DNA of 64,000 nucleotides from Phycisphaerales bacterium (lineage in GTDB: Bacteria > Planctomycetota > Phycisphaerae > UBA1845): the NCBI GenBank assembly GCA_020852275.1, contig JADZBE010000033.1, forward strand, positions 1 to 64,000, in the 5' to 3' direction. The notes beneath the pieces were generated by a model. It saw only the letters and a program-made list of their open reading frames with translations. It was not told where the DNA came from and made no database searches. Below are positions 1 through 64,000 of this stretch, piece by piece; within the stretch, counting starts at the first letter, position 1, and each line of letters starts with the position of its first letter. The translations under genes were made by a program, and so were the position numbers.

Positions 1-253
1 CTCCGTCCTATTGTATGCCATCACGCTGGCACTGAGCGTCAGCGTCGTGTTGTGGCTCGGCACGGCGGGAGGCTGGATGGGGGCGACGAACCTGACCACG
101 TGGGTGTTGCTGCTGAGCGAGCTGCGGGTGTTCATCAGCAACCCGTCGCGCGCCGGCTTCATGCCCTCGTCGCGCACACGATTGGTCGGGCGGCGCGCGT
201 CGAGCTATACTCCCGCCGCGAGAGGCTTGGTTGTTTGCCAGAGGGAAATCTCT
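1..253. other. Left edge, no confident gene
   Basis: The plus frame that continues into the molybdopterin synthase gene is open here and reads as a hydrophobic stretch, but it has no stop of its own, so it cannot be the end of a separate gene. A minus-strand frame beginning with ATG near 159 is also open to the window edge and has similar third-position GC, so it could be the start of a divergent gene. The two readings cannot be separated without sequence to the left. Confidence 0.3.
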
Positions 254-943
254 TTGGAAGTTGTCGTGTCTTTTTTCGGTCCGTCGCGGGACTGGGCGGG
301 CGTTGATTCCGACAGGCTGCCGCTGCACGACGGCGCGCGGCTCGCCGATGCGCGCCGGGCGATCGTCGCACGCCGGCCGGGCATGGCCGCGCGCATTGAC
401 CGGGTCCGCCTGGCGGTGAACGAGGATTTCGTGCCCGGCGATCCTCCGCTGCGCGACGGCGACCGCCTGGCGGTGATCCCGCCGGTCACCGGCGGTGGCG
501 GCGAGGCTCCGATGATCAACCTGGTTTCCGCGCCGATCGACGTGGCGCGGCTGCGTCGATTCATGGATGGGGACGCGTCGTGCGGCGCGGTGAACACGTT
601 TGACGGGATTGTTCGGGCGCACCGCGACGACCGCCACGGCCACCTCGTGCGACTGGACTACGAAGCGTACCCCGAGATGGCCCTGCGGCAGATGCACCGG
701 ATCGCCGACGAGGCGATGAGCCGCTGGCCGATCGGGCGGCTGGCGATGGCGCATCGGCTCGGCCCGATCCCGTTGGGTGAAGTCTCGGTCGCACTCGCCG
801 TGGCGTGTCCGCATCGGCGCGAGAGTTTCGAGGCCTGCCGGTTTCTGATCGACGCGCTGAAGCGCGACGTGCCAATCTGGAAGCGCGACGTTTATGAGGA
901 CGGGTTTGTCGAATGGGTCGAGCCGCCGCAAAGTCACGAGTAA
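254..943 (+). CDS. Molybdopterin synthase, fused MoaD-MoaE subunits
   Basis: Molybdopterin synthase converts cyclic pyranopterin monophosphate to molybdopterin in the cytoplasm, using sulfur carried as a thiocarboxylate on MoaD. Residues 1-83 look like MoaD (ubiquitin-like) and end in TGGGG; residues 87-229 are MoaE-like, with GAVNTFDGIVR near 111-121 and the active-site segment KRDVPIWKRD, containing K203 and K210. I chose TTG at 254 because GAGGG lies about 8 bases upstream and the MoaD fold begins there; the frame stays open further upstream to 11 without recognisable domain sequence. An internal ATG at 512 preceded by GAGG could start MoaE alone. The 3' end overlaps the next gene by 31 bases. 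Fusions of this kind are known (mycobacterial MoaX) and are processed after the Gly-Gly. Confidence 0.85.
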   Translation: MEVVVSFFGPSRDWAGVDSDRLPLHDGARLADARRAIVARRPGMAARIDRVRLAVNEDFVPGDPPLRDGDRLAVIPPVTGGGGEAPMINLVSAPIDVARLRRFMDGDASCGAVNTFDGIVRAHRDDRHGHLVRLDYEAYPEMALRQMHRIADEAMSRWPIGRLAMAHRLGPIPLGEVSVALAVACPHRRESFEACRFLIDALKRDVPIWKRDVYEDGFVEWVEPPQSHE

Positions 944-1731
944 GAAACAGGCGGGCGTCCGCGGCGCGAGCGTCGAGCAAGACGCCCGCGGCCGCGAAAA
1001 CCGGGGCGGCGAAAACCGCCGCGTGTCCCCGCCGGCCGTCCGCCAACCGCCGCAAGCCGGCGCGCACGCGCGAATCGCTGAAGCATCGCCAGGCGCGATG
1101 CCGCGCGCTGATCGCGCTGCTCCGCAAACTCTATCCCGACGCGGACTGCGCGCTCGAACACGGCGGCGCGTGGGAGCTGCTCGTCGCCACCATCCTCTCC
1201 GCGCAGTCCACCGACGTGACCATCAACAAAATCACGCCGATCCTGTTCGCGGCCTATCCGACGCCGCAAGCCCTCGCGGACGCGCCGATCGAACACCTTG
1301 AGGAGATCATCCACAGCAGCGGCTTCTTCCGTCAAAAAGCCAAGAACATCCAGGCGTCGGCTCGAAGGCTCGTTGAGGAGTTCGGCGGAGAGGTTCCAGA
1401 CACGCTCGAGGCGCTGACGACGCTGCCCGGCGTGGCGCGCAAGACGGCGAACGTCGTCCTTGGCACGCACTTCGGCAAGAATGAAGGCGTGGTCGTGGAC
1501 ACGCACGTGGGACGGCTGGCGGTGCGGCTCGGGCTGACGTGGAACGGGCGCGACGGCAAGGACGCGGTGAAGATCGAGCAGGACCTGATGCAGGTGGTGC
1601 CGCGCGAGGACTGGACCTACCTCGGGCACGCGCTGATCCTGCACGGTCGGCAGGTCTGCGACGCCCGCAAGCCCCGCTGCGAATCCTGCACACTGAGCGC
1701 GCTGTGCCCTTCGGCGGGGACATTCGCTTGA
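913..1731 (+). CDS. nth: Endonuclease III (DNA glycosylase/AP lyase)
   Basis: Bifunctional base-excision-repair enzyme that removes oxidised pyrimidines and nicks abasic sites. The helix-hairpin-helix motif LPGVARKTANVVL is at 171-183 with catalytic K177, and D196 lies in VVDTHV. A C-X6-C-X2-C-X5-C iron-sulfur cluster (Cys 249, 256, 259, 265) closes the protein. At 272 residues it is about 60 longer than E. coli Nth; the extra part is a basic Ala/Arg/Lys-rich N-terminal tail (about residues 1-60) that may be a DNA-binding tail or reflect a later true start. The start lies inside the preceding gene and the stop overlaps the next start (TTGA), so the three genes are probably translationally coupled. 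Confidence 0.95.
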   Translation: MGRAAAKSRVRNRRASAARASSKTPAAAKTGAAKTAACPRRPSANRRKPARTRESLKHRQARCRALIALLRKLYPDADCALEHGGAWELLVATILSAQSTDVTINKITPILFAAYPTPQALADAPIEHLEEIIHSSGFFRQKAKNIQASARRLVEEFGGEVPDTLEALTTLPGVARKTANVVLGTHFGKNEGVVVDTHVGRLAVRLGLTWNGRDGKDAVKIEQDLMQVVPREDWTYLGHALILHGRQVCDARKPRCESCTLSALCPSAGTFA

Positions 1732-3563
1732 CCCGGCGAGCTGCCATCCGACTGCCCAAAGAAGCGATTTCGCCGCTCCTGCGACCGGCGCAACCGCACG
1801 GCGGCGCGGCGGTCGGGCGATGCATCGCGCGACGAAGCTTCCTCGCGGCGGCATGCCTCTTGATCGCTGCCGCGCCGGCGATCGCGCAGGAATCGCGGGA
1901 GGTTGGCCTTTTTGCCGGCACACAGGTCGTCTGGCTTTATGAACGCGTTTCGGATGGGAGCCTCGGCTCGCAGCTTCGGCTGGCGATTCTGCCGGCAGCG
2001 GCGGACTCGTCCGCTGAGGCGCGCCTCTACAACGCGACGGCGATGCGCGGCGTGATCGACGAGGCGGTTGTGGCCGGCGACGCACTGCACGTCTTCTTCA
2101 CCGACGGAACGCACAGCCGGCTTCAGTTGCCGCGGACCGGCGGCAACGGCGCCACGCCCTCCGGTCCGCAGCCCCAAACGCCGCTCCCCGGCCCGGCCTC
2201 GTGTCCCATCCAGCTTCTCGTGGAAGCCCGCGGCGACGCGCTCTACGCGCTGGTCGGATCCGCCATCGCGCGGGAAGTGCTCTCCCAGTCCCTCGGGGTC
2301 GAGACCCCAGAATCGAAGTCTGCCGATGGAGACAAGGCGCTGCCGCGCCGGACCGACGCATCGAACGCCGCCTGGCTCGTGCGTTACTCCGAGGGACGTT
2401 GGAGGCCTGATCGACCGCTGCCTGTGGAAGTTGCAGAGGGAAGCGGGCGCCTGCTCGCGGCTCTGTCGGGCGAGCGGCTTGTCGTGGTTTTCGGCGGCGA
2501 AAGCGAAGACCGCGCGGGCGATTGGCGGATGGGCGTCAGCGGCGGCGCTTCGGCGCCTTCGTGGGAAGTGCGACCCCTTGACGACGTAAGACCCGGCGAT
2601 GAGCCCCTCGCGCTGCAGGCTGATGCGGATGAGCTGCGCCTGCTGGCTGCGACCGGTGAGACTGGGGACCGCCGGCTCGTGGTATGGCGGGGCGATGCGA
2701 ATGGCTTCAGCCAGCGCATCGAGCTGGAGTCCCCGTTACCCACGTTGCACTTCACGTCGGGTGAATCATGGGCGGGATTCGCCGGTGACCACGTGTTGGC
2801 ACTGCTGCAAGGCGAGTCGCGCGAGCTTCGCCTGGCGCGATGGGACGGCGGCGGCGCCCTCATCGGGGAACCGCACCCGCTCGTGGTATTCCAGCAGGTC
2901 GGGCAGACGATCGTGCGCGACGCGCTGGTCAGTTGGCTGGAGCTGGCGCTGGTTCCGCTCGTGCTGCTTCTGGTGCTGTTTCGCAGAAGGGAATCGGTCA
3001 TCCTGCCGGCGAAACTCGCCGAGGGGCAGACGCTGGCGCCGCTTTCGAGGCGGTGCGTTGCGTTCTTCATTGATGTGCTGGTGACGGCGCCGCTGCACGT
3101 TGCGCTGGGACTGGGGATGATCGCGCGCCCCTTTGAGCTGTCGCGGCTGCCCGGCGTGCTGGACGTGATGCGCAGCCTGCGTGCCCTGCCGGTCGACCAG
3201 TTCTGGACGTTCGTTGCCTGCGGCGCGGCGTTCAGCGCTTACGCCTTTGTGATGGAGGCCTGGTGCGGAGGCACGGTAGGGAAGCGGATGGCCGGACTGC
3301 GCGTGGTGCACGTGGACGGGCTGCGTTGTCGCGCGCGGGCGGCGTTGCTGCGCAACCTGCTTCGCTTCGTGGACGCTTACTTTCCGCCCGGACTGCTGCT
3401 GGTGCTGATGACCGTGAACCGGCAGCGCATCGGAGACATCGTCGCGCGGACCGTGGTCATTGTGCAGGCGCGTGTGGAAAAACTTGATTCAGTGGCGTCT
3501 CCGCCGGAATCGGGATCCCGCCCGCCCGGTCCCGACGCGGCCTCATCGGGTCGTGAGAGTTGA
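1728..3563 (+). CDS. RDD family membrane protein with large exported N-terminal part
   Basis: The C-terminal 200 or so residues match the RDD family of multi-pass membrane proteins: LSRRCVAFFIDVLV, then a second membrane span, then GTVGKRMAGLRVV and RNLLRFVD, with the characteristic Arg and Asp residues. Before it, a single span (about VSWLELALVPLVLLLVLF) separates a long soluble region of about 350 residues with no recognised fold. The start is TTG at 1728, overlapping the nth stop and preceded by GGGGA seven bases upstream. The N-terminus holds a Tat-like signal (ARRSFLAAACLLIAAAPAIAQ). The soluble region is probably extracytoplasmic, perhaps a sensor or a beta-propeller-like fold; its function is unknown. 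Confidence 0.7.
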   Translation: MTRRAAIRLPKEAISPLLRPAQPHGGAAVGRCIARRSFLAAACLLIAAAPAIAQESREVGLFAGTQVVWLYERVSDGSLGSQLRLAILPAAADSSAEARLYNATAMRGVIDEAVVAGDALHVFFTDGTHSRLQLPRTGGNGATPSGPQPQTPLPGPASCPIQLLVEARGDALYALVGSAIAREVLSQSLGVETPESKSADGDKALPRRTDASNAAWLVRYSEGRWRPDRPLPVEVAEGSGRLLAALSGERLVVVFGGESEDRAGDWRMGVSGGASAPSWEVRPLDDVRPGDEPLALQADADELRLLAATGETGDRRLVVWRGDANGFSQRIELESPLPTLHFTSGESWAGFAGDHVLALLQGESRELRLARWDGGGALIGEPHPLVVFQQVGQTIVRDALVSWLELALVPLVLLLVLFRRRESVILPAKLAEGQTLAPLSRRCVAFFIDVLVTAPLHVALGLGMIARPFELSRLPGVLDVMRSLRALPVDQFWTFVACGAAFSAYAFVMEAWCGGTVGKRMAGLRVVHVDGLRCRARAALLRNLLRFVDAYFPPGLLLVLMTVNRQRIGDIVARTVVIVQARVEKLDSVASPPESGSRPPGPDAASSGRES

Positions 3564-3622
3564 TCTCGCATGAGCAGAGCCGCGCGCGTCAGCAAGCGAG
3601 TCTCGACGCATCCCGGGTGGCG

Positions 3623-3737
3623 GCGTGCGCTCCCTGACGGTTGCGGCTCTCTTCATGCGACGGGTTCGCTCCCTGACGGTCGCGGCTCTGTTCATGCAAG
3701 CGGTTCGCTCCCTGAGCGTCGCGGCTCTGTTCATTTC
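3623..3737. repeat. Three tandem 38-bp units containing the 21-bp dispersed repeat
   Basis: Three copies of GCTCCCTGACGGTCGCGGCT (with small changes), each followed by CTGTTCATG-like sequence, begin near 3627, 3665 and 3703, a 38-bp period. The same 21-mer recurs on either strand near 20637, 22716, 28022, 28051, 35512 and 39385. It lies in the spacer between the RDD gene and hflX. An ORF through it translates to repeated SLPDGRGSVHA and is judged non-coding. Confidence 0.85.
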
Positions 3738-3847
3738 GGGTGGCGGCGTTTGACGACTGCATCCGCGGCGCTGTACAATCCGCCGACTCGACGACACCGC
3801 GAACGCTCCGCTCGCGTCGGCACGGCCCCCGCGGAGCCTGGTTGGTA

Positions 3848-5179
3848 GTGCAGCGAACTCAACGTGAAACTCTCTCCGTCGCGCGCGAACGGGCGTTGCT
3901 CGTCGGCGTGCTGCTGCCTGATTCCAACGTGGACATGAGCAACCCGCTGGCCGAGCTGGCGGCGCTGGCCGAATCCGCGGGCGCCGAGGTCGTCAGTTCC
4001 ATCGTGCAGAAACGCCTCGCACCGCATCCGGGTTTGTTCGTCGGCACGGGCAAGGTCCAGGAGATTGCGGAGCGTGCGGAAGCGTTCGAGGCGGACGTCG
4101 TCATCTTCGACAACGACCTCAGCCCGCGGCAGATCCGCGGCATCGAAGAGATCGTCCAGCGGAAGATCATCGACCGCAGCGAGCTGATCCTCGACATTTT
4201 CGCCGGGCGCGCGCGAACGCACGAGGCGAAGCTCCAGGTGGAACTGGCGCAGCTTCAGTACACGGCGCCGCGGCTGCGCGGCATGTGGACGCACCTGGAG
4301 CGGATCGCCGGCGGAGCGGGAGCGGCGGGCGACGTGGGCGCGAAAGCCGTCGGTGTCGGCACGCGCGGTCCCGGCGAGCGCCAGATCGAGATCGACCGGC
4401 GCATCGTCAAGGACCGCATCCACCAGCTCAAGATCGAAATCGACCAGATCGACCGGCGCAAGCTCCGCGAGATTCAGGGCCGGCGCGATGAATTCACCAT
4501 CTCGCTCGTCGGCTACACCAATTCCGGCAAGACGACGTTGCTGAACCGCCTCGCCGGCGCGGACCAGTTCGCCCGCGACATGCTCTTCGCCACGCTCGAC
4601 ACCAAGACGACGCGCTGGCGGCTCGGCGACGGCTCGAGCGTGCTTCTCTCCGACACGGTCGGGTTCATCCGCGATCTGCCGCACCGGCTCATCGCCTCTT
4701 TCCGCGCCACCCTGGAGGAGGCGATCCATGCCGACCTGCTGCTGCACGTGGTTGACGCGGCTTCGCCGTTCGCCCTGCACCAGGTCGAGTCGGTAAACGT
4801 GGTGCTCAAGGAGCTCGGCTGCCAGGAGCGGCCCACGCTGCTGCTGCTCAACAAGGCGGACGCGGTGACGGATGACACGAATCTGCGCATCCTCGCCCGG
4901 CGGTTTACCAGCGCCCTGACGATCAGCGCCGCGCGCGGCGATGGACTGGAGCAGGTGCTGGAGCACGCGCGCAACGCGATGAAGGGCAAGGTTGTCGAGG
5001 CCACCCTGCGCATTCCGAGCACCGAAGGGCGCGCCATTTCGGAGATCGAGCGCTACGCCCACGTGCTGGGTCGAACGTATGAGGATGCGTCCGTGCTCTT
5101 CCATGTTCGCGCGAACCAGACGCAGCTTGCCCAGCTCAAAGGCCGCCACCCGGCGATGCAGGAGCTCGCCGGTGGCTGA
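3848..5179 (+). CDS. hflX: GTPase HflX
   Basis: Ribosome-associated GTPase that splits or rescues stalled 70S ribosomes under stress. It has the HflX N-terminal domain (LFVGTGKVQEIAERAE and FDNDLSPRQIRGIE) and the HflX helix GERQIEIDRRIVKDRI, followed by a G domain: Walker A GYTNSGKTT, G3 DTVGFIRDLP and G4 NKAD. The length of about 443 residues is usual for the family. The start is uncertain: GTG at 3848 has GGAG at a suitable distance and TTG at 3842 is an alternative; the frame stays open to 3740 through repeat sequence. The next gene starts 8 bases before this stop. Confidence 0.95.
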   Translation: MQRTQRETLSVARERALLVGVLLPDSNVDMSNPLAELAALAESAGAEVVSSIVQKRLAPHPGLFVGTGKVQEIAERAEAFEADVVIFDNDLSPRQIRGIEEIVQRKIIDRSELILDIFAGRARTHEAKLQVELAQLQYTAPRLRGMWTHLERIAGGAGAAGDVGAKAVGVGTRGPGERQIEIDRRIVKDRIHQLKIEIDQIDRRKLREIQGRRDEFTISLVGYTNSGKTTLLNRLAGADQFARDMLFATLDTKTTRWRLGDGSSVLLSDTVGFIRDLPHRLIASFRATLEEAIHADLLLHVVDAASPFALHQVESVNVVLKELGCQERPTLLLLNKADAVTDDTNLRILARRFTSALTISAARGDGLEQVLEHARNAMKGKVVEATLRIPSTEGRAISEIERYAHVLGRTYEDASVLFHVRANQTQLAQLKGRHPAMQELAGG

Positions 5180-6608
5180 CGCGGCGCTCGGGCGGGTTGC
5201 GGTGTTGTCGCCGGTCGCGGTGTTGGCGCTGTTCGCAATTTCATCCGTTGGACGGACACAATCCGCCCCTTCGCCCGACATCACGCCCAAGCCCTCGCAA
5301 ACGATCGAGGTCACCGTCACGCTGCCGGGCGGCGTGGATTTCTCGGGGCGAGTGGTCGATGACGACGCGCACGGTCTGGTGCTGTGGGACGGCAAGGCGC
5401 CGTACGTTTTCGCGTGGTGCGAGATGACGCCGGGCGCGGAATATCGCGTGAAGCTCGCCTTGCTCGGGATGCGAAAGGGCGACGCGGGAGTGAGCGCCGA
5501 GGACCACTTTGAGCTGGGCGCGATGCTGCTTTCCCGCGCCGAGCCGGAATTGGCCGTGCAGTGCTTCCGCAAGGCACAACAACTCGACCGCTCGTACGAA
5601 ACCCGGTGGCGCGCGCTGATGGAGGAGCACAGCCACCGCCCGCGGGATGAGACCGCGCTCGATTTTTCCAGCAAGGCTGAGACGAACGAAACCGGCGAGC
5701 CGCAGCCAGGCCTGAAGACGCAGGAGCTGCTTTCCGGTCTTCCGCCTGCCTCGCTCGACGATCTGCGGATAGCTCCCGTTCCGCCGGACCAGACGAGGTC
5801 GATCGCCGACCAGATCAAGGGCTTCTTCTCGCCCAAGCTGCGCGAGTCGATCAACAAGGACATCGACCTTGTGGAGACGGACCACTTCCTGATCTGGACC
5901 GACCTGCCGCGCGCGATGCGGCAACCGCTGGCGCGCGCGGCGGAGGACATGTACGCCGCGCTGTGCCGTCAGTTTGGATATGACGCCGAGGGAAACATTT
6001 TCCTGGGCAAGTGCCCGGTCTTCTGCCTGCGCTCGCGCGGGGAGTTCTTCCGCTTCGCGCGCAGCTTCGACGATTACCGCGAATCCACCGCGATCGGCTA
6101 CACGCGCTCCGTCCAGGAGCGCGGCTACGTTCACGTCGTGCTGTTCTATCAGGGGCGCTCGCCGCAGGAGTGGCAGCGGTTTGTCGGCACGCTGGTCCAC
6201 GAGGGCAGCCATGCGTTCCTGCACCGCTTCCGCACCAGCCGCCTCATCCCGGTCTGGCTCAACGAAGGGTACGCCGAGCTGATGACCGAGCGCGTGCTGC
6301 AGGATCAGTGCCCCGCGGCCGAGAATGCCGCGCTGCTGGCGCGGCAGTTTGTCAAGTTTGACTGGCCCGTGAGGAACCTGATGCGCGGCACGGGTCCGAT
6401 CGAGGTGCATCAATATCCGATCGCGCACAGTCTCGTGGCGTGGCTCGAAGCGGGAGATCCGGCGAAGTTCGCGGTCTTCATGGCGGCGCTGAAGGACGGG
6501 TCGGGAGTCGAGGAGGCGCTCAAGGCGAGCTTCGAGGGCATGACGCTGGATGATTGGGAAGCCCGTTGGCGGCAGGCGATCAAGGCAGGATTCCCGCAAG
6601 CGCCGTAG
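5172..6608 (+). CDS. Secreted zinc-peptidase-like protein (HExxH gluzincin fold)
   Basis: GTG at 5172 overlaps the end of hflX and is preceded by GGAG at 5161. The first 30 or so residues form a signal peptide or anchor (VAVLALFAISSVGRTQS). A region after it (about 95-140) may hold a single TPR-like helix pair (HFELGAMLLSRAEPELAVQCF). The C-terminal half carries LVHEGSHAFLHRF followed about 20 residues later by WLNEGYAEL, which is HEXXH plus a downstream Glu as in MA-clan metallopeptidases; the family resembles the DUF1570-type peptidases common in planctomycetes. The substrate is unknown. It is convergent with a small minus-strand gene. Confidence 0.7.
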   Translation: MADAALGRVAVLSPVAVLALFAISSVGRTQSAPSPDITPKPSQTIEVTVTLPGGVDFSGRVVDDDAHGLVLWDGKAPYVFAWCEMTPGAEYRVKLALLGMRKGDAGVSAEDHFELGAMLLSRAEPELAVQCFRKAQQLDRSYETRWRALMEEHSHRPRDETALDFSSKAETNETGEPQPGLKTQELLSGLPPASLDDLRIAPVPPDQTRSIADQIKGFFSPKLRESINKDIDLVETDHFLIWTDLPRAMRQPLARAAEDMYAALCRQFGYDAEGNIFLGKCPVFCLRSRGEFFRFARSFDDYRESTAIGYTRSVQERGYVHVVLFYQGRSPQEWQRFVGTLVHEGSHAFLHRFRTSRLIPVWLNEGYAELMTERVLQDQCPAAENAALLARQFVKFDWPVRNLMRGTGPIEVHQYPIAHSLVAWLEAGDPAKFAVFMAALKDGSGVEEALKASFEGMTLDDWEARWRQAIKAGFPQAP

Positions 6609-6646
6609 GTTGCTGCCACGTGCGTCGCCGCCACGCGGCGCGGCGC

Positions 6647-6895
6647 TCAATCCAGCTCCTCGGTCGCCAGCATCACGTCATCCGCGCGCTCGGCGACCAT
6701 GACCTCATCATCCTTGGCGGCGATCTTCAGCGCGTCCTTCTTCTGCTCCTGCTCCTTGCGATCAAGCTCCGCTTGCGCCTGCTCCGCCTCAAACTGCCGG
6801 CGGGCAAACGTCAGCCCGCGCGCGCAGACGCGCAGAACGAACATCGCGGCGGTGTACAAAACGAATCCCTTGATGACCCAGGACCATTCACCCAT
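6647..6895 (-). CDS. Small single-span membrane protein with charged helical tail
   Basis: About 82 residues, beginning MGEWSWVIKGF. One transmembrane segment (about 6-26) is followed by an amphipathic, probably coiled-coil stretch rich in Glu, Gln and Lys (EAEQAQAELDRKEQEQKK) and an acidic tail. No family recognised. The frame extends upstream to an ATG at 6952, but 6895 starts directly before the membrane span. No strong ribosome binding site is visible for either. Confidence 0.5.
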   Translation of the reverse strand: MGEWSWVIKGFVLYTAAMFVLRVCARGLTFARRQFEAEQAQAELDRKEQEQKKDALKIAAKDDEVMVAERADDVMLATEELD

Positions 6896-7030
6896 GCGCG
6901 CGGAATCCACGGGGGCGCATGGCTTATCGGCGGCGCGCGGGCTGGTCTTCAATTGCGCCGCTGAGGCGCCCTCTCAACCTCCCCCAAGGCGCTGGGCCAT
7001 CATCCGCGGAGGAAACTGATGAAAACCGCG

Positions 7031-7930
7031 TCAAACGACGACCGTGCCCTCCGTCTCCGTCAGGCTGCGGAACAGCGCGCTGAGCCTCGCGGCGAGCGGA
7101 CCGGGCCGTCCCTCGCCGATCGTACGCCCGTCCACGCGGACGACCGGCGCCAGCTCGCCCATCGTGCCCGTGCAGAACATCTCGTCCGCGCGGTAGACCT
7201 CGCTGAGCGAAACGTCCTTCACCTCGCAAGGGATGCCATGCGCGCGGCACAGGTCCAGCACGGTGGCCCGCGTGATGCCTTCCGGGCAGGCGACGGTGTG
7301 CGGCGTGCCAAGCGCGCCCGCGCAGGCGATGAACACGTGCGTGGCGTTGGTCTCGGCGACGAAACCGCGCACATCCAGCATGAGGGCGTCGTCCGCGCCG
7401 GCGTGATTGGCTTCGAGCTTGGCGAGGATCGACTGGATCAGGTTGCAGTGGTGGATCTTCGGATCAAGACAATCGGGCGGGAAGCGGCGGATGCTGCTGG
7501 TGATCAGGGTGATGCCGCCCTTGTCGTACACCGGGGACTTGTGCTCCGCGAGGATGATCAGCGTGGGTCCGGCGTTGTTGAGCCGCGGGTCCATGCCGCT
7601 GGTGTATTTCACGCCGCGCGTCAGGGTGAGCCGGATGTGCACGCCGTCGGTCATGTGATTCGCCACCAACGTGCGGCGGAGCTGCTCGGTCATCTCCGCG
7701 TCCGTGGGGATCAGCGCAAACGCCAGCGCTTTCGCCGACGCGCGCAGCCGCGACAGGTGCTCCCCCAGCTTGAAGATGCGCCCCTGATACAGACGCAGCC
7801 CCTCCCACACCGCGTCGCCGCCCTGCACGGCGGAGTCGAAGGGGCTGACGCCGGCCTCGTCGCGGTGAACAAGCTTGCCGTTGATGTTGACCAGCAGGTC
7901 GCGGTTTCTCGGATCGTAGGTTTGAAGCAT
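7031..7930 (-). CDS. Class IV aminotransferase-like protein (branched-chain / D-amino-acid type)
   Basis: A 299-residue fold-type IV PLP enzyme similar to branched-chain aminotransferases and D-amino-acid aminotransferases. Recognisable parts are GDAVWEGLRLYQGRIFKL near 38-55, the segment DPKIHHCNLIQSILAKLEAN (156-175), ALMLDVRGFVAETNATHVF (182-200) with the PLP-site Glu at 193, and FCTGTMGELAPV near 252-263. In these families the Schiff-base lysine normally sits three or four residues before the Asn of the NLL/NYL motif; here those positions are His-160 and Ile-159, and the nearest Lys is K158, five before. It may be a divergent enzyme or use a shifted lysine. Divergent from the small gene at 7979. 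Confidence 0.8.
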   Translation of the reverse strand: MLQTYDPRNRDLLVNINGKLVHRDEAGVSPFDSAVQGGDAVWEGLRLYQGRIFKLGEHLSRLRASAKALAFALIPTDAEMTEQLRRTLVANHMTDGVHIRLTLTRGVKYTSGMDPRLNNAGPTLIILAEHKSPVYDKGGITLITSSIRRFPPDCLDPKIHHCNLIQSILAKLEANHAGADDALMLDVRGFVAETNATHVFIACAGALGTPHTVACPEGITRATVLDLCRAHGIPCEVKDVSLSEVYRADEMFCTGTMGELAPVVRVDGRTIGEGRPGPLAARLSALFRSLTETEGTVVV

Positions 7931-7978
7931 GGTTCAAGCCGGACTATGATGAATGGTGCATTCCACGGGACACAGCAT

Positions 7979-8278
7979 ATGCGAGCGAAAGACATCAAGG
8001 AAATGCTCAAGGCTCAGCCGTTCTCACCGGTCTTGATCGCGTTGTCGGACGGCCGCTCTATTCTGGTCCGGCACCCGGATCAGGTCGTCGTCTCCGACCG
8101 CTTTCTTTTCGCGGGACTGACGAGCCTGCGCAGGTCGCAGCCTCAATTGACGCCGGCCACTTCCGAGGAGGTCGCGCGCGAGGGCGTGTTTGTGAACCTG
8201 CTGCAGATCACAACCGTAGAGGTGGTGAGCGCCAACGGTCGCAAGCCACGCAGGACCAAGCCGCGCGCGAATCCATAA
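7979..8278 (+). CDS. Small conserved-type protein of unknown function
   Basis: 99 residues starting MRAKDIKEMLKAQPF, with GGGA eight bases upstream of the ATG. The pattern LLxAxPFxPxxIxLxDGRxxxVxHPD resembles small proteins that are frequent in planctomycete genomes, usually encoded alone. The C-terminus is basic (KPRRTKPRANP). No catalytic motif. An in-frame ATG at 7949 would add ten residues. It is divergent from the aminotransferase-like gene, with 48 bases between starts. Confidence 0.6.
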   Translation: MRAKDIKEMLKAQPFSPVLIALSDGRSILVRHPDQVVVSDRFLFAGLTSLRRSQPQLTPATSEEVAREGVFVNLLQITTVEVVSANGRKPRRTKPRANP

Positions 8279-8301
8279 CAGCCCGCGGTGAAAGGCGACA
8301 C

Positions 8302-8473
8302 CCGTCATTCCCGCGGAGGCGGGAATCCAGCTTCGTCATTCCCTCGAAGGCGGGAATCCAGCCCATAGCTTGCAAGGCCGTACGCGTGCTGCCGTTTTCC
8401 TGGGTTGACTGGACCCCCGCGTGCGCGCGGGTGACGGGCTTGACGTCCCGTTCCGAGTTCCACCACGGGCTGA
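8302..8473 (+). repeat. Dispersed palindromic element, copy A
   Basis: About 170 bp: two CATTCCCGCGGAGGCGGGAA-like palindromes, a middle part, then a second hairpin (ACCCCCGCGTGCGCGCGGGT) and a conserved end CCGAGTTCCACCACGGGCTG. The same order of parts is seen at 10209-10355 (inverted), 18356-18525 and 38270-38409. It lies just upstream of the cardiolipin synthase gene. It has no coding capacity and resembles a MITE or REP-type element. Confidence 0.8.
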
Positions 8474-8551
8474 AAACCGCAAACCGCTTCCGTCCTTCGC
8501 TTCGTGCGCCGGCCGGCTACCCTGATCCCGGTCGGATTCTACAATGCCGCG

Positions 8552-9997
8552 ATGCCGAGCTGGCTCGATTCAACGTGGGGGATCATCGGCTTCGTCGCAT
8601 GGCTGTTCCTGGCGGGACTCGCCGCGGGGCACGCCGTCATGTACAAGCGCGACCCGCGCAGCAGCGCCATCTGGGTGCTGCTGATCCTCCTGCTGCCCTA
8701 TGCGGGTCCGTGGCTCTACTGGGTTCTGGGCATCAACCGGCTGGAGCGCCGCGTCGCGCGTCGGCTGGGCCGGCGCGAGCGACCGTTTGACGCCTGCGAA
8801 CTTCCGCGAACGCCGCATCCGCCGCAGGAGGTCCGCCGCGCCGTCGGCCACCTGGAGCCGCTCCTGGCCGTCGCCGACCGCGTCACGCGCCTTCCCCTCC
8901 TGCCCGGCAACGCCATCAAGCCACTGCACAACGGCGAGCAGGCCTATCCGCGCATGATGGAGGCCATCCGCGGCGCGGAGAAGACCGTCACGCTCGTCAG
9001 TTACATCTTTGATTCCGACGAGGTGGGCTTCGGGTTCGCCGACGCGCTGTCCGAGGCGGCGTCGCGCGGCGTGCGCGTCCACCTGCTGGTGGACGGTCTG
9101 GGGGCGCTGGGCCATCTCTCCCGGATGGGCCGCCACCTGCTGAAAACCAGGGTCGAGACGGCGGCGTTTTTTCCATTGCGATTTCCGTTCGGCCGATTGA
9201 GGATCAATCTGCGCAACCATCGCAAGCTGCTCGTGGTGGACGGGCGCATCGGCTTCACCGGCGGGATGAACATCTCGCAGCGCCACCTCATGTCGAGCAC
9301 CAGGCCGGGGCGCTCCGAGGACCTGCACTTCGAAATCGCCGGCCCGGTGGTCAGCGAGCTGCAGCATGCTTTTGCGGAGGATTGGGCGCTGGCGACCGAC
9401 AAGGTTCTGGAAGGCGCGGAGTATTTTCCGGTCATCGGTCCGCGTGGATCGGCCCTGTGCCGCGGCATTTCCACCGGCCCGGACGAGGATATGGAAAGGG
9501 TCCACTGTATTCTGCTGGCCGCCATTGCTGCGGCGAAAAGCGTCATTTACGTGGTGACGCCGTATTTCGTGCCGACGATGGCGCTGATCTCCGCGCTGAC
9601 GCTGGCGGCGCTGCGCGGCGTCCGCGTCGTCGTGCTGCTGCCGTCGGAGGTGGATCATCGCTTCCTGCGCTGGGTCGCGGACGCCTACCTCTGGCAGCTT
9701 CTGGAGCACGGCATCGAGGTCTATCGCCGTCCTCCGCCGTTCGTTCACACCAAGCTCGTGATCGTGGATGGCACGTGGGTGCTGCTGGGTTCCGCCAACC
9801 TGGACCGCCGCAGCTTCCGGCTGAACTTCGAGTTCAACGTGGAGGCGTATGACACGGCGTTGGCACAGGAATTGTCAGCATGGTTGGAGACGCTGCTGCC
9901 CGGCTCCGGGCGCGTGACGCTGGAGGAAGTGGACTCGCGAACCACAGCGCAGCGGCTGCGCGACGGGGCGTTCAAGCTGCTTTCGCCGCATTTGTGA
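8552..9997 (+). CDS. cls: Cardiolipin synthase (phospholipase D superfamily)
   Basis: Membrane enzyme that condenses phosphatidylglycerol into cardiolipin. It has two N-terminal transmembrane segments (GIIGFVAWLFLAGLAAGHAV and AIWVLLILLLPYAGPWLYWVLG), then two HKD motifs: NHRKLLVVDGRIGFTGGMN and VHTKLVIVDGTWVLLGSANLD. The 481 residues match the usual length. The start at 8552 (MPSWLDS) is favoured over the in-frame ATG at 8504 because it sits just before the first span. Inverted copies of the same repeat element flank the gene. Confidence 0.92.
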   Translation: MPSWLDSTWGIIGFVAWLFLAGLAAGHAVMYKRDPRSSAIWVLLILLLPYAGPWLYWVLGINRLERRVARRLGRRERPFDACELPRTPHPPQEVRRAVGHLEPLLAVADRVTRLPLLPGNAIKPLHNGEQAYPRMMEAIRGAEKTVTLVSYIFDSDEVGFGFADALSEAASRGVRVHLLVDGLGALGHLSRMGRHLLKTRVETAAFFPLRFPFGRLRINLRNHRKLLVVDGRIGFTGGMNISQRHLMSSTRPGRSEDLHFEIAGPVVSELQHAFAEDWALATDKVLEGAEYFPVIGPRGSALCRGISTGPDEDMERVHCILLAAIAAAKSVIYVVTPYFVPTMALISALTLAALRGVRVVVLLPSEVDHRFLRWVADAYLWQLLEHGIEVYRRPPPFVHTKLVIVDGTWVLLGSANLDRRSFRLNFEFNVEAYDTALAQELSAWLETLLPGSGRVTLEEVDSRTTAQRLRDGAFKLLSPHL

Positions 9998-10208
9998 TGG
10001 GGATTCCGCTGAACAACAAGCCGTTGCACAAGGGGTGGCGTGCAAATGAGGTGGCACGGACCTCCGGGACGTGCTTTTTCCCGGGAGATTCCGCGTCGAA
10101 CCATGGGAACTGGAGGCTTGCATCGGTCTGTAAGACAGCAGGCGGCTCGGTGTCGCAGCTCGTGCTTCGCGCTCTGCGCAATCCCAAGGGGCGGGCTGCC
10201 CCGGTCGA
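9998..10208. other. Intergenic, nothing recognised
   Basis: About 210 bases between cls and repeat copy B. Short ORFs in several frames show no recognisable domain. A weak hairpin (CCTCCGGGA...TCCCGGGAG) lies near 10049-10085. Confidence 0.4.
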
Positions 10209-10355
10209 TCAGCCCAGGGTGGAACTCGAAACGGGACATGGAGGCCGTCACCCCCGCGCAGGCGGGGGACCAGGACGCTCGGGTACAGACTGGATTCCCG
10301 CCTGCGCGGGAATGACGAAGGTGGATGCCCGCCTCCGCGGGAATGACGAAGGTCG
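10209..10355 (-). repeat. Dispersed palindromic element, copy B (inverted)
   Basis: Read on the minus strand it has the same parts in the same order as copy A: CATTCCCGCGGAGGCGGG twice, then CCCCCGCCTGCGCGGGGGTGACGG, then CGAGTTCCACCCTGGGCTG. With copy A it forms an inverted pair around cls. Lies before pcm. Confidence 0.8.
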
Positions 10356-10444
10356 CCGTTCATCCAGGACTGCTATTCCTCCGCTCACAGAAGCGGGGGG
10401 GTTGACCGATCGACGAGGCGATTTGCAAGGACAAGAATCTCCGC

Positions 10445-11131
10445 ATGACGCCCGATGAGCAAACGCAAGGCGATTCCCATGTCCCCGCGACGTTTGAGCA
10501 ACGTCGCCGGCGGATGATCTACGAGGACATTTACCGGCGCGGGGTAACCGATCCGCGCGTGCTCAAGGCCATGGACGAGGTTCCGCGCGAGCGGTTCCTC
10601 CCGATGGATCTGAGCGAGGCGGCCTATGAGGACCGCGCGCTGCCCATCGCCGGCGGGCAGACGATCAGCCAGCCCTACATCGTGGCCTACATGACCGAAC
10701 GGCTGGAATTGACGCCGCAGTCCCGCGTGCTGGAGATCGGCACGGGCACGGGTTACCAGACGGCCGTGCTCGCACGCCTTGCCGGGCACGTCTGCACCAT
10801 CGAACGACTGGACACGCTCCACCGCCAGGCTGCCGGGACGCTTGGAGCTCTCGGCGTGGTGAATGTCCAGTTCGTCTGCGGGGACGGAACCCTGGGGCTG
10901 CCTTCGGAAGCGCCGTTCGATCGCATCCTCGTCACGGCGGGCGCTCCCGAAATTCCGCGCGCCCTGCTGCAGCAGTTGGCGGACGGCGGCGTGCTGGTCG
11001 CTCCCATCGGCGGCGAGGTTGAGCAACGGATCGTCCACGTGCGACGGCTGGGCGGCCGAACGCATGAAACGACGCTGATCCCCGTTCGCTTCGTGCGGCT
11101 TATCGGAAGCGAAGGCTGGCCTGCGGACTGA
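10445..11131 (+). CDS. pcm: Protein-L-isoaspartate O-methyltransferase
   Basis: Repairs isomerised aspartyl residues by SAM-dependent methylation. 228 residues with the PCMT landmarks: VPRERFLP, the substrate loop GGQTISQPYIVAYMTE, SAM motif I VLEIGTGTGYQTAVLA and GDGTLGLPSEAPFDRILVTAGAPEIP. About 15 extra residues precede the conserved core, so a later start is possible. It stands alone. Confidence 0.95.
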   Translation: MTPDEQTQGDSHVPATFEQRRRRMIYEDIYRRGVTDPRVLKAMDEVPRERFLPMDLSEAAYEDRALPIAGGQTISQPYIVAYMTERLELTPQSRVLEIGTGTGYQTAVLARLAGHVCTIERLDTLHRQAAGTLGALGVVNVQFVCGDGTLGLPSEAPFDRILVTAGAPEIPRALLQQLADGGVLVAPIGGEVEQRIVHVRRLGGRTHETTLIPVRFVRLIGSEGWPAD

Positions 11132-11431
11132 CAGGCGCATGGCACTCGCGGGCAACGCCCGGCGCCGCGCGGCCTGACAAAGCGCGTGAAACCGCAGGAA
11201 ATCAAGGGCAAACCGGGGGAGAGCCAGACTCGGCGCCGGTCACGCGCGGTCTTGCTGGACGTTTGCGCCCACCCACGTCCGATCGTGTGGCGAATAAGCG
11301 ACAATCTTGTTCATGAGATCACAAGCCCGCCCGCGCGAACGCCGATGAACCGGCACGATCGCGGACGGGGTCGCACACATTTCTCCGCCACGATCACCGG
11401 TCTGCATTACGGATTGCGAAGCAGGGCACAG
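11132..11431. other. Intergenic, nothing recognised
   Basis: About 300 bases between pcm and the RsbW-like gene. The frame of the downstream gene is open from 11186, but this part has no recognisable domain and the better ribosome binding site is at 11420-11426. Any promoter for the signalling locus would be expected here; no clear -35/-10 pair was seen. Confidence 0.35.
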
Positions 11432-11872
11432 ATGTTCCGGATCACCGACACATCCTCGGGGTTCCGCGTTCAGATGTCGTCGCGCCTTGATCTCATTGAT
11501 CGCGCGGACGAGCTTCTGGCGCAGCGCCTCCTCAGCGACACGTCAAACCTCGACGCGTTCGCCGTCCGCATCCTGCTGCGGGAAGCGCTGCTCAACGCCG
11601 TCCTGCACGGCGGGCGGCAGGGCGAGGACAGCCCGATCGACCTCGACGTGGCGTTCGACGCGGACGGGCTGACGCTGACGGTGGCGGACCGCGGACCGGG
11701 CTTTGACTGGCGGCGGCGGCTGGATCGCCTCGATGTCCTCGCGGACGGGGGGCGCGGCATCCCGCTGATGGGGATTTACGCGGACGAAATGCAGTACGAC
11801 AGCGGCGGCAATCGTCTAACACTTCGTAAGCGGGCGAATGGCGCGGGCGCGAAAACGCTGCAACGAACCTGA
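11432..11872 (+). CDS. Anti-sigma-type serine kinase (RsbW/SpoIIAB-like ATPase)
   Basis: 146 residues of the HATPase_c_2 type: N-box RILLREALLNAVLHGG (Glu and Asn for Mg-ATP), G1 box VADRGPGFDW and G2 box GGRGIPLM. Proteins of this type bind a sigma factor or another partner and phosphorylate a STAS antagonist. ATG at 11432 is preceded by AGGG at about 8 bases. Its stop overlaps an ATG in the next ORF (ATGA at 11869-11873 region), and the neighbour is a STAS protein, so the two form a partner-switch pair placed directly before cheA. Confidence 0.85.
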   Translation: MFRITDTSSGFRVQMSSRLDLIDRADELLAQRLLSDTSNLDAFAVRILLREALLNAVLHGGRQGEDSPIDLDVAFDADGLTLTVADRGPGFDWRRRLDRLDVLADGGRGIPLMGIYADEMQYDSGGNRLTLRKRANGAGAKTLQRT

Positions 11873-11889
11873 TGGAGGACTTTTGGATC

Positions 11890-12189
11890 ATGGCACAATC
11901 GACGGCAACGCAGGCTCCCGTGGTTCGACCCGCGGGCACGATCACGGCGCTCAACGCGGACGAGTTCCGCGCCGCGCTTCAGGAACAACTCGCCGACGGC
12001 GCGAAGGACCTGACCATCGACCTCAGCGACGTGGACCTCATCGATTCGCGCGGGCTGGCCGTTTTCGTCGTCTGCCACCAGACGCTGCTCGCCCGGGGCG
12101 GCACGCTTACGGTGCTCGGCGCGGACGCGAACCTGAAAGGGCTGTTCCGCGTCATCCGTCTCGACGAGCACTTCCGCGTGCTGGACTGA
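11890..12189 (+). CDS. STAS-domain anti-anti-sigma factor (SpoIIAA/RsbV-like)
   Basis: About 99 residues forming a single STAS domain: VVRPAGTITALNADEFR, LTIDLSDVDLIDSRGLAVFV and a C-terminal LFRVIRLDEHF. The Ser in DSRGLAV is at the position phosphorylated in SpoIIAA. The probable start is ATG at 11890 (GGAGG eleven bases upstream); an in-frame ATG at 11872 would overlap the kinase stop. It is expected to be the substrate and antagonist of the adjacent kinase. Confidence 0.88.
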   Translation: MAQSTATQAPVVRPAGTITALNADEFRAALQEQLADGAKDLTIDLSDVDLIDSRGLAVFVVCHQTLLARGGTLTVLGADANLKGLFRVIRLDEHFRVLD

Positions 12190-12271
12190 CGGCGACGCCG
12201 AATCGGTCGGCATTCTGAAGCGATGAGCGGGAGTCGGAGCGTCTTGAACTTTCTCAGGCGGAGAAACAGCC

Positions 12272-15200
12272 GTGCTTTCGGATCAGAATGAGCTTATCGA
12301 AAGTTTTGTCACCGAGGCCGCGGAAGGCCTGGACGGCATCGAAACCGACCTCCTCGCCATGGAGGCCGACGGCGCCAACATCGACGTCGAGCGCGTCAAC
12401 AAGATCTTCCGCAGCATCCACTCCATCAAGGGAACCGCCGGGTTTCTCGGGCTGACCGCGATCGGCGCGCTGTCGCACGAGATGGAGAACGTGCTGAACA
12501 TGATCCGCAACCGCGAGCTGACGCCGGGAGAAGCCGTCGTCGAGGCGCTCATCCGCGGTTCCGACCTGTTGCGGAACATGGTCTCCGACGTCAACGGCTC
12601 CAACGGCGTGGACGTGTCCAAGCACGTGGCCGCGCTCAAGTCCGCCGTCAAAGGTCAGGCGTCGCCCGCCGTGGCCGAGACGCCGGATCATGAGATTGAC
12701 GTGCTCATGCCCAGCGGCGGCGTTGCCTTCATGGGCGTCAGCGAGAAGGCCCTCCGCCGCCAGCAGGAACGAAACTGTCACATCCACGTCGTCGAGGCCG
12801 ACCTCATCAACGACGTCGAGTCGAAAGGCCTGACTCCCGTTCAGTTCCTTCAGCGGGTGTACGCCTGCGCGGAGCTGATGGACAGCTACATCAGCACGTC
12901 GGGCGTCGGCACGCTGGACTCGAAGCTGCCGGCGGAGCTGCTCTTCCGCATGTTGCTCGCTTCCGAACACGGTCCCGACGACCTGCACCTGGAACTCGGG
13001 CTGCCCTCCGACCGCGTGCATCCCATCGCCACGCCCGATCACGGCCCGTGGGATTCGCCCCGCTCGACGCCGAGTCCGGGCCCCGCAGCCGAAGAAACCG
13101 CCCGCGCCAAGATGGCCGTGGCAGCGCCGGCGCCCGGTGTTTCCGTCAGGCCCGAAGAAGCCGCGGATTCCGCCCGCCCCTCCGCCGCGCCGGTGAAGGC
13201 CGACGCCACGCTTCGCGTCGGGGTGCGCATCCTTGACAACCTGATGACCCTCGCGGGCGAACTCGTGCTGGCACGGAATCAGCTCCTGCAAATCAGCGCC
13301 TCCAAGAGCCAGGCCGGAATCGACTCGGTCGCCAACCGCATCGACCAGGTGACCAGCGACCTGCAGGAAGCCATCATGCAGACGCGCATGCAGCCCGTCG
13401 GCACGGTCCTCGGGAAGTTCCAGCGCGTCGTCCGCGACCTCAGCAAGACGCTCAACAAGCAGTGCGACCTGTTCATCGAGGGCAACGAAGTCGAACTGGA
13501 CAAGACCATCATCGAGGCCATCGGCGACCCGCTGACGCACCTCGTCCGCAACGCCCTCGATCACGGACTGGAAACGCCTGATCGCCGCGAGGCAAAGGGC
13601 AAGAAACCCACGGGACAGGTCCACATCCGGGCGTTTCATCAGGGCGGCAAGGTCAACATCACCATCGCCGACGACGGTGCCGGCATCGACCCCGAGAAAC
13701 TCAAGACCAAGGCCGTCCAGAAGAAGATCATCACGTCGGACCAGGCCCGGTCGATGTCCGAGCGCGAGGCGATCCGGCTCATCTTCCACCCCGGCTTTTC
13801 GATGGCGGAGAAGGTGACCGAAGTCAGCGGTCGCGGCGTGGGCATGGACGTGGTCCGCACTAACATCGAAAAGCTCGGCGGGACCGTGGACGTGGAGACG
13901 CAGCTCGGCGCGGGCACGACCATCGCCATCCGCCTGCCGCTGACCCTGGCGATCATTCCGGCGCTGATCGTCTGGTGCAACGAGAAGAAATACGCCCTTC
14001 CGCAGGTGCACATCCATGAACTGATTCGCGTCAAGGCCTCTGAAGTCCGGTCGAAGATCCGCCGCATCAACGACGCGGAGGTTCTGCACCTGCGCGGCTC
14101 ACTGCTGCCGCTCGTGCGGCTCAGCAAGGCGCTGGGCGTGCCGTCGCGCTTCCGCGCCCGTCACGACGGACCTTTGGCGGACAATCACCGTCTCGCGCTG
14201 GCCGATCGGCGCGACGACGGCGCGCCGCTGGCCGCCGACAACCGGCGCGACGGCGCCTCAGATCGGCGCGAGGACACCCACGAAGGCGCGCTGAACATCA
14301 TTGTGGCCGAGGCGGGGGCGCTGCGCTACGGGCTGGTCGTTGACGGGCTGGACGACTCGCAGGAGATCGTAGTCAAGCCGCTCGGTCGGCACATGAAGCA
14401 GTGCATCTGCCTCGCCGGGGCGACTGTCCTTGGCGACGGGAGGGTGGCGATGATCCTCGATGTCACCGGCATTTCCCAGCACTGCGGCCTCAAGGCGCCG
14501 GACGACACGCAGACCGACGCCGCCGACGCTGCGAAGGATGCCCAGGACTTGTGCACCGTTCTGATGTTCCGCAACCACGAGACCGAGCATTTCGCCGTGC
14601 CGACTGCGCTGATCTCGCGCATCGAGAACATCAAGGCCGAGCAGATCGACAGCGTGGGCGGGCGCGAGATTCTGCAGTACCGCGGACGCTCCCTGCCGCT
14701 GCTGCGGCTCGAACACTACGTCAAGGCGAAGCCCGGCGAGGTGCACGGCGGCTGCCACGTCGCCGTCTTCAACGTAGCCGATCATGAGGTGGGGCTTGTC
14801 ATTCCGCGTCTTGGCGACATTCGCGACATCAGCACGCACCTGGACACCGCCGCGTTCTGCGAGCCGGGCGTCTTCGGCTCGCTGATCGTGCAGGACGCCA
14901 CCACGCGCGTCGTGGACCTCATTGCCGTCACGCGCCGCGCGTACGCCGAGTGGTTCGAAGCCGCCGGCGGCGCGGCTTCGGGACCGGCCGGCATCCGCAT
15001 CGTGCTCGCCGAGGATTCGGCCTTCTTCAGGGGACAGGTGGTCAGCTTCCTGCATTCCGCCGGTTTCGAGGTCGAGGCGTTCAACGACGGGGAGGGCGCC
15101 TGGGCGCGCCTCCAGAAGTCCGGTCCGCCCGTGGACCTGGTGCTGACGGACATCGAGATGCCGCGCGTCACGGGTCTGGAGCTGACCCGCCGGATCAAGG

Positions 15201-15415
15201 CGGATCCGCGCCTTCGGACGATCCCCGTCTTCGCGCTCACGAGCCTCGTGGGCGCGGCCAACCTTCAGCAAGGCCGGGAAGCGGGCGTGGATGAGTACCT
15301 CGTGAAACTCGACCGAGAATTGTTGATCAGCGCGATTCAGAAACGACTGGGCGGCGCCGGCGGCCCTTACGCGGCAAACGGCAGCGCCTCAGCACTCGTG
15401 GGGAGACCGTCATGA
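12272..15415 (+). CDS. cheA: Hybrid chemotaxis histidine kinase CheA with C-terminal receiver
   Basis: A 1047-residue cytoplasmic kinase that would take signals from the receptors below. Order: HPt domain (about 1-105, phospho-acceptor H50 in IHSIKGTAGF); a linker with a possible P2-like part; dimerisation helix (about 310-370, LDNLMTLAGELVLARNQL); ATPase (about 370-560) with N-box HLVRNALDHG, G1 DDGAGID and G2 GRGVGMD; two CheW-like regions (about 565-735 and 755-905); and a receiver (about 908-1035) with acceptor D960 in LTDIEMP. The start is GTG at 12272 with GGCGGAG eight bases upstream. A second CheW-like region and a fused receiver are departures from E. coli CheA. Its 3' end overlaps cheW by four bases. 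Confidence 0.93.
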   Translation: MLSDQNELIESFVTEAAEGLDGIETDLLAMEADGANIDVERVNKIFRSIHSIKGTAGFLGLTAIGALSHEMENVLNMIRNRELTPGEAVVEALIRGSDLLRNMVSDVNGSNGVDVSKHVAALKSAVKGQASPAVAETPDHEIDVLMPSGGVAFMGVSEKALRRQQERNCHIHVVEADLINDVESKGLTPVQFLQRVYACAELMDSYISTSGVGTLDSKLPAELLFRMLLASEHGPDDLHLELGLPSDRVHPIATPDHGPWDSPRSTPSPGPAAEETARAKMAVAAPAPGVSVRPEEAADSARPSAAPVKADATLRVGVRILDNLMTLAGELVLARNQLLQISASKSQAGIDSVANRIDQVTSDLQEAIMQTRMQPVGTVLGKFQRVVRDLSKTLNKQCDLFIEGNEVELDKTIIEAIGDPLTHLVRNALDHGLETPDRREAKGKKPTGQVHIRAFHQGGKVNITIADDGAGIDPEKLKTKAVQKKIITSDQARSMSEREAIRLIFHPGFSMAEKVTEVSGRGVGMDVVRTNIEKLGGTVDVETQLGAGTTIAIRLPLTLAIIPALIVWCNEKKYALPQVHIHELIRVKASEVRSKIRRINDAEVLHLRGSLLPLVRLSKALGVPSRFRARHDGPLADNHRLALADRRDDGAPLAADNRRDGASDRREDTHEGALNIIVAEAGALRYGLVVDGLDDSQEIVVKPLGRHMKQCICLAGATVLGDGRVAMILDVTGISQHCGLKAPDDTQTDAADAAKDAQDLCTVLMFRNHETEHFAVPTALISRIENIKAEQIDSVGGREILQYRGRSLPLLRLEHYVKAKPGEVHGGCHVAVFNVADHEVGLVIPRLGDIRDISTHLDTAAFCEPGVFGSLIVQDATTRVVDLIAVTRRAYAEWFEAAGGAASGPAGIRIVLAEDSAFFRGQVVSFLHSAGFEVEAFNDGEGAWARLQKSGPPVDLVLTDIEMPRVTGLELTRRIKADPRLRTIPVFALTSLVGAANLQQGREAGVDEYLVKLDRELLISAIQKRLGGAGGPYAANGSASALVGRPS

Positions 15416-15918
15416 CCCTGTGCCTGGAGCCTTCGGCGGCGACGATGACCGAGGATCGGGAGATCGAGCTGGTGACCTTCGCCATCGGCGAACGCATGTT
15501 CGGTGCGGACATCGCCGGGGTGTCGGAAATCAACCGCAACCTCGACATGGTTCCCGCGCCCAACGCGCCCCCCTGGGTGCGCGGCGTCATCAACCTTCGC
15601 GGCGAGGTGGTCAGCGTCGTGGACCTGCGCGTCCTGCTGGGAGAGCCGCCCGCGGAGATCACGCCGACCAGCCGCAACGTCCTGGTGTACTCGCGCGGCG
15701 AGCGCGTCGGGCTTCTCATCGATCGCGTCGGCGAGGTGGTCCGCTGCCGCACGCACGAGCTGGAAGATCCGCCGGCCAATCTCGCCGGCGCCGACGGACT
15801 GTTCGTCAAGGCGGTGTACAAGAACAAGGAGGAGCTTCTGCTCATCCTCGACAGCGAGGACGCGCTGTCGCGCGATCGGAATGATTTGCTCCCCGAATGC
15901 ACGGTCAATTCCCGGTAA
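15412..15918 (+). CDS. cheW: Chemotaxis adaptor CheW
   Basis: 168 residues, a single CheW domain that couples receptors to CheA. Recognisable: VTFAIGERMFGADIAGVSEI, the conserved WVRGVINLRGEVVSVVDLR, and VGLLIDRVGEVVR. The start ATG overlaps the cheA stop (ATGA), so translation is probably coupled. Confidence 0.95.
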   Translation: MTLCLEPSAATMTEDREIELVTFAIGERMFGADIAGVSEINRNLDMVPAPNAPPWVRGVINLRGEVVSVVDLRVLLGEPPAEITPTSRNVLVYSRGERVGLLIDRVGEVVRCRTHELEDPPANLAGADGLFVKAVYKNKEELLLILDSEDALSRDRNDLLPECTVNSR

Positions 15919-15985
15919 TCCATGTGCGAGGGCGCACCACGCCCCGCCTTGAAATGTCCACCTATCTGAAAGGAAGACGATCCCT

Positions 15986-18331
15986 ATGAAGCTCCGAACT
16001 CGACTGACGTTGGCGTTCCTCGCCTGTGGTGTTCTGCCCATGCTGGTCGCGGTCGCCATCAGCTACCAATCAGCGCACCAGGGCATGGTGGCCATCCAGA
16101 AAGAAAGTGCCAAAGAGCTTGAGCAGATGGCCAAGAACCAGCTCGACGCGATTCGGCACCAAAAGCAGCTCCAGCTTGAGCGCTACGTCAAGTTGCAGGA
16201 GGAGATCATCGTTCCTTTCAGTTGCAGCCAGGTGGCCCGGGACGCGGCGCGCGACATGGTCAGCGCCTTCAAGTCGTTCCGGCAGGACAACAACGTGACG
16301 CCGGACGAATTGACAACGATGCGCGCTGAGCTGGCCGATTATTACGGCGCCGACTTCACGGACGCTTTTAAGAAGCAAACCGGCGGCGCCGTCCCGGACG
16401 TTGCGAGCTATCTCGCCAAGCTCGACGACGACTCCATCGCGCTGCAGCACCAGTACATCAAGCAGAACCCCAATCCGATCGGCTCCAAGCACCTGCTCCC
16501 TCGGGGCGACGATGCCTCCACCTATAGCGAACTTCATGCGAAGTATCACGCGGCGATGCGCCCCTACGTCGAGCAGTTCGGCTACTATGATATCTTCCTG
16601 ATCGACCCGGAATCCGGCGACATCGTCTACACCGTCTTCAAGGAGACGGACTTCACCACGTCGCTGAAGAATGGGCCCAACGCGAACACGAACCTGGCCG
16701 CGTGCTTCAAGCAGGCGGCGTCTGTGGGCGCGGGCAAGTACGCCGCCGCCGACTTCGCGGCTTACTGGCCGTCCTACCAGGCGCCGGCCATGTTTCTCGC
16801 CGCGCCTATTTATGACGGGGACACGTTGCTGGCCGTCTGCGCGTTTCAACTGCCCATTGATCGAATGAACTCGATCCTGACCGCGCGCGACGGCATGGGC
16901 GAGACCGGCGAGACCATCCTGATCGGACCGGACTACAAGATGCGGTCCGATTCCTTCCGGGATCCGGAAAAGCACTCCCTCGCGGCGGCCTTCAAAAGCG
17001 CCGATGGCGGAAAAGTGGACACCAAGGCGACCCGCGCCGCCTTTGAAAAAGGCGAGGAAGGCGTCGTGACGTGCGTGGACTACGTGGGGCATGAAGCGCT
17101 GATCCACTATGGTCCGGTGAGCCTTCTGGGTCTGAAGTTCTGCCTCAACGCGAAGATGGACACGTCGGAGCTGTTTGCCTCGATCAAGACGCTGGACCAG
17201 ATGACGCAGCAGGTTGGCAAGCGCACGATCAACTCGAGCGTCGCCGTCGGCGCCGTCGCCCTGATCGCCATTCTGGGCTTCGCCCTGTTCATCTCCACGC
17301 GCCTCTCCAAGCCGGTCGTGGCCGCGGCCGCATTCTGCAAGGAGGTGGCGGGCGGCAACTTGACGCAGACCTGCAGCCTCAAGGCCGGCGGCGAAGTGGG
17401 AACCTTGATCGATTCCATGAACGACATGAGCACCAAGCTGCGCGACACCGTCGGGAAGATTCGCCAGAACGCCCAGACGGTCGCCAGCTCCTCGACCGAG
17501 CTTTCCGCCACCGCCACCCAGCTAAGCTCCGGCGCGGAGCAGACCACGTCCCAGTCCGCCACCGTCGCCGCCGCCGCCGAGGAAATGGCCATCAACATGA
17601 ACAACATGGCCAGCGCCGCCGAGCAGATGTCCTCCGGCGTCAAGGGCGTCTCCGCGGCGATCGAGGAAATGACGGCGAGCATCAACGAAATCGCCAAGAA
17701 CACCGAGCACGCCGCCACGGCCGCCGGCAGCGCCGCGAGCCTCGCCAACGTCAGCAATGACAAGGTCGCTCAGCTTGGCTCGGCCGCCGACGAGATCGGC
17801 AAGGTCGTCACCGTGATTCAGGACATCGCGGAGCAGACCAACCTGCTGGCGCTGAACGCCACGATCGAGGCCGCCCGCGCCGGCGAGGCCGGCAAGGGCT
17901 TCGCCGTCGTCGCCAGCGAGGTCAAAGAGCTCGCCCGCCAGACGGCCTCGGCGACGGAGGACATCGCCAAACGCATCTCCGCGATTCAGTCCACCACCTC
18001 GGAGTCGGTCAAGGCCATCGGCGAGATCGTGCAGGCGATCGCCAGCGTCAACGACGTGTCCGCCACGATCGCCGCGGCCATCGAGGAGCAGAGCGCGACG
18101 ACGAAGGAGATCGCGCGCAGCATGAGCCAGACGGCCACCGCCGCGGAGACCGTTTCCGTGGGCGTGGCGCAGTCCGCTTCGGCGAGCAAGGAAATCACGC
18201 GGAACATTTCCGGCGTGGACCAGTGCGCCAAGCAGACCGCATGTGGCGCCGGGGAAACTCAACAGGCGGGCCGGCGCCTGTCGGACCTCTCCGAGGGGCT
18301 GAACTCGCTGGTCGCGCAGTTCCAGGTCTAA
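15986..18331 (+). CDS. Methyl-accepting chemotaxis protein with extracytoplasmic sensor
   Basis: 781 residues: N-terminal transmembrane segment (about 7-27), a large periplasmic sensor (about 30-415, probably a double-Cache type, unverified), a second span (about 418-438, [14 protein letters not shown]), HAMP ([10 protein letters not shown] to [16 protein letters not shown]) and a signalling domain to the end with the hairpin tip [32 protein letters not shown] region. AGGAAGA upstream of the ATG supports this start. The signalling half is nearly identical to that of the next receptor. The ligand is unknown. Confidence 0.93.
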
Positions 18332-18355
18332 CGGCCCCCGGGTGAATGACGACTT

Positions 18356-18525
18356 CCGTCATTCCCGCGCACGCGGGAATCCAGCTTCGTCATTCCCGCG
18401 CATGCGGGAATCCAGCTGGGTGATTCCCACGAAGGCAGGAAGCCGGCAGTGCCTTGCGAGGAGGCATGAAGCCGGCGGTTCTCCGGGACTGCCTGGACCC
18501 CTGCCTTCGCGGGGGCGACGGTTGA
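18356..18525 (+). repeat. Dispersed palindromic element, copy C
   Basis: Two CATTCCCGCGCANGCGGGAA palindromes, a variable middle and CTGGACCCCTGCCTTCGCGGGGGCGACGG, as in copies A and B. It lies between the two chemoreceptor genes and may have arrived after they duplicated. Confidence 0.75.
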
Positions 18526-18658
18526 CGGGGTGAGTGAGTCTTGCGGACCGGTTCGCCGGCCATCAGGCTGCGGGCCGGTCCGCGAGGGGGTTGAACGTGG
18601 GACGTGCCAACCGGCATCGTGGGCACCGCCCTTCACGACTGAAGTCGGGGAGATACAC

Positions 18659-20491
18659 ATGAAGATCCGAACGCAGATCACAATTCTCGCTCTTTCCGGC
18701 GTCGCCGTGCTGGGGACCAGCACGCTTCTCCTGTGGAATCGTGCCGACCGCGATCTGAAAGCCAGGCAGGACAAGCTGGTCATCGACCAGGCCGCTTCCG
18801 TCGGCGTGTCGGTCGCGGCGCAGGTTGCGGCGACGCGCGGCATCTACACGAAGCAGATCGTGGAGAAACTCAAGCCTCATGGCGTGGACTTCAACCGCGC
18901 TCCCAAGGACGGAGAGGGCCCGCTCCCCGCGGTCTTCATGAGCGCCGTCTCGGAAAAGCTGGCCGCCAGCGCCGGCGAGAACAGCACGACGTTCGTCCTC
19001 CGCAGCGGCTGGAACATCAACGCCAACCAAGGCGTCACCACGCCGTTTGAGAAGAAGGGCTGGGAGTTTCTGCTGGCCCAGGAAAAGCAGCTTGCCGCCA
19101 GGCCCGCTGCGGAGCGGCAAGCGTTGTACAAACCCTACGTCGAGCGCGGCGAGGACGCCAAGGGACGCGCCGTGGTCAACGTTATGACGGCGGATCTCGC
19201 CAGCGCCGAGAGCTGCGTCAACTGCCACAACGCCCTTGAGGCCACGCCCGATGTCATGGCCATGCGCGGCAAGGCGCCGATGAAGCAGTTCGCGCTCGGC
19301 GACCTGATGGGGGCCGTTTCCACGACGGTTCCCATCGCCAACTCTGAAGCGATCGTCAAGGAACTCGCCGCCGCGCAGGCATCCGTCGGCTCCCAGTTCC
19401 GCTGGTTCGCGATCGTCGGAGGCCTGGTTCTGGGGTTTTTGAGCCTCTATGTCGGCGCGAGGATCGCCCGCCCGATCGTCCGCGTCGCCGGCTTCGCGCG
19501 CACCATAGCCGACGGCGATCTTACCGCGCGCTGCGAGATCACTTCCCGCTCCGAAGTAGGAGAGCTGGTCACCGCCATGAACGACATGAGCGGCAAGCTG
19601 CGCGACACGGTCCGCAACATCCGTGAGAACGCCCAGACGGTGGCCAGTGCATCCACCGAGCTGTCCGCCACCGCGTGTCAGCTCACAGGCGGCGCGGCGC
19701 AGACCACGTCGCAGTCCGCCACGGTTGCAGCCGCCTCGGAGGAGATGGCCATCAACATGAACAACATGGCGAGCGCCGCCACGCAGATGTCCGGCAACGT
19801 AAAGGGTGTCGCCGCCGCGGTCGAGGAAATGACCGCCAGCATCAATGAGATCACGCGGCACACGGAGAAGGCGTCCGCCGCGGCGAAGGACGCTTCCAGC
19901 CTCGCCAACGTCAGCAACGAGAAGATTTCCAAGCTGGGAGAAGCGGCTGACGAGATCGGCAAGGTCGTCACCGTGATTCAGGACATCGCCGAGCAGACGA
20001 ACCTGCTGGCGCTGAACGCCACGATTGAGGCCGCCCGCGCGGGAGAAGCCGGCAAGGGCTTCGCCGTCGTGGCGAGCGAAGTCAAGGAGCTGGCGCGGCA
20101 GACCGCGGGCGCGACCGAGGACATCGGCAAGCGCATCGCCGCCATTCAGGCAACTACGGGCGAATCGGTGGACGCCATCAGCCGGATCGTCCAGGCCATC
20201 TCCGGCGTGACCGGCGTATCCAGCACCATCGCCGCAGCACTTGAGGAACAGTCCGTAACGACCAAGGAAATCGCCAAGAACATGAGCCAGACCGCCACCG
20301 CGGCGGAGACGGTCTCCGTTGGCATCGGTCAGTCCGCCTCCGCGAGCAAGGAGATCACGCGGAACATCTCCGGCGTCGATCTGTGTGCCAAGCAGACAGC
20401 ACAGGGCGCCACGGAAACCCAGCAGGCCGGCGAGCGTCTCTCCGGTCTGGCGGAAAGCCTCAACTCGCTGGTCTCGCAGTTCAAGGTCTAG
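18659..20491 (+). CDS. Chemoreceptor with a c-type haem (CxxCH) sensor domain
   Basis: 610 residues: transmembrane segment about 8-27, periplasmic sensor about 30-245, second span about 247-268 ([19 protein letters not shown]), HAMP, then a signalling domain. The sensor ends in the motif CVNCH (186-190), a covalent c-haem site, in a context typical of Tll0287/DUF3365-like domains ([22 protein letters not shown] before it, [12 protein letters not shown] after). Such domains are thought to sense redox state or diatomic gases. GGGGAG lies 6-11 bases before ATG 18659. It sits in the same locus as CheA/W/B/R. Confidence 0.9.
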
Positions 20492-20559
20492 GGCGGCGCA
20501 TCAGGACTATCGCATCGTTCGGCTTCAAGAGCCGCGACGGGAGCAGAGCCCAAGACACG

Positions 20560-20660
20560 GCTCGCAGAGCAGTGGCACACTCCGAACAGAGCTGCGACCG
20601 AACGAAGCTGCGACCGAACCGAGCTGCGACCGAACAGAGCCGCGACCGTAAGGGAGCGTT
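20560..20660. repeat. Tandem short repeat ending in the 21-bp dispersed repeat
   Basis: Three to four copies of a 15-16 bp unit (AGCTGCGACCGAAC) run from about 20588 and grade into GAGCCGCGACCGTAAGGGAGCG at 20637-20658, the reverse complement of the dispersed 21-mer. This fills most of the spacer before cheB. Confidence 0.8.
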
Positions 20661-20718
20661 TCTTGGAAGTGAGCACGTGCGGGCGCGGCGCGCGCGCCCC
20701 GGATCTGGAGAGACGCCT

Positions 20719-21837
20719 GTGGACGGATCATCCCATCTCCGCATTCTCATCGTGGACGACAGCGTCCTGTACCGCAAGATCATCGCCTCGGCGCTGAACG
20801 ACCTGCCGGATGCGGAGGTCGTGGGCGTGGCCGCCAACGGTCGCCTGGCGCTGCAGCAGATCGAGCTGCTGCGCCCGGACCTCGTGACGCTCGATCTCGA
20901 GATGCCTGAGATGGACGGGTTGCAGGTGCTCGAGCGGCTGTCGGAAATGGCTTCCCCTCCCGGCACGATCATGCTCAGCGCGCTGACCTCCCATGGAGCG
21001 GAGACGACCGTGCGGGCGCTGCACCTGGGCGCGTTCGAGTTCGTGCTCAAACCCATCGGCAGCGACGTCGCCGCCAACGTCGAGAAACTGAAAAGCTCCC
21101 TGCTGGCGAGGGTCGAGGCATTTCGTGCGTCGCGCGGTGGCTTGCGCGCAGGACGTCCGGCGCCGCGGCCGATCCGCCGCGAGGGGGCCGGCGCTGCGGC
21201 GCCGGCCCGGCCCGCAACGCCTCCGGCACCGAGCGCGCCGACGCGCCCGCCGGAAGTCGTCCTCATCGGCGTCTCGACCGGCGGACCGGCGGCGCTGAAC
21301 CAGGTCGTCCCGAAGCTTCCTGACGGCTTTCCCCTCCCCGTGCTGATCGTTCAGCACATGCCCCCGCTTTTTACGCAATCCCTGGCGCGCGACCTGTGCG
21401 ACCGATCCAGGCTGCGCGTCGAGGAAGCCCGGCACGGGCAGATCGTCACTCCCGGAACCGTGCTCATCGCCCCGGGCGGACGGCAGATGAAAGTCGTTCG
21501 GACGGCAGACCACGTTCAGGTCGTGCTCACCGACGATCCGCCGGAGAACAGTTGCCGCCCCGCCGTGGATTATCTGTTCCGCTCCGCCGTGGAGGCCTAT
21601 TGCGGCGCGTGCCTGGGCGTCATTCTCACGGGCATGGGCAGCGACGGCACCGAAGGCGCCAGGTGCATCAAGCAGGGGGGCGGCACGGTGCTCGCCCAGG
21701 ACGCACACACCTGCGTCGTGTACGGCATGCCGCGCAGCGTGGTTGAGCACGGATTGGCCGACGGCGTGTTCCCGCTGGACCAGATCGAAGCCGAAATCGC
21801 CCGTCGCGCGGGCGCGAAGGAGGCGTTGTGCATCTGA
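20719..21837 (+). CDS. cheB: Chemotaxis methylesterase/response regulator CheB
   Basis: 372 residues. It removes methyl groups from receptor glutamates when phosphorylated. Receiver domain 1-125 with D59 in LDLEMPEMDG; a Pro/Ala-rich linker; C-terminal esterase with catalytic S186 (GVSTGGPAALNQ), H213 (VQHMP) and D309 (GMGSDG). The start is GTG at 20719 with GGAG eight bases upstream; the frame stays open upstream through repeat sequence, which I exclude. It overlaps cheR by ten bases. Confidence 0.95.
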   Translation: MDGSSHLRILIVDDSVLYRKIIASALNDLPDAEVVGVAANGRLALQQIELLRPDLVTLDLEMPEMDGLQVLERLSEMASPPGTIMLSALTSHGAETTVRALHLGAFEFVLKPIGSDVAANVEKLKSSLLARVEAFRASRGGLRAGRPAPRPIRREGAGAAAPARPATPPAPSAPTRPPEVVLIGVSTGGPAALNQVVPKLPDGFPLPVLIVQHMPPLFTQSLARDLCDRSRLRVEEARHGQIVTPGTVLIAPGGRQMKVVRTADHVQVVLTDDPPENSCRPAVDYLFRSAVEAYCGACLGVILTGMGSDGTEGARCIKQGGGTVLAQDAHTCVVYGMPRSVVEHGLADGVFPLDQIEAEIARRAGAKEALCI

Positions 21838-22682
21838 CGCCGGAGGACATCAAAGTCATCTCGCGCCTCGTGGACGATCTGTGCGGCATTGTTCTCGATG
21901 AGTCGAAGGGGTATCTGATCGAGAGCCGGCTTCGCAAGGTCGCCGAGTCCTCCCAGTGCAAGACCTTCAGCGAGCTGTATTACAAGGCCCGGTATGAGAA
22001 CAACGCCGCCCTGCGCAGCGACATCGTCAACGCCATCACCACCAACGAGACGCTCTTTTTCCGCGACACGTCGCCGTTCGACGTGCTTCAGTTCAAGGTC
22101 ATCCCCGACCTGATCGACGCGCGGGCAAAGTCGCCCAACCCGCGCCGGCTCGAATTCTGGTCCGCCGCGTGCAGCACGGGGCAGGAGCCGTACAGCCTCG
22201 CCATGACGCTGCGCGAGATGATTCCCGACGTGGACGCATGGAACATCCGCATCACCGCGACGGACATTTCCGAGGCGGCCGTGGCACAGGCCAGGCGCGG
22301 CGCTTACAGCGACTTCGAGATTCAGCGCGGGATGAAGAAGGAGCTGCTCGAAAAGTATTTCACGCGCGAGGCCGACGGCTGGTCGGTCACTGAAAAAGTC
22401 CGCAAGCTCATCGACTTCCGCAGGCTCAACCTGCACGAGCCGTTTCCGTGCATCGGTCCGTTCGACGTGATTCTCTGCCGCAACGTGGCCATCTACTTCA
22501 GCGCCGAGGCGCGGAAGAAGCTCTTCGAGCGCCTGGCGCAGATGCTCGCGCCGGACGGCGTCCTGCTCGTCGGCGCCAGCGAGAGCCTCACGGACATGGG
22601 CTACGAACCGCTCCACCACTGCCGCGCGGTGTACTATCAGCCCCGGAAGCGCACGCTTCAATCCACCGCAGCGCTCTGCTGA
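21828..22682 (+). CDS. cheR: Chemotaxis receptor methyltransferase CheR
   Basis: 284 residues; methylates receptor glutamates with SAM. N-terminal helical domain with TTNETLFFRD, then FWSAACSTGQEPYSLAMTL (SAM motif), ITATDISEAAVAQARRG, and FDVILCRNVAIYFS near the end. GTG at 21828 with AAGGAGG just upstream. It closes the signalling locus. No cheY was found in the window, so the output partner is either the CheA receiver or encoded elsewhere. Confidence 0.95.
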   Translation: MHLTPEDIKVISRLVDDLCGIVLDESKGYLIESRLRKVAESSQCKTFSELYYKARYENNAALRSDIVNAITTNETLFFRDTSPFDVLQFKVIPDLIDARAKSPNPRRLEFWSAACSTGQEPYSLAMTLREMIPDVDAWNIRITATDISEAAVAQARRGAYSDFEIQRGMKKELLEKYFTREADGWSVTEKVRKLIDFRRLNLHEPFPCIGPFDVILCRNVAIYFSAEARKKLFERLAQMLAPDGVLLVGASESLTDMGYEPLHHCRAVYYQPRKRTLQSTAALC

Positions 22683-22715
22683 AGGGCGCCATGGCGGCGA
22701 CCCAAGGAGGCTGGG

Positions 22716-22757
22716 CGAGAACGGTCGCGGCTCGGCGAGAACGGATGCGGCTCAGAC
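22716..22757. repeat. Short direct repeat related to the 21-bp element
   Basis: Two adjoining units GCGAGAACGGTCGCGGCTC and GCGAGAACGGATGCGGCTC in the spacer after cheR. The shared core ACGGTCGCGGCTC is that of the dispersed 21-mer. Confidence 0.6.
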
Positions 22758-22784
22758 ATGCTGCACGATCCATGAGGCAGGGCA

Positions 22785-23555
22785 CTACTTCGGATTGTTC
22801 ACCCAGCCGAACTCGTTGGTGTTCGTGGACCAGATCATGTATTCCCCCTTGCCTTCCACGACCAGCCGCAGATGGCGTACCTTCAGGTCCGTGCTTTCCT
22901 GCAGCCTCGGGTTGGGCCCTTTGGCGGACTTGAACCGCCCGGCCGAGCCGTTGAGGTAGGAGAGGTTACAGCCGCCCGAGTGGCGGTCGGAGAACTGATC
23001 GAGGTTCGCCCAGGTGCCGTCGTCCACCGGCTGGTTGTACCAGAACTCATCCTCTTCGATGAAGAGCGGCATGGCGTCGAAGCGGCGTCGGGGCGAACTC
23101 GAAACCTCCGGTTCTTCCGGATACGTCACGTACCAGCGCAGGTCGGTCCGCGCGCCGGAAAATCGGCACTCCATCGTGTAATCGAACATCGTGTTCGCGT
23201 CCCGCTGCGCCGTGGGGCACTCGAGGATATTGTCGATCCCGCTGATGTAAGGCCACAAGACGGAGGTTTCCATCGGGTGCTTGTAGCGCTCCGGGTTGTC
23301 GAGGTACTCGGCGTTGCTGCGCCCGCTCCAGTCGAGGTTCATGACGCCGTGCACCGACACGCCCGGAATCACGCGGTCGTCCTCGGCGTAGAGGAAGACG
23401 GCCTGGATCAACTGCCGCTGGTTCGACAGGCATACGACGGCCCGGCTCTGCTCGCGCGCCTTCTGCAGCGCCGGCAGCAGGATGGAAATGAGCAGGGCGA
23501 TGATCGCGATCACGACCAGCAGCTCGATCAGCGTGAATCCGCGGCGACGCAGCAT
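22785..23555 (-). CDS. Prepilin-like secreted protein (type IV pilin N-terminal motif)
   Basis: 256 residues beginning [18 protein letters not shown], a type III signal with cleavage expected after Gly-6 and a hydrophobic helix to about residue 28, then [24 protein letters not shown], as in the H-X9-DG-like pseudopilin families that are very numerous in planctomycetes. The rest is a mixed alpha/beta domain with several Trp and Tyr residues. AGGGC precedes the ATG. The frame upstream to 23750 lies in repeat-rich spacer and is excluded. The role is unknown; these proteins are usually exported by a type II or type IV pilus-like system. Confidence 0.85.
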
Positions 23556-23799
23556 GACTTTGCCCTCCCCGGGGGGGATCGCCGAAATGCTCGACTCTAC
23601 GCATGAGCATACCGCGCTCGGCCCGGCCCGCGAAATCGAGAAGGGGTCCAAACCGGCGGGATCCCTCCCGAGGAGCGGATTCGTTCCGTGTCGCTGGCTC
23701 GGTTCGGTTCGCGCGTATTCACGCGGAGCCGGTCGCCCTTGCTCGCGCATCAGGCTCGGCGTGCCGGTCCGGATTGCGGAATCAGGTTGCCGGTCGAGA

Positions 23800-23860
23800 T
23801 CACCTTTTCAGAACCCGAAGCGCAAGCGAGGGTCTCCGCCGCCGGTCAGGCGGGGGAAAC
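23800..23860. repeat. Intergenic repeat-like sequence between prepilin-like and amine oxidase genes
   Basis: The spacer 23556-23886 has no gene I can support. It contains CAGAACCCGAAGCGCAAGCG followed by AGGGTCTCCGCCGCCGG, which resembles a dispersed repeat I associate with planctomycete genomes (translated as NPKRKRGS). It occurs once in this window, so that link is from memory only. Confidence 0.35.
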
Positions 23861-23886
23861 CGTGCAGGCATCCCGCGCATCAAGGG

Positions 23887-25374
23887 TCAGCCCTTCAGCA
23901 CGCCGTCGCGTTTCGCCAGCCGCCGGGCAACCCCCGCGCCGGAGTTGAGCGCGCCCTCCATGTACCCGATGAACTTGTAGCAGGCGTGCTCACCCGCGAA
24001 GTGCACGCGACCCAGACCCTTCTCCAGCAGCGGGCCGACGCTCGTCACTTCATTCGGTGCGGGAAAGGAGTATCCGCCCAGCGTCCACGCATCGCCGGGC
24101 CAGTCCATGAACCGCCCGTTCGTCACATTCTCGGCGTACCTGGGGAAGATCTTTTCAAGCTCGATCTTGTAGAACCCGTCGCGGTCCTTTGCGGGTCGGG
24201 CGCGGCATCCGTCCGAAGCCGGGCCGCCGGAGAACGCCACCATCGCAGACCCGCCCTCCGCGGGCTGGTTGTCCGTGCCTTCCCAAGTCATGCTGACGTC
24301 GCCGTCGGTGAGGCAGTCGGGCGCCAGACCCTTCGCCTCCCAGAACTTGGCCTTGACCGCCGCGAGATATTTGATGTTGGTCCCCATCTGCGGCTTGATG
24401 CTGGCCGGGATCGGCGGCGCGAACTCGATCTTGTTCCAGACGGTCGGCGGCACGGCGAGGACGAGATCGTCCGCCGTAATCGTGCGGCTGTCCGAACAGC
24501 GCACCTCGATCTTCGTGGCGTCGGCTTTAATGCTCTTGACCGGCAGACTGAGGTTGAGCCGGTCCTTGCCGATGGCGTCGGCCAGCTTCTGCCCGAGCAG
24601 CCCGTTGCCGCCCTTGCAGCGATACACTTCACTCTCGGTCCAGTACTTCTCGACGCCGCCGCCCTTGACCTGCGCCAACATGCCCAAGTAACTCTGAAGC
24701 GAGACGGCCACGCCGTTGTCGCCGGCGAGCTGCGCCTTCAGCGCGTCGCGGCAGACATCGGAGACCTTGGCAGCGGCGAGCCAGTCCGCGACGGTCTGTT
24801 TGTCCAGTTCCGGCGCCTTCGGGCTTTTCCAGGGCTGGTCGGCGTCGATGGGCGTCGCGTCCGCGTTCATGGCCGCCAGCGCCGCGTCCATCTCCTCCCA
24901 GAGCGATTCGGATTCCTTGGCGTCAAGCTTGCGGCCGCCGATGATGATGGGCGCCTCCAGCTCGGATTCGGTCACGTCGAGGAACTCCAGCCCGAACTTT
25001 TCAGCGTACTGCACCCAGGTCGGGTGGTTGGAGCCGATCAGCTCCGCGCCGCCCTCGACGTTCTTGCCGGGCACGAGGTCGGAGAAACTCAGCACCCGCC
25101 CGCCGATGCGCCCCCGCGCCTCGACGACCGTGACGTCATACCCGGCGGAGATCAGCTCATGCGCGCAGGCCAGGCCCGCGAAGCCTGCGCCGACGACGAT
25201 CACGCTGCGCTTCTTCGCGGCAGCCTGATCGAGCGGAAACCCCTGCGCGCGCGAGCGGCTCAAGAGCATGCCCGCCGAAGCGGCCAGCGTGGTCTTGAGC
25301 ATTTCCCGCCGCGAAACAACGTCAACACGGCGCCCGAACCGATGCGACAACCGAGCAAACATGGATCGAGACAT
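23887..25374 (-). CDS. Tat-exported flavin amine oxidase
   Basis: 495 residues. A twin-arginine signal (SRREMLKTTLAASAGMLL, about 21-38) is followed by the FAD-binding motif VIVVGAGFAGLACAHEL, then EARGRIGGRV typical of flavin monoamine oxidases and phytoene-desaturase-like proteins. The C-terminus has the second FAD segment RVHFAGEHACYKFIGYMEGALNSG. It probably oxidises an amine outside the cytoplasm; the substrate is unknown. The length fits the family and no frameshift is seen. Confidence 0.88.
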   Translation of the reverse strand: MSRSMFARLSHRFGRRVDVVSRREMLKTTLAASAGMLLSRSRAQGFPLDQAAAKKRSVIVVGAGFAGLACAHELISAGYDVTVVEARGRIGGRVLSFSDLVPGKNVEGGAELIGSNHPTWVQYAEKFGLEFLDVTESELEAPIIIGGRKLDAKESESLWEEMDAALAAMNADATPIDADQPWKSPKAPELDKQTVADWLAAAKVSDVCRDALKAQLAGDNGVAVSLQSYLGMLAQVKGGGVEKYWTESEVYRCKGGNGLLGQKLADAIGKDRLNLSLPVKSIKADATKIEVRCSDSRTITADDLVLAVPPTVWNKIEFAPPIPASIKPQMGTNIKYLAAVKAKFWEAKGLAPDCLTDGDVSMTWEGTDNQPAEGGSAMVAFSGGPASDGCRARPAKDRDGFYKIELEKIFPRYAENVTNGRFMDWPGDAWTLGGYSFPAPNEVTSVGPLLEKGLGRVHFAGEHACYKFIGYMEGALNSGAGVARRLAKRDGVLKG

Positions 25375-25559
25375 GAGCGACTCCCGTTATGCACACGTGC
25401 GAACTGGATCGAGGCGCGCGGCCTCAGAGATACTTGGCCCCCGTGGTCCCATCCCACGCGGCGGGAGTATATCCCGGCGGCGGGGGGACTGCACGGTCCA
25501 CGGGATGGAACCGGAAACGCCTCCGTGTCGCCAGGTCGCGCTGCCGGTTCGCGTCCTGC

Positions 25560-25587
25560 TTGACGCTTGGAGCGCGAATCCTAGACT
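25560..25587 (+). promoter_or_regulatory. Candidate sigma-70 type promoter for gapA
   Basis: TTGACG (25560-25565), 16-base spacer, TAGACT (25582-25587). It is about 75 bases upstream of the gapA start and is the only good match in this spacer. Confidence 0.6.
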
Positions 25588-25592
25588 GACTC

Positions 25593-25616
25593 CCGACCTT
25601 TGCGGGTCGGCTTTTT
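25593..25616 (+). terminator. Hairpin plus T-tract in the gapA leader
   Basis: CCGACC-TTTGCG-GGTCGG followed by CTTTTT. It looks like a small intrinsic terminator, but it lies between the predicted gapA promoter and the gene, with no plus-strand gene ending upstream. It could be an attenuator or a 5'-stabilising hairpin. Confidence 0.5.
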
Positions 25617-25664
25617 GCGCCGTTTCATGGAAGTTCGGCACGGGCACATCCAAGGAGCAATCAC

Positions 25665-26690
<1,026 letters not shown>

Positions 26691-26709
26691 CGAGATTGAG
26701 GGATCAACC

Positions 26710-27009
26710 GTGAAGAAATCCATTCGAGAGGAAATTCATCGCGAGCACGTACTGCGCGCGATCCACGCATTCCTCTTTGATGCCAACATCAAACAGCAGG
26801 GACATCGCGGCGAATCGGCGAAGTACGATTTGATCCTGGATGGCGAACGATACCCGCCTAAGTCGATAGTGCGGATTGCAGGCTGCTTCTCCCCGCTCGG
26901 ACGCTTGCTTAGAAACAAAGGCGACGCTGGTGGAGGCGATTTCTACGGTGGCGAGGCTTCAGTGAACGATTTTCTTCGGAAGCGAGGGTTCCAGATCGTT
27001 CGCAAGTGA
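26710..27009 (+). CDS. Small protein resembling the ScoMcrA N-terminal head domain
   Basis: 99 residues from GTG at 26710, with GAGGGA upstream. The pattern KYDLILDGERYPPKSIVRIA followed by GDFYGGEASVNDFLRKRGFQIV is what I recall from the N-terminal head domain of McrA-like restriction endonucleases and other nucleic-acid modification readers. No nuclease domain follows, so it is a stand-alone module or a remnant. It sits 19 bases after gap on the same strand and is less GC-rich than its neighbours, which suggests transfer. Confidence 0.5.
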   Translation: MKKSIREEIHREHVLRAIHAFLFDANIKQQGHRGESAKYDLILDGERYPPKSIVRIAGCFSPLGRLLRNKGDAGGGDFYGGEASVNDFLRKRGFQIVRK

Positions 27010-27017
27010 CGGTGTTC

Positions 27018-27108
27018 CCGGTCGGCTTCAGCCGACCAGATCTTGCCGCCAACTTCAGTTGGTGGGGCTGCCGGCACTGATGCTCCTCAGTCGGCCTTCA
27101 GCCGGCTT
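27018..27108. repeat. Three consecutive hairpins with TTCA loops
   Basis: GGTCGGC-TTCA-GCCGACC (27020-27037), CCAAC-TTCA-GTTGG (27049-27062) and an imperfect GTCGGCCTTCAGCCGGC (about 27090-27106). The stems differ but loops and spacing are alike, pointing to one repeat family. They could also end transcription from gap. The rest of the spacer to 27388 shows nothing recognisable. Confidence 0.7.
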
Positions 27109-27388
27109 GTCCAGGGCCATTCAATTCTCGGCGGGGTGGCATGCTCTCGCTGTACTCAGCGTGAGCATGTCGCCGGATGCGCAAGCATGTGACCAAGGGA
27201 AGCAGCCATTGTGAGCTTGTCCGCAGGACCTTCCTATTCTCGGTCGCTGCGTTGATGTAGCTTGCTTGGCGCTTGAAGACGAAGGAACGAGCCGATCCCC
27301 GTTCCCGGGAAACGGGATCATTGAAAGGCCCTGCCGGTTGTCCCCACATGATGCAATCCGAGTGTCGCGGTATTATCGTTCGCGTCTC

Positions 27389-28036
27389 ATGCATCAGCGT
27401 CCCGACATGCCAGCCCTTGCCGCGCTGCGCCCCGGTCAGGCGCTCGGCTGGCACGCCTATGCGGAGGGCTGGCTGAACTTCCCGCTGGGGCGCGTGCTCG
27501 ATTACGGCTGCAGCACCGGCGTTTTCATTCAGCGGATCGTCAACCGCTGCGATGAATGTCATGCCGTGGACGTCGATCCCGCCTCGGTTGCGGAAGCCGC
27601 GAAGATCAAAGGCGTGCGGGCGTTCACCCTTCCCCCGGCGACGACCGCCGCGCCGGCCCCGCGCCTGCCGTTTCCTGACGCATACTTCGACACGGTGCTC
27701 ATCATCGAGGTGATCGAGCATGTTTCCGACGAGCGCGCGATTCTGCGGGAGCTTGCCCGCGTGCTCAAGCCGGGCGGGAAGCTGCTGCTCACCACGCCGC
27801 ACAAGGGGCTGCTCACCTGGCTGGACCCGGCCAACCTGAAGTTTGTGTTTCCGCGCCTGCACCGGTTCATTTACAAGACCGTGCTGCGACGCGGGGAGTA
27901 TTACGAAACCCGATTCTGCGCAAAGCGGCAGGAGGAGACGGGCCTGATCGGCAGCGTCGCGGCCGGCGAAAACCCCTGGCACCGGCACTGCCATCGCGCC
28001 GGGCAGCGTGCGCGGTTTTCAGAGCCGCGACCGTAA
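27389..28036 (+). pseudogene. SAM-dependent methyltransferase, C-terminus replaced by repeat
   Basis: A class I methyltransferase: SAM motif VLDYGCSTGVFIQRIV, acidic loop AVDVDPAS, FDTVLIIEVIEHVSDERAIL and LKPGGKLLLTTPHKG. After ENPWHRHC the expected closing region is missing, and the reading frame runs into GAGCCGCGACCGTAAG, the dispersed repeat, giving an unrelated tail (RAGQRARFSEPRP). I start it at ATG 27389 because upstream sequence in the frame is not conserved-looking. The catalytic core is present, so it could still be expressed; the loss of the C-terminus is inference from family pattern. Confidence 0.6.
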
Positions 28037-28100
28037 GAGGGCGAAGTGATGCGCTCCCTTGCGGTCGCGGCGCTGAAAGAACGGTCGCGGCTCGGTACCA
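28010..28100. repeat. Inverted pair of the 21-bp dispersed repeat
   Basis: GAGCCGCGACCGTAAGAGGGCG at about 28022-28043 is followed by GCGCTCCCTTGCGGTCGCGG (about 28050-28070), its inverse, and then by a partial copy ACGGTCGCGGCTCGG (28081-28095). The pair can form a long hairpin. It lies at the truncated end of the methyltransferase gene. Confidence 0.8.
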
Positions 28101-28150
28101 GCGGGCGAGAATCGCGGGCGCGCCTGATGCGAGATCCATGTAGCCGCGCG

Positions 28151-29626
28151 TCAGCGCAGCTTCAGCTTGCGGAGCGCGATGAGGCTCATGCGCAGCAGGA
28201 GCAGGCCGTGCAGGAAGCGGCGGATGTTGCTGACGCCGTACGTTCGGGCCTGGTAGCGGATGGGGATTTCCAGGATTTTCAGGTTCGCCCTCGACGCGCC
28301 GAAGATGAGGTCGAAATCGCCGAAGGGGTCGAAGTCTCCGAAGTAGGCGCGATCGGCGGCGATGCGCTCGTAGTCGCTGCGGCGCAGCACCTTCGTCCCG
28401 CACAGCGTGTCGCGGAAGCGCTGCTCCAGAAGCCAGGTGAACAGCCGGCTGAAGAAGGCATTCGCCAACTTGTTGAGCGATCGCATCGCGTCGCGCTGCA
28501 TGGGATAGACCAGCCGCGTTCCGTTGACGAACTCGGCCTTGCCGGAGGCGATGCAGTCGAAGAACTTCGGCAATTCCTCCGGCGGGACCGTGAGGTCCGC
28601 GTCGAGGATCATCAGCACGTCTCCGCGCGCAGCGGCGAAGCCCTTGCGCACCGCATCGCCTTTACCGCGACCGTCGCCCTGCCTGATGAGGCGGATGTCG
28701 CGGTCGGGATAAGCGGCGATCACGCGCTCGATCTCCTCGGCCGTGCCGTCCGTGCTGTCGCCGTCCACGAAGATCAGCTCGGTGTGCGCTCCCATGCGCG
28801 GCGTGCGGCGGACGGCGGCTTCGACGTTGCCGCGTTCGTTGCGCGTGGGGATGACGACGCTGCACGTCAACGATCTGTCCACCGAGCCGGCGACGAAAGG
28901 CCGGGCAATGACGAGCCGCACGAGCGACAGCGCCCGCGTAAGGCGGAGTCGCGCCAGGACCCGGTTGCACAGGGTGGCAAGCCCCGGCACGCGCAGCGGC
29001 AGGAGCATCTCGTCCGTGCGGCGGATCAGCTCAAAGCCGGAAAGGGTCAGAAGGTTCTGCACGTCGGCGTTGGAAAGCCAGTTCATCAGGCCCGTGCTGC
29101 GGCGCAGTCCGACCTTGTCGGCGAGCTTGAGAATCGGCTCCCATGCGGGGTTGTAGTACGCGAGGATGACGCGTGTCGTGGGCTTGCACACCCGGCGGAC
29201 GCGCTCCAGGCAGGCCTGAATGTCATTCAGCTCCGCGACGGCATCGGTGAGGAGCACATAGTCGAATGTTTGATCCAGCTCGAAGGTCTGCGGGTCAGCG
29301 ACCTGAAATGAGAACTCGGGCTGGGCGCAGCGGGCGGCGGCAATGACAGCCGGTCGGGAGTCGATCCCCGTGCCGCGCGCCGCGCCGACCTGCGCCAGCA
29401 GATTCGGCGTGTGACACCCGACCTGCAGCACGCTGCCGCCGGGGCGAATGTGGATGCGGAAGAGCCGCAGCAGCTCGCGGCGGAAGCTGGAGGCCGCGAA
29501 GGAAGCGCGGCTGCCCGACGGCTTTGCCTCCGCGACGGACGGCGCGTTCGCGGTCGGCGCCAGCCAGTCCCCGCTCGACAGCGACCCCCAACCCGTCTTA
29601 GGCGCTGTAATGGGCGGCTGGATCAT
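28151..29626 (-). CDS. Fused SAM-methyltransferase and family 2 glycosyltransferase
   Basis: 491 residues. The N-terminal half (about 50-245) is a class I methyltransferase: VLQVGCHTPNLLAQVG (SAM motif), FDYVLLTDAVAELNDIQACL and a later region ending in a basic helix. The C-terminal half (about 254-491) is a GT2 transferase of the dolichol-phosphate-mannose-synthase type: CSVVIPTRNERGNVEA, FVDGDSTDGT, DADL (the DxD metal site, 342-345) and FGDFDPFGDFDLIFGASR. The start ATG at 29626 is preferred over the longer frame to 30175, which is only spacer. It is convergent with the methyltransferase remnant. It may build and methylate a lipid-linked or exported glycan. Confidence 0.82.
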   Translation of the reverse strand: MIQPPITAPKTGWGSLSSGDWLAPTANAPSVAEAKPSGSRASFAASSFRRELLRLFRIHIRPGGSVLQVGCHTPNLLAQVGAARGTGIDSRPAVIAAARCAQPEFSFQVADPQTFELDQTFDYVLLTDAVAELNDIQACLERVRRVCKPTTRVILAYYNPAWEPILKLADKVGLRRSTGLMNWLSNADVQNLLTLSGFELIRRTDEMLLPLRVPGLATLCNRVLARLRLTRALSLVRLVIARPFVAGSVDRSLTCSVVIPTRNERGNVEAAVRRTPRMGAHTELIFVDGDSTDGTAEEIERVIAAYPDRDIRLIRQGDGRGKGDAVRKGFAAARGDVLMILDADLTVPPEELPKFFDCIASGKAEFVNGTRLVYPMQRDAMRSLNKLANAFFSRLFTWLLEQRFRDTLCGTKVLRRSDYERIAADRAYFGDFDPFGDFDLIFGASRANLKILEIPIRYQARTYGVSNIRRFLHGLLLLRMSLIALRKLKLR

Positions 29627-29746
29627 GCGGTGGCGTTTCCCCGGCGTGCAAAGGACGAGTCTCGATCGGGTTATCGGCGCAAGGAGCTTGTCGGTTGAGG
29701 CGGGAGGCGCGGCATTCGGTGGCGGGAAATGGCCGCGATGGGAAAG

Positions 29747-29772
29747 CACGGGTCCGCTGCTGCGGACCCGTG
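29747..29772. repeat. Perfect 11-bp stem hairpin
   Basis: CACGGGTCCGC-TGCT-GCGGACCCGTG. The following bases repeat related CGTGCC-rich units up to about 29860. This spacer (29627-30159) otherwise holds only a candidate -10 box at 29900. Confidence 0.7.
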
Positions 29773-29899
29773 CCACCCGCCAACCCAAGCCGCGGGTGTG
29801 GATCCGTGCCCCCCGCCACCGGCGGTTCGCAGAACGCTGTTGTCGTGCCACGCGCTGGGTTGTCCGGGCGGGGGGGTGGGATTGCGCTGGGGGGAGCGG

Positions 29900-29905
29900 T
29901 ATAAT
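29900..29905 (+). promoter_or_regulatory. Perfect TATAAT, candidate -10 for the secreted protein gene
   Basis: TATAAT in a very GC-rich context about 255 bases upstream of the gene. No convincing -35 at 16-18 bases. Confidence 0.35.
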
Positions 29906-30159
29906 GGGGCCGGCCTGCGGGACGTGGGATGGGAGCCTGCCACAGAGACGCTGCCGGAACTGCCGGATGCGCTGTGCACCTGCCCAGGCTGCGGATTCGG
30001 GCGATTTTGACCGCACAAGGTGGACCCGTTGGGTGCCGCTGCGCGGACATGTTGAAAAATGGGGGTCGGACAGGGGGCGGCGCGCCGCTCGGGGGAGCAA
30101 CGGAGCGTCGCAGGGGTTCAGTGCGAGACGGGACGTCTCGGATGAAAGGAGCCAGGAAG

Positions 30160-32376
30160 ATGGCAATGCGAACAATCCGTTGGGCCGTTCTTGCGGGGCT
30201 GATCGCCGCGGCCATGCCGCTCGCCACCGCCCGCGCGCAGTACGAATCGAGCAACATCTCGCTCTACAAGCAGTTCACGCTGGCGGACTTCGGAAATGCC
30301 GGCAACGGCAACAGTTGCTGGGGATACGTCTCCGGCTCCGGGCGCGAGTATGCGATCATGGGCGTGTCCAACAAGGTGGCGTTTGTGGACATCACCGATC
30401 CGGTTAACTCACAGATCGTCGCCACGGTCGCGCACACCAACAGTCTGTGGGCCGACATGAAGGTGTATGGCGACTACTGCTACGTGGTGAATGAGGCGGG
30501 CGGCGGCATCCAGGTGATTGACATCTCCAACATCGACAACGGCGTGGCCAATCTGGTGCGCAGTGTTTCCTCGCCCTCGACCAGCCACACAGTGGGCGTG
30601 AACACGGACAGCGGCTTCCTGTACCCGACGGGCTCGAGCACGGACAACGGCGGCATGTTGATCTTCAACCTGGCCGATCCGAGCAATCCGGTCAAGGTCA
30701 ATGCATGGAACACCGCCTACGTGCACGAGTGTCACGTGGTGAAGTACACGTCCGGACCGTACGCGGGCAAGGAGATTGCCTTCCTCTTCTGCGGCGGACA
30801 GGGCATCTACATTGTGGACGTCACCAACAAGTCCAACCTCGTCAATCTGACGCACAAGACGTATCCGTGCCTGAACTACTGCCACCAGGGTTGGACGACG
30901 GACGACCGGCGTTATCTCTTCGTGGACGACGAGCTGGACGAGTTGTACGGCTGCCGGAATGAGACGACGACGTACGTGTTCGACATCGCCGACCTTACCA
31001 ACATCCAACTGGTCAACACGTTCAGCAACGGCATCAACGTTCCCGACCACAACCTGTATTTCCTGAACGGGCTGCTGTTTCAGTCGAACTACGGCACAGG
31101 CTTGCGCGTCTGGGACGTCAGCGACATCATGGCGCCGGCGGAGATCGGATACTTTGACACGTATCCGGGCAGCAACCCGCTGGACTTCGTCGGCGACTGG
31201 AGCAATTACCCGTATTTCCCGAGCGGGACGGTCATCGCGGGCGACATCAACCGCGGGCTGTTTGTGCTTGACGTGGATGCCAATCATGGCGGGATCGAGT
31301 TCAACTTCCCCAACGGCATTCCAGATCGCGTGCAGCCCGCCGGCGGTACGACGGTTCGCGTGGAAGTGGTGGGAACCTACGGAGGCGATCCGCAACCGGG
31401 CACGGGGCTGTTGCACTATGACTTGGGCGGCGGATTCGTCAGCACGGCCATGAACCAGATTTCGGACAACGTGTACGACGCGGTGTTCCCGGCGGTTCCT
31501 TGCGGCGACACGGTTCGATTCTACTTCAGCGCCGAAGACACGGAGGGCACGGTTTACAACGATCCGGCCAATGCTCCGGCGGGCAGCCACTCGGCCCTTT
31601 CAACCGGCGGCACGAACCCGGTGTTCGTGGACAACTTCGAGGCGGACATGGGCTGGACGGTGACCAATGAGAGCGTATCCGACGGCGCGTGGGTGCGCGG
31701 CATTCCCGCGGGCGATGGATCCCGCGGCGACCCGACGCAGGACTACGACGGCTCGGGCCGATGCTTCGTGACCGGTCTGGGAAACGGGACGGACTTGGAC
31801 GGCGGACCGACGCGCCTCACCTCGCTCGCCTTCGACTTGTCCAGCGGCGGCTTGGTCGAGTATGCCGCGTGGTTTGCCAACGACGACAACGACGCCGACC
31901 GGCTGACGGTGGAGGTCTCCAACAACGACGGCACGAACTGGACGCCCGTCGAGTCGCTCGGGCAGACGTCCGGCTGGGAGCTGCACCGCTTCGACGTGGC
32001 GGACTACGTCACGCCGTCCGCGCAGATGCGCATGCGTTTTAGCGCCACGGACAATCCGAACAACTCCGTCACCGAGGCCGGCGTGGATGCTTTCAACGCG
32101 TTCACGCTCGTCTGCGAAGGCGGCATCACCTGCGGCGACATCAAAAAGTTGTCGGCTCGCTGCCGCGACAACGGGCAGATCAAGGCGAAGGTCGTGCTGA
32201 TCGATGAGAGCTTCAGCGGGCAGACGGTGACGATCGCCATCGACGGCGTTGAGCACGTTTTGACCATCAGCGGACGCCGCGCGCCGCACAAGGAGTGCTG
32301 CTTCAGCGGCACGCGCACGATCACGCTGGAAGATCCCGCGGGATGTGGGCGATCGAAGACGGTGACCTGTCCGTAG
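30160..32376 (+). CDS. Secreted choice-of-anchor B family protein with Cys-rich tail
   Basis: 738 residues from ATG 30160 (AAAGGAG just upstream). A signal peptide (about 1-25, ending PLATARAQ) is followed by LVIVD-type beta-propeller repeats (KVAFVDITDPVNSQIVATV, GGIQVIDISN, YVFDIADLTN, GLRVWDVSDI), as in choice-of-anchor B proteins. A later beta-sandwich region (about 490-650) follows. The last 80 residues (from Cys at 32131) form a Cys-rich domain, CGDIKKLSARC to TVTCP, nearly the same as the end of the protein at 36705-38063. The protein is probably exported and held at the cell surface; that the tail is a sorting or anchoring unit is inference. Confidence 0.85.
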   Translation: MAMRTIRWAVLAGLIAAAMPLATARAQYESSNISLYKQFTLADFGNAGNGNSCWGYVSGSGREYAIMGVSNKVAFVDITDPVNSQIVATVAHTNSLWADMKVYGDYCYVVNEAGGGIQVIDISNIDNGVANLVRSVSSPSTSHTVGVNTDSGFLYPTGSSTDNGGMLIFNLADPSNPVKVNAWNTAYVHECHVVKYTSGPYAGKEIAFLFCGGQGIYIVDVTNKSNLVNLTHKTYPCLNYCHQGWTTDDRRYLFVDDELDELYGCRNETTTYVFDIADLTNIQLVNTFSNGINVPDHNLYFLNGLLFQSNYGTGLRVWDVSDIMAPAEIGYFDTYPGSNPLDFVGDWSNYPYFPSGTVIAGDINRGLFVLDVDANHGGIEFNFPNGIPDRVQPAGGTTVRVEVVGTYGGDPQPGTGLLHYDLGGGFVSTAMNQISDNVYDAVFPAVPCGDTVRFYFSAEDTEGTVYNDPANAPAGSHSALSTGGTNPVFVDNFEADMGWTVTNESVSDGAWVRGIPAGDGSRGDPTQDYDGSGRCFVTGLGNGTDLDGGPTRLTSLAFDLSSGGLVEYAAWFANDDNDADRLTVEVSNNDGTNWTPVESLGQTSGWELHRFDVADYVTPSAQMRMRFSATDNPNNSVTEAGVDAFNAFTLVCEGGITCGDIKKLSARCRDNGQIKAKVVLIDESFSGQTVTIAIDGVEHVLTISGRRAPHKECCFSGTRTITLEDPAGCGRSKTVTCP

Positions 32377-32864
32377 AGGATCCTTCTATCAGGGTTTGGA
32401 TTGAGGCGGACGCGGGCAGGGTGAACTTCGGTTCGTCCTGCCCGTGCCGTTTCGCCGAGCGGCGTCCGGCAGGCTTGCCGTCTGGAAAGTTCGCCGCCCC
32501 CGAACGGCTCGCCGTGGAAGTCAGACGGAACGGCTTTGCTGCCGGCGGGCGTGCCCCATCCCGCTGAGAGTCACCGCCTGGAAAGCCCGTGCGCCAAGGG
32601 AAAACGGCTTTGAACACAGGCTGCCTGGGCGGGTCGTGCCGCGGACGCGCGCGACCCGAACGGCCTCAGGATCCACCCGACAGGGGCCGTTTGGCACTTC
32701 CAGACTCATACTCCAGGGACGCGACCCTTGTTTTCCCGGGCACAAGACCGAGTGCCCAACACCACGGGCTGGAAACCGAACGCATCGGCCCTCCTTCTGT
32801 CGTAGATGCGTTTCGAGTGAACCTGCCATCGCTGCGGGACATGGACGGATATCGGCCAAAGTTC
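32377..32864. other. Intergenic, nothing recognised
   Basis: About 490 bases between the secreted protein and the BlaI operator region. Short ORFs are present on both strands without recognisable domains. Confidence 0.4.
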
Positions 32865-32893
32865 TTGACGGCCGTCTACGATTGTAGTAATCA
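32865..32893 (+). promoter_or_regulatory. Promoter with BlaI-type operator for the blaI/M56 pair
   Basis: TTGACG (32865-32870) and a weak -10 (TAATCA, 32888-32893, 17-base spacer). Between them CTACGATTGTAG (32876-32887) is an inverted repeat close to the BlaI/MecI operator consensus TACANNTGTA. A repressor bound there would block the promoter, so autoregulation by the next gene is expected. Confidence 0.6.
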
Positions 32894-32929
32894 ACAGACT
32901 TGCGTAGAGCAAGCCGGAGGGAGTTCGCC

Positions 32930-33412
32930 ATGCGTCGGTCGCTGGTACCTGATCTCGGTCCGTTGGAGCACCACCTGCTCCGGATCGTGTGGCGAATGAA
33001 CCCGGTCTCAGCGCGGGATGTGCTTGACGCGCATAACCACAGCGCGGACAAGGTGTTAGCGTACACAACGGTGATGACGCTTCTCACCCGCATGGTGGAG
33101 AAGGGAGCGCTGACGGTGGATCGAAGCCGGCAGCCGTTCCTGTTCACGGCGGCGATCTCGCGCGAGCAGATGCTGGCGCAGCGTGTCCGAGACTTCGTGG
33201 ATCAGTTCTTTGACGGTCAGAGCACCGAGCTTGCCTTGAAGCTCGTCGAGGAGTCGCCGATCTCGGCCGAGTCGCTCCAGCGGCTCGAGGAGATTCTCAA
33301 GCAGCACCGGCGCACTTCGCTACCCGCGTCCGCAAACTCTCCCACTGCCTCAATCGCTTCCCTCCCTTCATCAGAGACTTCAAGTGCCATGGATCAGGAG
33401 GAGCGATCATGA
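32930..33412 (+). CDS. BlaI/MecI-family transcriptional repressor
   Basis: 160 residues: a winged-helix DNA-binding domain (LGPLEHHLLRIVWRMNPVSARDVLD, then YTTVMTLLTRMVEKGALTVDRSRQPFLFTAAISREQM) and a C-terminal dimerisation helix region. Such repressors are cleaved when a partner M56 peptidase is activated. ATG at 32930, with GGAGGGAG upstream; its stop overlaps the next start (ATGA). The C-terminal tail is Ser/Thr/Ala-rich and longer than usual. Confidence 0.92.
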   Translation: MRRSLVPDLGPLEHHLLRIVWRMNPVSARDVLDAHNHSADKVLAYTTVMTLLTRMVEKGALTVDRSRQPFLFTAAISREQMLAQRVRDFVDQFFDGQSTELALKLVEESPISAESLQRLEEILKQHRRTSLPASANSPTASIASLPSSETSSAMDQEERS

Positions 33413-35343
33413 CCGCCGCCGCGTTGTACGACCTCGTTCTGCGTTACGGCGGTCTGACGCTGCTCCACGCCACCGTGCTGGCAGCGCTGACGTGGGGCGT
33501 ATGCCGGTTCGCGCTGAAGCAGGCGCGGCCCGCCTTGTGCGCGGCGCTGTGGACGATCGTGCTGCTGAAGTTCGTCATCCCGCCGGTGCTGCCGGGAGAG
33601 ATGGCGCTGAGCGGCTGGCTGGCGAAGGCGCCGTCGGCCGCGGAACTGACCGCCGGCATGGACTTCCCGGACGAGTCCGACCCTGCGGGCAGCGCTGAAG
33701 CGGACGGCGCGGCGCCTTCGTTGAAGCCCGCCGCGCGAGGGGCGTTCGCAGGCGCGAGTTCCAGCGGCGTTTCGTGGAGCGGCGCGATCGGACTTCTGTA
33801 TCTCATCGGACTGGCAGCGGTGACTTTGCGGTGGTTCAGGCATCGCCTGGCGCTCGCCCGTCTGATTCGCGCGTGGCCGGCCGCGGACGATCGGATGCTG
33901 GAGGAAGTCGCGGCGCTGGCGCATCGCGTCGGCTTGATGTCCGTGCCGCGGGTGCGCATGACGCGGGAGGCGATCAGCCCGTTCATCAGCGGGTTCACTT
34001 CCCCCACGCTCATCCTGCCCGTGGATGTGCTCGCGTCGGTTTCAGCGACGGAGCGCGACTCGCTGATTCTGCACGAACTGGCGCATTTGCGCCGCGGCGA
34101 TCTGCTGATTCGCGGCATGGAGAATTTCGTCCGGCTGGTCTTCTACTTCTGGCCGCCGGTGGGATGGGTGTGCCGCCAGATCGAGCGTTTTTCTGAAATG
34201 GCCTGCGACCAGTGGGCGGTGTTGGCCGCGCGTGTGTCGCCGGATGTTTACGCGAATTCACTGCTGAAAGTGGTTCGATGCTGCACGGACAGGCCTGTGC
34301 CTGCCGGTGCGACCCTGGCATTCGCCCGTGGCGGGCGGTTATTGGAGGAACGATTTCACATGATTCTCGAAAAGACCTGCAGGACGCCGCGGTACTCGTG
34401 GCTTGGGACGGCGGCGGTGATCGCCTGGGCCGCATTCGCGCTGACGGGAGGCGCCGCGGCGCAGGACGCTCCGGAAAAACAGCCGCCCGCGCCGCCGCAG
34501 AATTCGCCCCCGGCGCGGCCCAACGTGGACATGGATCAGCCCGTGCTGCCCGAGCGCGCCAAGGCGCTCATGGAGCAGTACGGCGCGGAGGGCATCGACG
34601 CCAACAGCGACGGCATGCTGACGCGCCGCGAGGTGTTCGAGTTCTACCAGAAGAAGGGTCTGCCGCTTCCGGGTCGTCCGGGCGGGCCGGGCAGCGAGTC
34701 GGACCGACCCGCGCCCGGCAGGTTCGGCCCGGGGCGTCCGGGGCCCGGCGGACCGGTGGACATGCTGGAACTGTTCGAGCGATTCCTGCGGATTGAGTCG
34801 GGCAAGATCTCGCGCGAGCGGATTCTCCTCGCCTCGCCGCGCGCGGACGCGGACCATGACGGCAAGCTCAGCGACGAGGAGTTCGCCAAGGCGCTCGACT
34901 TTGCGCACGAGATGGCGGTGAAGCGCCTGCTGGAAGCGCAGCCGGCCACCGACACGGACCGCGACGGGAAGCTCTCTGACGAGGAACTGGCGGCGTTCAA
35001 GACTTCGACGTTGGAGCGCGTGGGGCAACGGATCCTCACGTCTAACAAGGACGCGGACAAGGACGGAGATGGCAAGCTCTCGGAAGAGGAGTTCCTCTCG
35101 TTCCGCGAGGCGCAGGCGGTGAAGCTGCGCGAGGAGATGCTCCAGCGCCACCCGGAAACCGACACGGACAAGGACGGCAAGCTGAGTGAAGAGGAGTTCC
35201 GTGCCGCGGAGCAGAGGATGCGCGCGGCGGCCGGTCGAGGTCGTCCCGGCGGCGCGCCCGGCGCGGGTCCGCAGCGTCCCCTGCCCGGCGAGTTGAAGAA
35301 GGACGCGCCGGAAACGAGTGAGCCGCCGACGCCGAAGCCATGA
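33409..35343 (+). CDS. BlaR1-like M56 peptidase fused to EF-hand repeats
   Basis: 644 residues. N-terminal transmembrane segments (about 1-60 and 125-145), then the zinc peptidase core with LILHELAHLRRGD (HExxH) and a further span. A final transmembrane segment (about 325-345, WLGTAAVIAWAAFALTGG) is followed by an external Pro-rich region and about five EF-hand-like loops, for example DANSDGMLTRREV, DADHDGKLSDEEF, DTDRDGKLSDEEL and DTDKDGKLSEEEF. In BlaR1 the C-terminal part is a penicillin sensor; here it is a probable calcium-binding sensor. It is the likely activator that inactivates the adjacent repressor. Confidence 0.88.
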   Translation: MTAAALYDLVLRYGGLTLLHATVLAALTWGVCRFALKQARPALCAALWTIVLLKFVIPPVLPGEMALSGWLAKAPSAAELTAGMDFPDESDPAGSAEADGAAPSLKPAARGAFAGASSSGVSWSGAIGLLYLIGLAAVTLRWFRHRLALARLIRAWPAADDRMLEEVAALAHRVGLMSVPRVRMTREAISPFISGFTSPTLILPVDVLASVSATERDSLILHELAHLRRGDLLIRGMENFVRLVFYFWPPVGWVCRQIERFSEMACDQWAVLAARVSPDVYANSLLKVVRCCTDRPVPAGATLAFARGGRLLEERFHMILEKTCRTPRYSWLGTAAVIAWAAFALTGGAAAQDAPEKQPPAPPQNSPPARPNVDMDQPVLPERAKALMEQYGAEGIDANSDGMLTRREVFEFYQKKGLPLPGRPGGPGSESDRPAPGRFGPGRPGPGGPVDMLELFERFLRIESGKISRERILLASPRADADHDGKLSDEEFAKALDFAHEMAVKRLLEAQPATDTDRDGKLSDEELAAFKTSTLERVGQRILTSNKDADKDGDGKLSEEEFLSFREAQAVKLREEMLQRHPETDTDKDGKLSEEEFRAAEQRMRAAAGRGRPGGAPGAGPQRPLPGELKKDAPETSEPPTPKP

Positions 35344-35420
35344 CGCGCCGTTGGCGCCGAAGCCGTAGCGAGCCGTCGGTGCAGAAGCGGTAGCGAGTCG
35401 TTGGCCGGGAAACCTCAGCG
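35318..35420. repeat. Degenerate direct repeats at the end of the M56 gene
   Basis: Units of about 33 bases with a common GCCGAAGCCGTAGCGAGCCG core, seen about four times from inside the 3' end of the peptidase gene into the spacer. The spacer to 35732 also has a 21-mer copy (CCGCTTCCTTACGGTCGCGGCTC, 35512-35534). Confidence 0.6.
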
Positions 35421-35660
35421 AGCCGTGTCGCAAGCTGTACTCACTCTGGGGCACCGGCTTTCCAGCCGGCGGCTTCTTGGCCAGTGACGCGACGCCGCGT
35501 GCATGGAGGCACCGCTTCCTTACGGTCGCGGCTCAGATTGGAGAGCCGCTTTCCCACGGGCATCGCTCGGGAAATATCCTTTTCCCCAAGCGCGGGGCTT
35601 GATGGGTGTTAGAAACGTCTAACCGCCTCAACCGATGCTGCCCGGCATTCATGAAGCAAA

Positions 35661-35681
35661 CGGCGTGCATTTTGCACGCCG
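35661..35681. promoter_or_regulatory. Perfect 9-bp stem inverted repeat upstream of the DUF5666-like gene
   Basis: CGGCGTGCA-TTT-TGCACGCCG, about 50 bases before the start codon. It could be an operator or an RNA hairpin. Confidence 0.4.
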
Positions 35682-35732
35682 GAGTCGAGGATTCGAAAAG
35701 CGTGGTCAACAAAACAGAAGGAGGTTGAGCAG

Positions 35733-36488
35733 ATGAAGAGGACGATCCGAGGATTGGCCGCCGTCGCGCTGGCGGCGTCGATATGGACCGCGTCGGACGC
35801 GCAGGCACAGGTGCGTTTCCGGGGCGTGATCACGGCCGTGGGCGATCAGGGGGTTGCCCTGCACACGGACCGGGGCGACGTTCGCGTGTGGGTGACGGAG
35901 CATACGCGGATCATGCGCGACGGGATTCTGGTTCGGTTGCCCGCGTTACAGCCGGGGGACCGGGCCGCGGTCTCCGCGGAGGAAACCGACCGTGGACTGG
36001 TCGCGCTGGCGATCAACGCGCGCAGCGAGAATCCGGATGTGTTCGGAGTTCGCGGCGCGGTGGCGGAAGTGGGGGAGGCGGTCGTCGTGCTGCGGACGCG
36101 GCGCGGACCACTGGAGATTCACGTCACCGACCGCACGGAGATCTTCCGCAACGGCGAGCGCGTGCGGCTTGCGGCGCTGCAGGTCGGCGACCACGCGCGA
36201 GCGCTGGTTGAGCGGACGGATCGTGGGCTGCTCGGGATTTCGATCCAGGCGTTCGGCGAGGGCGTCTTCGTCATGGAAGGCGTCGTGGCCGGCGTGGGGG
36301 ATGGCGTCCTGCTCCTGCACACGCGGAGGGGAGACGCGGAGATTCACGTGACGGCGGAGACGGAGATTTACCGCAACGGCGAGCGCGTGCGTTTGCCCGC
36401 GCTGCAACGCGGAGATCTGGCACGGGCGATGGTTCAGCGCACCGATCGAGGGCTGCTGGGCATCCGCGTCGACGCCCACGGGGGGTAA
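35733..36488 (+). CDS. Exported protein of three tandem DUF5666-like repeats
   Basis: 251 residues with a signal peptide (cleavage likely after SDAQA, about 25). The mature part has three homologous repeats of about 70 residues: RGVITAVGDQGVALHT, RGAVAEVGEAVVVLRT and EGVVAGVGDGVLLLHT, each followed by a VHVTxxTEIxRNGERVRL-like stretch and a DRGLLGI-like end. The pattern resembles DUF5666 OB-fold-like domains. AGGAGG eight bases before the ATG is a strong ribosome binding site. Function unknown. Confidence 0.72.
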   Translation: MKRTIRGLAAVALAASIWTASDAQAQVRFRGVITAVGDQGVALHTDRGDVRVWVTEHTRIMRDGILVRLPALQPGDRAAVSAEETDRGLVALAINARSENPDVFGVRGAVAEVGEAVVVLRTRRGPLEIHVTDRTEIFRNGERVRLAALQVGDHARALVERTDRGLLGISIQAFGEGVFVMEGVVAGVGDGVLLLHTRRGDAEIHVTAETEIYRNGERVRLPALQRGDLARAMVQRTDRGLLGIRVDAHGG

Positions 36489-36517
36489 CGGGGCGCGGAT
36501 TGCCGCTTGGGCGAGAA

Positions 36518-36560
36518 TGGACGGGGCTGGATTCCCGCCGGCGCGGGAATGACGGGTTCT
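36518..36560. repeat. Partial copy of the palindromic element
   Basis: GGATTCCCGCCGGCGCGGGAATGACGGG, corresponding to one hairpin of copies A-D on the minus strand. Confidence 0.65.
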
Positions 36561-36596
36561 GCCACGGGTTTGGATCGAGCGTCTGCAAATGCGACC

Positions 36597-36622
36597 GGCC
36601 CGCGCCTTGCTCGGCGCGGGCC
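36597..36622. terminator. Perfect 10-bp GC hairpin between convergent genes
   Basis: GGCCCGCGCC-TTGCTC-GGCGCGGGCC, lying between the DUF5666-like gene and the minus-strand protease gene. There is no T-tract, so it may stop transcription only weakly or mark messenger ends. Confidence 0.55.
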
Positions 36623-36704
36623 GGCCTGTTTCCGCATCAGGGATTCGCGAACACGGCGCGCGGGGTTGCCGGCGCTCGCAGTGCTTGCCTCCGTCATCCG
36701 CCCA

Positions 36705-38063
36705 CTACGGACAGCTCACCGGAACCGACGCGCAGTTGGCCGGGTTCTTGAGCGATACGTTGTGGTTGCCGGCGTGGCAGCAATGATTGAACGGCGCCCG
36801 ATCCCCATTGATGGTGAGGACGAGGTCCATCGTGCCGTCAATGCTCACCGTGACGGTTTCGCCGTGGTGCGAGGAGTCGGTCAGGATGACCTTGCCCTTG
36901 ATCGTGCCGTTGGTGCGGCAGCTTGCCCTCAGGCGCTTGACATCCGCGCACGGCACGCCGCCGCCGCCGCCCGGGCACACAGCATCGCGAGCGGCCTTGA
37001 AGTCGGCGTTCGTGTGCTTGGTGCCGTAGTTCGGGCAGCCGGTGCTGCAATGCGTGACGATTCCCACAAGCTTGCCGCCGACGATCAGACCCGAGCCGCT
37101 GTTTCCGCCGCGGACGTCCGCGTTGTACTCATAGTGGGTCCCGGATCGCACGGTGATGGAGCCGGTGGAGAGCTGCTGCGTCTGGCTTCGCGTGCAGGTG
37201 GTGTCCACGCCGAAGCCGTAAATCTCCGCCGCCTGCCCCACGTTGGCGTCCGCCGCCGCCAACTGAATCATGGCGCCGTAGCGATCGAACGGCTTCTGAC
37301 CCAGGCCGTTCGCGCTGGTGGTCGTCACCCACCAGTCGGCGCCCACGCCGCCGTTGCGGGACTGCCCGGCGCCGGAGATGGGGAACTGATCTGCGGCGGG
37401 CGGGTTGTTGGTGGAGCAATTGGCGTTGGAGTTCGGCACGCGGAACTGGATGACGCCGCTCGAGCGGCAGTGTCCGGCGGAGACGACGCAACTGTCGGTG
37501 TTCCAGATGGAGCCCGTGCAGCCGACGTTCATGATGCGCCCGGACCAGTCCTGGCTGGAAGGCGCACGGTCGTCAGCGCCGCAAATGCCGCACTGACCGC
37601 TGCCGCCGGTGCCGGCATCGCTCGGCGCGAGCGCCGCTTCGACGTAGTCGAGGACGATGCGGTTGCCCGTGGTCTGCGGCGCGGCGTAGAGATCGAGAAT
37701 CAGCGTGTTTCCGTTGAAGTAGGCGGTGCTGTTGAACCACTCGTTGAGCTGGTAGCCGTCCAGCGCCTGGTCGTCCTGATCATACGCCGAGGTCACGCGG
37801 ATGAAGCTGCCGTCCGGCAGGCTGGACATGCCGAAGTGCAGGCGCATGGAGACGCGGTCCGCCAGCGTGATCGTCTCGGACCACACGATCACGTGCCCGT
37901 CGCTTAAGTTGTCCTGCGTCCCGGAATCCAAGAAGTACGGGACATCGTCGTGCGGCAGCGGCGCCGGCAACGTGTTGAAATCCCCGTCCTGGGCAACAAC
38001 CACCCCCGCGCCCCATGCCAGTGCCAGGCATGTCAGCGCGCCGACATAGACCTTCATCCTCAT
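36705..38063 (-). CDS. Secreted trypsin-like serine protease with Cys-rich tail
   Basis: 452 residues from ATG 38063 (GAGGAGAGG upstream). A signal peptide (about 1-25) precedes a Cys-containing region and a chymotrypsin-fold protease: VVSAGHC (catalytic His), and DVRGGNSGSGLIVGGKLVGIV (catalytic Ser and oxyanion hole). The catalytic Asp is probably in FDRYGAMIQL; this is less certain. The C-terminal 80 residues (from 36950) repeat the Cys-rich domain of the protein at 30160-32376. It is an extracellular or surface protease; the substrate is unknown. Confidence 0.85.
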   Translation of the reverse strand: MRMKVYVGALTCLALAWGAGVVVAQDGDFNTLPAPLPHDDVPYFLDSGTQDNLSDGHVIVWSETITLADRVSMRLHFGMSSLPDGSFIRVTSAYDQDDQALDGYQLNEWFNSTAYFNGNTLILDLYAAPQTTGNRIVLDYVEAALAPSDAGTGGSGQCGICGADDRAPSSQDWSGRIMNVGCTGSIWNTDSCVVSAGHCRSSGVIQFRVPNSNANCSTNNPPAADQFPISGAGQSRNGGVGADWWVTTTSANGLGQKPFDRYGAMIQLAAADANVGQAAEIYGFGVDTTCTRSQTQQLSTGSITVRSGTHYEYNADVRGGNSGSGLIVGGKLVGIVTHCSTGCPNYGTKHTNADFKAARDAVCPGGGGGVPCADVKRLRASCRTNGTIKGKVILTDSSHHGETVTVSIDGTMDLVLTINGDRAPFNHCCHAGNHNVSLKNPANCASVPVSCP

Positions 38064-38269
38064 CTTGCACCTCTCCTCAAAAAAAAGGAACAAAGAAACC
38101 GGGAGGGGAAACAAGACGCCGCCCCCCAGCGGCGTCACACCGGCCCAAACGACCCGAGTGAATGATACACGAATCAACCGGTCGGGGTCAATGCCTTGCC
38201 CATGCCCTCAGCGATCCACTCACGGCAACCGCGCCCAACCTCCGGCAGTCCGTGCTGAAGGTCGGCGCT
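38064..38269. other. Intergenic, nothing recognised
   Basis: Spacer between the protease start and repeat copy D. The 5' leader of the protease gene includes a long A/T-rich patch near 38082-38100. Confidence 0.3.
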
Positions 38270-38409
38270 CGTCATGGCCGCCAAGGCGGGAATCCAGTCG
38301 GCGGCTTGCGAGGAGGCACGAATCCAGCGGTTTTTCAAGGCGGACAGGACCCCCGCCCGCGCGGGGGCAACGCGCCCCATGTCCGGTGTCGAGTTCCACC
38401 GCGGGCTGC
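38270..38409 (+). repeat. Dispersed palindromic element, copy D (degenerate)
   Basis: Same order as copies A-C: AAGGCGGGAATCCAG, a GGCTTGCGAGGAGGCA block also seen in copy C, GGACCCCCGCCCGCGCGGGGG, and the end CGAGTTCCACCGCGGGCTG. It is followed by short tandem GCTTCAGCCCGCG units to about 38520, before gpmI. Confidence 0.7.
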
Positions 38410-38599
38410 TGTCCGCAGGTCAACCGCATTCCGACCTGCACAGAACCGTAGAATCCCAAAGCCCGAGCCGCGAAGCTTCAGCCCGCGCCGCGAAGCTTCA
38501 GCCCGCGCGGGCTTCGCGCGGGCTTCGCGCGGACCGCCGCCAGCCTTCGCGCCGTTCCTCGCAGCGGTTACAAACACGCTCATCCGCATGGAGAACCGC

Positions 38600-40429
38600 A
38601 TGTCCAGCCGCCGATACCGCCCGGTCGTTCTGATCGTCCGCGATGGATGGGGCGCAAGCCCGCATCCCGAGTGGAACCACGCCAACGCCGTGCACCTCGC
38701 ACGCAAGCCCGTGGACGACCGCCTGATGGCCACGTACCCGCACGCGCTTATCAAGACGAATGGGCGCGACGTGGGGCTGCCGGGCGAGACGATGGGCAAC
38801 AGCGAGGTGGGGCATCAGAACATCGGTGCCGGGCGCGTCGTCGAGCAGGAGATCATGCGCATCACCGGGCGCATCGAGGACGGCACGTTCTTCACCAACC
38901 CGGTGCTCGTCGGCGCCTTCGAGCACGCCCACAAGACCGGCGGCAGCGTGCACCTCATGGGCCTGTGCAGCAACGGGCAGGTCCATTCCGATCTGGATCA
39001 CCTGTACGCGCTGATGGAACTGAGCGTCAGGCTGCGCTTTCCCGGCGATCGCGTGTGGATCCACGCCTTCACCGACGGCCGCGACACGCCGCCCCGCAGC
39101 GGGCTGGGCTTCATGGACGCGATCGACGAGAAGTGCCAGGCGCTTGGCATCCACCCGGTCGCCAGCGTGTGCGGGAGATACTGGGCGATGGATCGGGATC
39201 ACCGGTGGGACCGGGTGCAGAAGGCGTATGAGATGCTCACGGGGCAGGGCGGGTGTTGCGGCGGAGCGTACCTTGATGCCCCGAAGTTCGCGTCCGCGCC
39301 CGAGGCAATCCAGCACTATTACGATCATCCATCAAGCGACAGCATGAAAGGGGACGAGTTCGTCCCGCCGTCAATCGTCTATGAGAGCCGCGACCGTAAG
39401 GGAGCGAACCCGGGCAAAACGAGCCGCGCTCGTCAGGAAGCAGTTTCTGATGGCCCGGAAGTCCGCCATCCCATCGATCCATCGGCGTTGCCCGGCCGCA
39501 TCCGCGACGGTGACGCCGTCATCTTCTTCAACTATCGCGGGGACCGCCCGCGCGAGCTGATGCAGGCGTTCACGTTTGACGAGTTCCCCTTCGAGGGCGC
39601 GGATAAGACGGGTCAGAAGAAACGCATGGGCTTCGATCGGCAACACGCCCCGCGTCGCGCGTCCCATCCGGGCGCGATCTCATCGACCGACGCAGGGCCC
39701 ACGGGGCGCAAGCTCGATCTCTACTTCGCCACGATGACCGAGTATGAGAAGGGTCTGCCCGTTCACGTCGCATTTCCAAAACCCGAAAAGCTGAAGGGCA
39801 TCTTCGGCGAAGTCGTCTCGCGCCTGGGCCTTCGCCAGTTCCGCTGTGCCGAGACGGAGAAGTATCCGCACGTCACGTTTTTCTTCAACGACTACCGCGA
39901 CGAACCGTTCCCCGGCGAGGAGCGGCAGATGGTGCAGTCCCCGCGCGACGTGGCCACGTACGATCAGAAACCCGAGATGTCGGCTTACGAGGTGACGCGC
40001 GTGATGCTGGAGCGCATTGCCGCCGGCGTGGACGACGCGATGATCCTCAACTTCGCCAACCCCGACATGGTAGGCCACACCGGCAGCCTGCCGGCCGCGA
40101 TCCGCGCGGTCGAAGTCGTGGACGAATGCGTCGGCAAGATCGTGGACGCGGTCCTCGCCCGCGGCGGCGCCCTCATCGTGACCGCCGACCACGGCAACTG
40201 TGAGCAAATGATCGACCCCGCCACCGGCGGCCCACACACGGCGCACACGACGTATCCGGTGGAGTGCATCGTGGTGGGGAAGGGGCTGGAGCGCCTGGCG
40301 AAGTCGAGCGGGGGCCCCGGCCTGCGCGAGGGCGGCCGCCTGGCCGACATCGCGCCGACGCTGCTGGAGTTGATGGCGGTGGAGAAGCCGGGGGAGATGA
40401 CCGGTGAATGCTTACTCCAAATCCCTTGA
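38600..40429 (+). CDS. gpmI: Phosphoglycerate mutase, cofactor-independent, with inserted segments
   Basis: Interconverts 2- and 3-phosphoglycerate using a serine phospho-enzyme and two metal ions. VLIVRDGWG (D15), GNSEVGH (S68), NYRGDR and the C-terminal metal site ADHGNCEQM are all present. At 609 residues it is longer than the usual 510-550. The excess is at two places: about 262-300, encoded by a copy of the dispersed repeat (GAGCCGCGACCGTAAGGGAG at 39385) plus following bases, and about 333-372 just before KLDLYFATMTEYEKG. Both lie in surface-type loops and keep frame. Start ATG 38600 with GGAG six bases upstream. Confidence 0.92.
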   Translation: MSSRRYRPVVLIVRDGWGASPHPEWNHANAVHLARKPVDDRLMATYPHALIKTNGRDVGLPGETMGNSEVGHQNIGAGRVVEQEIMRITGRIEDGTFFTNPVLVGAFEHAHKTGGSVHLMGLCSNGQVHSDLDHLYALMELSVRLRFPGDRVWIHAFTDGRDTPPRSGLGFMDAIDEKCQALGIHPVASVCGRYWAMDRDHRWDRVQKAYEMLTGQGGCCGGAYLDAPKFASAPEAIQHYYDHPSSDSMKGDEFVPPSIVYESRDRKGANPGKTSRARQEAVSDGPEVRHPIDPSALPGRIRDGDAVIFFNYRGDRPRELMQAFTFDEFPFEGADKTGQKKRMGFDRQHAPRRASHPGAISSTDAGPTGRKLDLYFATMTEYEKGLPVHVAFPKPEKLKGIFGEVVSRLGLRQFRCAETEKYPHVTFFFNDYRDEPFPGEERQMVQSPRDVATYDQKPEMSAYEVTRVMLERIAAGVDDAMILNFANPDMVGHTGSLPAAIRAVEVVDECVGKIVDAVLARGGALIVTADHGNCEQMIDPATGGPHTAHTTYPVECIVVGKGLERLAKSSGGPGLREGGRLADIAPTLLELMAVEKPGEMTGECLLQIP

Positions 40430-40471
40430 CTGGCTGGTGATGGCGGTTAGGATACTGTTAAGTCAAACGGC

Positions 40472-41655
40472 ATGACCCTTGGGCGGAGTCCCTCAGCAGT
40501 GAAGTCGAAGAATCGATCGCAGCGGAATGAACCATGCCCTTGCGGTAGTGGACAGAAGTTCAAGAAGTGCTGTGCGAACAACAAGGAGAAGGCCAAATAT
40601 CCTGTTGGAGTTTCGCGCACCTTGGAATCCGCACGCGAGTTCGCCATGAATAAGTCTGCCGCTGAGAACCAGCGGCTCGCAAAGTATGGTGACGTGCGGC
40701 CTATTGTTCAGGCCGACTCAAAGGTCACAAGTTCGTGGCCGCCGGATGTGAATACTACTCCGCCGACTCTTCGGTTTGGCGAACGTTTTTGGACTTCCTT
40801 GGCGACTACATCAAGCACGTGCTGACCCCTGCGTGGGGCAAAGCTGAACTCGCCAAGCCGTTCGAGCGACGCCACGTCATCATGCAGTGGTACGACGGGA
40901 TGTGCCGCCACCAGCAGAATCTACAACTCAGTCCTGAAGGATTGTAGGGCGCTGTCCCGAATGGTGCATGGCGCGCATACATGCTGCTCGCCGATGACCT
41001 CTACACCCTTCAACATCACAGCAAACTTCAGGACGCCGTTGTCATACGGTTGAAGCATCCCGACCCGTTCCAAGGGGCTCGCCATGAATTCTTTGCCGCG
41101 GCGACATGCATTCGCGCGGGTTACGACATCGAGTACGAGGACGAGGGCGACAACTCACGTCGGCACCCGGAGCTGATTGCAACTCATCGTGCAACTGGCC
41201 AACGGATCGCCGTCGAGGCCAAGAGCCGGCACCGGCCTGGCGTACTGAGATTTCAAGGTGAGGCGCAGCGGACTGGCAGGCTGCGCGTGGGAATTGAGCG
41301 GCTGCTGAAAGATGCTCTGGCAAAGCAGGTCTTGTATCCTTACGTGAGCTTCTTCGACCTGAATCTGCCCCCGTTCCCCGGCCACGCTTTTCAGGCCCCG
41401 TGGTTCGAGGAAGTTGGTAACTCGGTTGCGAAGATCGGCAGCGACAACGGGAGGCAAGACGCGTTCAACCTCATCGTGTTCATCAACCCACCCGACCACT
41501 ACCTGGACAACGAGATTCCATCTCCCGGCGGCACGACTCTTTCGTGCTTTGGGCGAAACCCACAGATCGAGGCTGTGCATGGTGCGCTCATGGCGATCCA
41601 CGAGGCTGCGAGCAAGTATGGGATGATTCCCAATACCTTTGGGGAGGCTAGCTGA
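40472..41655 (+). pseudogene. SEC-C motif protein, broken by a frameshift and a stop
   Basis: The 5' part encodes a SEC-C zinc motif (NEPCPCGSGQKFKKCC). Near 40713-40722 the protein continues in another frame (KGHKFVAAGCEYYS...WRTFLDFLGDYIKHVLTPAWG), consistent with loss of one T in GACTTCAAA. That frame meets TAG at 40945-40947 and resumes after it (GAVPNGAWRAYMLLADDLYTL) to 41655, with VEAKSRHRPGVLRFQ, a possible nuclease-like Glu-Ala-Lys segment. Read through, it would be about 395 residues. I see no slippery site that would suggest programmed shifting. The region is less GC-rich than its surroundings. Confidence 0.75.
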
Positions 41656-41731
41656 AAACCTCGTTTGTAATGCTTGCTCGGTTGAGCCAGCGTACTTCCT
41701 GCAGCGCGGCCCCGATTCAGGAATCCCGACC

Positions 41732-42457
41732 ATGCCCAAACAACCAATAGCTTCGCTCGGGGAAATCATCCTCTACCAAACCGATGACGGTCGAACCCGC
41801 GTCGAGTGCCGCTTCTCTGACGAGACGCTCTGGCTCAGTCAGGCCCTCATGTCGGAGCTTTTCCAGACCACCGCGCAGAACGTAACTCTTCACCTGCAAA
41901 AGCTTTACGAGGAAGGAGAGATCGAAGAATCGGCAACTTGTAAGGATTTCTTGCAAGTTCGTTTCGAGGGGGGCCGCGAAGTGCGGCGCTCGATTCAGTC
42001 TTACAACCTCGACGCCATTCTGGCCGTCGGCTACCGCGTCCGCTCCGACCGCGGAACCGCGTTTCGCCGCTGGGCCACCGAGCGCCTGCGCGAGTACCTC
42101 GTCAGAGGTTTCACCATGGACGACCAGCGGCTCAAAAACCCGCCGGTCGATGGTTCGGGCGTTCCCGATTACTTCGACGAATTGCTGGAGCGCATCCGCG
42201 ACATCCGCGCCAGCGAGAAGCGGATGTACCTGCGCGTCCGTGAAATCTTTGCACTCGCCGGCGACTACGATCCCAGGAGCAAGACGACGACCGCATTCTT
42301 CCAGACGATCCAGAACAAGCTGCACTTCGCCGCCACCGGAAAGACGGCGCTGGAACTGATCGCCAGCCGCGCGGACCACGCCAAGCCCCACATGGGCCTG
42401 ACGACGTGGAAGGGGGACGTCGTCCGAAAGAGCGACGTGACCGTCGCCAAGAACTAT
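41732..42457 (+). pseudogene. RhuM-family protein, 3' end deleted
   Basis: The reading begins MPKQPIASLGEIILYQTDDG and includes RVECRFSDETLWLSQALMSELF, AQNVTLHLQKLYEEGEI and a conserved later part ending DVTVAKNY at 42457, the features of RhuM proteins. The family continues beyond this point with about 60-80 residues that are absent. The frame runs on to 42682 only through the opposite strand of the helicase. It is truncated at a junction with the adjacent gene. Confidence 0.8.
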
Positions 42458-44760
42458 CCGCGAGGATGTCGCCTGCCAGCGCAGTCTTGTCGCGGATCAG
42501 GGCGTCGATCTTCTCCTCGATCGTACCCTGACAGACGAGCTGGTGGACCATCACGTTGCGCATTTGTCCGATGCGGAACGCGCGGTCCGTGGCCTGGTTC
42601 TCCACGGCCGGGTTCCACCAGCAGTCGAAGTGAATCACGTGCGACGCGGCCGTCAGGTTCAGCCCCGTGCCGCCGGCCTTGAGCGAGAGCACCATGAACG
42701 GGGGACCGGTCTCGCTTTGGAACTGGTCCACAAGCTGCTTTCGCTTTCCGACCGCCGTCCCGCCGTGGAGCACCAGGCCGCCGCGGCCGAAAACGGTTGA
42801 AAGAAACGCGGCGAGCGGTTCGGCCAACTCACGGAATTGAGAGAACACCAGGGCTTTTTCCTGCCGGGCGGCGATCTCCTCGCACAGCTCGCGGGCGCGG
42901 TGAAACTTGCCGCTTTCGTCGGCAGCATAGCCTGCGGTCCCCAGCCACTGATCCGGGTGATTGCAGATCTGCTTGAAGCGCAGGATGAACGCCAGGATCA
43001 CGCCGCGCCGCGCGATCCCTTCCTCCTGCTGCTTGAGCGCCGACGCAAGTTCGCGCACGGACTGCTCGTACAGCACGGCCTGCTTCTTGCTGAGCTGGCA
43101 GAACGCGGTCTGCTCCACCTTGTCCGGCAGGTCGGCGATGATGGACTTGTCGGTTTTGAGCCGCCGCAGGATGTAAGGCCCCACGAGCTTGCGCAGCGGA
43201 CCGTACTGATCGGCTGCGCGATCTTCGATCCGGCGGACGAAACTGCCGAACGCCTTGACCGAGCCGAGGAGTCCGGGGCAGAGAAAGTCGAAGATCGACC
43301 TCAGGTCGGTGAGCCGGTTCTCCACGGGCGTGCCGGTCATGGCGATCCGCGCGCCAGCCTTGAGTTGCTTGACCGCGCGCGTCTGGTGCGTGCCGGGGTT
43401 CTTGATCGCCTGGGCCTCGTCCAGCACCACGATCGACCAGGGCACGTCCGCGAGCCACTCCAGCCGCGTGAGGGTCCCGTAGGTGGTCAGCACCGCATCC
43501 ATGCCGGCCATGTTTTGCTGCGGGTCTTTGCCCATTGCGGCCAGCTCGGCGGGTTTCGCCTGCGAGGGATGCACAAACAGGCAACGCAGCGTCGGGGCGA
43601 AGCGCTCGATCTCGGCCTTCCAGTTTGCCAGCAACGACGCGGGCAGGACCAGCAGCATCGGCATCGACTTCCCGGCAGCGCACTGTCGCTTGAGCAGCAG
43701 CATCAGCGTGATGACCTGGATGGGCTTGCCCAAGCCCATGTCGTCTGCGAGACACGCGCCCAGGCCCAGTTGCGTCGGTAGCCACAGCCATTTGACGCCC
43801 GCCTCCTGATAAGGTCGCAGCGTGGCGCGGCGGACGCCTGGTCCACCAGTTGGGCACGCGCACCAGCAGGCCGCTCTCTTCGAGCATGGGAATGTCGCGC
43901 AGCAGCCGGTGCGCTTCGCGCGGCGTCCAGCGCAGCGGATGGAACACTTCTCCGCTGTCCACCAGTTCCTTGACCCAGGCACACCGCTCGACCGCGCGTT
44001 GCACGGGCGTGAGCAGGTGGACCAGGAGCTTGCGGTTCCTGGCGCCGGCGTATTCCTCGAGCGCGCGACCCAGCGGCTGATACTGCACGCGCCCTCCCTC
44101 AAGCACTTTCGGGGCATACGTCGCCAGGAAGGCGAAGGGATACTCGACGTCGCGCCTGTTCTCCGCGAGGTGAAAGCAGACCCGACCGACGCGGTGCCAC
44201 GTGGGCACGCGCTGTTGCAGCCACTCGTTCAGTCGTCCGGAGAGGGCGGCGATTTCGCGCCGCAGACTGTCGTCCAACTGCTGCCACAACTCCGCGAGCG
44301 TCTCAGTGCCGAGGTATTCGCCGCCGCGCATCGGCGGCGCCGCGGCGACCTGCTCGGCGAGGTCTTCGAGCGGGGCGGGCAGCGGCTGCCGCAGGTTCTC
44401 CGCCGGCTCGGGAACGTGACACAGCTCGGTGAGGTAGCGCTCGGCAAATCGCCGCCAGAAGCCGAGCACGGCGGGCAGAGGCGGCACGCTCGGGACCGTT
44501 GCCAGGCAGAGCAGCAGTTCGGCCGTTCCTCGCTCCGCCGCGTCGCGCAGCGCGGTTGCGGTTGCCGCGGGAAGCTCGGTCCGCGCGTCCTCGGTTGCCG
44601 TGTCGAGCCGCAGCAAATGCCCTTCGCGAGATAGCACCAGCTCTTGCACGGGGGCGCCCTTTTCCTTCAACGCCCCTCGCGGCCCGAACGCCGCCCGTCG
44701 ACTCCCTCCCGCGGCGCCTTCGAACGTATCCTCCGCAGCCTGCTCCCGCCAACGGTGCAC
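42456..44760 (-). pseudogene. SNF2-family helicase, internally deleted and truncated
   Basis: The N-terminal part (44760 to about 43835, one frame) encodes the region before the ATPase of a bacterial SNF2 helicase, ending VPNWWTRR. The rest (about 43832 to 42456, another frame) resumes at ATLRPYQEAGVKWLW with ADDMGLGKPIQVI, DEAQAIKNP, TGTPVENRL, LVFSQF and RAFRIGQ, ending ALAGDILAD. The expected segment in between, some 200 residues, is missing and the frame changes there. The Walker A Thr is Pro (codon at 43722-43724). The C-terminus is cut at the RhuM junction. It is very unlikely to be active. Confidence 0.82.
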
Positions 44761-44802
44761 GCGCGGGGGCGCGTCGGCCGCGCCCTCCGCCGGCGATCCG
44801 GT

Positions 44803-44831
44803 TTGACTTCAGCCCTGGGGCCGGATATACT
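44803..44831 (+). promoter_or_regulatory. Strong sigma-70 type promoter for the first arsR
   Basis: TTGACT (44803-44808), 17-base spacer, TATACT (44826-44831). The start codons ATG 44835 and 44838 follow directly, so the transcript is probably leaderless or nearly so. Confidence 0.7.
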
Positions 44832-44834
44832 TGC

Positions 44835-45224
44835 ATGATGACGCAATCACGCAAACGTGGAGCAATCAGTCCGAAGCAGGCGGCGCGGCGCCGCGCACCG
44901 CTCGATGCGATGCTGGACGCGGGGCGCTTCAAGGCGTTGGGCGACCCCACGCGGGTCCGGCTGCTTGCCTGCCTGGCGAAGTGCGGACGGGCGTGCGGCG
45001 TGACCGAAATCGCCGAATGCTGCGCCGTGGACTTGTCGGTGGTCTCGCGGCACCTGTCGCTGCTGCGGAGGGCGGGGCTTCTGGAGGTGGAGAAGCAGGG
45101 CCGGATCGTGCTGTACAGCGTTCGGTACGGCGACTGGGCGGAGGCGCTGCGGGCGCTGGCGGATGCGATTGAAGCGTGTTGTCCCGCGGGCGCTCGATGT
45201 GGCGGAGGGAGATGCGGATGCTGA
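44835..45224 (+). CDS. arsR: ArsR-family metalloregulator, Cys-rich
   Basis: 129 residues: winged-helix core FKALGDPTRVRLLACLAKCGRACGVTEIAECCAVDLSVVSRHLSLLRRAGLLEVEKQGR. Cysteines at the start of the recognition region (CGRAC, ECC) and a Cys-rich C-terminus (CCPAGARCGGGRCGC) are candidate As(III) ligands. Start ATG 44835 or 44838 lies only 3-6 bases after the -10 box. The next gene is an arsenite methyltransferase, so it probably represses that gene. Confidence 0.85.
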   Translation: MMTQSRKRGAISPKQAARRRAPLDAMLDAGRFKALGDPTRVRLLACLAKCGRACGVTEIAECCAVDLSVVSRHLSLLRRAGLLEVEKQGRIVLYSVRYGDWAEALRALADAIEACCPAGARCGGGRCGC

Positions 45225-45287
45225 GGGCAGGACGCGTCGTTGGGAGGACGGGGGGCGCCGTTTCTGGGGATCCCCTCCGGGAACCAG

Positions 45288-45470
45288 GCACAGGTTGGGA
45301 AACCTGTGCTACACACCGGTTGGAAACCGGTGCCACAGTCACCGGTTGGAAACCTGGGTCACACACACACACCGGTTGGAAACCGGTGCCACAGCCACCG
45401 GTTGGAAACCGGTGTCACAGGCACAGGTTGGGAAACCTGTGCAACACACCGGTTGGAAAATAGCACCACA
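45288..45470 (+). repeat. Array of seven short hairpin units (GGTTGGAAACC type)
   Basis: Units such as CACCGGTT-GGA-AACCGGTG and CACAGGTT-GGGA-AACCTGTG, each an 8-bp stem, are spaced by 5-8 bases, with a period of about 25-27 bases. It fills the spacer between arsR and arsM. Similar units are at 52505-52556. Confidence 0.85.
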
Positions 45471-45520
45471 CTTGCTGATCCCATGCGCGAACCACGGCTT
45501 CTCAAGAGAGGACTACGACC

Positions 45521-46420
45521 ATGCAGAATGGGGTGAACCCAGCGGAATGGGTTCGAGAGCAGGTTCGAGAAGGTTACGGCCGGATCGCGGAAGCGGGCGC
45601 GGCCCTTGGCCCGGCGGACGGCGCGGAGGTCGAGCACGCGGCGCGCGGTGCGGGCGGATGCTGTGATGCGGCCTGTTGCGGCGGTTGGGCGGCGAAGGGG
45701 TCGACCGAGTTCGCCCGCGGCATCGGCTACGAAGCAAGCGATCTCTCGGCGCTCCCAGAGGGCGCGAATCTCGGTCTTTCGTGCGGCAATCCGACGGCCA
45801 TCGCGGCGCTGCGGCCTGGCGAGGTCGTGCTGGACCTCGGCAGCGGCGCGGGGTTCGACTGCTTCATTGCCGGACCGAAGGTGGGCGCGACGGGGCGGGT
45901 CATCGGGGTGGACATGACGGCGCAGATGATCGACCGCGCGCGCCGCAATCTGTCCGCGTACACACAGCGTACGGGGCTGAAGAATGTGGAGTTCCGGCTC
46001 GGCGAGATTGAGCATCTGCCCGTCGCCGATGGCGCGGTGGACGTGGTCATCTCCAACTGTGTGCTGAACCTGTCGCCGGACAAGCCGCAGGTGTGGCGTG
46101 AAATTGCCCGCGTGTTGAGACCCGGCGGGCGCGTGGCCGTTTCGGACCTGGCTCTGCTGAAACCGCTGCCCGAAGCGATCCGCCGGATGGTCGAGGCGCT
46201 GGTCGGCTGCGTGGCCGGCGCGGCGCCGGTGGAGGAAACGCGGCGGCAGATGCAGACGGCGGGTTTCTGCGACATCCGCTTGACGCCCAAGTCGCTGGGT
46301 GTGAAGTCCACGAATGAGCTGCAGGATCCGCTGTACCGCAAGATCGCCGCCCACCTGCCTGCGGGAACCACGCCGGGCGACTACATTACGAGCTTGGACA
46401 TTGCAGCGCGAAAAGCTTGA
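45521..46420 (+). CDS. arsM: Arsenite S-adenosylmethionine methyltransferase
   Basis: 299 residues. Methylates As(III) to methylated and volatile forms. SAM motif VLDLGSGAGFDCF, GVDMTAQMIDRAR, and the four Cys-containing segments expected of ArsM: GCCDAACCGG, SCGNPTAIAAL, SNCVLNLSPDK and VGCVAGA. AAGAGAG upstream of the ATG may be the ribosome binding site. It lies 296 bases after arsR across the hairpin array. Confidence 0.93.
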   Translation: MQNGVNPAEWVREQVREGYGRIAEAGAALGPADGAEVEHAARGAGGCCDAACCGGWAAKGSTEFARGIGYEASDLSALPEGANLGLSCGNPTAIAALRPGEVVLDLGSGAGFDCFIAGPKVGATGRVIGVDMTAQMIDRARRNLSAYTQRTGLKNVEFRLGEIEHLPVADGAVDVVISNCVLNLSPDKPQVWREIARVLRPGGRVAVSDLALLKPLPEAIRRMVEALVGCVAGAAPVEETRRQMQTAGFCDIRLTPKSLGVKSTNELQDPLYRKIAAHLPAGTTPGDYITSLDIAARKA

Positions 46421-46678
46421 GCAGGCCAGACAGTCGGGCGACGCACTGGGCAACCCCCATCCCGGGCCTGCAGGGATTCGAGGGTCGGGCGTATTCGTCA
46501 GGTTGCGGGGGATTTGATGCGAAGGGTCATCCCTGCGCCGCACGGGTGCGCTGCCGGAGACTCATTTCACCCAACGCTGACCCATGACGCCTTGCAGTCT
46601 CGGAGTGCATTGAATGAGGTCACGCGTCGGGCGCAGACGAGCGAGGGGCGTGGGGTAGCTATCGTGAGCCTTCCATGG

Positions 46679-46684
46679 TATAAG
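46679..46684 (+). promoter_or_regulatory. Extended -10 (TGGTATAAG) before the second arsR
   Basis: TATAAG with TG one base upstream, thirteen bases before ATG 46697. No good -35 is seen. The leader would be very short, as for the first arsR. Confidence 0.45.
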
Positions 46685-46696
46685 GGCCATCCAGCC

Positions 46697-47026
46697 ATGA
46701 AGCTGCGGCCCAAACACGATCGACGACGGTATGACGCCCGGGCACGGATCGCCAAGGCGCTGGCTCATCCAAGCCGGCTCATGATCCTCGATGCGCTCGA
46801 CCGCCGCGAAATCTGCGTGTGCGATCTCGCGCAACTCGTCGGCGCCGATCAATCGACCGTCTCGAAGCACCTGGCGATTCTGAAACAAGCGGGGCTTGTG
46901 GAAGATCGCAAGGATGGCGTCATGGTGTACTACACGCTGAAGGCGTGCTGCTTGCAGGGATTCTGGGACTGCCTCGAGGCGGTTCTGGCCCAGAACCTGA
47001 AGGCGCAACAGGCAGTGCTGCGATGA
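46697..47026 (+). CDS. ArsR-family repressor with ELCVCDL-type metal site
   Basis: 109 residues: IAKALAHPSRLMILDALDRREICVCDLAQLVGADQSTVSKHLAILKQAGLVEDRKDGVMVYYTL. The CVCDL motif is the As/Sb site of classical ArsR. The start is ATG 46697; the open frame upstream to 46514 has no conserved sequence. It begins the run permease, thioredoxins, ccdA-like gene and acr3. Confidence 0.92.
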   Translation: MKLRPKHDRRRYDARARIAKALAHPSRLMILDALDRREICVCDLAQLVGADQSTVSKHLAILKQAGLVEDRKDGVMVYYTLKACCLQGFWDCLEAVLAQNLKAQQAVLR

Positions 47027-47136
47027 TCCAGGTGTCGGACGTTGGCGTGAGCATTGTCTTTTCGGTCACATTAATGGCGGAATGGCCATACAGGCATTGA
47101 TCTTGCCGGGTCCTCCGGTGAAGGGAGTGTCCTGCC

Positions 47137-48489
47137 ATGATTTCGCGCGAGTGGAAGATTGCCGCCGTGTTCGCAAGTGTCTTCCTGGCCGCCTATTACC
47201 TGCCGCTGGCGGACCCGAAGGTCTCCGGGGCGATCGTCGAGGCCTTCAAGCTGCTCCAGTGGTATGCGCGAAATCACACGCTCGCCTGCGTGGTTCCGGC
47301 CCTTTTCATCGCCGGCGGAATCATCACGTTCCTCTCCCAGGACGCCGTCATGCGCTACCTGGGTCCGAGGTCCAACAAGTTCTGGGCGTACACGGTCGCC
47401 TCGGTTGCCGGTGTCGTGCTGGCCGTCTGCTCGTGCAGCGTGCTGCCGATGTTCGCCGGCATTTACCAACTGGGCGCGGGTCTGGGGCCGGCGTCGGCGT
47501 TTCTCTACTCCGGACCTGCGATCAACATCCTGGCCATCTTCCTGACCGCCCGCGTGCTGGGGATCGACCTCGGCTTGTGGCGAGCGCTCGGCGCGATCGG
47601 CTTCGCGTTCATTGTCGGGCTAGGCATGGCCTGGCTCTTTCGCAGGGAGGAGCGAGCCAAGGTTGAGGCGGCGATGTTGACGCCCGATTCGCCGGAATCG
47701 AAACGTCCCGGCTGGCAGCGCGCGCTGCTCCTGGCCGCGATGGTGGGATTCCTGGTCTTCAGCGACTGGTTCAACCCGGGCGACGCGATCGTCCAGCGCT
47801 TGGACGGCACCGAGGTCCGAGGTGTCGTGCTCCAGGAGATGCGCGACGAGGTGATGATCCAGGTGCAGGAGAGCACGAGCGGCGTGCGCGCGGGCGAACG
47901 ACTCACGATGCCCAAGACGGAAATCGCGGAGATCGTCGAAACCAAGAGTTGGGTGATGGACGTTTTTCATTTCCGCTGGCTGCTCGCCGGTCTGTGCGGG
48001 TTGGCGGTCACGGCGATGACGTGGCGCTGGGTCGAGCGCGACGAATTCAAACTCTGGATGCACAACACCTGGGACTTCGCCAAGCTGCTGATCCCGCTCC
48101 TGTTTGGCGGCGTGTTCGTCGTCGGATTCATCTCCGCGCTGCTGCCCGACAAGCAGATCGCGCTACTCGTCGGCGACAACGGCCTGCGCTCCAACTTCGT
48201 CGCGTCGCTGGTGGGCGCCCTGTTCTATTTCGCAACGCTCACTGAAGTGCCCATCACGCAGGCACTCATGGAGCATGGAATGGCGAGGGGGCCGGCGCTG
48301 GCGCTGCTGCTGGCCGGTCCCGCGCTGTCGCTCCCGAACATGCTGGTGCTCGTGAAGGTGATGGGCGTCAAGAAAACGGTTGCATTCAGCGCGATCATCG
48401 TCGTCGTGGCGACGACGGTCGGAATCATCTACGGCGCGACGCTGCCCGGCGGCGGCGCCGCCATCGCGCACGCAGGAGATTTGCCATGA
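47137..48489 (+). CDS. ArsP-type permease (organoarsenical or metal efflux)
   Basis: 450 residues with about eight to ten membrane spans. CSCSVLPMFAGIYQLGAGLGPASAFLYSGPAINILAI and the second-half repeat FYFATLTEVPITQAL...LAGPALSLPNMLVL match the ArsP_1 (DUF318) permease family; CSC in the first repeat is expected for trivalent organoarsenicals. An extra soluble part (about 215-270, GTEVRGVVLQEMRDEV...) lies between the halves. The stop overlaps the next start by four bases. Confidence 0.9.
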   Translation: MISREWKIAAVFASVFLAAYYLPLADPKVSGAIVEAFKLLQWYARNHTLACVVPALFIAGGIITFLSQDAVMRYLGPRSNKFWAYTVASVAGVVLAVCSCSVLPMFAGIYQLGAGLGPASAFLYSGPAINILAIFLTARVLGIDLGLWRALGAIGFAFIVGLGMAWLFRREERAKVEAAMLTPDSPESKRPGWQRALLLAAMVGFLVFSDWFNPGDAIVQRLDGTEVRGVVLQEMRDEVMIQVQESTSGVRAGERLTMPKTEIAEIVETKSWVMDVFHFRWLLAGLCGLAVTAMTWRWVERDEFKLWMHNTWDFAKLLIPLLFGGVFVVGFISALLPDKQIALLVGDNGLRSNFVASLVGALFYFATLTEVPITQALMEHGMARGPALALLLAGPALSLPNMLVLVKVMGVKKTVAFSAIIVVVATTVGIIYGATLPGGGAAIAHAGDLP

Positions 48490-48743
48490 AGATCGAAATC
48501 CTCGGAACCGGATGTGCCAAGTGCAACCTCCTCGAGCAGACCGCCAAGTCGGCCGCCGACAAGCTCGGCGTTTCGTATGATCTTCAGCATGTGAAGGACA
48601 TCAGGGAGTTCGCCAAGCGCGGCGTCATGTTCACGCCGGCGCTGGCGGTGGATGGCAAAGTGGTCGTCGCGGGCAAGGTGCCGACCGAGACAGAGGTGAT
48701 GCGATTGCTCGGGGGTTTGAGCTCATCCGAAGGACGGGTTTGA
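48486..48743 (+). CDS. Small thioredoxin-like redox protein (CAKC)
   Basis: 85 residues, MKIEILGTGCAKCNLLEQT..., with a CXXC active site and a cis-Pro segment MFTPALAVDGKVVVAG. It matches the short redox-active disulfide proteins often encoded directly after ArsP-type permeases. Cytoplasmic, no signal. The start overlaps the permease stop (ATGA). Confidence 0.92.
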   Translation: MKIEILGTGCAKCNLLEQTAKSAADKLGVSYDLQHVKDIREFAKRGVMFTPALAVDGKVVVAGKVPTETEVMRLLGGLSSSEGRV

Positions 48744-48779
48744 GGACCTCAGGTCGGCTACGCCGTCGGAGGTATCTGC

Positions 48780-49196
48780 ATGACAAGCACATGGTTGAAA
48801 AACGGCATCATCCTGCTCGCCGTGATCGCCGGTGTCGTGGCCGTCGCCGTGGTTCGGCAAGAACGTGCGAAACCTGCTGACATTCAGGAGGGCGCGTCGG
48901 CGACCCTCTCCGCGCCTGCCGCCCTGCCACGAATGGTCGACCTCGGGGCGGACAAGTGCATCCCCTGCAAGCAGATGGCGCCGATCCTGGTCGAATTGCG
49001 GCAGGAATACGCGGGGCGGGCGACCATCGAGTTCGTCGACGTGTGGAAAGACCCCGGCGCCGGCGAACCCTACGGCGTGCGAATGATTCCGACGCAGGTT
49101 TTCTTCGACCGCGACGGCAAGGAGGTCTGGCGGCACGAGGGCTTTCTGCCCAAGACCGAGATCGTCGCGAAACTCAAAGAACTGGGCGCCGAATAA
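48780..49196 (+). CDS. Membrane-anchored thioredoxin (CIPC)
   Basis: 138 residues: an N-terminal anchor (NGIILLAVIAGVVAVAVV), then a periplasm-facing thioredoxin fold with DKCIPCKQMAPILVEL and the cis-Pro segment MIPTQVFFDRDGKEVWRHEGF. Its stop overlaps the start of the CcdA-like gene (TAATG), so it is expected to be reduced by that protein. Confidence 0.9.
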   Translation: MTSTWLKNGIILLAVIAGVVAVAVVRQERAKPADIQEGASATLSAPAALPRMVDLGADKCIPCKQMAPILVELRQEYAGRATIEFVDVWKDPGAGEPYGVRMIPTQVFFDRDGKEVWRHEGFLPKTEIVAKLKELGAE

Positions 49197-49873
49197 TGCT
49201 CGAACAGCTCAGCGAGAATCTCGCTCAAGTCGTGCAGAGCAACCCGTGGCTCGCGCCGGCGGCGGCGTTCGTGGGTGGACTTCTCACGGCTGCCAATCCG
49301 TGCGTCCTGGCGATGGTGCCGCTGATGGTCGGCTATGTCGCGGGGCAGGAGTCGCGCGGCGTGGGGCGTTCATTCCTGCTGGCGCTGACGTTCAGCATCG
49401 GGCTGACGATGATGTTCGCGGTGCTGTTTCTCGCGACATGGGCGGCGAGTTCGGTGCTGAAGGCGAGCTGGTGGACGTATGTTGCGGCCGCGGTCTGTCT
49501 GATCATGGGACTGCACCTGATCGGCCTATTGAACTTTGGCATCGCCGCGCCGGCGGGGGTACGACCCAAACAGAAGGGGTTCATGGGCGCGTTGCTGCTT
49601 GGCCTGCTGTTCGGACTGGTTTCGCTGCCGTGTGCCGGGCCGGTGCTGCTGGCGCTGCTGGCGGTTGTGCCGCTCAGCGGCGCGGCCTTTGGAGCGGTCT
49701 TGCTGATCGCCTACAGTCTGGGGCACTGTGGGCTGGTGCTGGCGGGTGGGACATCCATCGGACTGGTTCAGCGCCTGGCCGACTCGCGCGGCTGGACGCG
49801 AAGCGCCGACGTGCTGCGGCGGCTTGCGGGCGTTTTGATTCTGCTGGTGGGAGCGTTTCTCCTCTTCTCGTGA
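49196..49873 (+). CDS. CcdA/DsbD-like thiol transporter
   Basis: 225 residues with six predicted membrane spans and the two Cys motifs of the family: AANPCVLAMVPL and LPCAGPVLLALL. Moves electrons from cytoplasmic thioredoxin to periplasmic partners. Between a membrane-anchored thioredoxin and an arsenite pump, it probably keeps thiols of arsenic-handling proteins reduced, which is inference. Confidence 0.9.
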   Translation: MLEQLSENLAQVVQSNPWLAPAAAFVGGLLTAANPCVLAMVPLMVGYVAGQESRGVGRSFLLALTFSIGLTMMFAVLFLATWAASSVLKASWWTYVAAAVCLIMGLHLIGLLNFGIAAPAGVRPKQKGFMGALLLGLLFGLVSLPCAGPVLLALLAVVPLSGAAFGAVLLIAYSLGHCGLVLAGGTSIGLVQRLADSRGWTRSADVLRRLAGVLILLVGAFLLFS

Positions 49874-49886
49874 GGTGTGTGCGGCG

Positions 49887-51041
49887 ATGGCAGAAGCGAT
49901 CGACGTGCGGCGTCTGAACGTGTTCGAGCGCAACCTGACGCTCTGGGTCGTACTGTGCATGGGGGTCGGCCTCGCGCTGGGCAAGCTGCTGCCCGGCTTG
50001 ATTGGCGGGCTTCGCCGTCTGGAGTTTGGCGGCGGCAGCCGGATCAACATCCCGATCGCCGTGCTCATCTGGCTGATGATCTACCCCATGATGCTGAAGG
50101 TCGATTTCGCCTCCGTCCTGGGCGTCGGGAAGCGACCGAAGGGGCTGATCATCACCTGCCTGGTGAACTGGCTGGTCAAGCCGTTCAGCATGGCGCTCAT
50201 CGGCTACGTCTTCTTCAAGCACCTGTTCCTGCCGTGGATCGGAGCGGACCTGGCGGAGCAGTACGTCGCCGGGGTCATCATTCTCGCGGCCGCGCCCTGC
50301 ACGGCGATGGTGTTTGTGTGGAGTTACCTGACGCGCGGCGACGCGGCGTACACGCTGGTGCAGGTGGCGGTGAATGACCTGCTCATGCTGGTGCTGTTCG
50401 CGCCGATCGTGACCTTTCTGGTCACCGGCGCATCGTCGCTGGCGGTTCCGTTCAACGTCCTGCTTGCGGCCGTGATCTGCTTCATCGTGATTCCGCTGGC
50501 GGCGGGGGCGCTGACGCGGCGAACGCTGATTCGCCGGCGCGGGGCCTCGTGGTTTGAGCAGTCGTTCCTGCCGCGATTTCATCCGTTGGCGGTGCTGGCG
50601 CTGCTGGCGACGCTGGTGCTGATCTTCGCGTTCCAGGCGGACAACATCACGCGGCGGTGGTTCCACGTCCTCCTGATCGCCGTGCCCATTCTGATCCAGG
50701 TCTATTTCAACGCGTCGCTGACCCACGGGTTGATGAAGCTCTTCCGGCTGCCGCACGGCGTGGCCGCGCCCGGCGCGCTGATCGGCGCGAGCAACTTCTT
50801 CGAGCTGGCGGTGGCGACGGCGATTGCACTGTATGGGCCCGAGTCCGGCGCGGCGCTGGCGACGGTGGTGGGGGTGCTGGTGGAAGTGCCCGTGATGCTC
50901 AGCGTGTGCGCGATCTGCAACCGGACGCGCGGCTTGTTCGACGCCGCATCGGCGCAGGACTGCCCGGTTCCTGCGCCGGGGTGCTGCGCAAATTGGGAGC
51001 GGTTCAGTCGCGCGAGTTTCAGTCTTGCAGGGCAGGGTTGA
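49887..51041 (+). CDS. acr3: Arsenite efflux transporter Acr3
   Basis: 384 residues with about ten spans. The conserved segments INIPIAVLIWLMIYPMMLKVDF, AAPCTAMVFVWSYLTRGD (functional Cys) and GALIGASNFFELAVATAIALYG are clear. A Cys-rich end (DCPVPAPGCCANWE) follows the last span. Start ATG 49887 with GAGGTG upstream; a GTG at 49875 would add four residues. It closes the ars run. Confidence 0.97.
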   Translation: MAEAIDVRRLNVFERNLTLWVVLCMGVGLALGKLLPGLIGGLRRLEFGGGSRINIPIAVLIWLMIYPMMLKVDFASVLGVGKRPKGLIITCLVNWLVKPFSMALIGYVFFKHLFLPWIGADLAEQYVAGVIILAAAPCTAMVFVWSYLTRGDAAYTLVQVAVNDLLMLVLFAPIVTFLVTGASSLAVPFNVLLAAVICFIVIPLAAGALTRRTLIRRRGASWFEQSFLPRFHPLAVLALLATLVLIFAFQADNITRRWFHVLLIAVPILIQVYFNASLTHGLMKLFRLPHGVAAPGALIGASNFFELAVATAIALYGPESGAALATVVGVLVEVPVMLSVCAICNRTRGLFDAASAQDCPVPAPGCCANWERFSRASFSLAGQG

Positions 51042-51235
51042 GGGGCGCGTCCGATGGCGCGCCGCCGATGGGTTGTTCATGATCCACCGGATTCTGGCGC
51101 GCACGCCGGGCGGCGCCGCCCTTCGCCCCCCTTGCGCACCGTGAGACGCTCCTTGGATAGCCGCTGTTTTTGCGGTACCATCGACGAGCGGTTGGAAGCG
51201 ATCTCATCCGTCGTGGCAAGGGGTGGTGGACCGGC

Positions 51236-52486
51236 TTGGACTATCAACGCGAACCTGAAAGCGTCACGGACCAGCCTGCCTCCGGCGATGCAGGCTTGCC
51301 GCCGTTGGGTTCGCCGACGCCCGAGTCGCCCACGTTGCAGTCGTCTCCATCGCAGTCGTCACCGTCGCAGCCGCCTCCGTCGGCGCCGTTTCAGGAGCTT
51401 ACGTTCGACACGCCGCCGGAGGGCGCTCCCGACGCGCGTGGAATCGCGGCGCCGTCCATCGAGGCGGCGGGATCGGCACGCGTCGTCGTCGTGCCGTGGG
51501 CCAGACCGCTGCAGCATCCCGGGTTGGTCCGCGCGCCGGCGGACGGTCAGCCCGCTGATGATCACTTCCCGTATCCCCGGATGCCCTTCATTCCTCAGCG
51601 ACGCCCTGACGGGACGTTCGCTGCGGACCTCGTCGTGCCCGCCGGCGGTACGTTTCCAGCGGACCCGGGCGGGCCGATGTCCGGGATCGCCGTGGGACCG
51701 GCGTCTCCCGTCGAGGACCCTGACCCGATGCTCCTTCGGCGGATGGGACGGTGGGCGGCGCTGGCGGATGCCGGGATTCTTGTGGCAGCGGCCCTGTTGA
51801 CGGAGATCGCGCTGGGGATTGCCTTCGCGGTGCTGAACGGGGCCCCCCTGGATGCGGATGGCGAGCTGGACATGGCGGCGATGAAGCCGTGGATGCTGCC
51901 GATGGTGACGGTTCGGGCCGGGCTGTTGACGCTGCTCATTCTTCTGCTGTGCCGTGTCCGCGGTCAGCGCGTCGCGGCGGTGGGGATGACGGTGCGACGG
52001 CTGGCGCTCAACGTCGTGCTGGGCGTGGGCGTCTGCGGCGTGGTGTATGGCTTCCTGCTGGCATTTGTGATGGTCGTCATGCTCCTCGTTCCCGAACTGC
52101 GGGAGCAAATGGAGGCGAATCAGGGCAAGTTGCACGATATGTTGCCGGAGCTGAGCCTGGCGGGCTTTTTGTGGCTGGCGATCCTGATCGGGTTCTATGA
52201 GGAGCTGATCTTCCGGGGCTTTCTGATGCCGCGACTGAGGCGGTGCTTCGGGAGCTGGATTCCCGCCGTGCTCGTCAGCACGGTGGTGTTCACGGCGCTG
52301 CACGCGTTCGACCAGGTGGCCGCGGCGCTGCCATTGATCGCCATGTTGTCATTGGCGTTCAGTCTGGTGACCATATGGCGGCGGTCGATTGTCCCGGCGA
52401 TCGTGGCCCATGCGCTGTTTGATTTCTCGCAGTTCGCCTTGATGTATTGGGCGATGCAGCATGGCCCGGGAGGCGGTACTGTGTAA
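51236..52486 (+). CDS. CPBP-family intramembrane protease-like protein
   Basis: About 416 residues. The N-terminal 165 are Pro/Ser-rich and probably disordered, followed by several membrane spans (WAALADAGILVAAALL onward). The motif EELIFRG, FTALHAF and HALFDFSQF give the Glu-Glu, His and His-Asp residues of CPBP (Abi/Rce1) membrane proteases. I start it at TTG 51236, but the start is uncertain. Function not known. Confidence 0.8.
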   Translation: MDYQREPESVTDQPASGDAGLPPLGSPTPESPTLQSSPSQSSPSQPPPSAPFQELTFDTPPEGAPDARGIAAPSIEAAGSARVVVVPWARPLQHPGLVRAPADGQPADDHFPYPRMPFIPQRRPDGTFAADLVVPAGGTFPADPGGPMSGIAVGPASPVEDPDPMLLRRMGRWAALADAGILVAAALLTEIALGIAFAVLNGAPLDADGELDMAAMKPWMLPMVTVRAGLLTLLILLLCRVRGQRVAAVGMTVRRLALNVVLGVGVCGVVYGFLLAFVMVVMLLVPELREQMEANQGKLHDMLPELSLAGFLWLAILIGFYEELIFRGFLMPRLRRCFGSWIPAVLVSTVVFTALHAFDQVAAALPLIAMLSLAFSLVTIWRRSIVPAIVAHALFDFSQFALMYWAMQHGPGGGTV

Positions 52487-52504
52487 AGCTTGGGGGATGT
52501 TTCA

Positions 52505-52556
52505 GCACAGGTGGGAAACCTGTGCTACACACACCGGTTGGAAACCGGTGCCACAC
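52505..52556 (+). repeat. Two hairpin units of the 45288 type
   Basis: CACAGGTGGGAAACCTGTG and CACCGGTTGGAAACCGGTG, the same units as the arsR-arsM spacer. Confidence 0.8.
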
Positions 52557-52568
52557 TTTCAGGCGCCA

Positions 52569-52652
52569 AACTTGGGGTTGCCACACCAGGGGTTGCCACA
52601 CTTGGGGTTGCCACACTTGGGGGTTGCCGCACTGGGGTTTGTCACACTTGGG
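52569..52652 (+). repeat. Five to six tandem 15-bp units (CTTGGGGTTGCCACA)
   Basis: Direct repeats of CTTGGGGTTGCCACA with small changes. It follows the two hairpin units and precedes ubiA by about 70 bases. Confidence 0.8.
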
Positions 52653-52719
52653 CTTATCTGGCAACCGCCGGCAACAGGTTCTTTAAGTACTGTTGGGCTG
52701 CAGTTCATTCGGAGCACGC

Positions 52720-53643
52720 GTGGCTGAAGCGATCCGGTCAAGCTGGTGGACTCCCGTGGGCGTGTGGGCGGAGATGGTGAAGCTCTCGCACTCCGTCTTC
52801 GCACTGCCGTTTGCGCTGATGGCCACGTTTCTTGCGGGACGCAACCTGCCGGCGCGAGGGGTGCCCGCCTGGGGACAAATGGGTCTGATCGTGCTCTGCA
52901 TGGTTGGGGCGCGCAGCGCGGCGATGACGTTCAACCGGATCGTGGACGCAGGCATCGACGCGCAAAACCCCCGCACGCAGGGTCGCGCGCTGCCGACGGG
53001 GCGTCTGTCGAAGGGCGCGGCGTGGCTCATGTTCGTGCTGAGCGCGGCGTTGTTCGTCGCGGCCTGCGCCATGTTTGACCTCGCATACGCAAACCCCTGG
53101 CCCGCGCGGCTCGCGCTGCCCGTGTTGCTGGCGCTGTGTGGTTACTCGTTTGCGAAACGGATCACGCGCTGGTCGCACGTGTGGCTCGGCGCGGGGATCG
53201 GGCTTGCCCCCGCGGCCGCGTGGTTGGCGATTCACCCGGCGTCGCTGGGGTGGGAGGCGCTGCTGCTGGCGCTGACGGTGACGTGCTGGATCGGCGGGTT
53301 CGACATCATCTACGCCTGTCAGGACATCGAGGTGGATCGACGCGACGGGCTGCACAGCCTGCCGGCGCGGCTGGGAGCTGCCAAGGCCCTGGCACTCACG
53401 AAGGCGATGCACGCCGCGGCGCTGGCGGCGCTGATCGCGCTGGGGTTTGTCGGCAAGCTGGGATTGTTGTACTACGCGGGCGTGGCGGCGGCGGCGGTTC
53501 TGCTCGTGGTGGAAAACGCCCTCGTGCGCCCGGGAGATTACGCGCGGGTGAACATGGCGTTCTTCACGATCAACGGCGTGGTCAGTTGTGTACTGGCGGC
53601 GGCGACGATCGGCGACGTGCTGCTGGCGCGACCGGCGGGGTGA
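52720..53643 (+). CDS. UbiA-family prenyltransferase
   Basis: 307 residues, about nine spans. The Asp-rich motifs are NRIVDAGIDAQNPRT and DIEVDRRDGLHSLP. It is most like 4-hydroxybenzoate polyprenyltransferases, which act in quinone synthesis. GTG at 52720 has GGAG five bases upstream. It ends in a series of short direct repeats. Confidence 0.9.
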   Translation: MAEAIRSSWWTPVGVWAEMVKLSHSVFALPFALMATFLAGRNLPARGVPAWGQMGLIVLCMVGARSAAMTFNRIVDAGIDAQNPRTQGRALPTGRLSKGAAWLMFVLSAALFVAACAMFDLAYANPWPARLALPVLLALCGYSFAKRITRWSHVWLGAGIGLAPAAAWLAIHPASLGWEALLLALTVTCWIGGFDIIYACQDIEVDRRDGLHSLPARLGAAKALALTKAMHAAALAALIALGFVGKLGLLYYAGVAAAAVLLVVENALVRPGDYARVNMAFFTINGVVSCVLAAATIGDVLLARPAG

Positions 53644-53700
53644 AGTTCGCGCGGACGGCGTGAGGTTCGCGCGGACGGCGTGAGGTTCGCGCGGGCGATG
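53640..53700 (+). repeat. Three 20-bp direct repeats after ubiA
   Basis: GTTCGCGCGGACGGCGTGAG units begin near 53645, 53665 and 53685; the first unit starts directly after the UbiA stop codon. Confidence 0.75.
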
Positions 53701-53782
53701 AACCATCGATCGCATCCGGTTGGCGCGCAGGGGAGGCGTGGATCAGGCCGGCGGTGATTGAATTCGGAGCAGGGGCGGGGGC

Positions 53783-54346
53783 ATGAGCGACAGCATCGTT
53801 CGTCCGATCCTGGGAACCAACGTGTACATCGCGCCCACGGCGTACGTCGGCGGCGAAGTCACGCTCGGCGACGACGTGACCATCATGCACCACGTGATGA
53901 TCCGCGGCGACGTGTCGGCCATCCGCATCGGCGCGCGCGTCAACGTGCAGGACGGGACGATCATCCACACGCAGACGGGCGTGCCGCTGGACATTGAGGA
54001 CGACGTATCCATCGGCCACCGCGCGGTCGTGCACTGCCGGCGCGTGGGGCGCGGCTCGCTGATCGGGACCGGCGCCGTGGTGCTCGATGGCTGCATACTA
54101 GGGGAGGGCTGTTTGATCGGCGCCTGCGCGCTGGTGACGCCGGGAACAGTGGTGCCGCCGGGCAAGGTCGTGATGGGCCTGCCAGCCAAAGTCGTGCGCG
54201 ACGTGACGCCCCAAGAGTCCGCCTATGTTGCCCAAGTGATACAAACCTATCGACGACTCGGGAAACTGCACGGGGCCGGGGTTTATCCCAATGCCGCGCA
54301 TTCGCTCACGAGTCCGCCGAGTCCGCAGCCCGGCCCGGATCCGTAA
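53783..54346 (+). CDS. Gamma-class carbonic anhydrase-like hexapeptide protein
   Basis: 187 residues with a left-handed beta-helix of hexapeptide repeats (VGGEVTLGDDVTIMHHVMIRGD, IRIGARVNVQDGTIIHTQ, IGHRAVVHC). His residues in IIHTQ and IGHRAVVH are placed as the zinc ligands of gamma carbonic anhydrases. The C-terminal tail (about 160-187) is Pro/Ser-rich. Could also be a related acyltransferase-like protein without hydrase activity. Confidence 0.85.
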   Translation: MSDSIVRPILGTNVYIAPTAYVGGEVTLGDDVTIMHHVMIRGDVSAIRIGARVNVQDGTIIHTQTGVPLDIEDDVSIGHRAVVHCRRVGRGSLIGTGAVVLDGCILGEGCLIGACALVTPGTVVPPGKVVMGLPAKVVRDVTPQESAYVAQVIQTYRRLGKLHGAGVYPNAAHSLTSPPSPQPGPDP

Positions 54347-54438
54347 GCTGCACGTTGTCGAGCTACCGATCCAGGCGTGCGCTGCTGCTTGTGGGCCGGA
54401 GCATGCAGCAAGTAAGTTCGTCCCGCCAGCGCGTCGCA

Positions 54439-54452
54439 ACATCATATGATGT
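54439..54452. promoter_or_regulatory. 14-bp perfect palindrome, possible operator
   Basis: ACATCATATGATGT in a GC-rich spacer, about 110 bases upstream of a TATAAT. Too little to name a regulator. Confidence 0.3.
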
Positions 54453-54560
54453 CAAAGGTTACGATTCGCTACGCCACGCGACGGGTTCGCCGCCTAACCT
54501 GCCCACACGTTCCCCCGTCCATCCTCTTGGCGCGGGACATCCCCAGATCGCATTCTCGGT

Positions 54561-54566
54561 TATAAT
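54561..54566 (+). promoter_or_regulatory. Perfect TATAAT before the kinase gene
   Basis: In the sequence CGGTTATAATCGTTGCAG. No clear -35. It would give a leader of about 60 or 190 bases, depending on the start codon used. Confidence 0.45.
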
Positions 54567-54763
54567 CGTTGCAGATTCCTCTCATGGCATAACTCGTCGC
54601 GGCGAGCGAACCTATAGAGGGCGGCCCGCACCACATGGAAAAGGGTGCGGGTCGGGCGCTCGCCGCGCCTGATCCGATGGCCCGGGGTGCGACATTTTTT
54701 GACAGACCGGCAGGAGGCCGGAGCGTCCCCCATGATGCAGGCCACGCTGAAGCGCAGGAGAAC

Positions 54764-57223
54764 ATGGTCGCAAGCAACGAACTGACGCCCGGCAGTGGCG
54801 ACGCGGTAAGCGGATCGAGCGGCGACGCGCTGTTCGGGGGAGCGGTGCGCCCCGGGCAGGTGATCGGCGAGTTCGAGCTGCGCGAGGTCATCGGGCGCGG
54901 CGGAATGGGCACGGTGTACAAGGCGTGGCAGCGGTCGCTGCGGCGCCTCGTCGCGCTGAAAGTGCTCGCGCCGCACATCGCCGGCAGCCGCGCGAGCATC
55001 GCCCGCTTTCAGCGCGAGGCGCAAGCGGCGGCCAAGCTGCATCACCCGCACATCGTCCCGATTTTCGCCCTCGGCGAGGAGAGCAGCACCTACTACTACG
55101 CGATGGAGCTGATCGAGGGGCAGAGCCTCAGCGACCTGATCCGAGAGGAGCGGCAGAAGCTTGGTTACGAGGCCTCGGATGAGGACCTCGACGCGACGCG
55201 CGTGCTGCCGCGAACCTCGTCGGGCGTGTCGAGTTCGGCGCGGGCCGGCTCGCTGGCGGCTTCGGATACGGGGGTGATTCTGGCCGGTTCTGACATGCAC
55301 CTTCCCACGGGTGGGCGCTACGAGCGGATCACCGAGCACCTCGCGCGCATCGCGGACGCTCTCGACTATGCGCATCAGCAGGGCGTCGTCCACCGCGACA
55401 TCAAGCCGCACAATTTGATTCTCAGCCGCGACGGGCGGCTGCTCATCACGGACTTCGGCCTGGCGCGCGTGCTGGAGCAGCCGGGCATCACGATGACCAG
55501 CGAAGTGGTCGGCTCGCCGCTGTACATGGCGCCGGAGCAGATTCGCGGCGACGGCGTGGTGGATCAGCGCTGCGACGTGTATTCGCTGGCGGCGACGATG
55601 TTCGAGTGGCTGACCCTGCAGCCGCCGTTTTCCGGCAAAACACGGGAGACCGTGATCACGCAGATCCTCACCGGCGAGATGCGCGAGCCGCGGTCGATCA
55701 ACCCGGCGATTCCGTCGGACCTGGAGACGATCTGCCTGAAGGGGCTGGAGCGCGAGGCGCACCGGCGCTACGCATCGGCCGGAGATTTTCGCGATGACCT
55801 GCGCGCGTTTCTGTCGGCCGGGCGGATTCGGGCGACGCGCATCGGCCTGGTGGAGCGGACGCGGCGCTTCGTGAATCGCAATCGCGCCGGCGCGGCGCTG
55901 ATCGGACTGGCCATGCTGGCGCTGGTCTCGGTGCTGGTGATCTGGCGGCAGAACTCGACGATCCGACGGATGGAGACGCGGCAGGAGGCGCGTCGGGACG
56001 CAGGTCCGCGCGAGAACGGACCGCGGCCGCCCGGCGCGCGACCTCAACCGCCGCCCGGAGGCGATGGCCCGCCCCCGCCGCCGGATGGCGCGGCGGGCGA
56101 GGTCGGCAGCGCGCCGGTCGATCCGCTGGGCAAGCTGATTGCCGGGCTGTTTCCCGCAGAATCCAAGGTCTTCGAGGTCGCCAAGGACATTGCCGACAAA
56201 AACGCTCCCGCTCTGGCGGAGCAGGCCTCCGGTCTGGCGGAACATGCGTCGGGCCTGACGCAGCCGCTGATCAGCGTGCTGGGCTTCGGCGCGGTCGGGC
56301 TGGAGTTTGGCACGGTGCAGAGCCTGTGCCGCGCGGCGTCGGTGGAGATCTTCCGCAACGCCGGTCCGCTGAGCGAGGTGCTGTTCATGGTCGATCCGAC
56401 GGACATGGACCGTCGCAGCGAGACCCTGATCGACGCACTGCAAAGCACGAATCCGACGTTTGACATCAACGTCCTGACCAACGTGCTGCTCACGCAGGAC
56501 GCCTCGGACGCGGCGGCGCTCTACGTGCGCGCCGTGCTGTACGGCAAGACGGGCAATTATGAACTCATGGCCGCCGACGCGACGGCCCTGATCGCCGCAC
56601 GTCCGAGCGATCCGTACGCGCTGCTCGTGCGCGGGCTGGCGGCACTGATGGCGGGTTCGACCGAGGCTGCGCAGTCGGACATCCGCGCGGCCATCGAGCT
56701 TCAGCACGACCTTCACGTAGCGCACGCCCTGAAGGGGCTGGCTGATATTCGCGGCAACGATGCGGAAAGCGCGCTGAAGTCGTTCGAGACGGCGATGGAC
56801 CTGGCGCCGGATTCCGCGCTGTGCCGCGTGGGACATGCGCTGGCGCAGGCGCGGCGCCGCGAGCACTCCGCGGCGATGGAGGAGCTGACAAAGGTCCTCG
56901 ATGAAGATCCGAAGAACGTCGACGCCCTGGTGATCCGCGGCGATTGCGAGCGGGAGATGGGGCGGCTCGAAGACGCGCTTCAGGACTATCAGAAGGCCGC
57001 CGTCGTTTCCGGCGGGAATGCGGCGCTGCTGGCTAAGTTCTTCCAGACGCAGGCGGACCGGGAAAAGGCGAATGGGCAGGCGGGCGCGAGCGTCCCCTCC
57101 ACCTCCGAAGTCTCCGCGCCCGGCTCGGCGGGCGCTCCGAAGACGCGCTCCCTGGATTCAACGCCTCGCCCCTCGCTGGGCGGTCGTGCGGACGATCATG
57201 GCGTCTGGCTGATTACGCGGTGA
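54764..57223 (+). CDS. Membrane Ser/Thr protein kinase with TPR-like C-terminus
   Basis: About 819 residues. Kinase domain (about 35-330): glycine loop GRGGMGTVYKAWQ, VALKVLAPH, HRDIKPHNLILSRDG, DFGLA and YMAPEQIRG, with an Ala/Ser-rich insert of about 70 residues before the ITEHLARIADAL helix. A span (about 378-395, ALIGLAMLALVSVLVIW) is followed by a Pro-rich segment and TPR-like repeats (ALYVRAVLYGKTGNYELMAAD, LLVRGLAALMAGSTEAAQSD, HALAQARRREHSAAMEEL), probably extracytoplasmic. The start 54764 follows AGGAGAAC; ATG 54635 is an alternative. Ser/Thr kinases of this architecture are common in planctomycetes. Confidence 0.88.
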   Translation: MVASNELTPGSGDAVSGSSGDALFGGAVRPGQVIGEFELREVIGRGGMGTVYKAWQRSLRRLVALKVLAPHIAGSRASIARFQREAQAAAKLHHPHIVPIFALGEESSTYYYAMELIEGQSLSDLIREERQKLGYEASDEDLDATRVLPRTSSGVSSSARAGSLAASDTGVILAGSDMHLPTGGRYERITEHLARIADALDYAHQQGVVHRDIKPHNLILSRDGRLLITDFGLARVLEQPGITMTSEVVGSPLYMAPEQIRGDGVVDQRCDVYSLAATMFEWLTLQPPFSGKTRETVITQILTGEMREPRSINPAIPSDLETICLKGLEREAHRRYASAGDFRDDLRAFLSAGRIRATRIGLVERTRRFVNRNRAGAALIGLAMLALVSVLVIWRQNSTIRRMETRQEARRDAGPRENGPRPPGARPQPPPGGDGPPPPPDGAAGEVGSAPVDPLGKLIAGLFPAESKVFEVAKDIADKNAPALAEQASGLAEHASGLTQPLISVLGFGAVGLEFGTVQSLCRAASVEIFRNAGPLSEVLFMVDPTDMDRRSETLIDALQSTNPTFDINVLTNVLLTQDASDAAALYVRAVLYGKTGNYELMAADATALIAARPSDPYALLVRGLAALMAGSTEAAQSDIRAAIELQHDLHVAHALKGLADIRGNDAESALKSFETAMDLAPDSALCRVGHALAQARRREHSAAMEELTKVLDEDPKNVDALVIRGDCEREMGRLEDALQDYQKAAVVSGGNAALLAKFFQTQADREKANGQAGASVPSTSEVSAPGSAGAPKTRSLDSTPRPSLGGRADDHGVWLITR

Positions 57224-57249
57224 CTCTTAGCCGTTGAACGGGCAGGGCG

Positions 57250-59910
57250 TCACTGAGCCTCCAGGCTCTTGCGGACTTGATCGATCCGCTTCTTCAACTC
57301 CGCCTGCGTCGGCTCCTCAGGCGCGACGTCGATGGCCCGTTGCAGAGTCGCGATGGCCTCGAGGCCGCGGCCCGACGCAAGCTGCGCCTTCGCGAAGACC
57401 TCGAGTTGATGGAAGGTCGGCTGGGGCGAGTCGGCAACGGCACGGGCGGCGAGGCTCAGCGCCAGCTCGCAGTCCTCGGCGGCGCCTAACCCAAGCAGCA
57501 TCTCGGCGCACCCGCGCAATCCCTCCGGCGGCGCGACCGACTGGTCCAGCATATCGCGGCAGGACGACCGGAAACGGTCCATGCATGCCTGTGCGTTTTC
57601 GGCATCCTGCACACACTCGAACAAGTGAGCGGCGCCCTGGAAACCGGAGGCAACGCCCCAGATCTGCTGGGCATTGTGCTTGGGCGATGCTTCGACGAAG
57701 CGCTTGGCATCCAAGGCCAGACGATGCGCCGCTTCCCTGTTTCCTTCATCCAGCGCGGCCTGCCCCATGCGCAAGGCGAAATTCTGCGCGTAGGCGAGCG
57801 AGTACGCATGTTGGGGGTCCGCGGCAAGCTGCGCCTGGGCCAGATGGTAGCCGCGCTCATACAGCGGCTTGGCCTCGTCGCGCGGGAGCCGATCAGCCAC
57901 GCCCTCGAGAGCGTGCATCAGCCCGACGGAATACTCGCGATCGCGCGGGTCCAGTTGATAAAGCCGCTCGCCCAGCTCCAGTGCGGTCGTGAAGTGCTGC
58001 AACGAAGCCTGCGGCTCGTGCCGCCAGTCATTCAGGACGCCGAGGTAAGTCTCGGTCTGCCGGGCGCAGCCCAGCGCGGAAGCGTGCGCGGGGTCGCGTT
58101 CGAGAATGGGTCCGCAGATGGCCAGCGAGTCCTCCGCCCGCTCGATCGCGGGCTCGATGTTGCCTGACTGCAGTTCAACGGCCGCAAGGCGCTGAAGACT
58201 CCACGCATGTTCGCACTGGTGTTCCTCCGTGGGCCACATCGCCGCCAGGTTTCGCGTCACGACTTCCGAGCGCTCAAGCCACGCGCGGTATTCCTGCGCC
58301 TCTCCGAGCGCGAAATGCACGTCGGCGATGAGGACCATGTCGATGGCCAGCTCGCGGCGCTGGGACGGGTCCGCGATCGACGCCTCGATCGCCTTTTGGC
58401 GCAGTCGAAAAGCTTCCCTGCGGCACTGCAACGCCTCGGGAAGGCGGCCCTGCTCGTGGAGGACGTGAGAGTGCTGGCGTTCCGCGTCCGCCGCGAGAAT
58501 CAGCAGGCGCGGGTTCTTCGGGTCGCGCGACAGCAGTCCGCGCGCGTCTTCCCGGACGTCCGCGGCCACGCGCGCCCGCAGCTCCAATGTGCCGCTGCGG
58601 GACTCGAGTTCGCGCAGCAGGTGCTGCGTCATCTGCTCGAGTCGGGCGGCCAACCGGTGCTCCGCCGACCGGGCGCGAGCGCCTTCCGCCATCGCAAGCA
58701 GCGTCAGGACCAGCGCGATTAGCGCGCCCGCGATGGCCACCGCCGCTGAGGTGCGATGCCGGCGGACCAGACAGCGCAGGTGGCGCGTGATCGTCTGCGG
58801 TCGCGCGACCACCGGCTCGTGACGCAGGAATCGACGCAGATCGGCCGCTAGTTCTCCGGCCGAGGCATAGCGCTCCTCGGGCGCCGCCGCCAGCGCTTTT
58901 GCAACGATCGTGTCCATGTCGCCGGAACACGAGCGGTTCAGCGCGCGCAGCCGAGGCGCCGGAACCTCGCAGATCGCGTGGATGCACCTTGCGAACGAAA
59001 GCCCCGTCAGGTCGTGCGGAGGACGACCACTGAGCAGTTCGAAGAGCATGGCGCCGAGTGCATACACGTCGCTGCGCGTGTCCACGTCGGCCAGGTCGCC
59101 GCGCGCCTGCTCCGGCGCCATGTAAGCCAGCGTGCCCACGAGCTGACCGTCGAGCGTGTGCCGGGTTGCGGCTTGCGCCTCGGGGTCCAATACGCGCGCG
59201 ACCCCAAAATCCAGAACTTTCACCGCGGCCCGTTCATCCACAAGAACGTTCGCCGGCTTCAGATCTCTATGCACGATGCCCTTGTGATGGGCGTGCTGCA
59301 CGGCGTCTGCCGCATGGGCGATCAACTCGATCCGGCCGCGCATGTTCAGCGGCGCCGCACGCCCTGATGTTCTCGCGCCCGCCGCGTAGGACCGGAGTTC
59401 CACGCCTCGAACGAGCTCCATGGCGAGATATGGCTGCTCCCCATCACCCAGGTCCACGGTGCCGGATTCATAGAAATGAGCTATGCCCGGATGAGACAGA
59501 CGGCCCAGAATGCCAACTTCGTTGTGAAACCGACGCAGAAGCGTTTCCCACTCTCTCTCGCCGAGCACGTCGGAGCGCCGGATCACTTTGATGGCCGCGT
59601 GTTGCTCCGGAAACCCGCGCGTGCCTTCGAACACCGTCCCCATCGAGCCGCGACCGAGAATGTTGAGGATGACGAACGAACCAATTTGCCGGCCCTGCCA
59701 ACGGCGACCATATGACGGGCCATCATCACGCTCACCCTCCAGCGGCTGGGCTTCGTCGGCATCCACCTGATCGAGCAATCCGCGCACCGCGTCGAGCGTG
59801 CCCGGGTCGGTGCCCTCCTGCCGGTTCAGGAACTCTCGCCGCTCGGGGCAGGGCAATTCCAGGGCGCGGTGAAAGAGCTGCTCAACCAGATGTAACCGGC
59901 TGGAGTTCAT
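57250..59910 (-). CDS. Membrane Ser/Thr protein kinase with long TPR-like C-terminus
   Basis: About 886 residues. A short N-terminal region before the kinase (about 1-75) is followed by GRGSMGTVFEGTRG, AAIKVIRRS, HRDLKPANVLVDERA, DFGVARVL and YMAPEQARG. One span (about 393-412, SAAVAIAGALIALVLTLLAMA) precedes about 450 residues of helical repeats. It is directly downstream of a PF07638-type sigma factor and on the same strand, a pairing known from planctomycetes. ATG 59910 is chosen; a TTG at 59928 is an alternative. Confidence 0.9.
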   Translation of the reverse strand: MNSSRLHLVEQLFHRALELPCPERREFLNRQEGTDPGTLDAVRGLLDQVDADEAQPLEGERDDGPSYGRRWQGRQIGSFVILNILGRGSMGTVFEGTRGFPEQHAAIKVIRRSDVLGEREWETLLRRFHNEVGILGRLSHPGIAHFYESGTVDLGDGEQPYLAMELVRGVELRSYAAGARTSGRAAPLNMRGRIELIAHAADAVQHAHHKGIVHRDLKPANVLVDERAAVKVLDFGVARVLDPEAQAATRHTLDGQLVGTLAYMAPEQARGDLADVDTRSDVYALGAMLFELLSGRPPHDLTGLSFARCIHAICEVPAPRLRALNRSCSGDMDTIVAKALAAAPEERYASAGELAADLRRFLRHEPVVARPQTITRHLRCLVRRHRTSAAVAIAGALIALVLTLLAMAEGARARSAEHRLAARLEQMTQHLLRELESRSGTLELRARVAADVREDARGLLSRDPKNPRLLILAADAERQHSHVLHEQGRLPEALQCRREAFRLRQKAIEASIADPSQRRELAIDMVLIADVHFALGEAQEYRAWLERSEVVTRNLAAMWPTEEHQCEHAWSLQRLAAVELQSGNIEPAIERAEDSLAICGPILERDPAHASALGCARQTETYLGVLNDWRHEPQASLQHFTTALELGERLYQLDPRDREYSVGLMHALEGVADRLPRDEAKPLYERGYHLAQAQLAADPQHAYSLAYAQNFALRMGQAALDEGNREAAHRLALDAKRFVEASPKHNAQQIWGVASGFQGAAHLFECVQDAENAQACMDRFRSSCRDMLDQSVAPPEGLRGCAEMLLGLGAAEDCELALSLAARAVADSPQPTFHQLEVFAKAQLASGRGLEAIATLQRAIDVAPEEPTQAELKKRIDQVRKSLEAQ

Positions 59911-60012
59911 GTGCCGCTGCGTTCGCAACCGTGACGAAAGCCAAAGACGTGCGATCGCCCACGGCCCGGGAGGGCTGCGGCGTCTGCCCCTGAAAAACGA
60001 CGGGCGAGCGCC

Positions 60013-60564
60013 TCATGCGACCGCAAGCTGCTCCCGCAGCCAGGCTTTCGCAAACCTCCAGTCGCGTTCGATCGTGGCCCGCGACAGCCCCAGCGCCGAA
60101 GCCGTCTGGTCATCCGTGAGACCTCCGAACCACTTGTGCTCCACGACCTCCCACTTACGGGCGTCCAGCGTCCGCAACTTCACGATCGCCTCGTCAAGAG
60201 CCAACAAATCGAAGCGAGGCCGATGATCCAGCGGATCGTCCCGCCCCGGGTCGTACGAAACAAGAACGGCGTTCCCACCTCGTTTTTGCGCTTCCGCGGC
60301 GCGCAGGCGGTCGATCAGCGCGTGCCGCATCGCCATGGAGAAAAGCGAAAAGCCCTGCCCTTCTCCCTCAACCGTGCAGGACGATTCCGCCAGCCTGCGG
60401 TAGGCCGTGTGAACGAGCGACGTGCCGGCGTGGTTGCCCAGCGTGTGCGCGAGACGGCGCAGCTCTGCATACTTGCGCGCCACGAACTGTGCGAGAGGCT
60501 CGCCCGCGGTTGTGTCAAAACACGTCAGCTCCGCGATCGCTGAGGCGTCAACCTGTTCGCACAT
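60013..60564 (-). CDS. ECF-like RNA polymerase sigma factor (PF07638 type)
   Basis: 183 residues: region 2 with SLVHTAYRRLAES...FSLFSMAMRHALIDRLRAAEAQKRGGN, and region 4 with ALDEAIVKLRTLDARKWEVVEHKWFGGLTDDQTASALGLSRATIERDWRFAKAWLREQL. Such planctomycete sigma factors are often co-encoded with Ser/Thr kinases that may regulate them. Start ATG 60564 with GGAG ten bases upstream. The kinase gene follows about 100 bases later on the same strand. Confidence 0.9.
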   Translation of the reverse strand: MCEQVDASAIAELTCFDTTAGEPLAQFVARKYAELRRLAHTLGNHAGTSLVHTAYRRLAESSCTVEGEGQGFSLFSMAMRHALIDRLRAAEAQKRGGNAVLVSYDPGRDDPLDHRPRFDLLALDEAIVKLRTLDARKWEVVEHKWFGGLTDDQTASALGLSRATIERDWRFAKAWLREQLAVA

Positions 60565-60732
60565 CGCGGAACTGCTCCAACCCAAACCCGGTGCACCCGC
60601 CCACCTTCCGAAGCCCATCCCGAAACGAGCATGAGGGAACCCAGGCAGTTTACACGCTTTGCATGGTGCGGGAAAGAAAAACCCGGACCCTGCGCGGAGG
60701 GTCCTCACGCGACCGCGAGGAGCAAGAGATCC

Positions 60733-61203
60733 ATGAGAATCGCCAAGGGCCTGGTGCCATGCCTCCTCGGCCACCTCGCAGTGATGAGCGGGTGCGGCTC
60801 GGTGAACGTAACGACGTGCCCCGACTGTCCATCCGCGCCGCCGGGCACGTGGACAGGGCAGCGCGTCAATCCCGTCAGCGGCGAATCGTTCGACATGAGC
60901 GTCGAAATCGACGACGGCGGACAGCAGTTTATCGGAACCGTGCAGTCCGACGCGATCACCTTCTGGCGCCTCGCCGGCCAGACCGTGGCGCCGCGTCAGC
61001 TCGACGACGAGGAAATCGCCGTCTGGGAGGCCGTCATCGGCAGGGCGGTGACCGCGGACCTGCTGCTCATCGAGTTCTCGCCGACGACGAAGATCGAGGG
61101 GCACTACCTGAGAGGAACCTTCCGCGCGCGCATCGAAGGCGACGAGATGACCGGAACGCAGACGGACGGGGAGTATGAGCACGTGTTTACGCTCCACAGA
61201 TGA
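60733..61203 (+). CDS. Predicted lipoprotein
   Basis: 156 residues with a lipobox-like VMSGC (Cys about 21) after a short signal, then a beta-rich domain with no recognised family (TGQRVNPVSGESFDMSVEID ... GTQTDGEYEHVFTL). Start ATG 60733, chosen because the signal peptide begins there. It diverges from the sigma factor gene. Confidence 0.65.
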   Translation: MRIAKGLVPCLLGHLAVMSGCGSVNVTTCPDCPSAPPGTWTGQRVNPVSGESFDMSVEIDDGGQQFIGTVQSDAITFWRLAGQTVAPRQLDDEEIAVWEAVIGRAVTADLLLIEFSPTTKIEGHYLRGTFRARIEGDEMTGTQTDGEYEHVFTLHR

Positions 61204-61284
61204 CGCCGCGCAAGATAGCGAGTCGGCCGCGCATCGGTTTGTGCGGACATTTAGAGAGTATCCAGATTGATTAAGGAGTTGAGA

Positions 61285-62256
61285 ATGAACCAAAGAATAC
61301 CGAGCGGCTTTATGTTGAAAGTGATCTGCATTCTGATTGCGCTATCACCCGCTGGAAGCGCGCTCGCAGGTGACCGCGGTTCGAAAGGGTCCGTCGATGC
61401 ACACCAGGATGCGCCTTCCGGGATGAAAGACGCGATCGCTCTTTGTCTTCCAGTTCATGTGATCTGGTTCTTGGATTACAATCTGGATGGGCGTTTCGAC
61501 TCCGGCACGCAATGGGGGCTTCCCGGCGACCGCTGGGCCGCGGGGGAACCATTCAAGAAACACAGAAACGGCTGCGAAGAAATCACGGCCTACCGGCCTC
61601 ACGACTATCAGTTTGCGACGTGGTATGTGAAACTCAACGACGGTTGCCCCGGCTTTTCCGGGAGGTTTCAGCAACGCGACTTCTATGTGACTTCATTTCA
61701 CCCAAATTGGCAGCGATGGCCCGTGATAGGGGATTTCAATGGCAATGGCAAAGATGAAGCGGCTGATTATGTCGAGAACGGAGACTTCGGGCGCATCGTG
61801 ATCGATCGGAACGGCAATCTGAAATGGAATACCGATCGTGATGTTTTCAGCAATATCTACTATGGACTGGACACAAACGACCACTTGATGGCGGGCGACT
61901 TGGGAGCAGGATGTTGTGATGAACTGGCCGTATGGAGGAGCGCTACGGGCCATTGGGAGTTCTACGGCAACGATGTCGAAGGGCGCCCCACCACGAATCG
62001 TTGGAAGACAACGCAATTCGGGCTTTCAGGAGATATCCCATTCCTCGCCAACGTGGATGGCGATGCAATGGACGACCTGTGCGTGTTCAGGCCCACTTTC
62101 GGCTGGGTGTTCATCAACTTTTCGTCCAATGGGTATGATGATAACGAGGTCGATGAGATCATTGACTATGAGCTGGAAATCGAACGAATCAACAATGAGT
62201 ATGGCATGCCCGGACGACCGTGGACGGCCGGGGCGCTGGGGATCCACGCGAACTGA
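61285..62256 (+). CDS. Secreted protein with FG-GAP/VCBS-like repeats, atypically AT-rich
   Basis: 323 residues. Signal peptide (about 1-28, LIALSPAGSALAG), then repeats of the type WPVIGDFNGNGKDEAADYVENGDFG, LMAGDLGAGCCDELAVWR and IPFLANVDGDAMDDLCVFRPTFGW, as in FG-GAP/VCBS beta-propellers. AAGGAG lies six bases before the ATG. The base composition is clearly less GC-rich than its neighbours, with many AT-ending codons, suggesting transfer or recent arrival. Function unknown. Confidence 0.75.
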   Translation: MNQRIPSGFMLKVICILIALSPAGSALAGDRGSKGSVDAHQDAPSGMKDAIALCLPVHVIWFLDYNLDGRFDSGTQWGLPGDRWAAGEPFKKHRNGCEEITAYRPHDYQFATWYVKLNDGCPGFSGRFQQRDFYVTSFHPNWQRWPVIGDFNGNGKDEAADYVENGDFGRIVIDRNGNLKWNTDRDVFSNIYYGLDTNDHLMAGDLGAGCCDELAVWRSATGHWEFYGNDVEGRPTTNRWKTTQFGLSGDIPFLANVDGDAMDDLCVFRPTFGWVFINFSSNGYDDNEVDEIIDYELEIERINNEYGMPGRPWTAGALGIHAN

Positions 62257-62307
62257 TGTCGTGGTAGGACTCGCAAGCTGTCGCGAAAGGTCGCGTCGCG
62301 AGGCGAC

Positions 62308-63321
62308 TCACACGCGCGACGTGCGGAGCAGTTCAAGGATCTGCACCGCGTCCAGCGCTGCGCCCTTGCGCAACTGGTCTCCGCAGGCGAAGAGGTTCAA
62401 GCCCCGACCGTCCGGCTGGCTGGGGTCTTCGCGGAGGCGGCCTACGAGGACGTGGTCGCCTCGGCTGGCCTCGACGGGCATGGGGAAGTGGTTGTGTTCG
62501 CGGTCGTCGACGAGGCGGACGCCCGGCGCATGCGACAGGGCTTCGCGCGCCTGCTGCACGGAGACGGGCTGCTCAAACGTCAGGTTGATCGACTCGCTGT
62601 GCGCGCGGGGGACGGGGACCCGGATGCACGTCGGGGAGATGAGCATGTCCGCGTCGCCGAGGATCTTCCGCGTCTCCTGAATGACCTTCGATTCCTCGCC
62701 GTTGTAGCCGTCCGCGCCGATGGCCGTGTTGTGTGAGAAGACGTTGTGGATCACCTGGTGCGGCAGGACTTTCGCCGCGACGGGAATGCCCTCGGCCATG
62801 CAGCGCGTCTGCTCTTCGAGTTCGGCGAGCGCGCGAGCTCCGGCGCCGCTGATGGCCTGGTAGGTTGAAACGACGATGCGGCGAATACGACTGAGCCGGT
62901 GCAGCGGATAGACGGCCATGCAGAGGATGATGGCGGTGCAATTGGGGACGGCGATGAGGCCCTGATGTTTCCGGATGGCGTCCGGGTTGATCTCCGGCAC
63001 GCCGAGCGGGACATGCGGCTCCATGCGGAAGGCGGAGCTGTTATCAATGACCACGGCGCCGGCCTGCACGGCGCGCGGCGCGTGCTCCCGGCTGATGGCA
63101 GCGCCGGCGGAGAAGAACACGGCGTCGAACTTTTCCCTGGCGAACGTGTCGGCGCTGAGCGGCTCGACCTCGATTCGTTGCGAGCGGAATTCAATGGGTA
63201 CGCCCGCCGATCGCGGCGACGCGAACAGCCGAAGGATTTCCACCGGCGCATGCCGCTGAGCGAACACATGGAGGAGTTCCTGCCCGACGGCGCCCGTTGC
63301 TCCGACAATCGCAATTCTCAC
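62308..63321 (-). CDS. asd: Aspartate-semialdehyde dehydrogenase
   Basis: 337 residues; NADP-dependent step in lysine, threonine and methionine synthesis. NADP motif RIAIVGATGAVGQELL, IDNSSAFRM, catalytic C128 in VPNCTAI, STYQAISGAGARALAELEEQ and RVPVPRAHSESINL. Starts with GTG at 63321. Typical length. Confidence 0.96.
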   Translation of the reverse strand: MRIAIVGATGAVGQELLHVFAQRHAPVEILRLFASPRSAGVPIEFRSQRIEVEPLSADTFAREKFDAVFFSAGAAISREHAPRAVQAGAVVIDNSSAFRMEPHVPLGVPEINPDAIRKHQGLIAVPNCTAIILCMAVYPLHRLSRIRRIVVSTYQAISGAGARALAELEEQTRCMAEGIPVAAKVLPHQVIHNVFSHNTAIGADGYNGEESKVIQETRKILGDADMLISPTCIRVPVPRAHSESINLTFEQPVSVQQAREALSHAPGVRLVDDREHNHFPMPVEASRGDHVLVGRLREDPSQPDGRGLNLFACGDQLRKGAALDAVQILELLRTSRV

Positions 63322-63617
63322 GCCTCAGACTCCGACTGAAAAGGCGGCAGCACCCCGCCGGTTGTTGTTAATTCGTTGTGGAACAATCGGTTAACGCAAT
63401 CTCGCCAACTTTGTGCATTCCGGCACGAACCCGGTTGACGCACCTGCATCCCGTCGCTATGCTCGCCCGCCCTCAAGCGGTGGCGGGCGGCTGTGAGAGG
63501 GGTTTTCCGCTGCGAACGATCCCATTGTCGGGGGCGGGCGCGATTCGGCAAGGTCGGGGGCGGCTGCGATCCGGCAGGGTCAGGATCGCGGGTGATTCGG
63601 CAAGAAGGACGATCGCC
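63322..63617. other. Intergenic, nothing recognised
   Basis: About 300 bases between the divergent asd and AtpZ/AtpI-like genes. The frame of the latter is open from 63378 but without recognisable domain sequence. No clear promoter seen. Confidence 0.35.
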
Positions 63618-63857
63618 ATGCCTTCGGACCGGGACGACGATCCACAGGGTCGGCGCGACGACTCGCTCAGGCAGCTTGGCGTCGGGTGGACGCTGACGAT
63701 CGAGTTTCTCGCGTATCTGGGGCTGCTGGGGTACGTCGGGCATTGGCTCGACGGGCGCTACGGCTGGAGCGGGAAGGGCTTGGCGGGGGGGCTGATGCTC
63801 GCGCTGGCGGCGTGGATCTACCGCGTGCTGCGGCTGACGCGGCAGATGTGGAAGTGA
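63618..63857 (+). CDS. Small membrane protein of the AtpZ/AtpI type
   Basis: 79 residues with two membrane spans and a short charged N-terminus: WTLTIEFLAYLGLLGYVGHWLDGRYG, then GGLMLALAAWIYRVLRLT. This layout fits the small Atp-associated proteins that precede ATP synthase genes. AAGGAC lies seven bases before ATG 63618. It is followed by repeats and a possible start of another gene (ATG 63977, MRAWLGF...) that leaves the window. Confidence 0.6.
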   Translation: MPSDRDDDPQGRRDDSLRQLGVGWTLTIEFLAYLGLLGYVGHWLDGRYGWSGKGLAGGLMLALAAWIYRVLRLTRQMWK

Positions 63858-63884
63858 TGCGCATGACGTCGCATCGCCGGGGCA

Positions 63885-63950
63885 GCTCGTCGGCGCGAGC
63901 GGGTGGTTCGTCGGCTTGAGCGGGTAGCTCGTCGGCGCGGGCGGGTAGTT
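63885..63950 (+). repeat. Three to four tandem units of about 20 bp after the AtpZ-like gene
   Basis: Units of the type GAGCGGGTAGCTCGTCGGCG repeat with small changes. This is the same kind of 20-bp array as after ubiA. Confidence 0.75.
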
Positions 63951-64000
63951 CGTCACTCCGTGACGAACGAATTCAGATGCGAGCGTGGCTGGGATTCATG

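Follow-up and report, generated by a model that had tools for sequence, protein, structure and literature searches.

Two proteins encoded in the window, as we call the whole 64-kb stretch of DNA analysed here, end in the same C-terminal tail, an unnamed domain of about 80 residues that is rich in cysteines. In a narrow group of uncultured planctomycetes, each genome encodes some 65–75 exported proteins with this domain. Judging from sequence comparison, the tail probably serves as a hitherto undescribed label that addresses proteins to the cell surface, with a role in sorting or surface retention. We favour, with a probability of roughly 0.6, the reading that it is a lineage-restricted C-terminal sorting domain, i.e. 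a common handle for one envelope machine or receptor. The tail is read as a sorting signal because it sits at the extreme C-terminus, occurs on dozens of unrelated exported hosts and is exchangeable with known sorting tails; it is by such shared, exchangeable C-termini that comparative genomics defines sorting signals (PMC3237569, PMC11980579). In a literature search, the domain was described in no paper matching the terms searched.

The first of the two hosts, a choice-of-anchor B family protein, is encoded on the forward strand at 30142..32376, within an open reading frame that spans 29929-32376. Its likely start at 30142 (MKGARKMAMRTIRW...) was chosen for the signal-peptide-like N-terminus that begins there (MKGARKMAMRTIRWAVLAGLIAAAMPLATARA; 30142..30237, forward strand), and its stop codon occupies 32374-32376. 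The class, which had already been named in a first-pass annotation of this DNA, is borne out by the body of the protein, where the choice_anch_B domain (TIGR04312; 30235..31269, forward strand) is matched with an E-value of 3.3e-91 and 306 bits against a cut-off of 100. A predicted model of the full-length protein was poor (pLDDT 44.8) and was left unused. The second host, likely a trypsin-like serine protease, lies on the reverse strand at 36705..38063 (open reading frame 36705-38177), with its ATG at 38063 and its stop codon at 36705-36707. It likewise starts with a signal-peptide-like stretch (MRMKVYVGALTCLALAWGAGVVVA; 37992..38063, reverse strand); in both proteins, this stretch was scored with a home-made predictor and the cleavage site was set by eye. 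The annotation as a serine protease is backed by the trypsin-like motifs GHC and GGNSGSG, which can be read directly from the sequence, but the Trypsin_2 match stays below threshold (E 0.055; 14.6 bits, cut-off 27.6) and a search of the PDB sequences returned no matching chain.

Both tails were found where the first-pass annotation had placed them, copy 1 at 32131..32373 on the forward strand and copy 2, which is preceded by a GGGGG linker, at 36708..36950 on the reverse strand. The strand had been missing from that annotation: the forward strand of 36708..36950 encodes an unrelated sequence, and the homologous tail reads only from the reverse strand. Each copy is 81 residues long and stops exactly at the stop codon, and the two align as had been claimed, with 42 of 82 positions identical and 57 positive (BLASTP, 86 bits, E 2e-29). 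All of the motifs that had been quoted for them are present, namely C(G/A)D(I/V)K(K/R)L, NGxIKxKVxLxD, TVTxxIDG, a CC pair and C-X6/7-C-P.

An HMM built from just these two sequences, a check proposed together with the original observation, reached well beyond the two proteins and found 46 places in the same genome at E ≤ 1, and a profile built from 55 members gave 75 matches there at E ≤ 0.01. With 46–75 copies in a single genome, the resemblance between the tails is far beyond chance. Three congeners have 45, 57 and 65 tails at E ≤ 1e-4, and at least 34 were detected with the two-sequence HMM in G031, a genome of a further genus of the same family whose assembly is 76% complete. These counts represent profile matches, not expressed proteins, and all of the genomes are MAG assemblies, several of them incomplete. 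Other relatives carry few copies, four each in G004 and G008, two in G029, and one each in G016 and G022; the sole G022 copy is located on a contig of 3,086 bases and may be a contamination. When 392 genomes from across the phylum were sampled, the window's own among them, tail matches were obtained in none of the 391 others. The named records bearing the tail are the MAGs Bin_14R, BroJett003 and MAG_25, labelled Phycisphaerae or Planctomycetota; they were found by scanning genome contigs with an alignment of five sequences, and a scan with a two-sequence alignment gave no match. A tree of the tails separates two main groups, one of 28 and one of 42 rows, with a support of 100/98. The tails of G031 fall within the larger group, so the diversity of the tails partly predates the two genera. 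A viral or mobile origin was considered and rejected, as no relatives of the tail were found among 2.9 million viral contigs; BFVD was uninformative.

Across all fetched loci, 142 of the 146 distinct matches end no more than nine residues from the stop codon, and 95 of these reach it exactly. Among the exceptions are internal copies in two proteins of G004 that also possess a terminal copy; for a pure terminal signal, such a second copy would be needless. The bodies in front of the tail are diverse: the 65 hosts of the window's own genome fall into 33 families (single-linkage clustering, E < 1e-5), and tails that are 55–68% identical sit on bodies without detectable similarity. The two window hosts are an example of this, as the nearest tails to theirs belong to an unrelated protein in one case and to a reprolysin in the other. 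Among the host types recognized by Pfam are subtilases, reprolysin-type, M14 and M28 peptidases, an exo/endonuclease, a glucose/sorbosone dehydrogenase (GSDH), Vps10/BNR and kelch propellers, and beta-helix proteins, and none of the types so named is typically cytoplasmic. Signal-peptide-like N-termini, as judged by a simple home-made score rather than a trained predictor, were seen in 44 of 49 tail-bearing open reading frames versus 36 of 120 control frames (p 3e-13). The domain is neither confined to the two proteins in which it was first noticed nor attached to cytoplasmic ones, but occupies the extreme C-terminus of exported protein types.

Four cysteines of the tail are near-invariant: C1 (93%), C11 (96%), C72 (90%) and C80 (96%); they would be expected to pair as C1-C72 and C11-C80. 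Some 38% of the tails also contain a vicinal pair, C56-C57, and about 20% a further pair, C65 and C75. The latter two co-occur in 21 of 21 cases, pointing to a third disulfide within this subfamily, and are never found together with the vicinal pair. AlphaFold2, with 12 sequences, predicts seven β-strands arranged in an Ig-like sandwich with a mean pLDDT of 93.3. The structural neighbours of this model in Foldseek and VIA-align are generic Ig/FN3-like domains, none of them close (best Foldseek E-value 0.013; VIA Z 8.8), with accessory domains of glycosidases and lyases, CBM31 and CBM56 at the top. On the sequence level, at most three of the 55 tails searched match any one Pfam or NCBIfam family, even weakly; curated Ig-like and CBM models gave scattered weak matches (at most 3/55 tails per family), the best of them to BiPBP_C with an E-value of 0.0003, and a search of the tail profile against the PDB sequences yielded weak partial matches only.

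Given this fold, the main alternative is that the tail acts as an Ig-like module for surface binding, which would retain its hosts non-covalently, for example on a polysaccharide or the S-layer, and would not be read by any secretion machine. We regard this as rather unlikely, although several observations agree with it: the Ig/FN3/CBM-like fold is generic, its top structural neighbours are of the kinds just listed, two copies occur in the G004 proteins mentioned above, and the gene neighbourhoods described below yielded no machinery. Binding modules, however, are usually also found internally, N-terminally or in tandem, whereas the tail is C-terminal in 142 of its 146 copies. Its dozens of unrelated hosts and its replacement of known sorting tails likewise speak against a mere binding module and for a sorting domain.

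This replacement is seen in the choice_anch_B proteins, which within one taxonomic family differ in their C-termini. They bear the new tail in the window's genus and in G022, an IPTxSxWG motif followed by a transmembrane segment and a basic end (IPTL-CTERM) in G006, G014, G017, G024, G029 and G033, and dockerin-like repeats in several other genomes; on a tree of the choice_anch_B domain, the type of tail switches at least 11 times. Homologous subtilases vary in a similar manner between the new tail (G000, G002 and G031), IPTL-CTERM (G014, G016 and G034) and dockerin-like tails. The exported hosts and the IPTL-CTERM slot in their homologs support the proposal, made in the first-pass annotation, of a C-terminal signal for export or surface attachment, but cognate machinery was not found in the gene neighbourhoods. 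This search, which follows the idea of a dedicated system (PMC3237569), covered the tail-gene clusters of four genomes and the low-copy genomes, and no gene recurs beside the tail genes. One might also think of the tail as a cap that aids the folding or stability of secreted proteins, owes its spread to gene conversion and tandem duplication, and has no role in sorting. The tails, probably rich in disulfides, are indeed spread via tandem duplication and module exchange, yet such a cap would leave both the lineage restriction and the presence of IPTL-CTERM in the homologous slot unexplained, and we consider it very improbable.

The five tail-rich genomes (G000–G003 and G031) have no match to the dedicated exosortase XrtH (TIGR04177), which is present in 17 of the 19 other genomes, and none to IPTL-CTERM (TIGR04174), for which 16 of these 19 have between 1 and 68 matches. 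PEP-CTERM matches, too, are few in the tail-rich genomes, with 6–10 versus up to 62 elsewhere, and two full-length exosortases remain. When evaluated by genus, the complementarity between tail and XrtH reaches a p-value of about 0.03 and is weak, because only two genera are tail-rich. Furthermore, G007 and G008 are also devoid of XrtH, yet have 0 and 4 tails, so the loss of XrtH is insufficient for tail richness.

If the tail is a sorting domain, as we prefer to think, its hosts would be exported by Sec by virtue of their N-terminal signal peptides, and the tail would fold in the periplasm as a disulfide-stabilized Ig-like β-sandwich. A single envelope machine or receptor may then read the tail, and the proteins would be sent to or held at the cell surface. 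In the window's genus and one other, the tail would largely take the place of the XrtH/IPTL-CTERM system of related genera. Only tentatively do we go one step further and suggest a new, Phycisphaerae-type export or anchoring system, which would use a folded, disulfide-bonded Ig-like tail, have arisen independently of the T9SS, have replaced exosortase H, and serve some 65–75 substrates with one machine.

The domain marks a large set of exported proteins in a little-studied lineage, and their probable destination could be tested with one reporter. Moreover, homologous hosts that carry different tails in sister genera constitute a natural experiment on the swapping of surface-sorting systems. 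Should a dedicated machine indeed read the tail, it would represent a folded-domain sorting signal outside the Bacteroidota-type T9SS, and phylogenetic profiling could locate this machine.

Several known systems follow a comparable logic. In IPTL-CTERM/XrtH and PEP-CTERM/exosortase, too, the C-terminus alone is common to many unrelated exported hosts, and IPTL-CTERM occupies the identical slot in the choice_anch_B and subtilase proteins. Unlike these signals, the new tail is predicted to be a folded domain and is not built of motif, transmembrane segment and basic end: its maximal 19-residue hydropathy has a median of 0.69 and exceeds 1.6 in only 1 of 65 tails, compared to 1.6–2.3 for IPTL tails, and no transmembrane segment is seen. 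GlyGly-CTERM/rhombosortase and MYXO-CTERM/myxosortase share with it the many-to-one logic and the dozens of substrates per genome (PMC3237569, PMC11980579), as well as host families whose homologs bear other sorting tails. Those signals, however, are short and tripartite and undergo processing by intramembrane proteases, whereas the new tail is predicted to be globular and comprises 80 residues. An exosortase, LPXTG, GlyGly or MYXO-type signal was rejected on the grounds that the tail has neither a transmembrane segment nor a basic end. The dockerin-like EF-hand tails of the same family resemble it in their C-terminal place on homologous hosts and differ in fold, as the new tail is predicted to be all-β and has no EF-hand repeats.

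The resemblance extends furthest in the case of the C-terminal domains (CTDs) of type IX secretion. They are similar in length (about 80 residues), form the extreme C-terminus of various hosts with signal peptides, and occur in dozens per genome; moreover, the gingipain-like proteases and propellers among the hosts of the new tail are reminiscent of T9SS cargo. The new tail differs in its occurrence in Planctomycetota and in its four near-invariant cysteines, which to our knowledge are not a described feature of T9SS CTDs. The first-pass annotation had likened the tail to the signals of type IX or other sorting systems, but a membership by sequence did not hold up: none of the 55 tails consistently matches any Pfam or NCBIfam family, and none matches the T9SS CTD models of these databases at E ≤ 1. 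Being unmatched by these models, it is here called a probable new folded-domain tail for sorting or surface retention, comparable to such systems in how it would work, and filed under no known one. That it is nevertheless a highly diverged type IX CTD, working with a similarly diverged T9SS in this lineage, appears very improbable to us. SprA, searched for as SprA_N, had no match in 13 genomes, a result from which absence cannot be inferred since the control genomes were silent too; likewise, T9SS CTDs are absent among the structural matches listed, which carries no weight against kinship. The type A CTD of RgpB folds into a seven-strand Ig-like sandwich (PMC4804311), and this is also the architecture predicted for the new tail. 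In its logic and fold, though not in its sequence, the T9SS CTD is the closest working analogue of the new tail.

In three clusters of tail genes (L036, L237 and L238), propeller-type paralogues stand in tandem and carry one Cys-rich C-terminal tail apiece; such arrays comprise four consecutive genes in the genome holding the window, seven in G003 and four in G002, both tail-rich genomes. At two loci, L057 and L063, one encoding a subtilase and the other a BNR protein, the C-terminal 500 bases encode Cys-rich repeats (CPxPGACCxxDxxC) before the tail, and the region of repeats and tail shows 78% DNA identity between the two; this unit has been exchanged between them as one piece. In G004, one protein at each of two loci (L251 on contig C4, L252 on C149) has both an internal and a terminal tail, which may reflect an ancestral use of the domain at non-terminal positions.

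Between the two tail genes of the window, the forward strand carries, at 32900-35343, a repressor-like ORF (32900-33412) and, downstream of it, a BlaR1/M56-type peptidase (M56 match, E 6e-26) with several EF-hand repeats in its C-terminal half (E 3e-16), an unusual fusion. Adjoining the tail-bearing serine protease, 35733-36488 (+) encodes a secreted protein of three ~75-residue repeats (xxGVxLHTxRGDxxxxVTxxTExxRxGxRVRLxALQxGD), for which family searches returned no confident match.

The genome G023 has four matches resembling XrtH, the exosortase dedicated to IPTL-CTERM tails; no IPTL-CTERM protein was detectable in this genome, and the cognate tail may have diverged. Finally, another C-terminal region, dockerin-like in character (...DVxxxVxAFxGxxYPFxxPxxCP), recurs in relatives: many of their choice-of-anchor B proteins end in it, as do some of their subtilases, including homologous hosts in G012, G013, G014, G015 and G033 (L126, L129, L144, L132 and L133).
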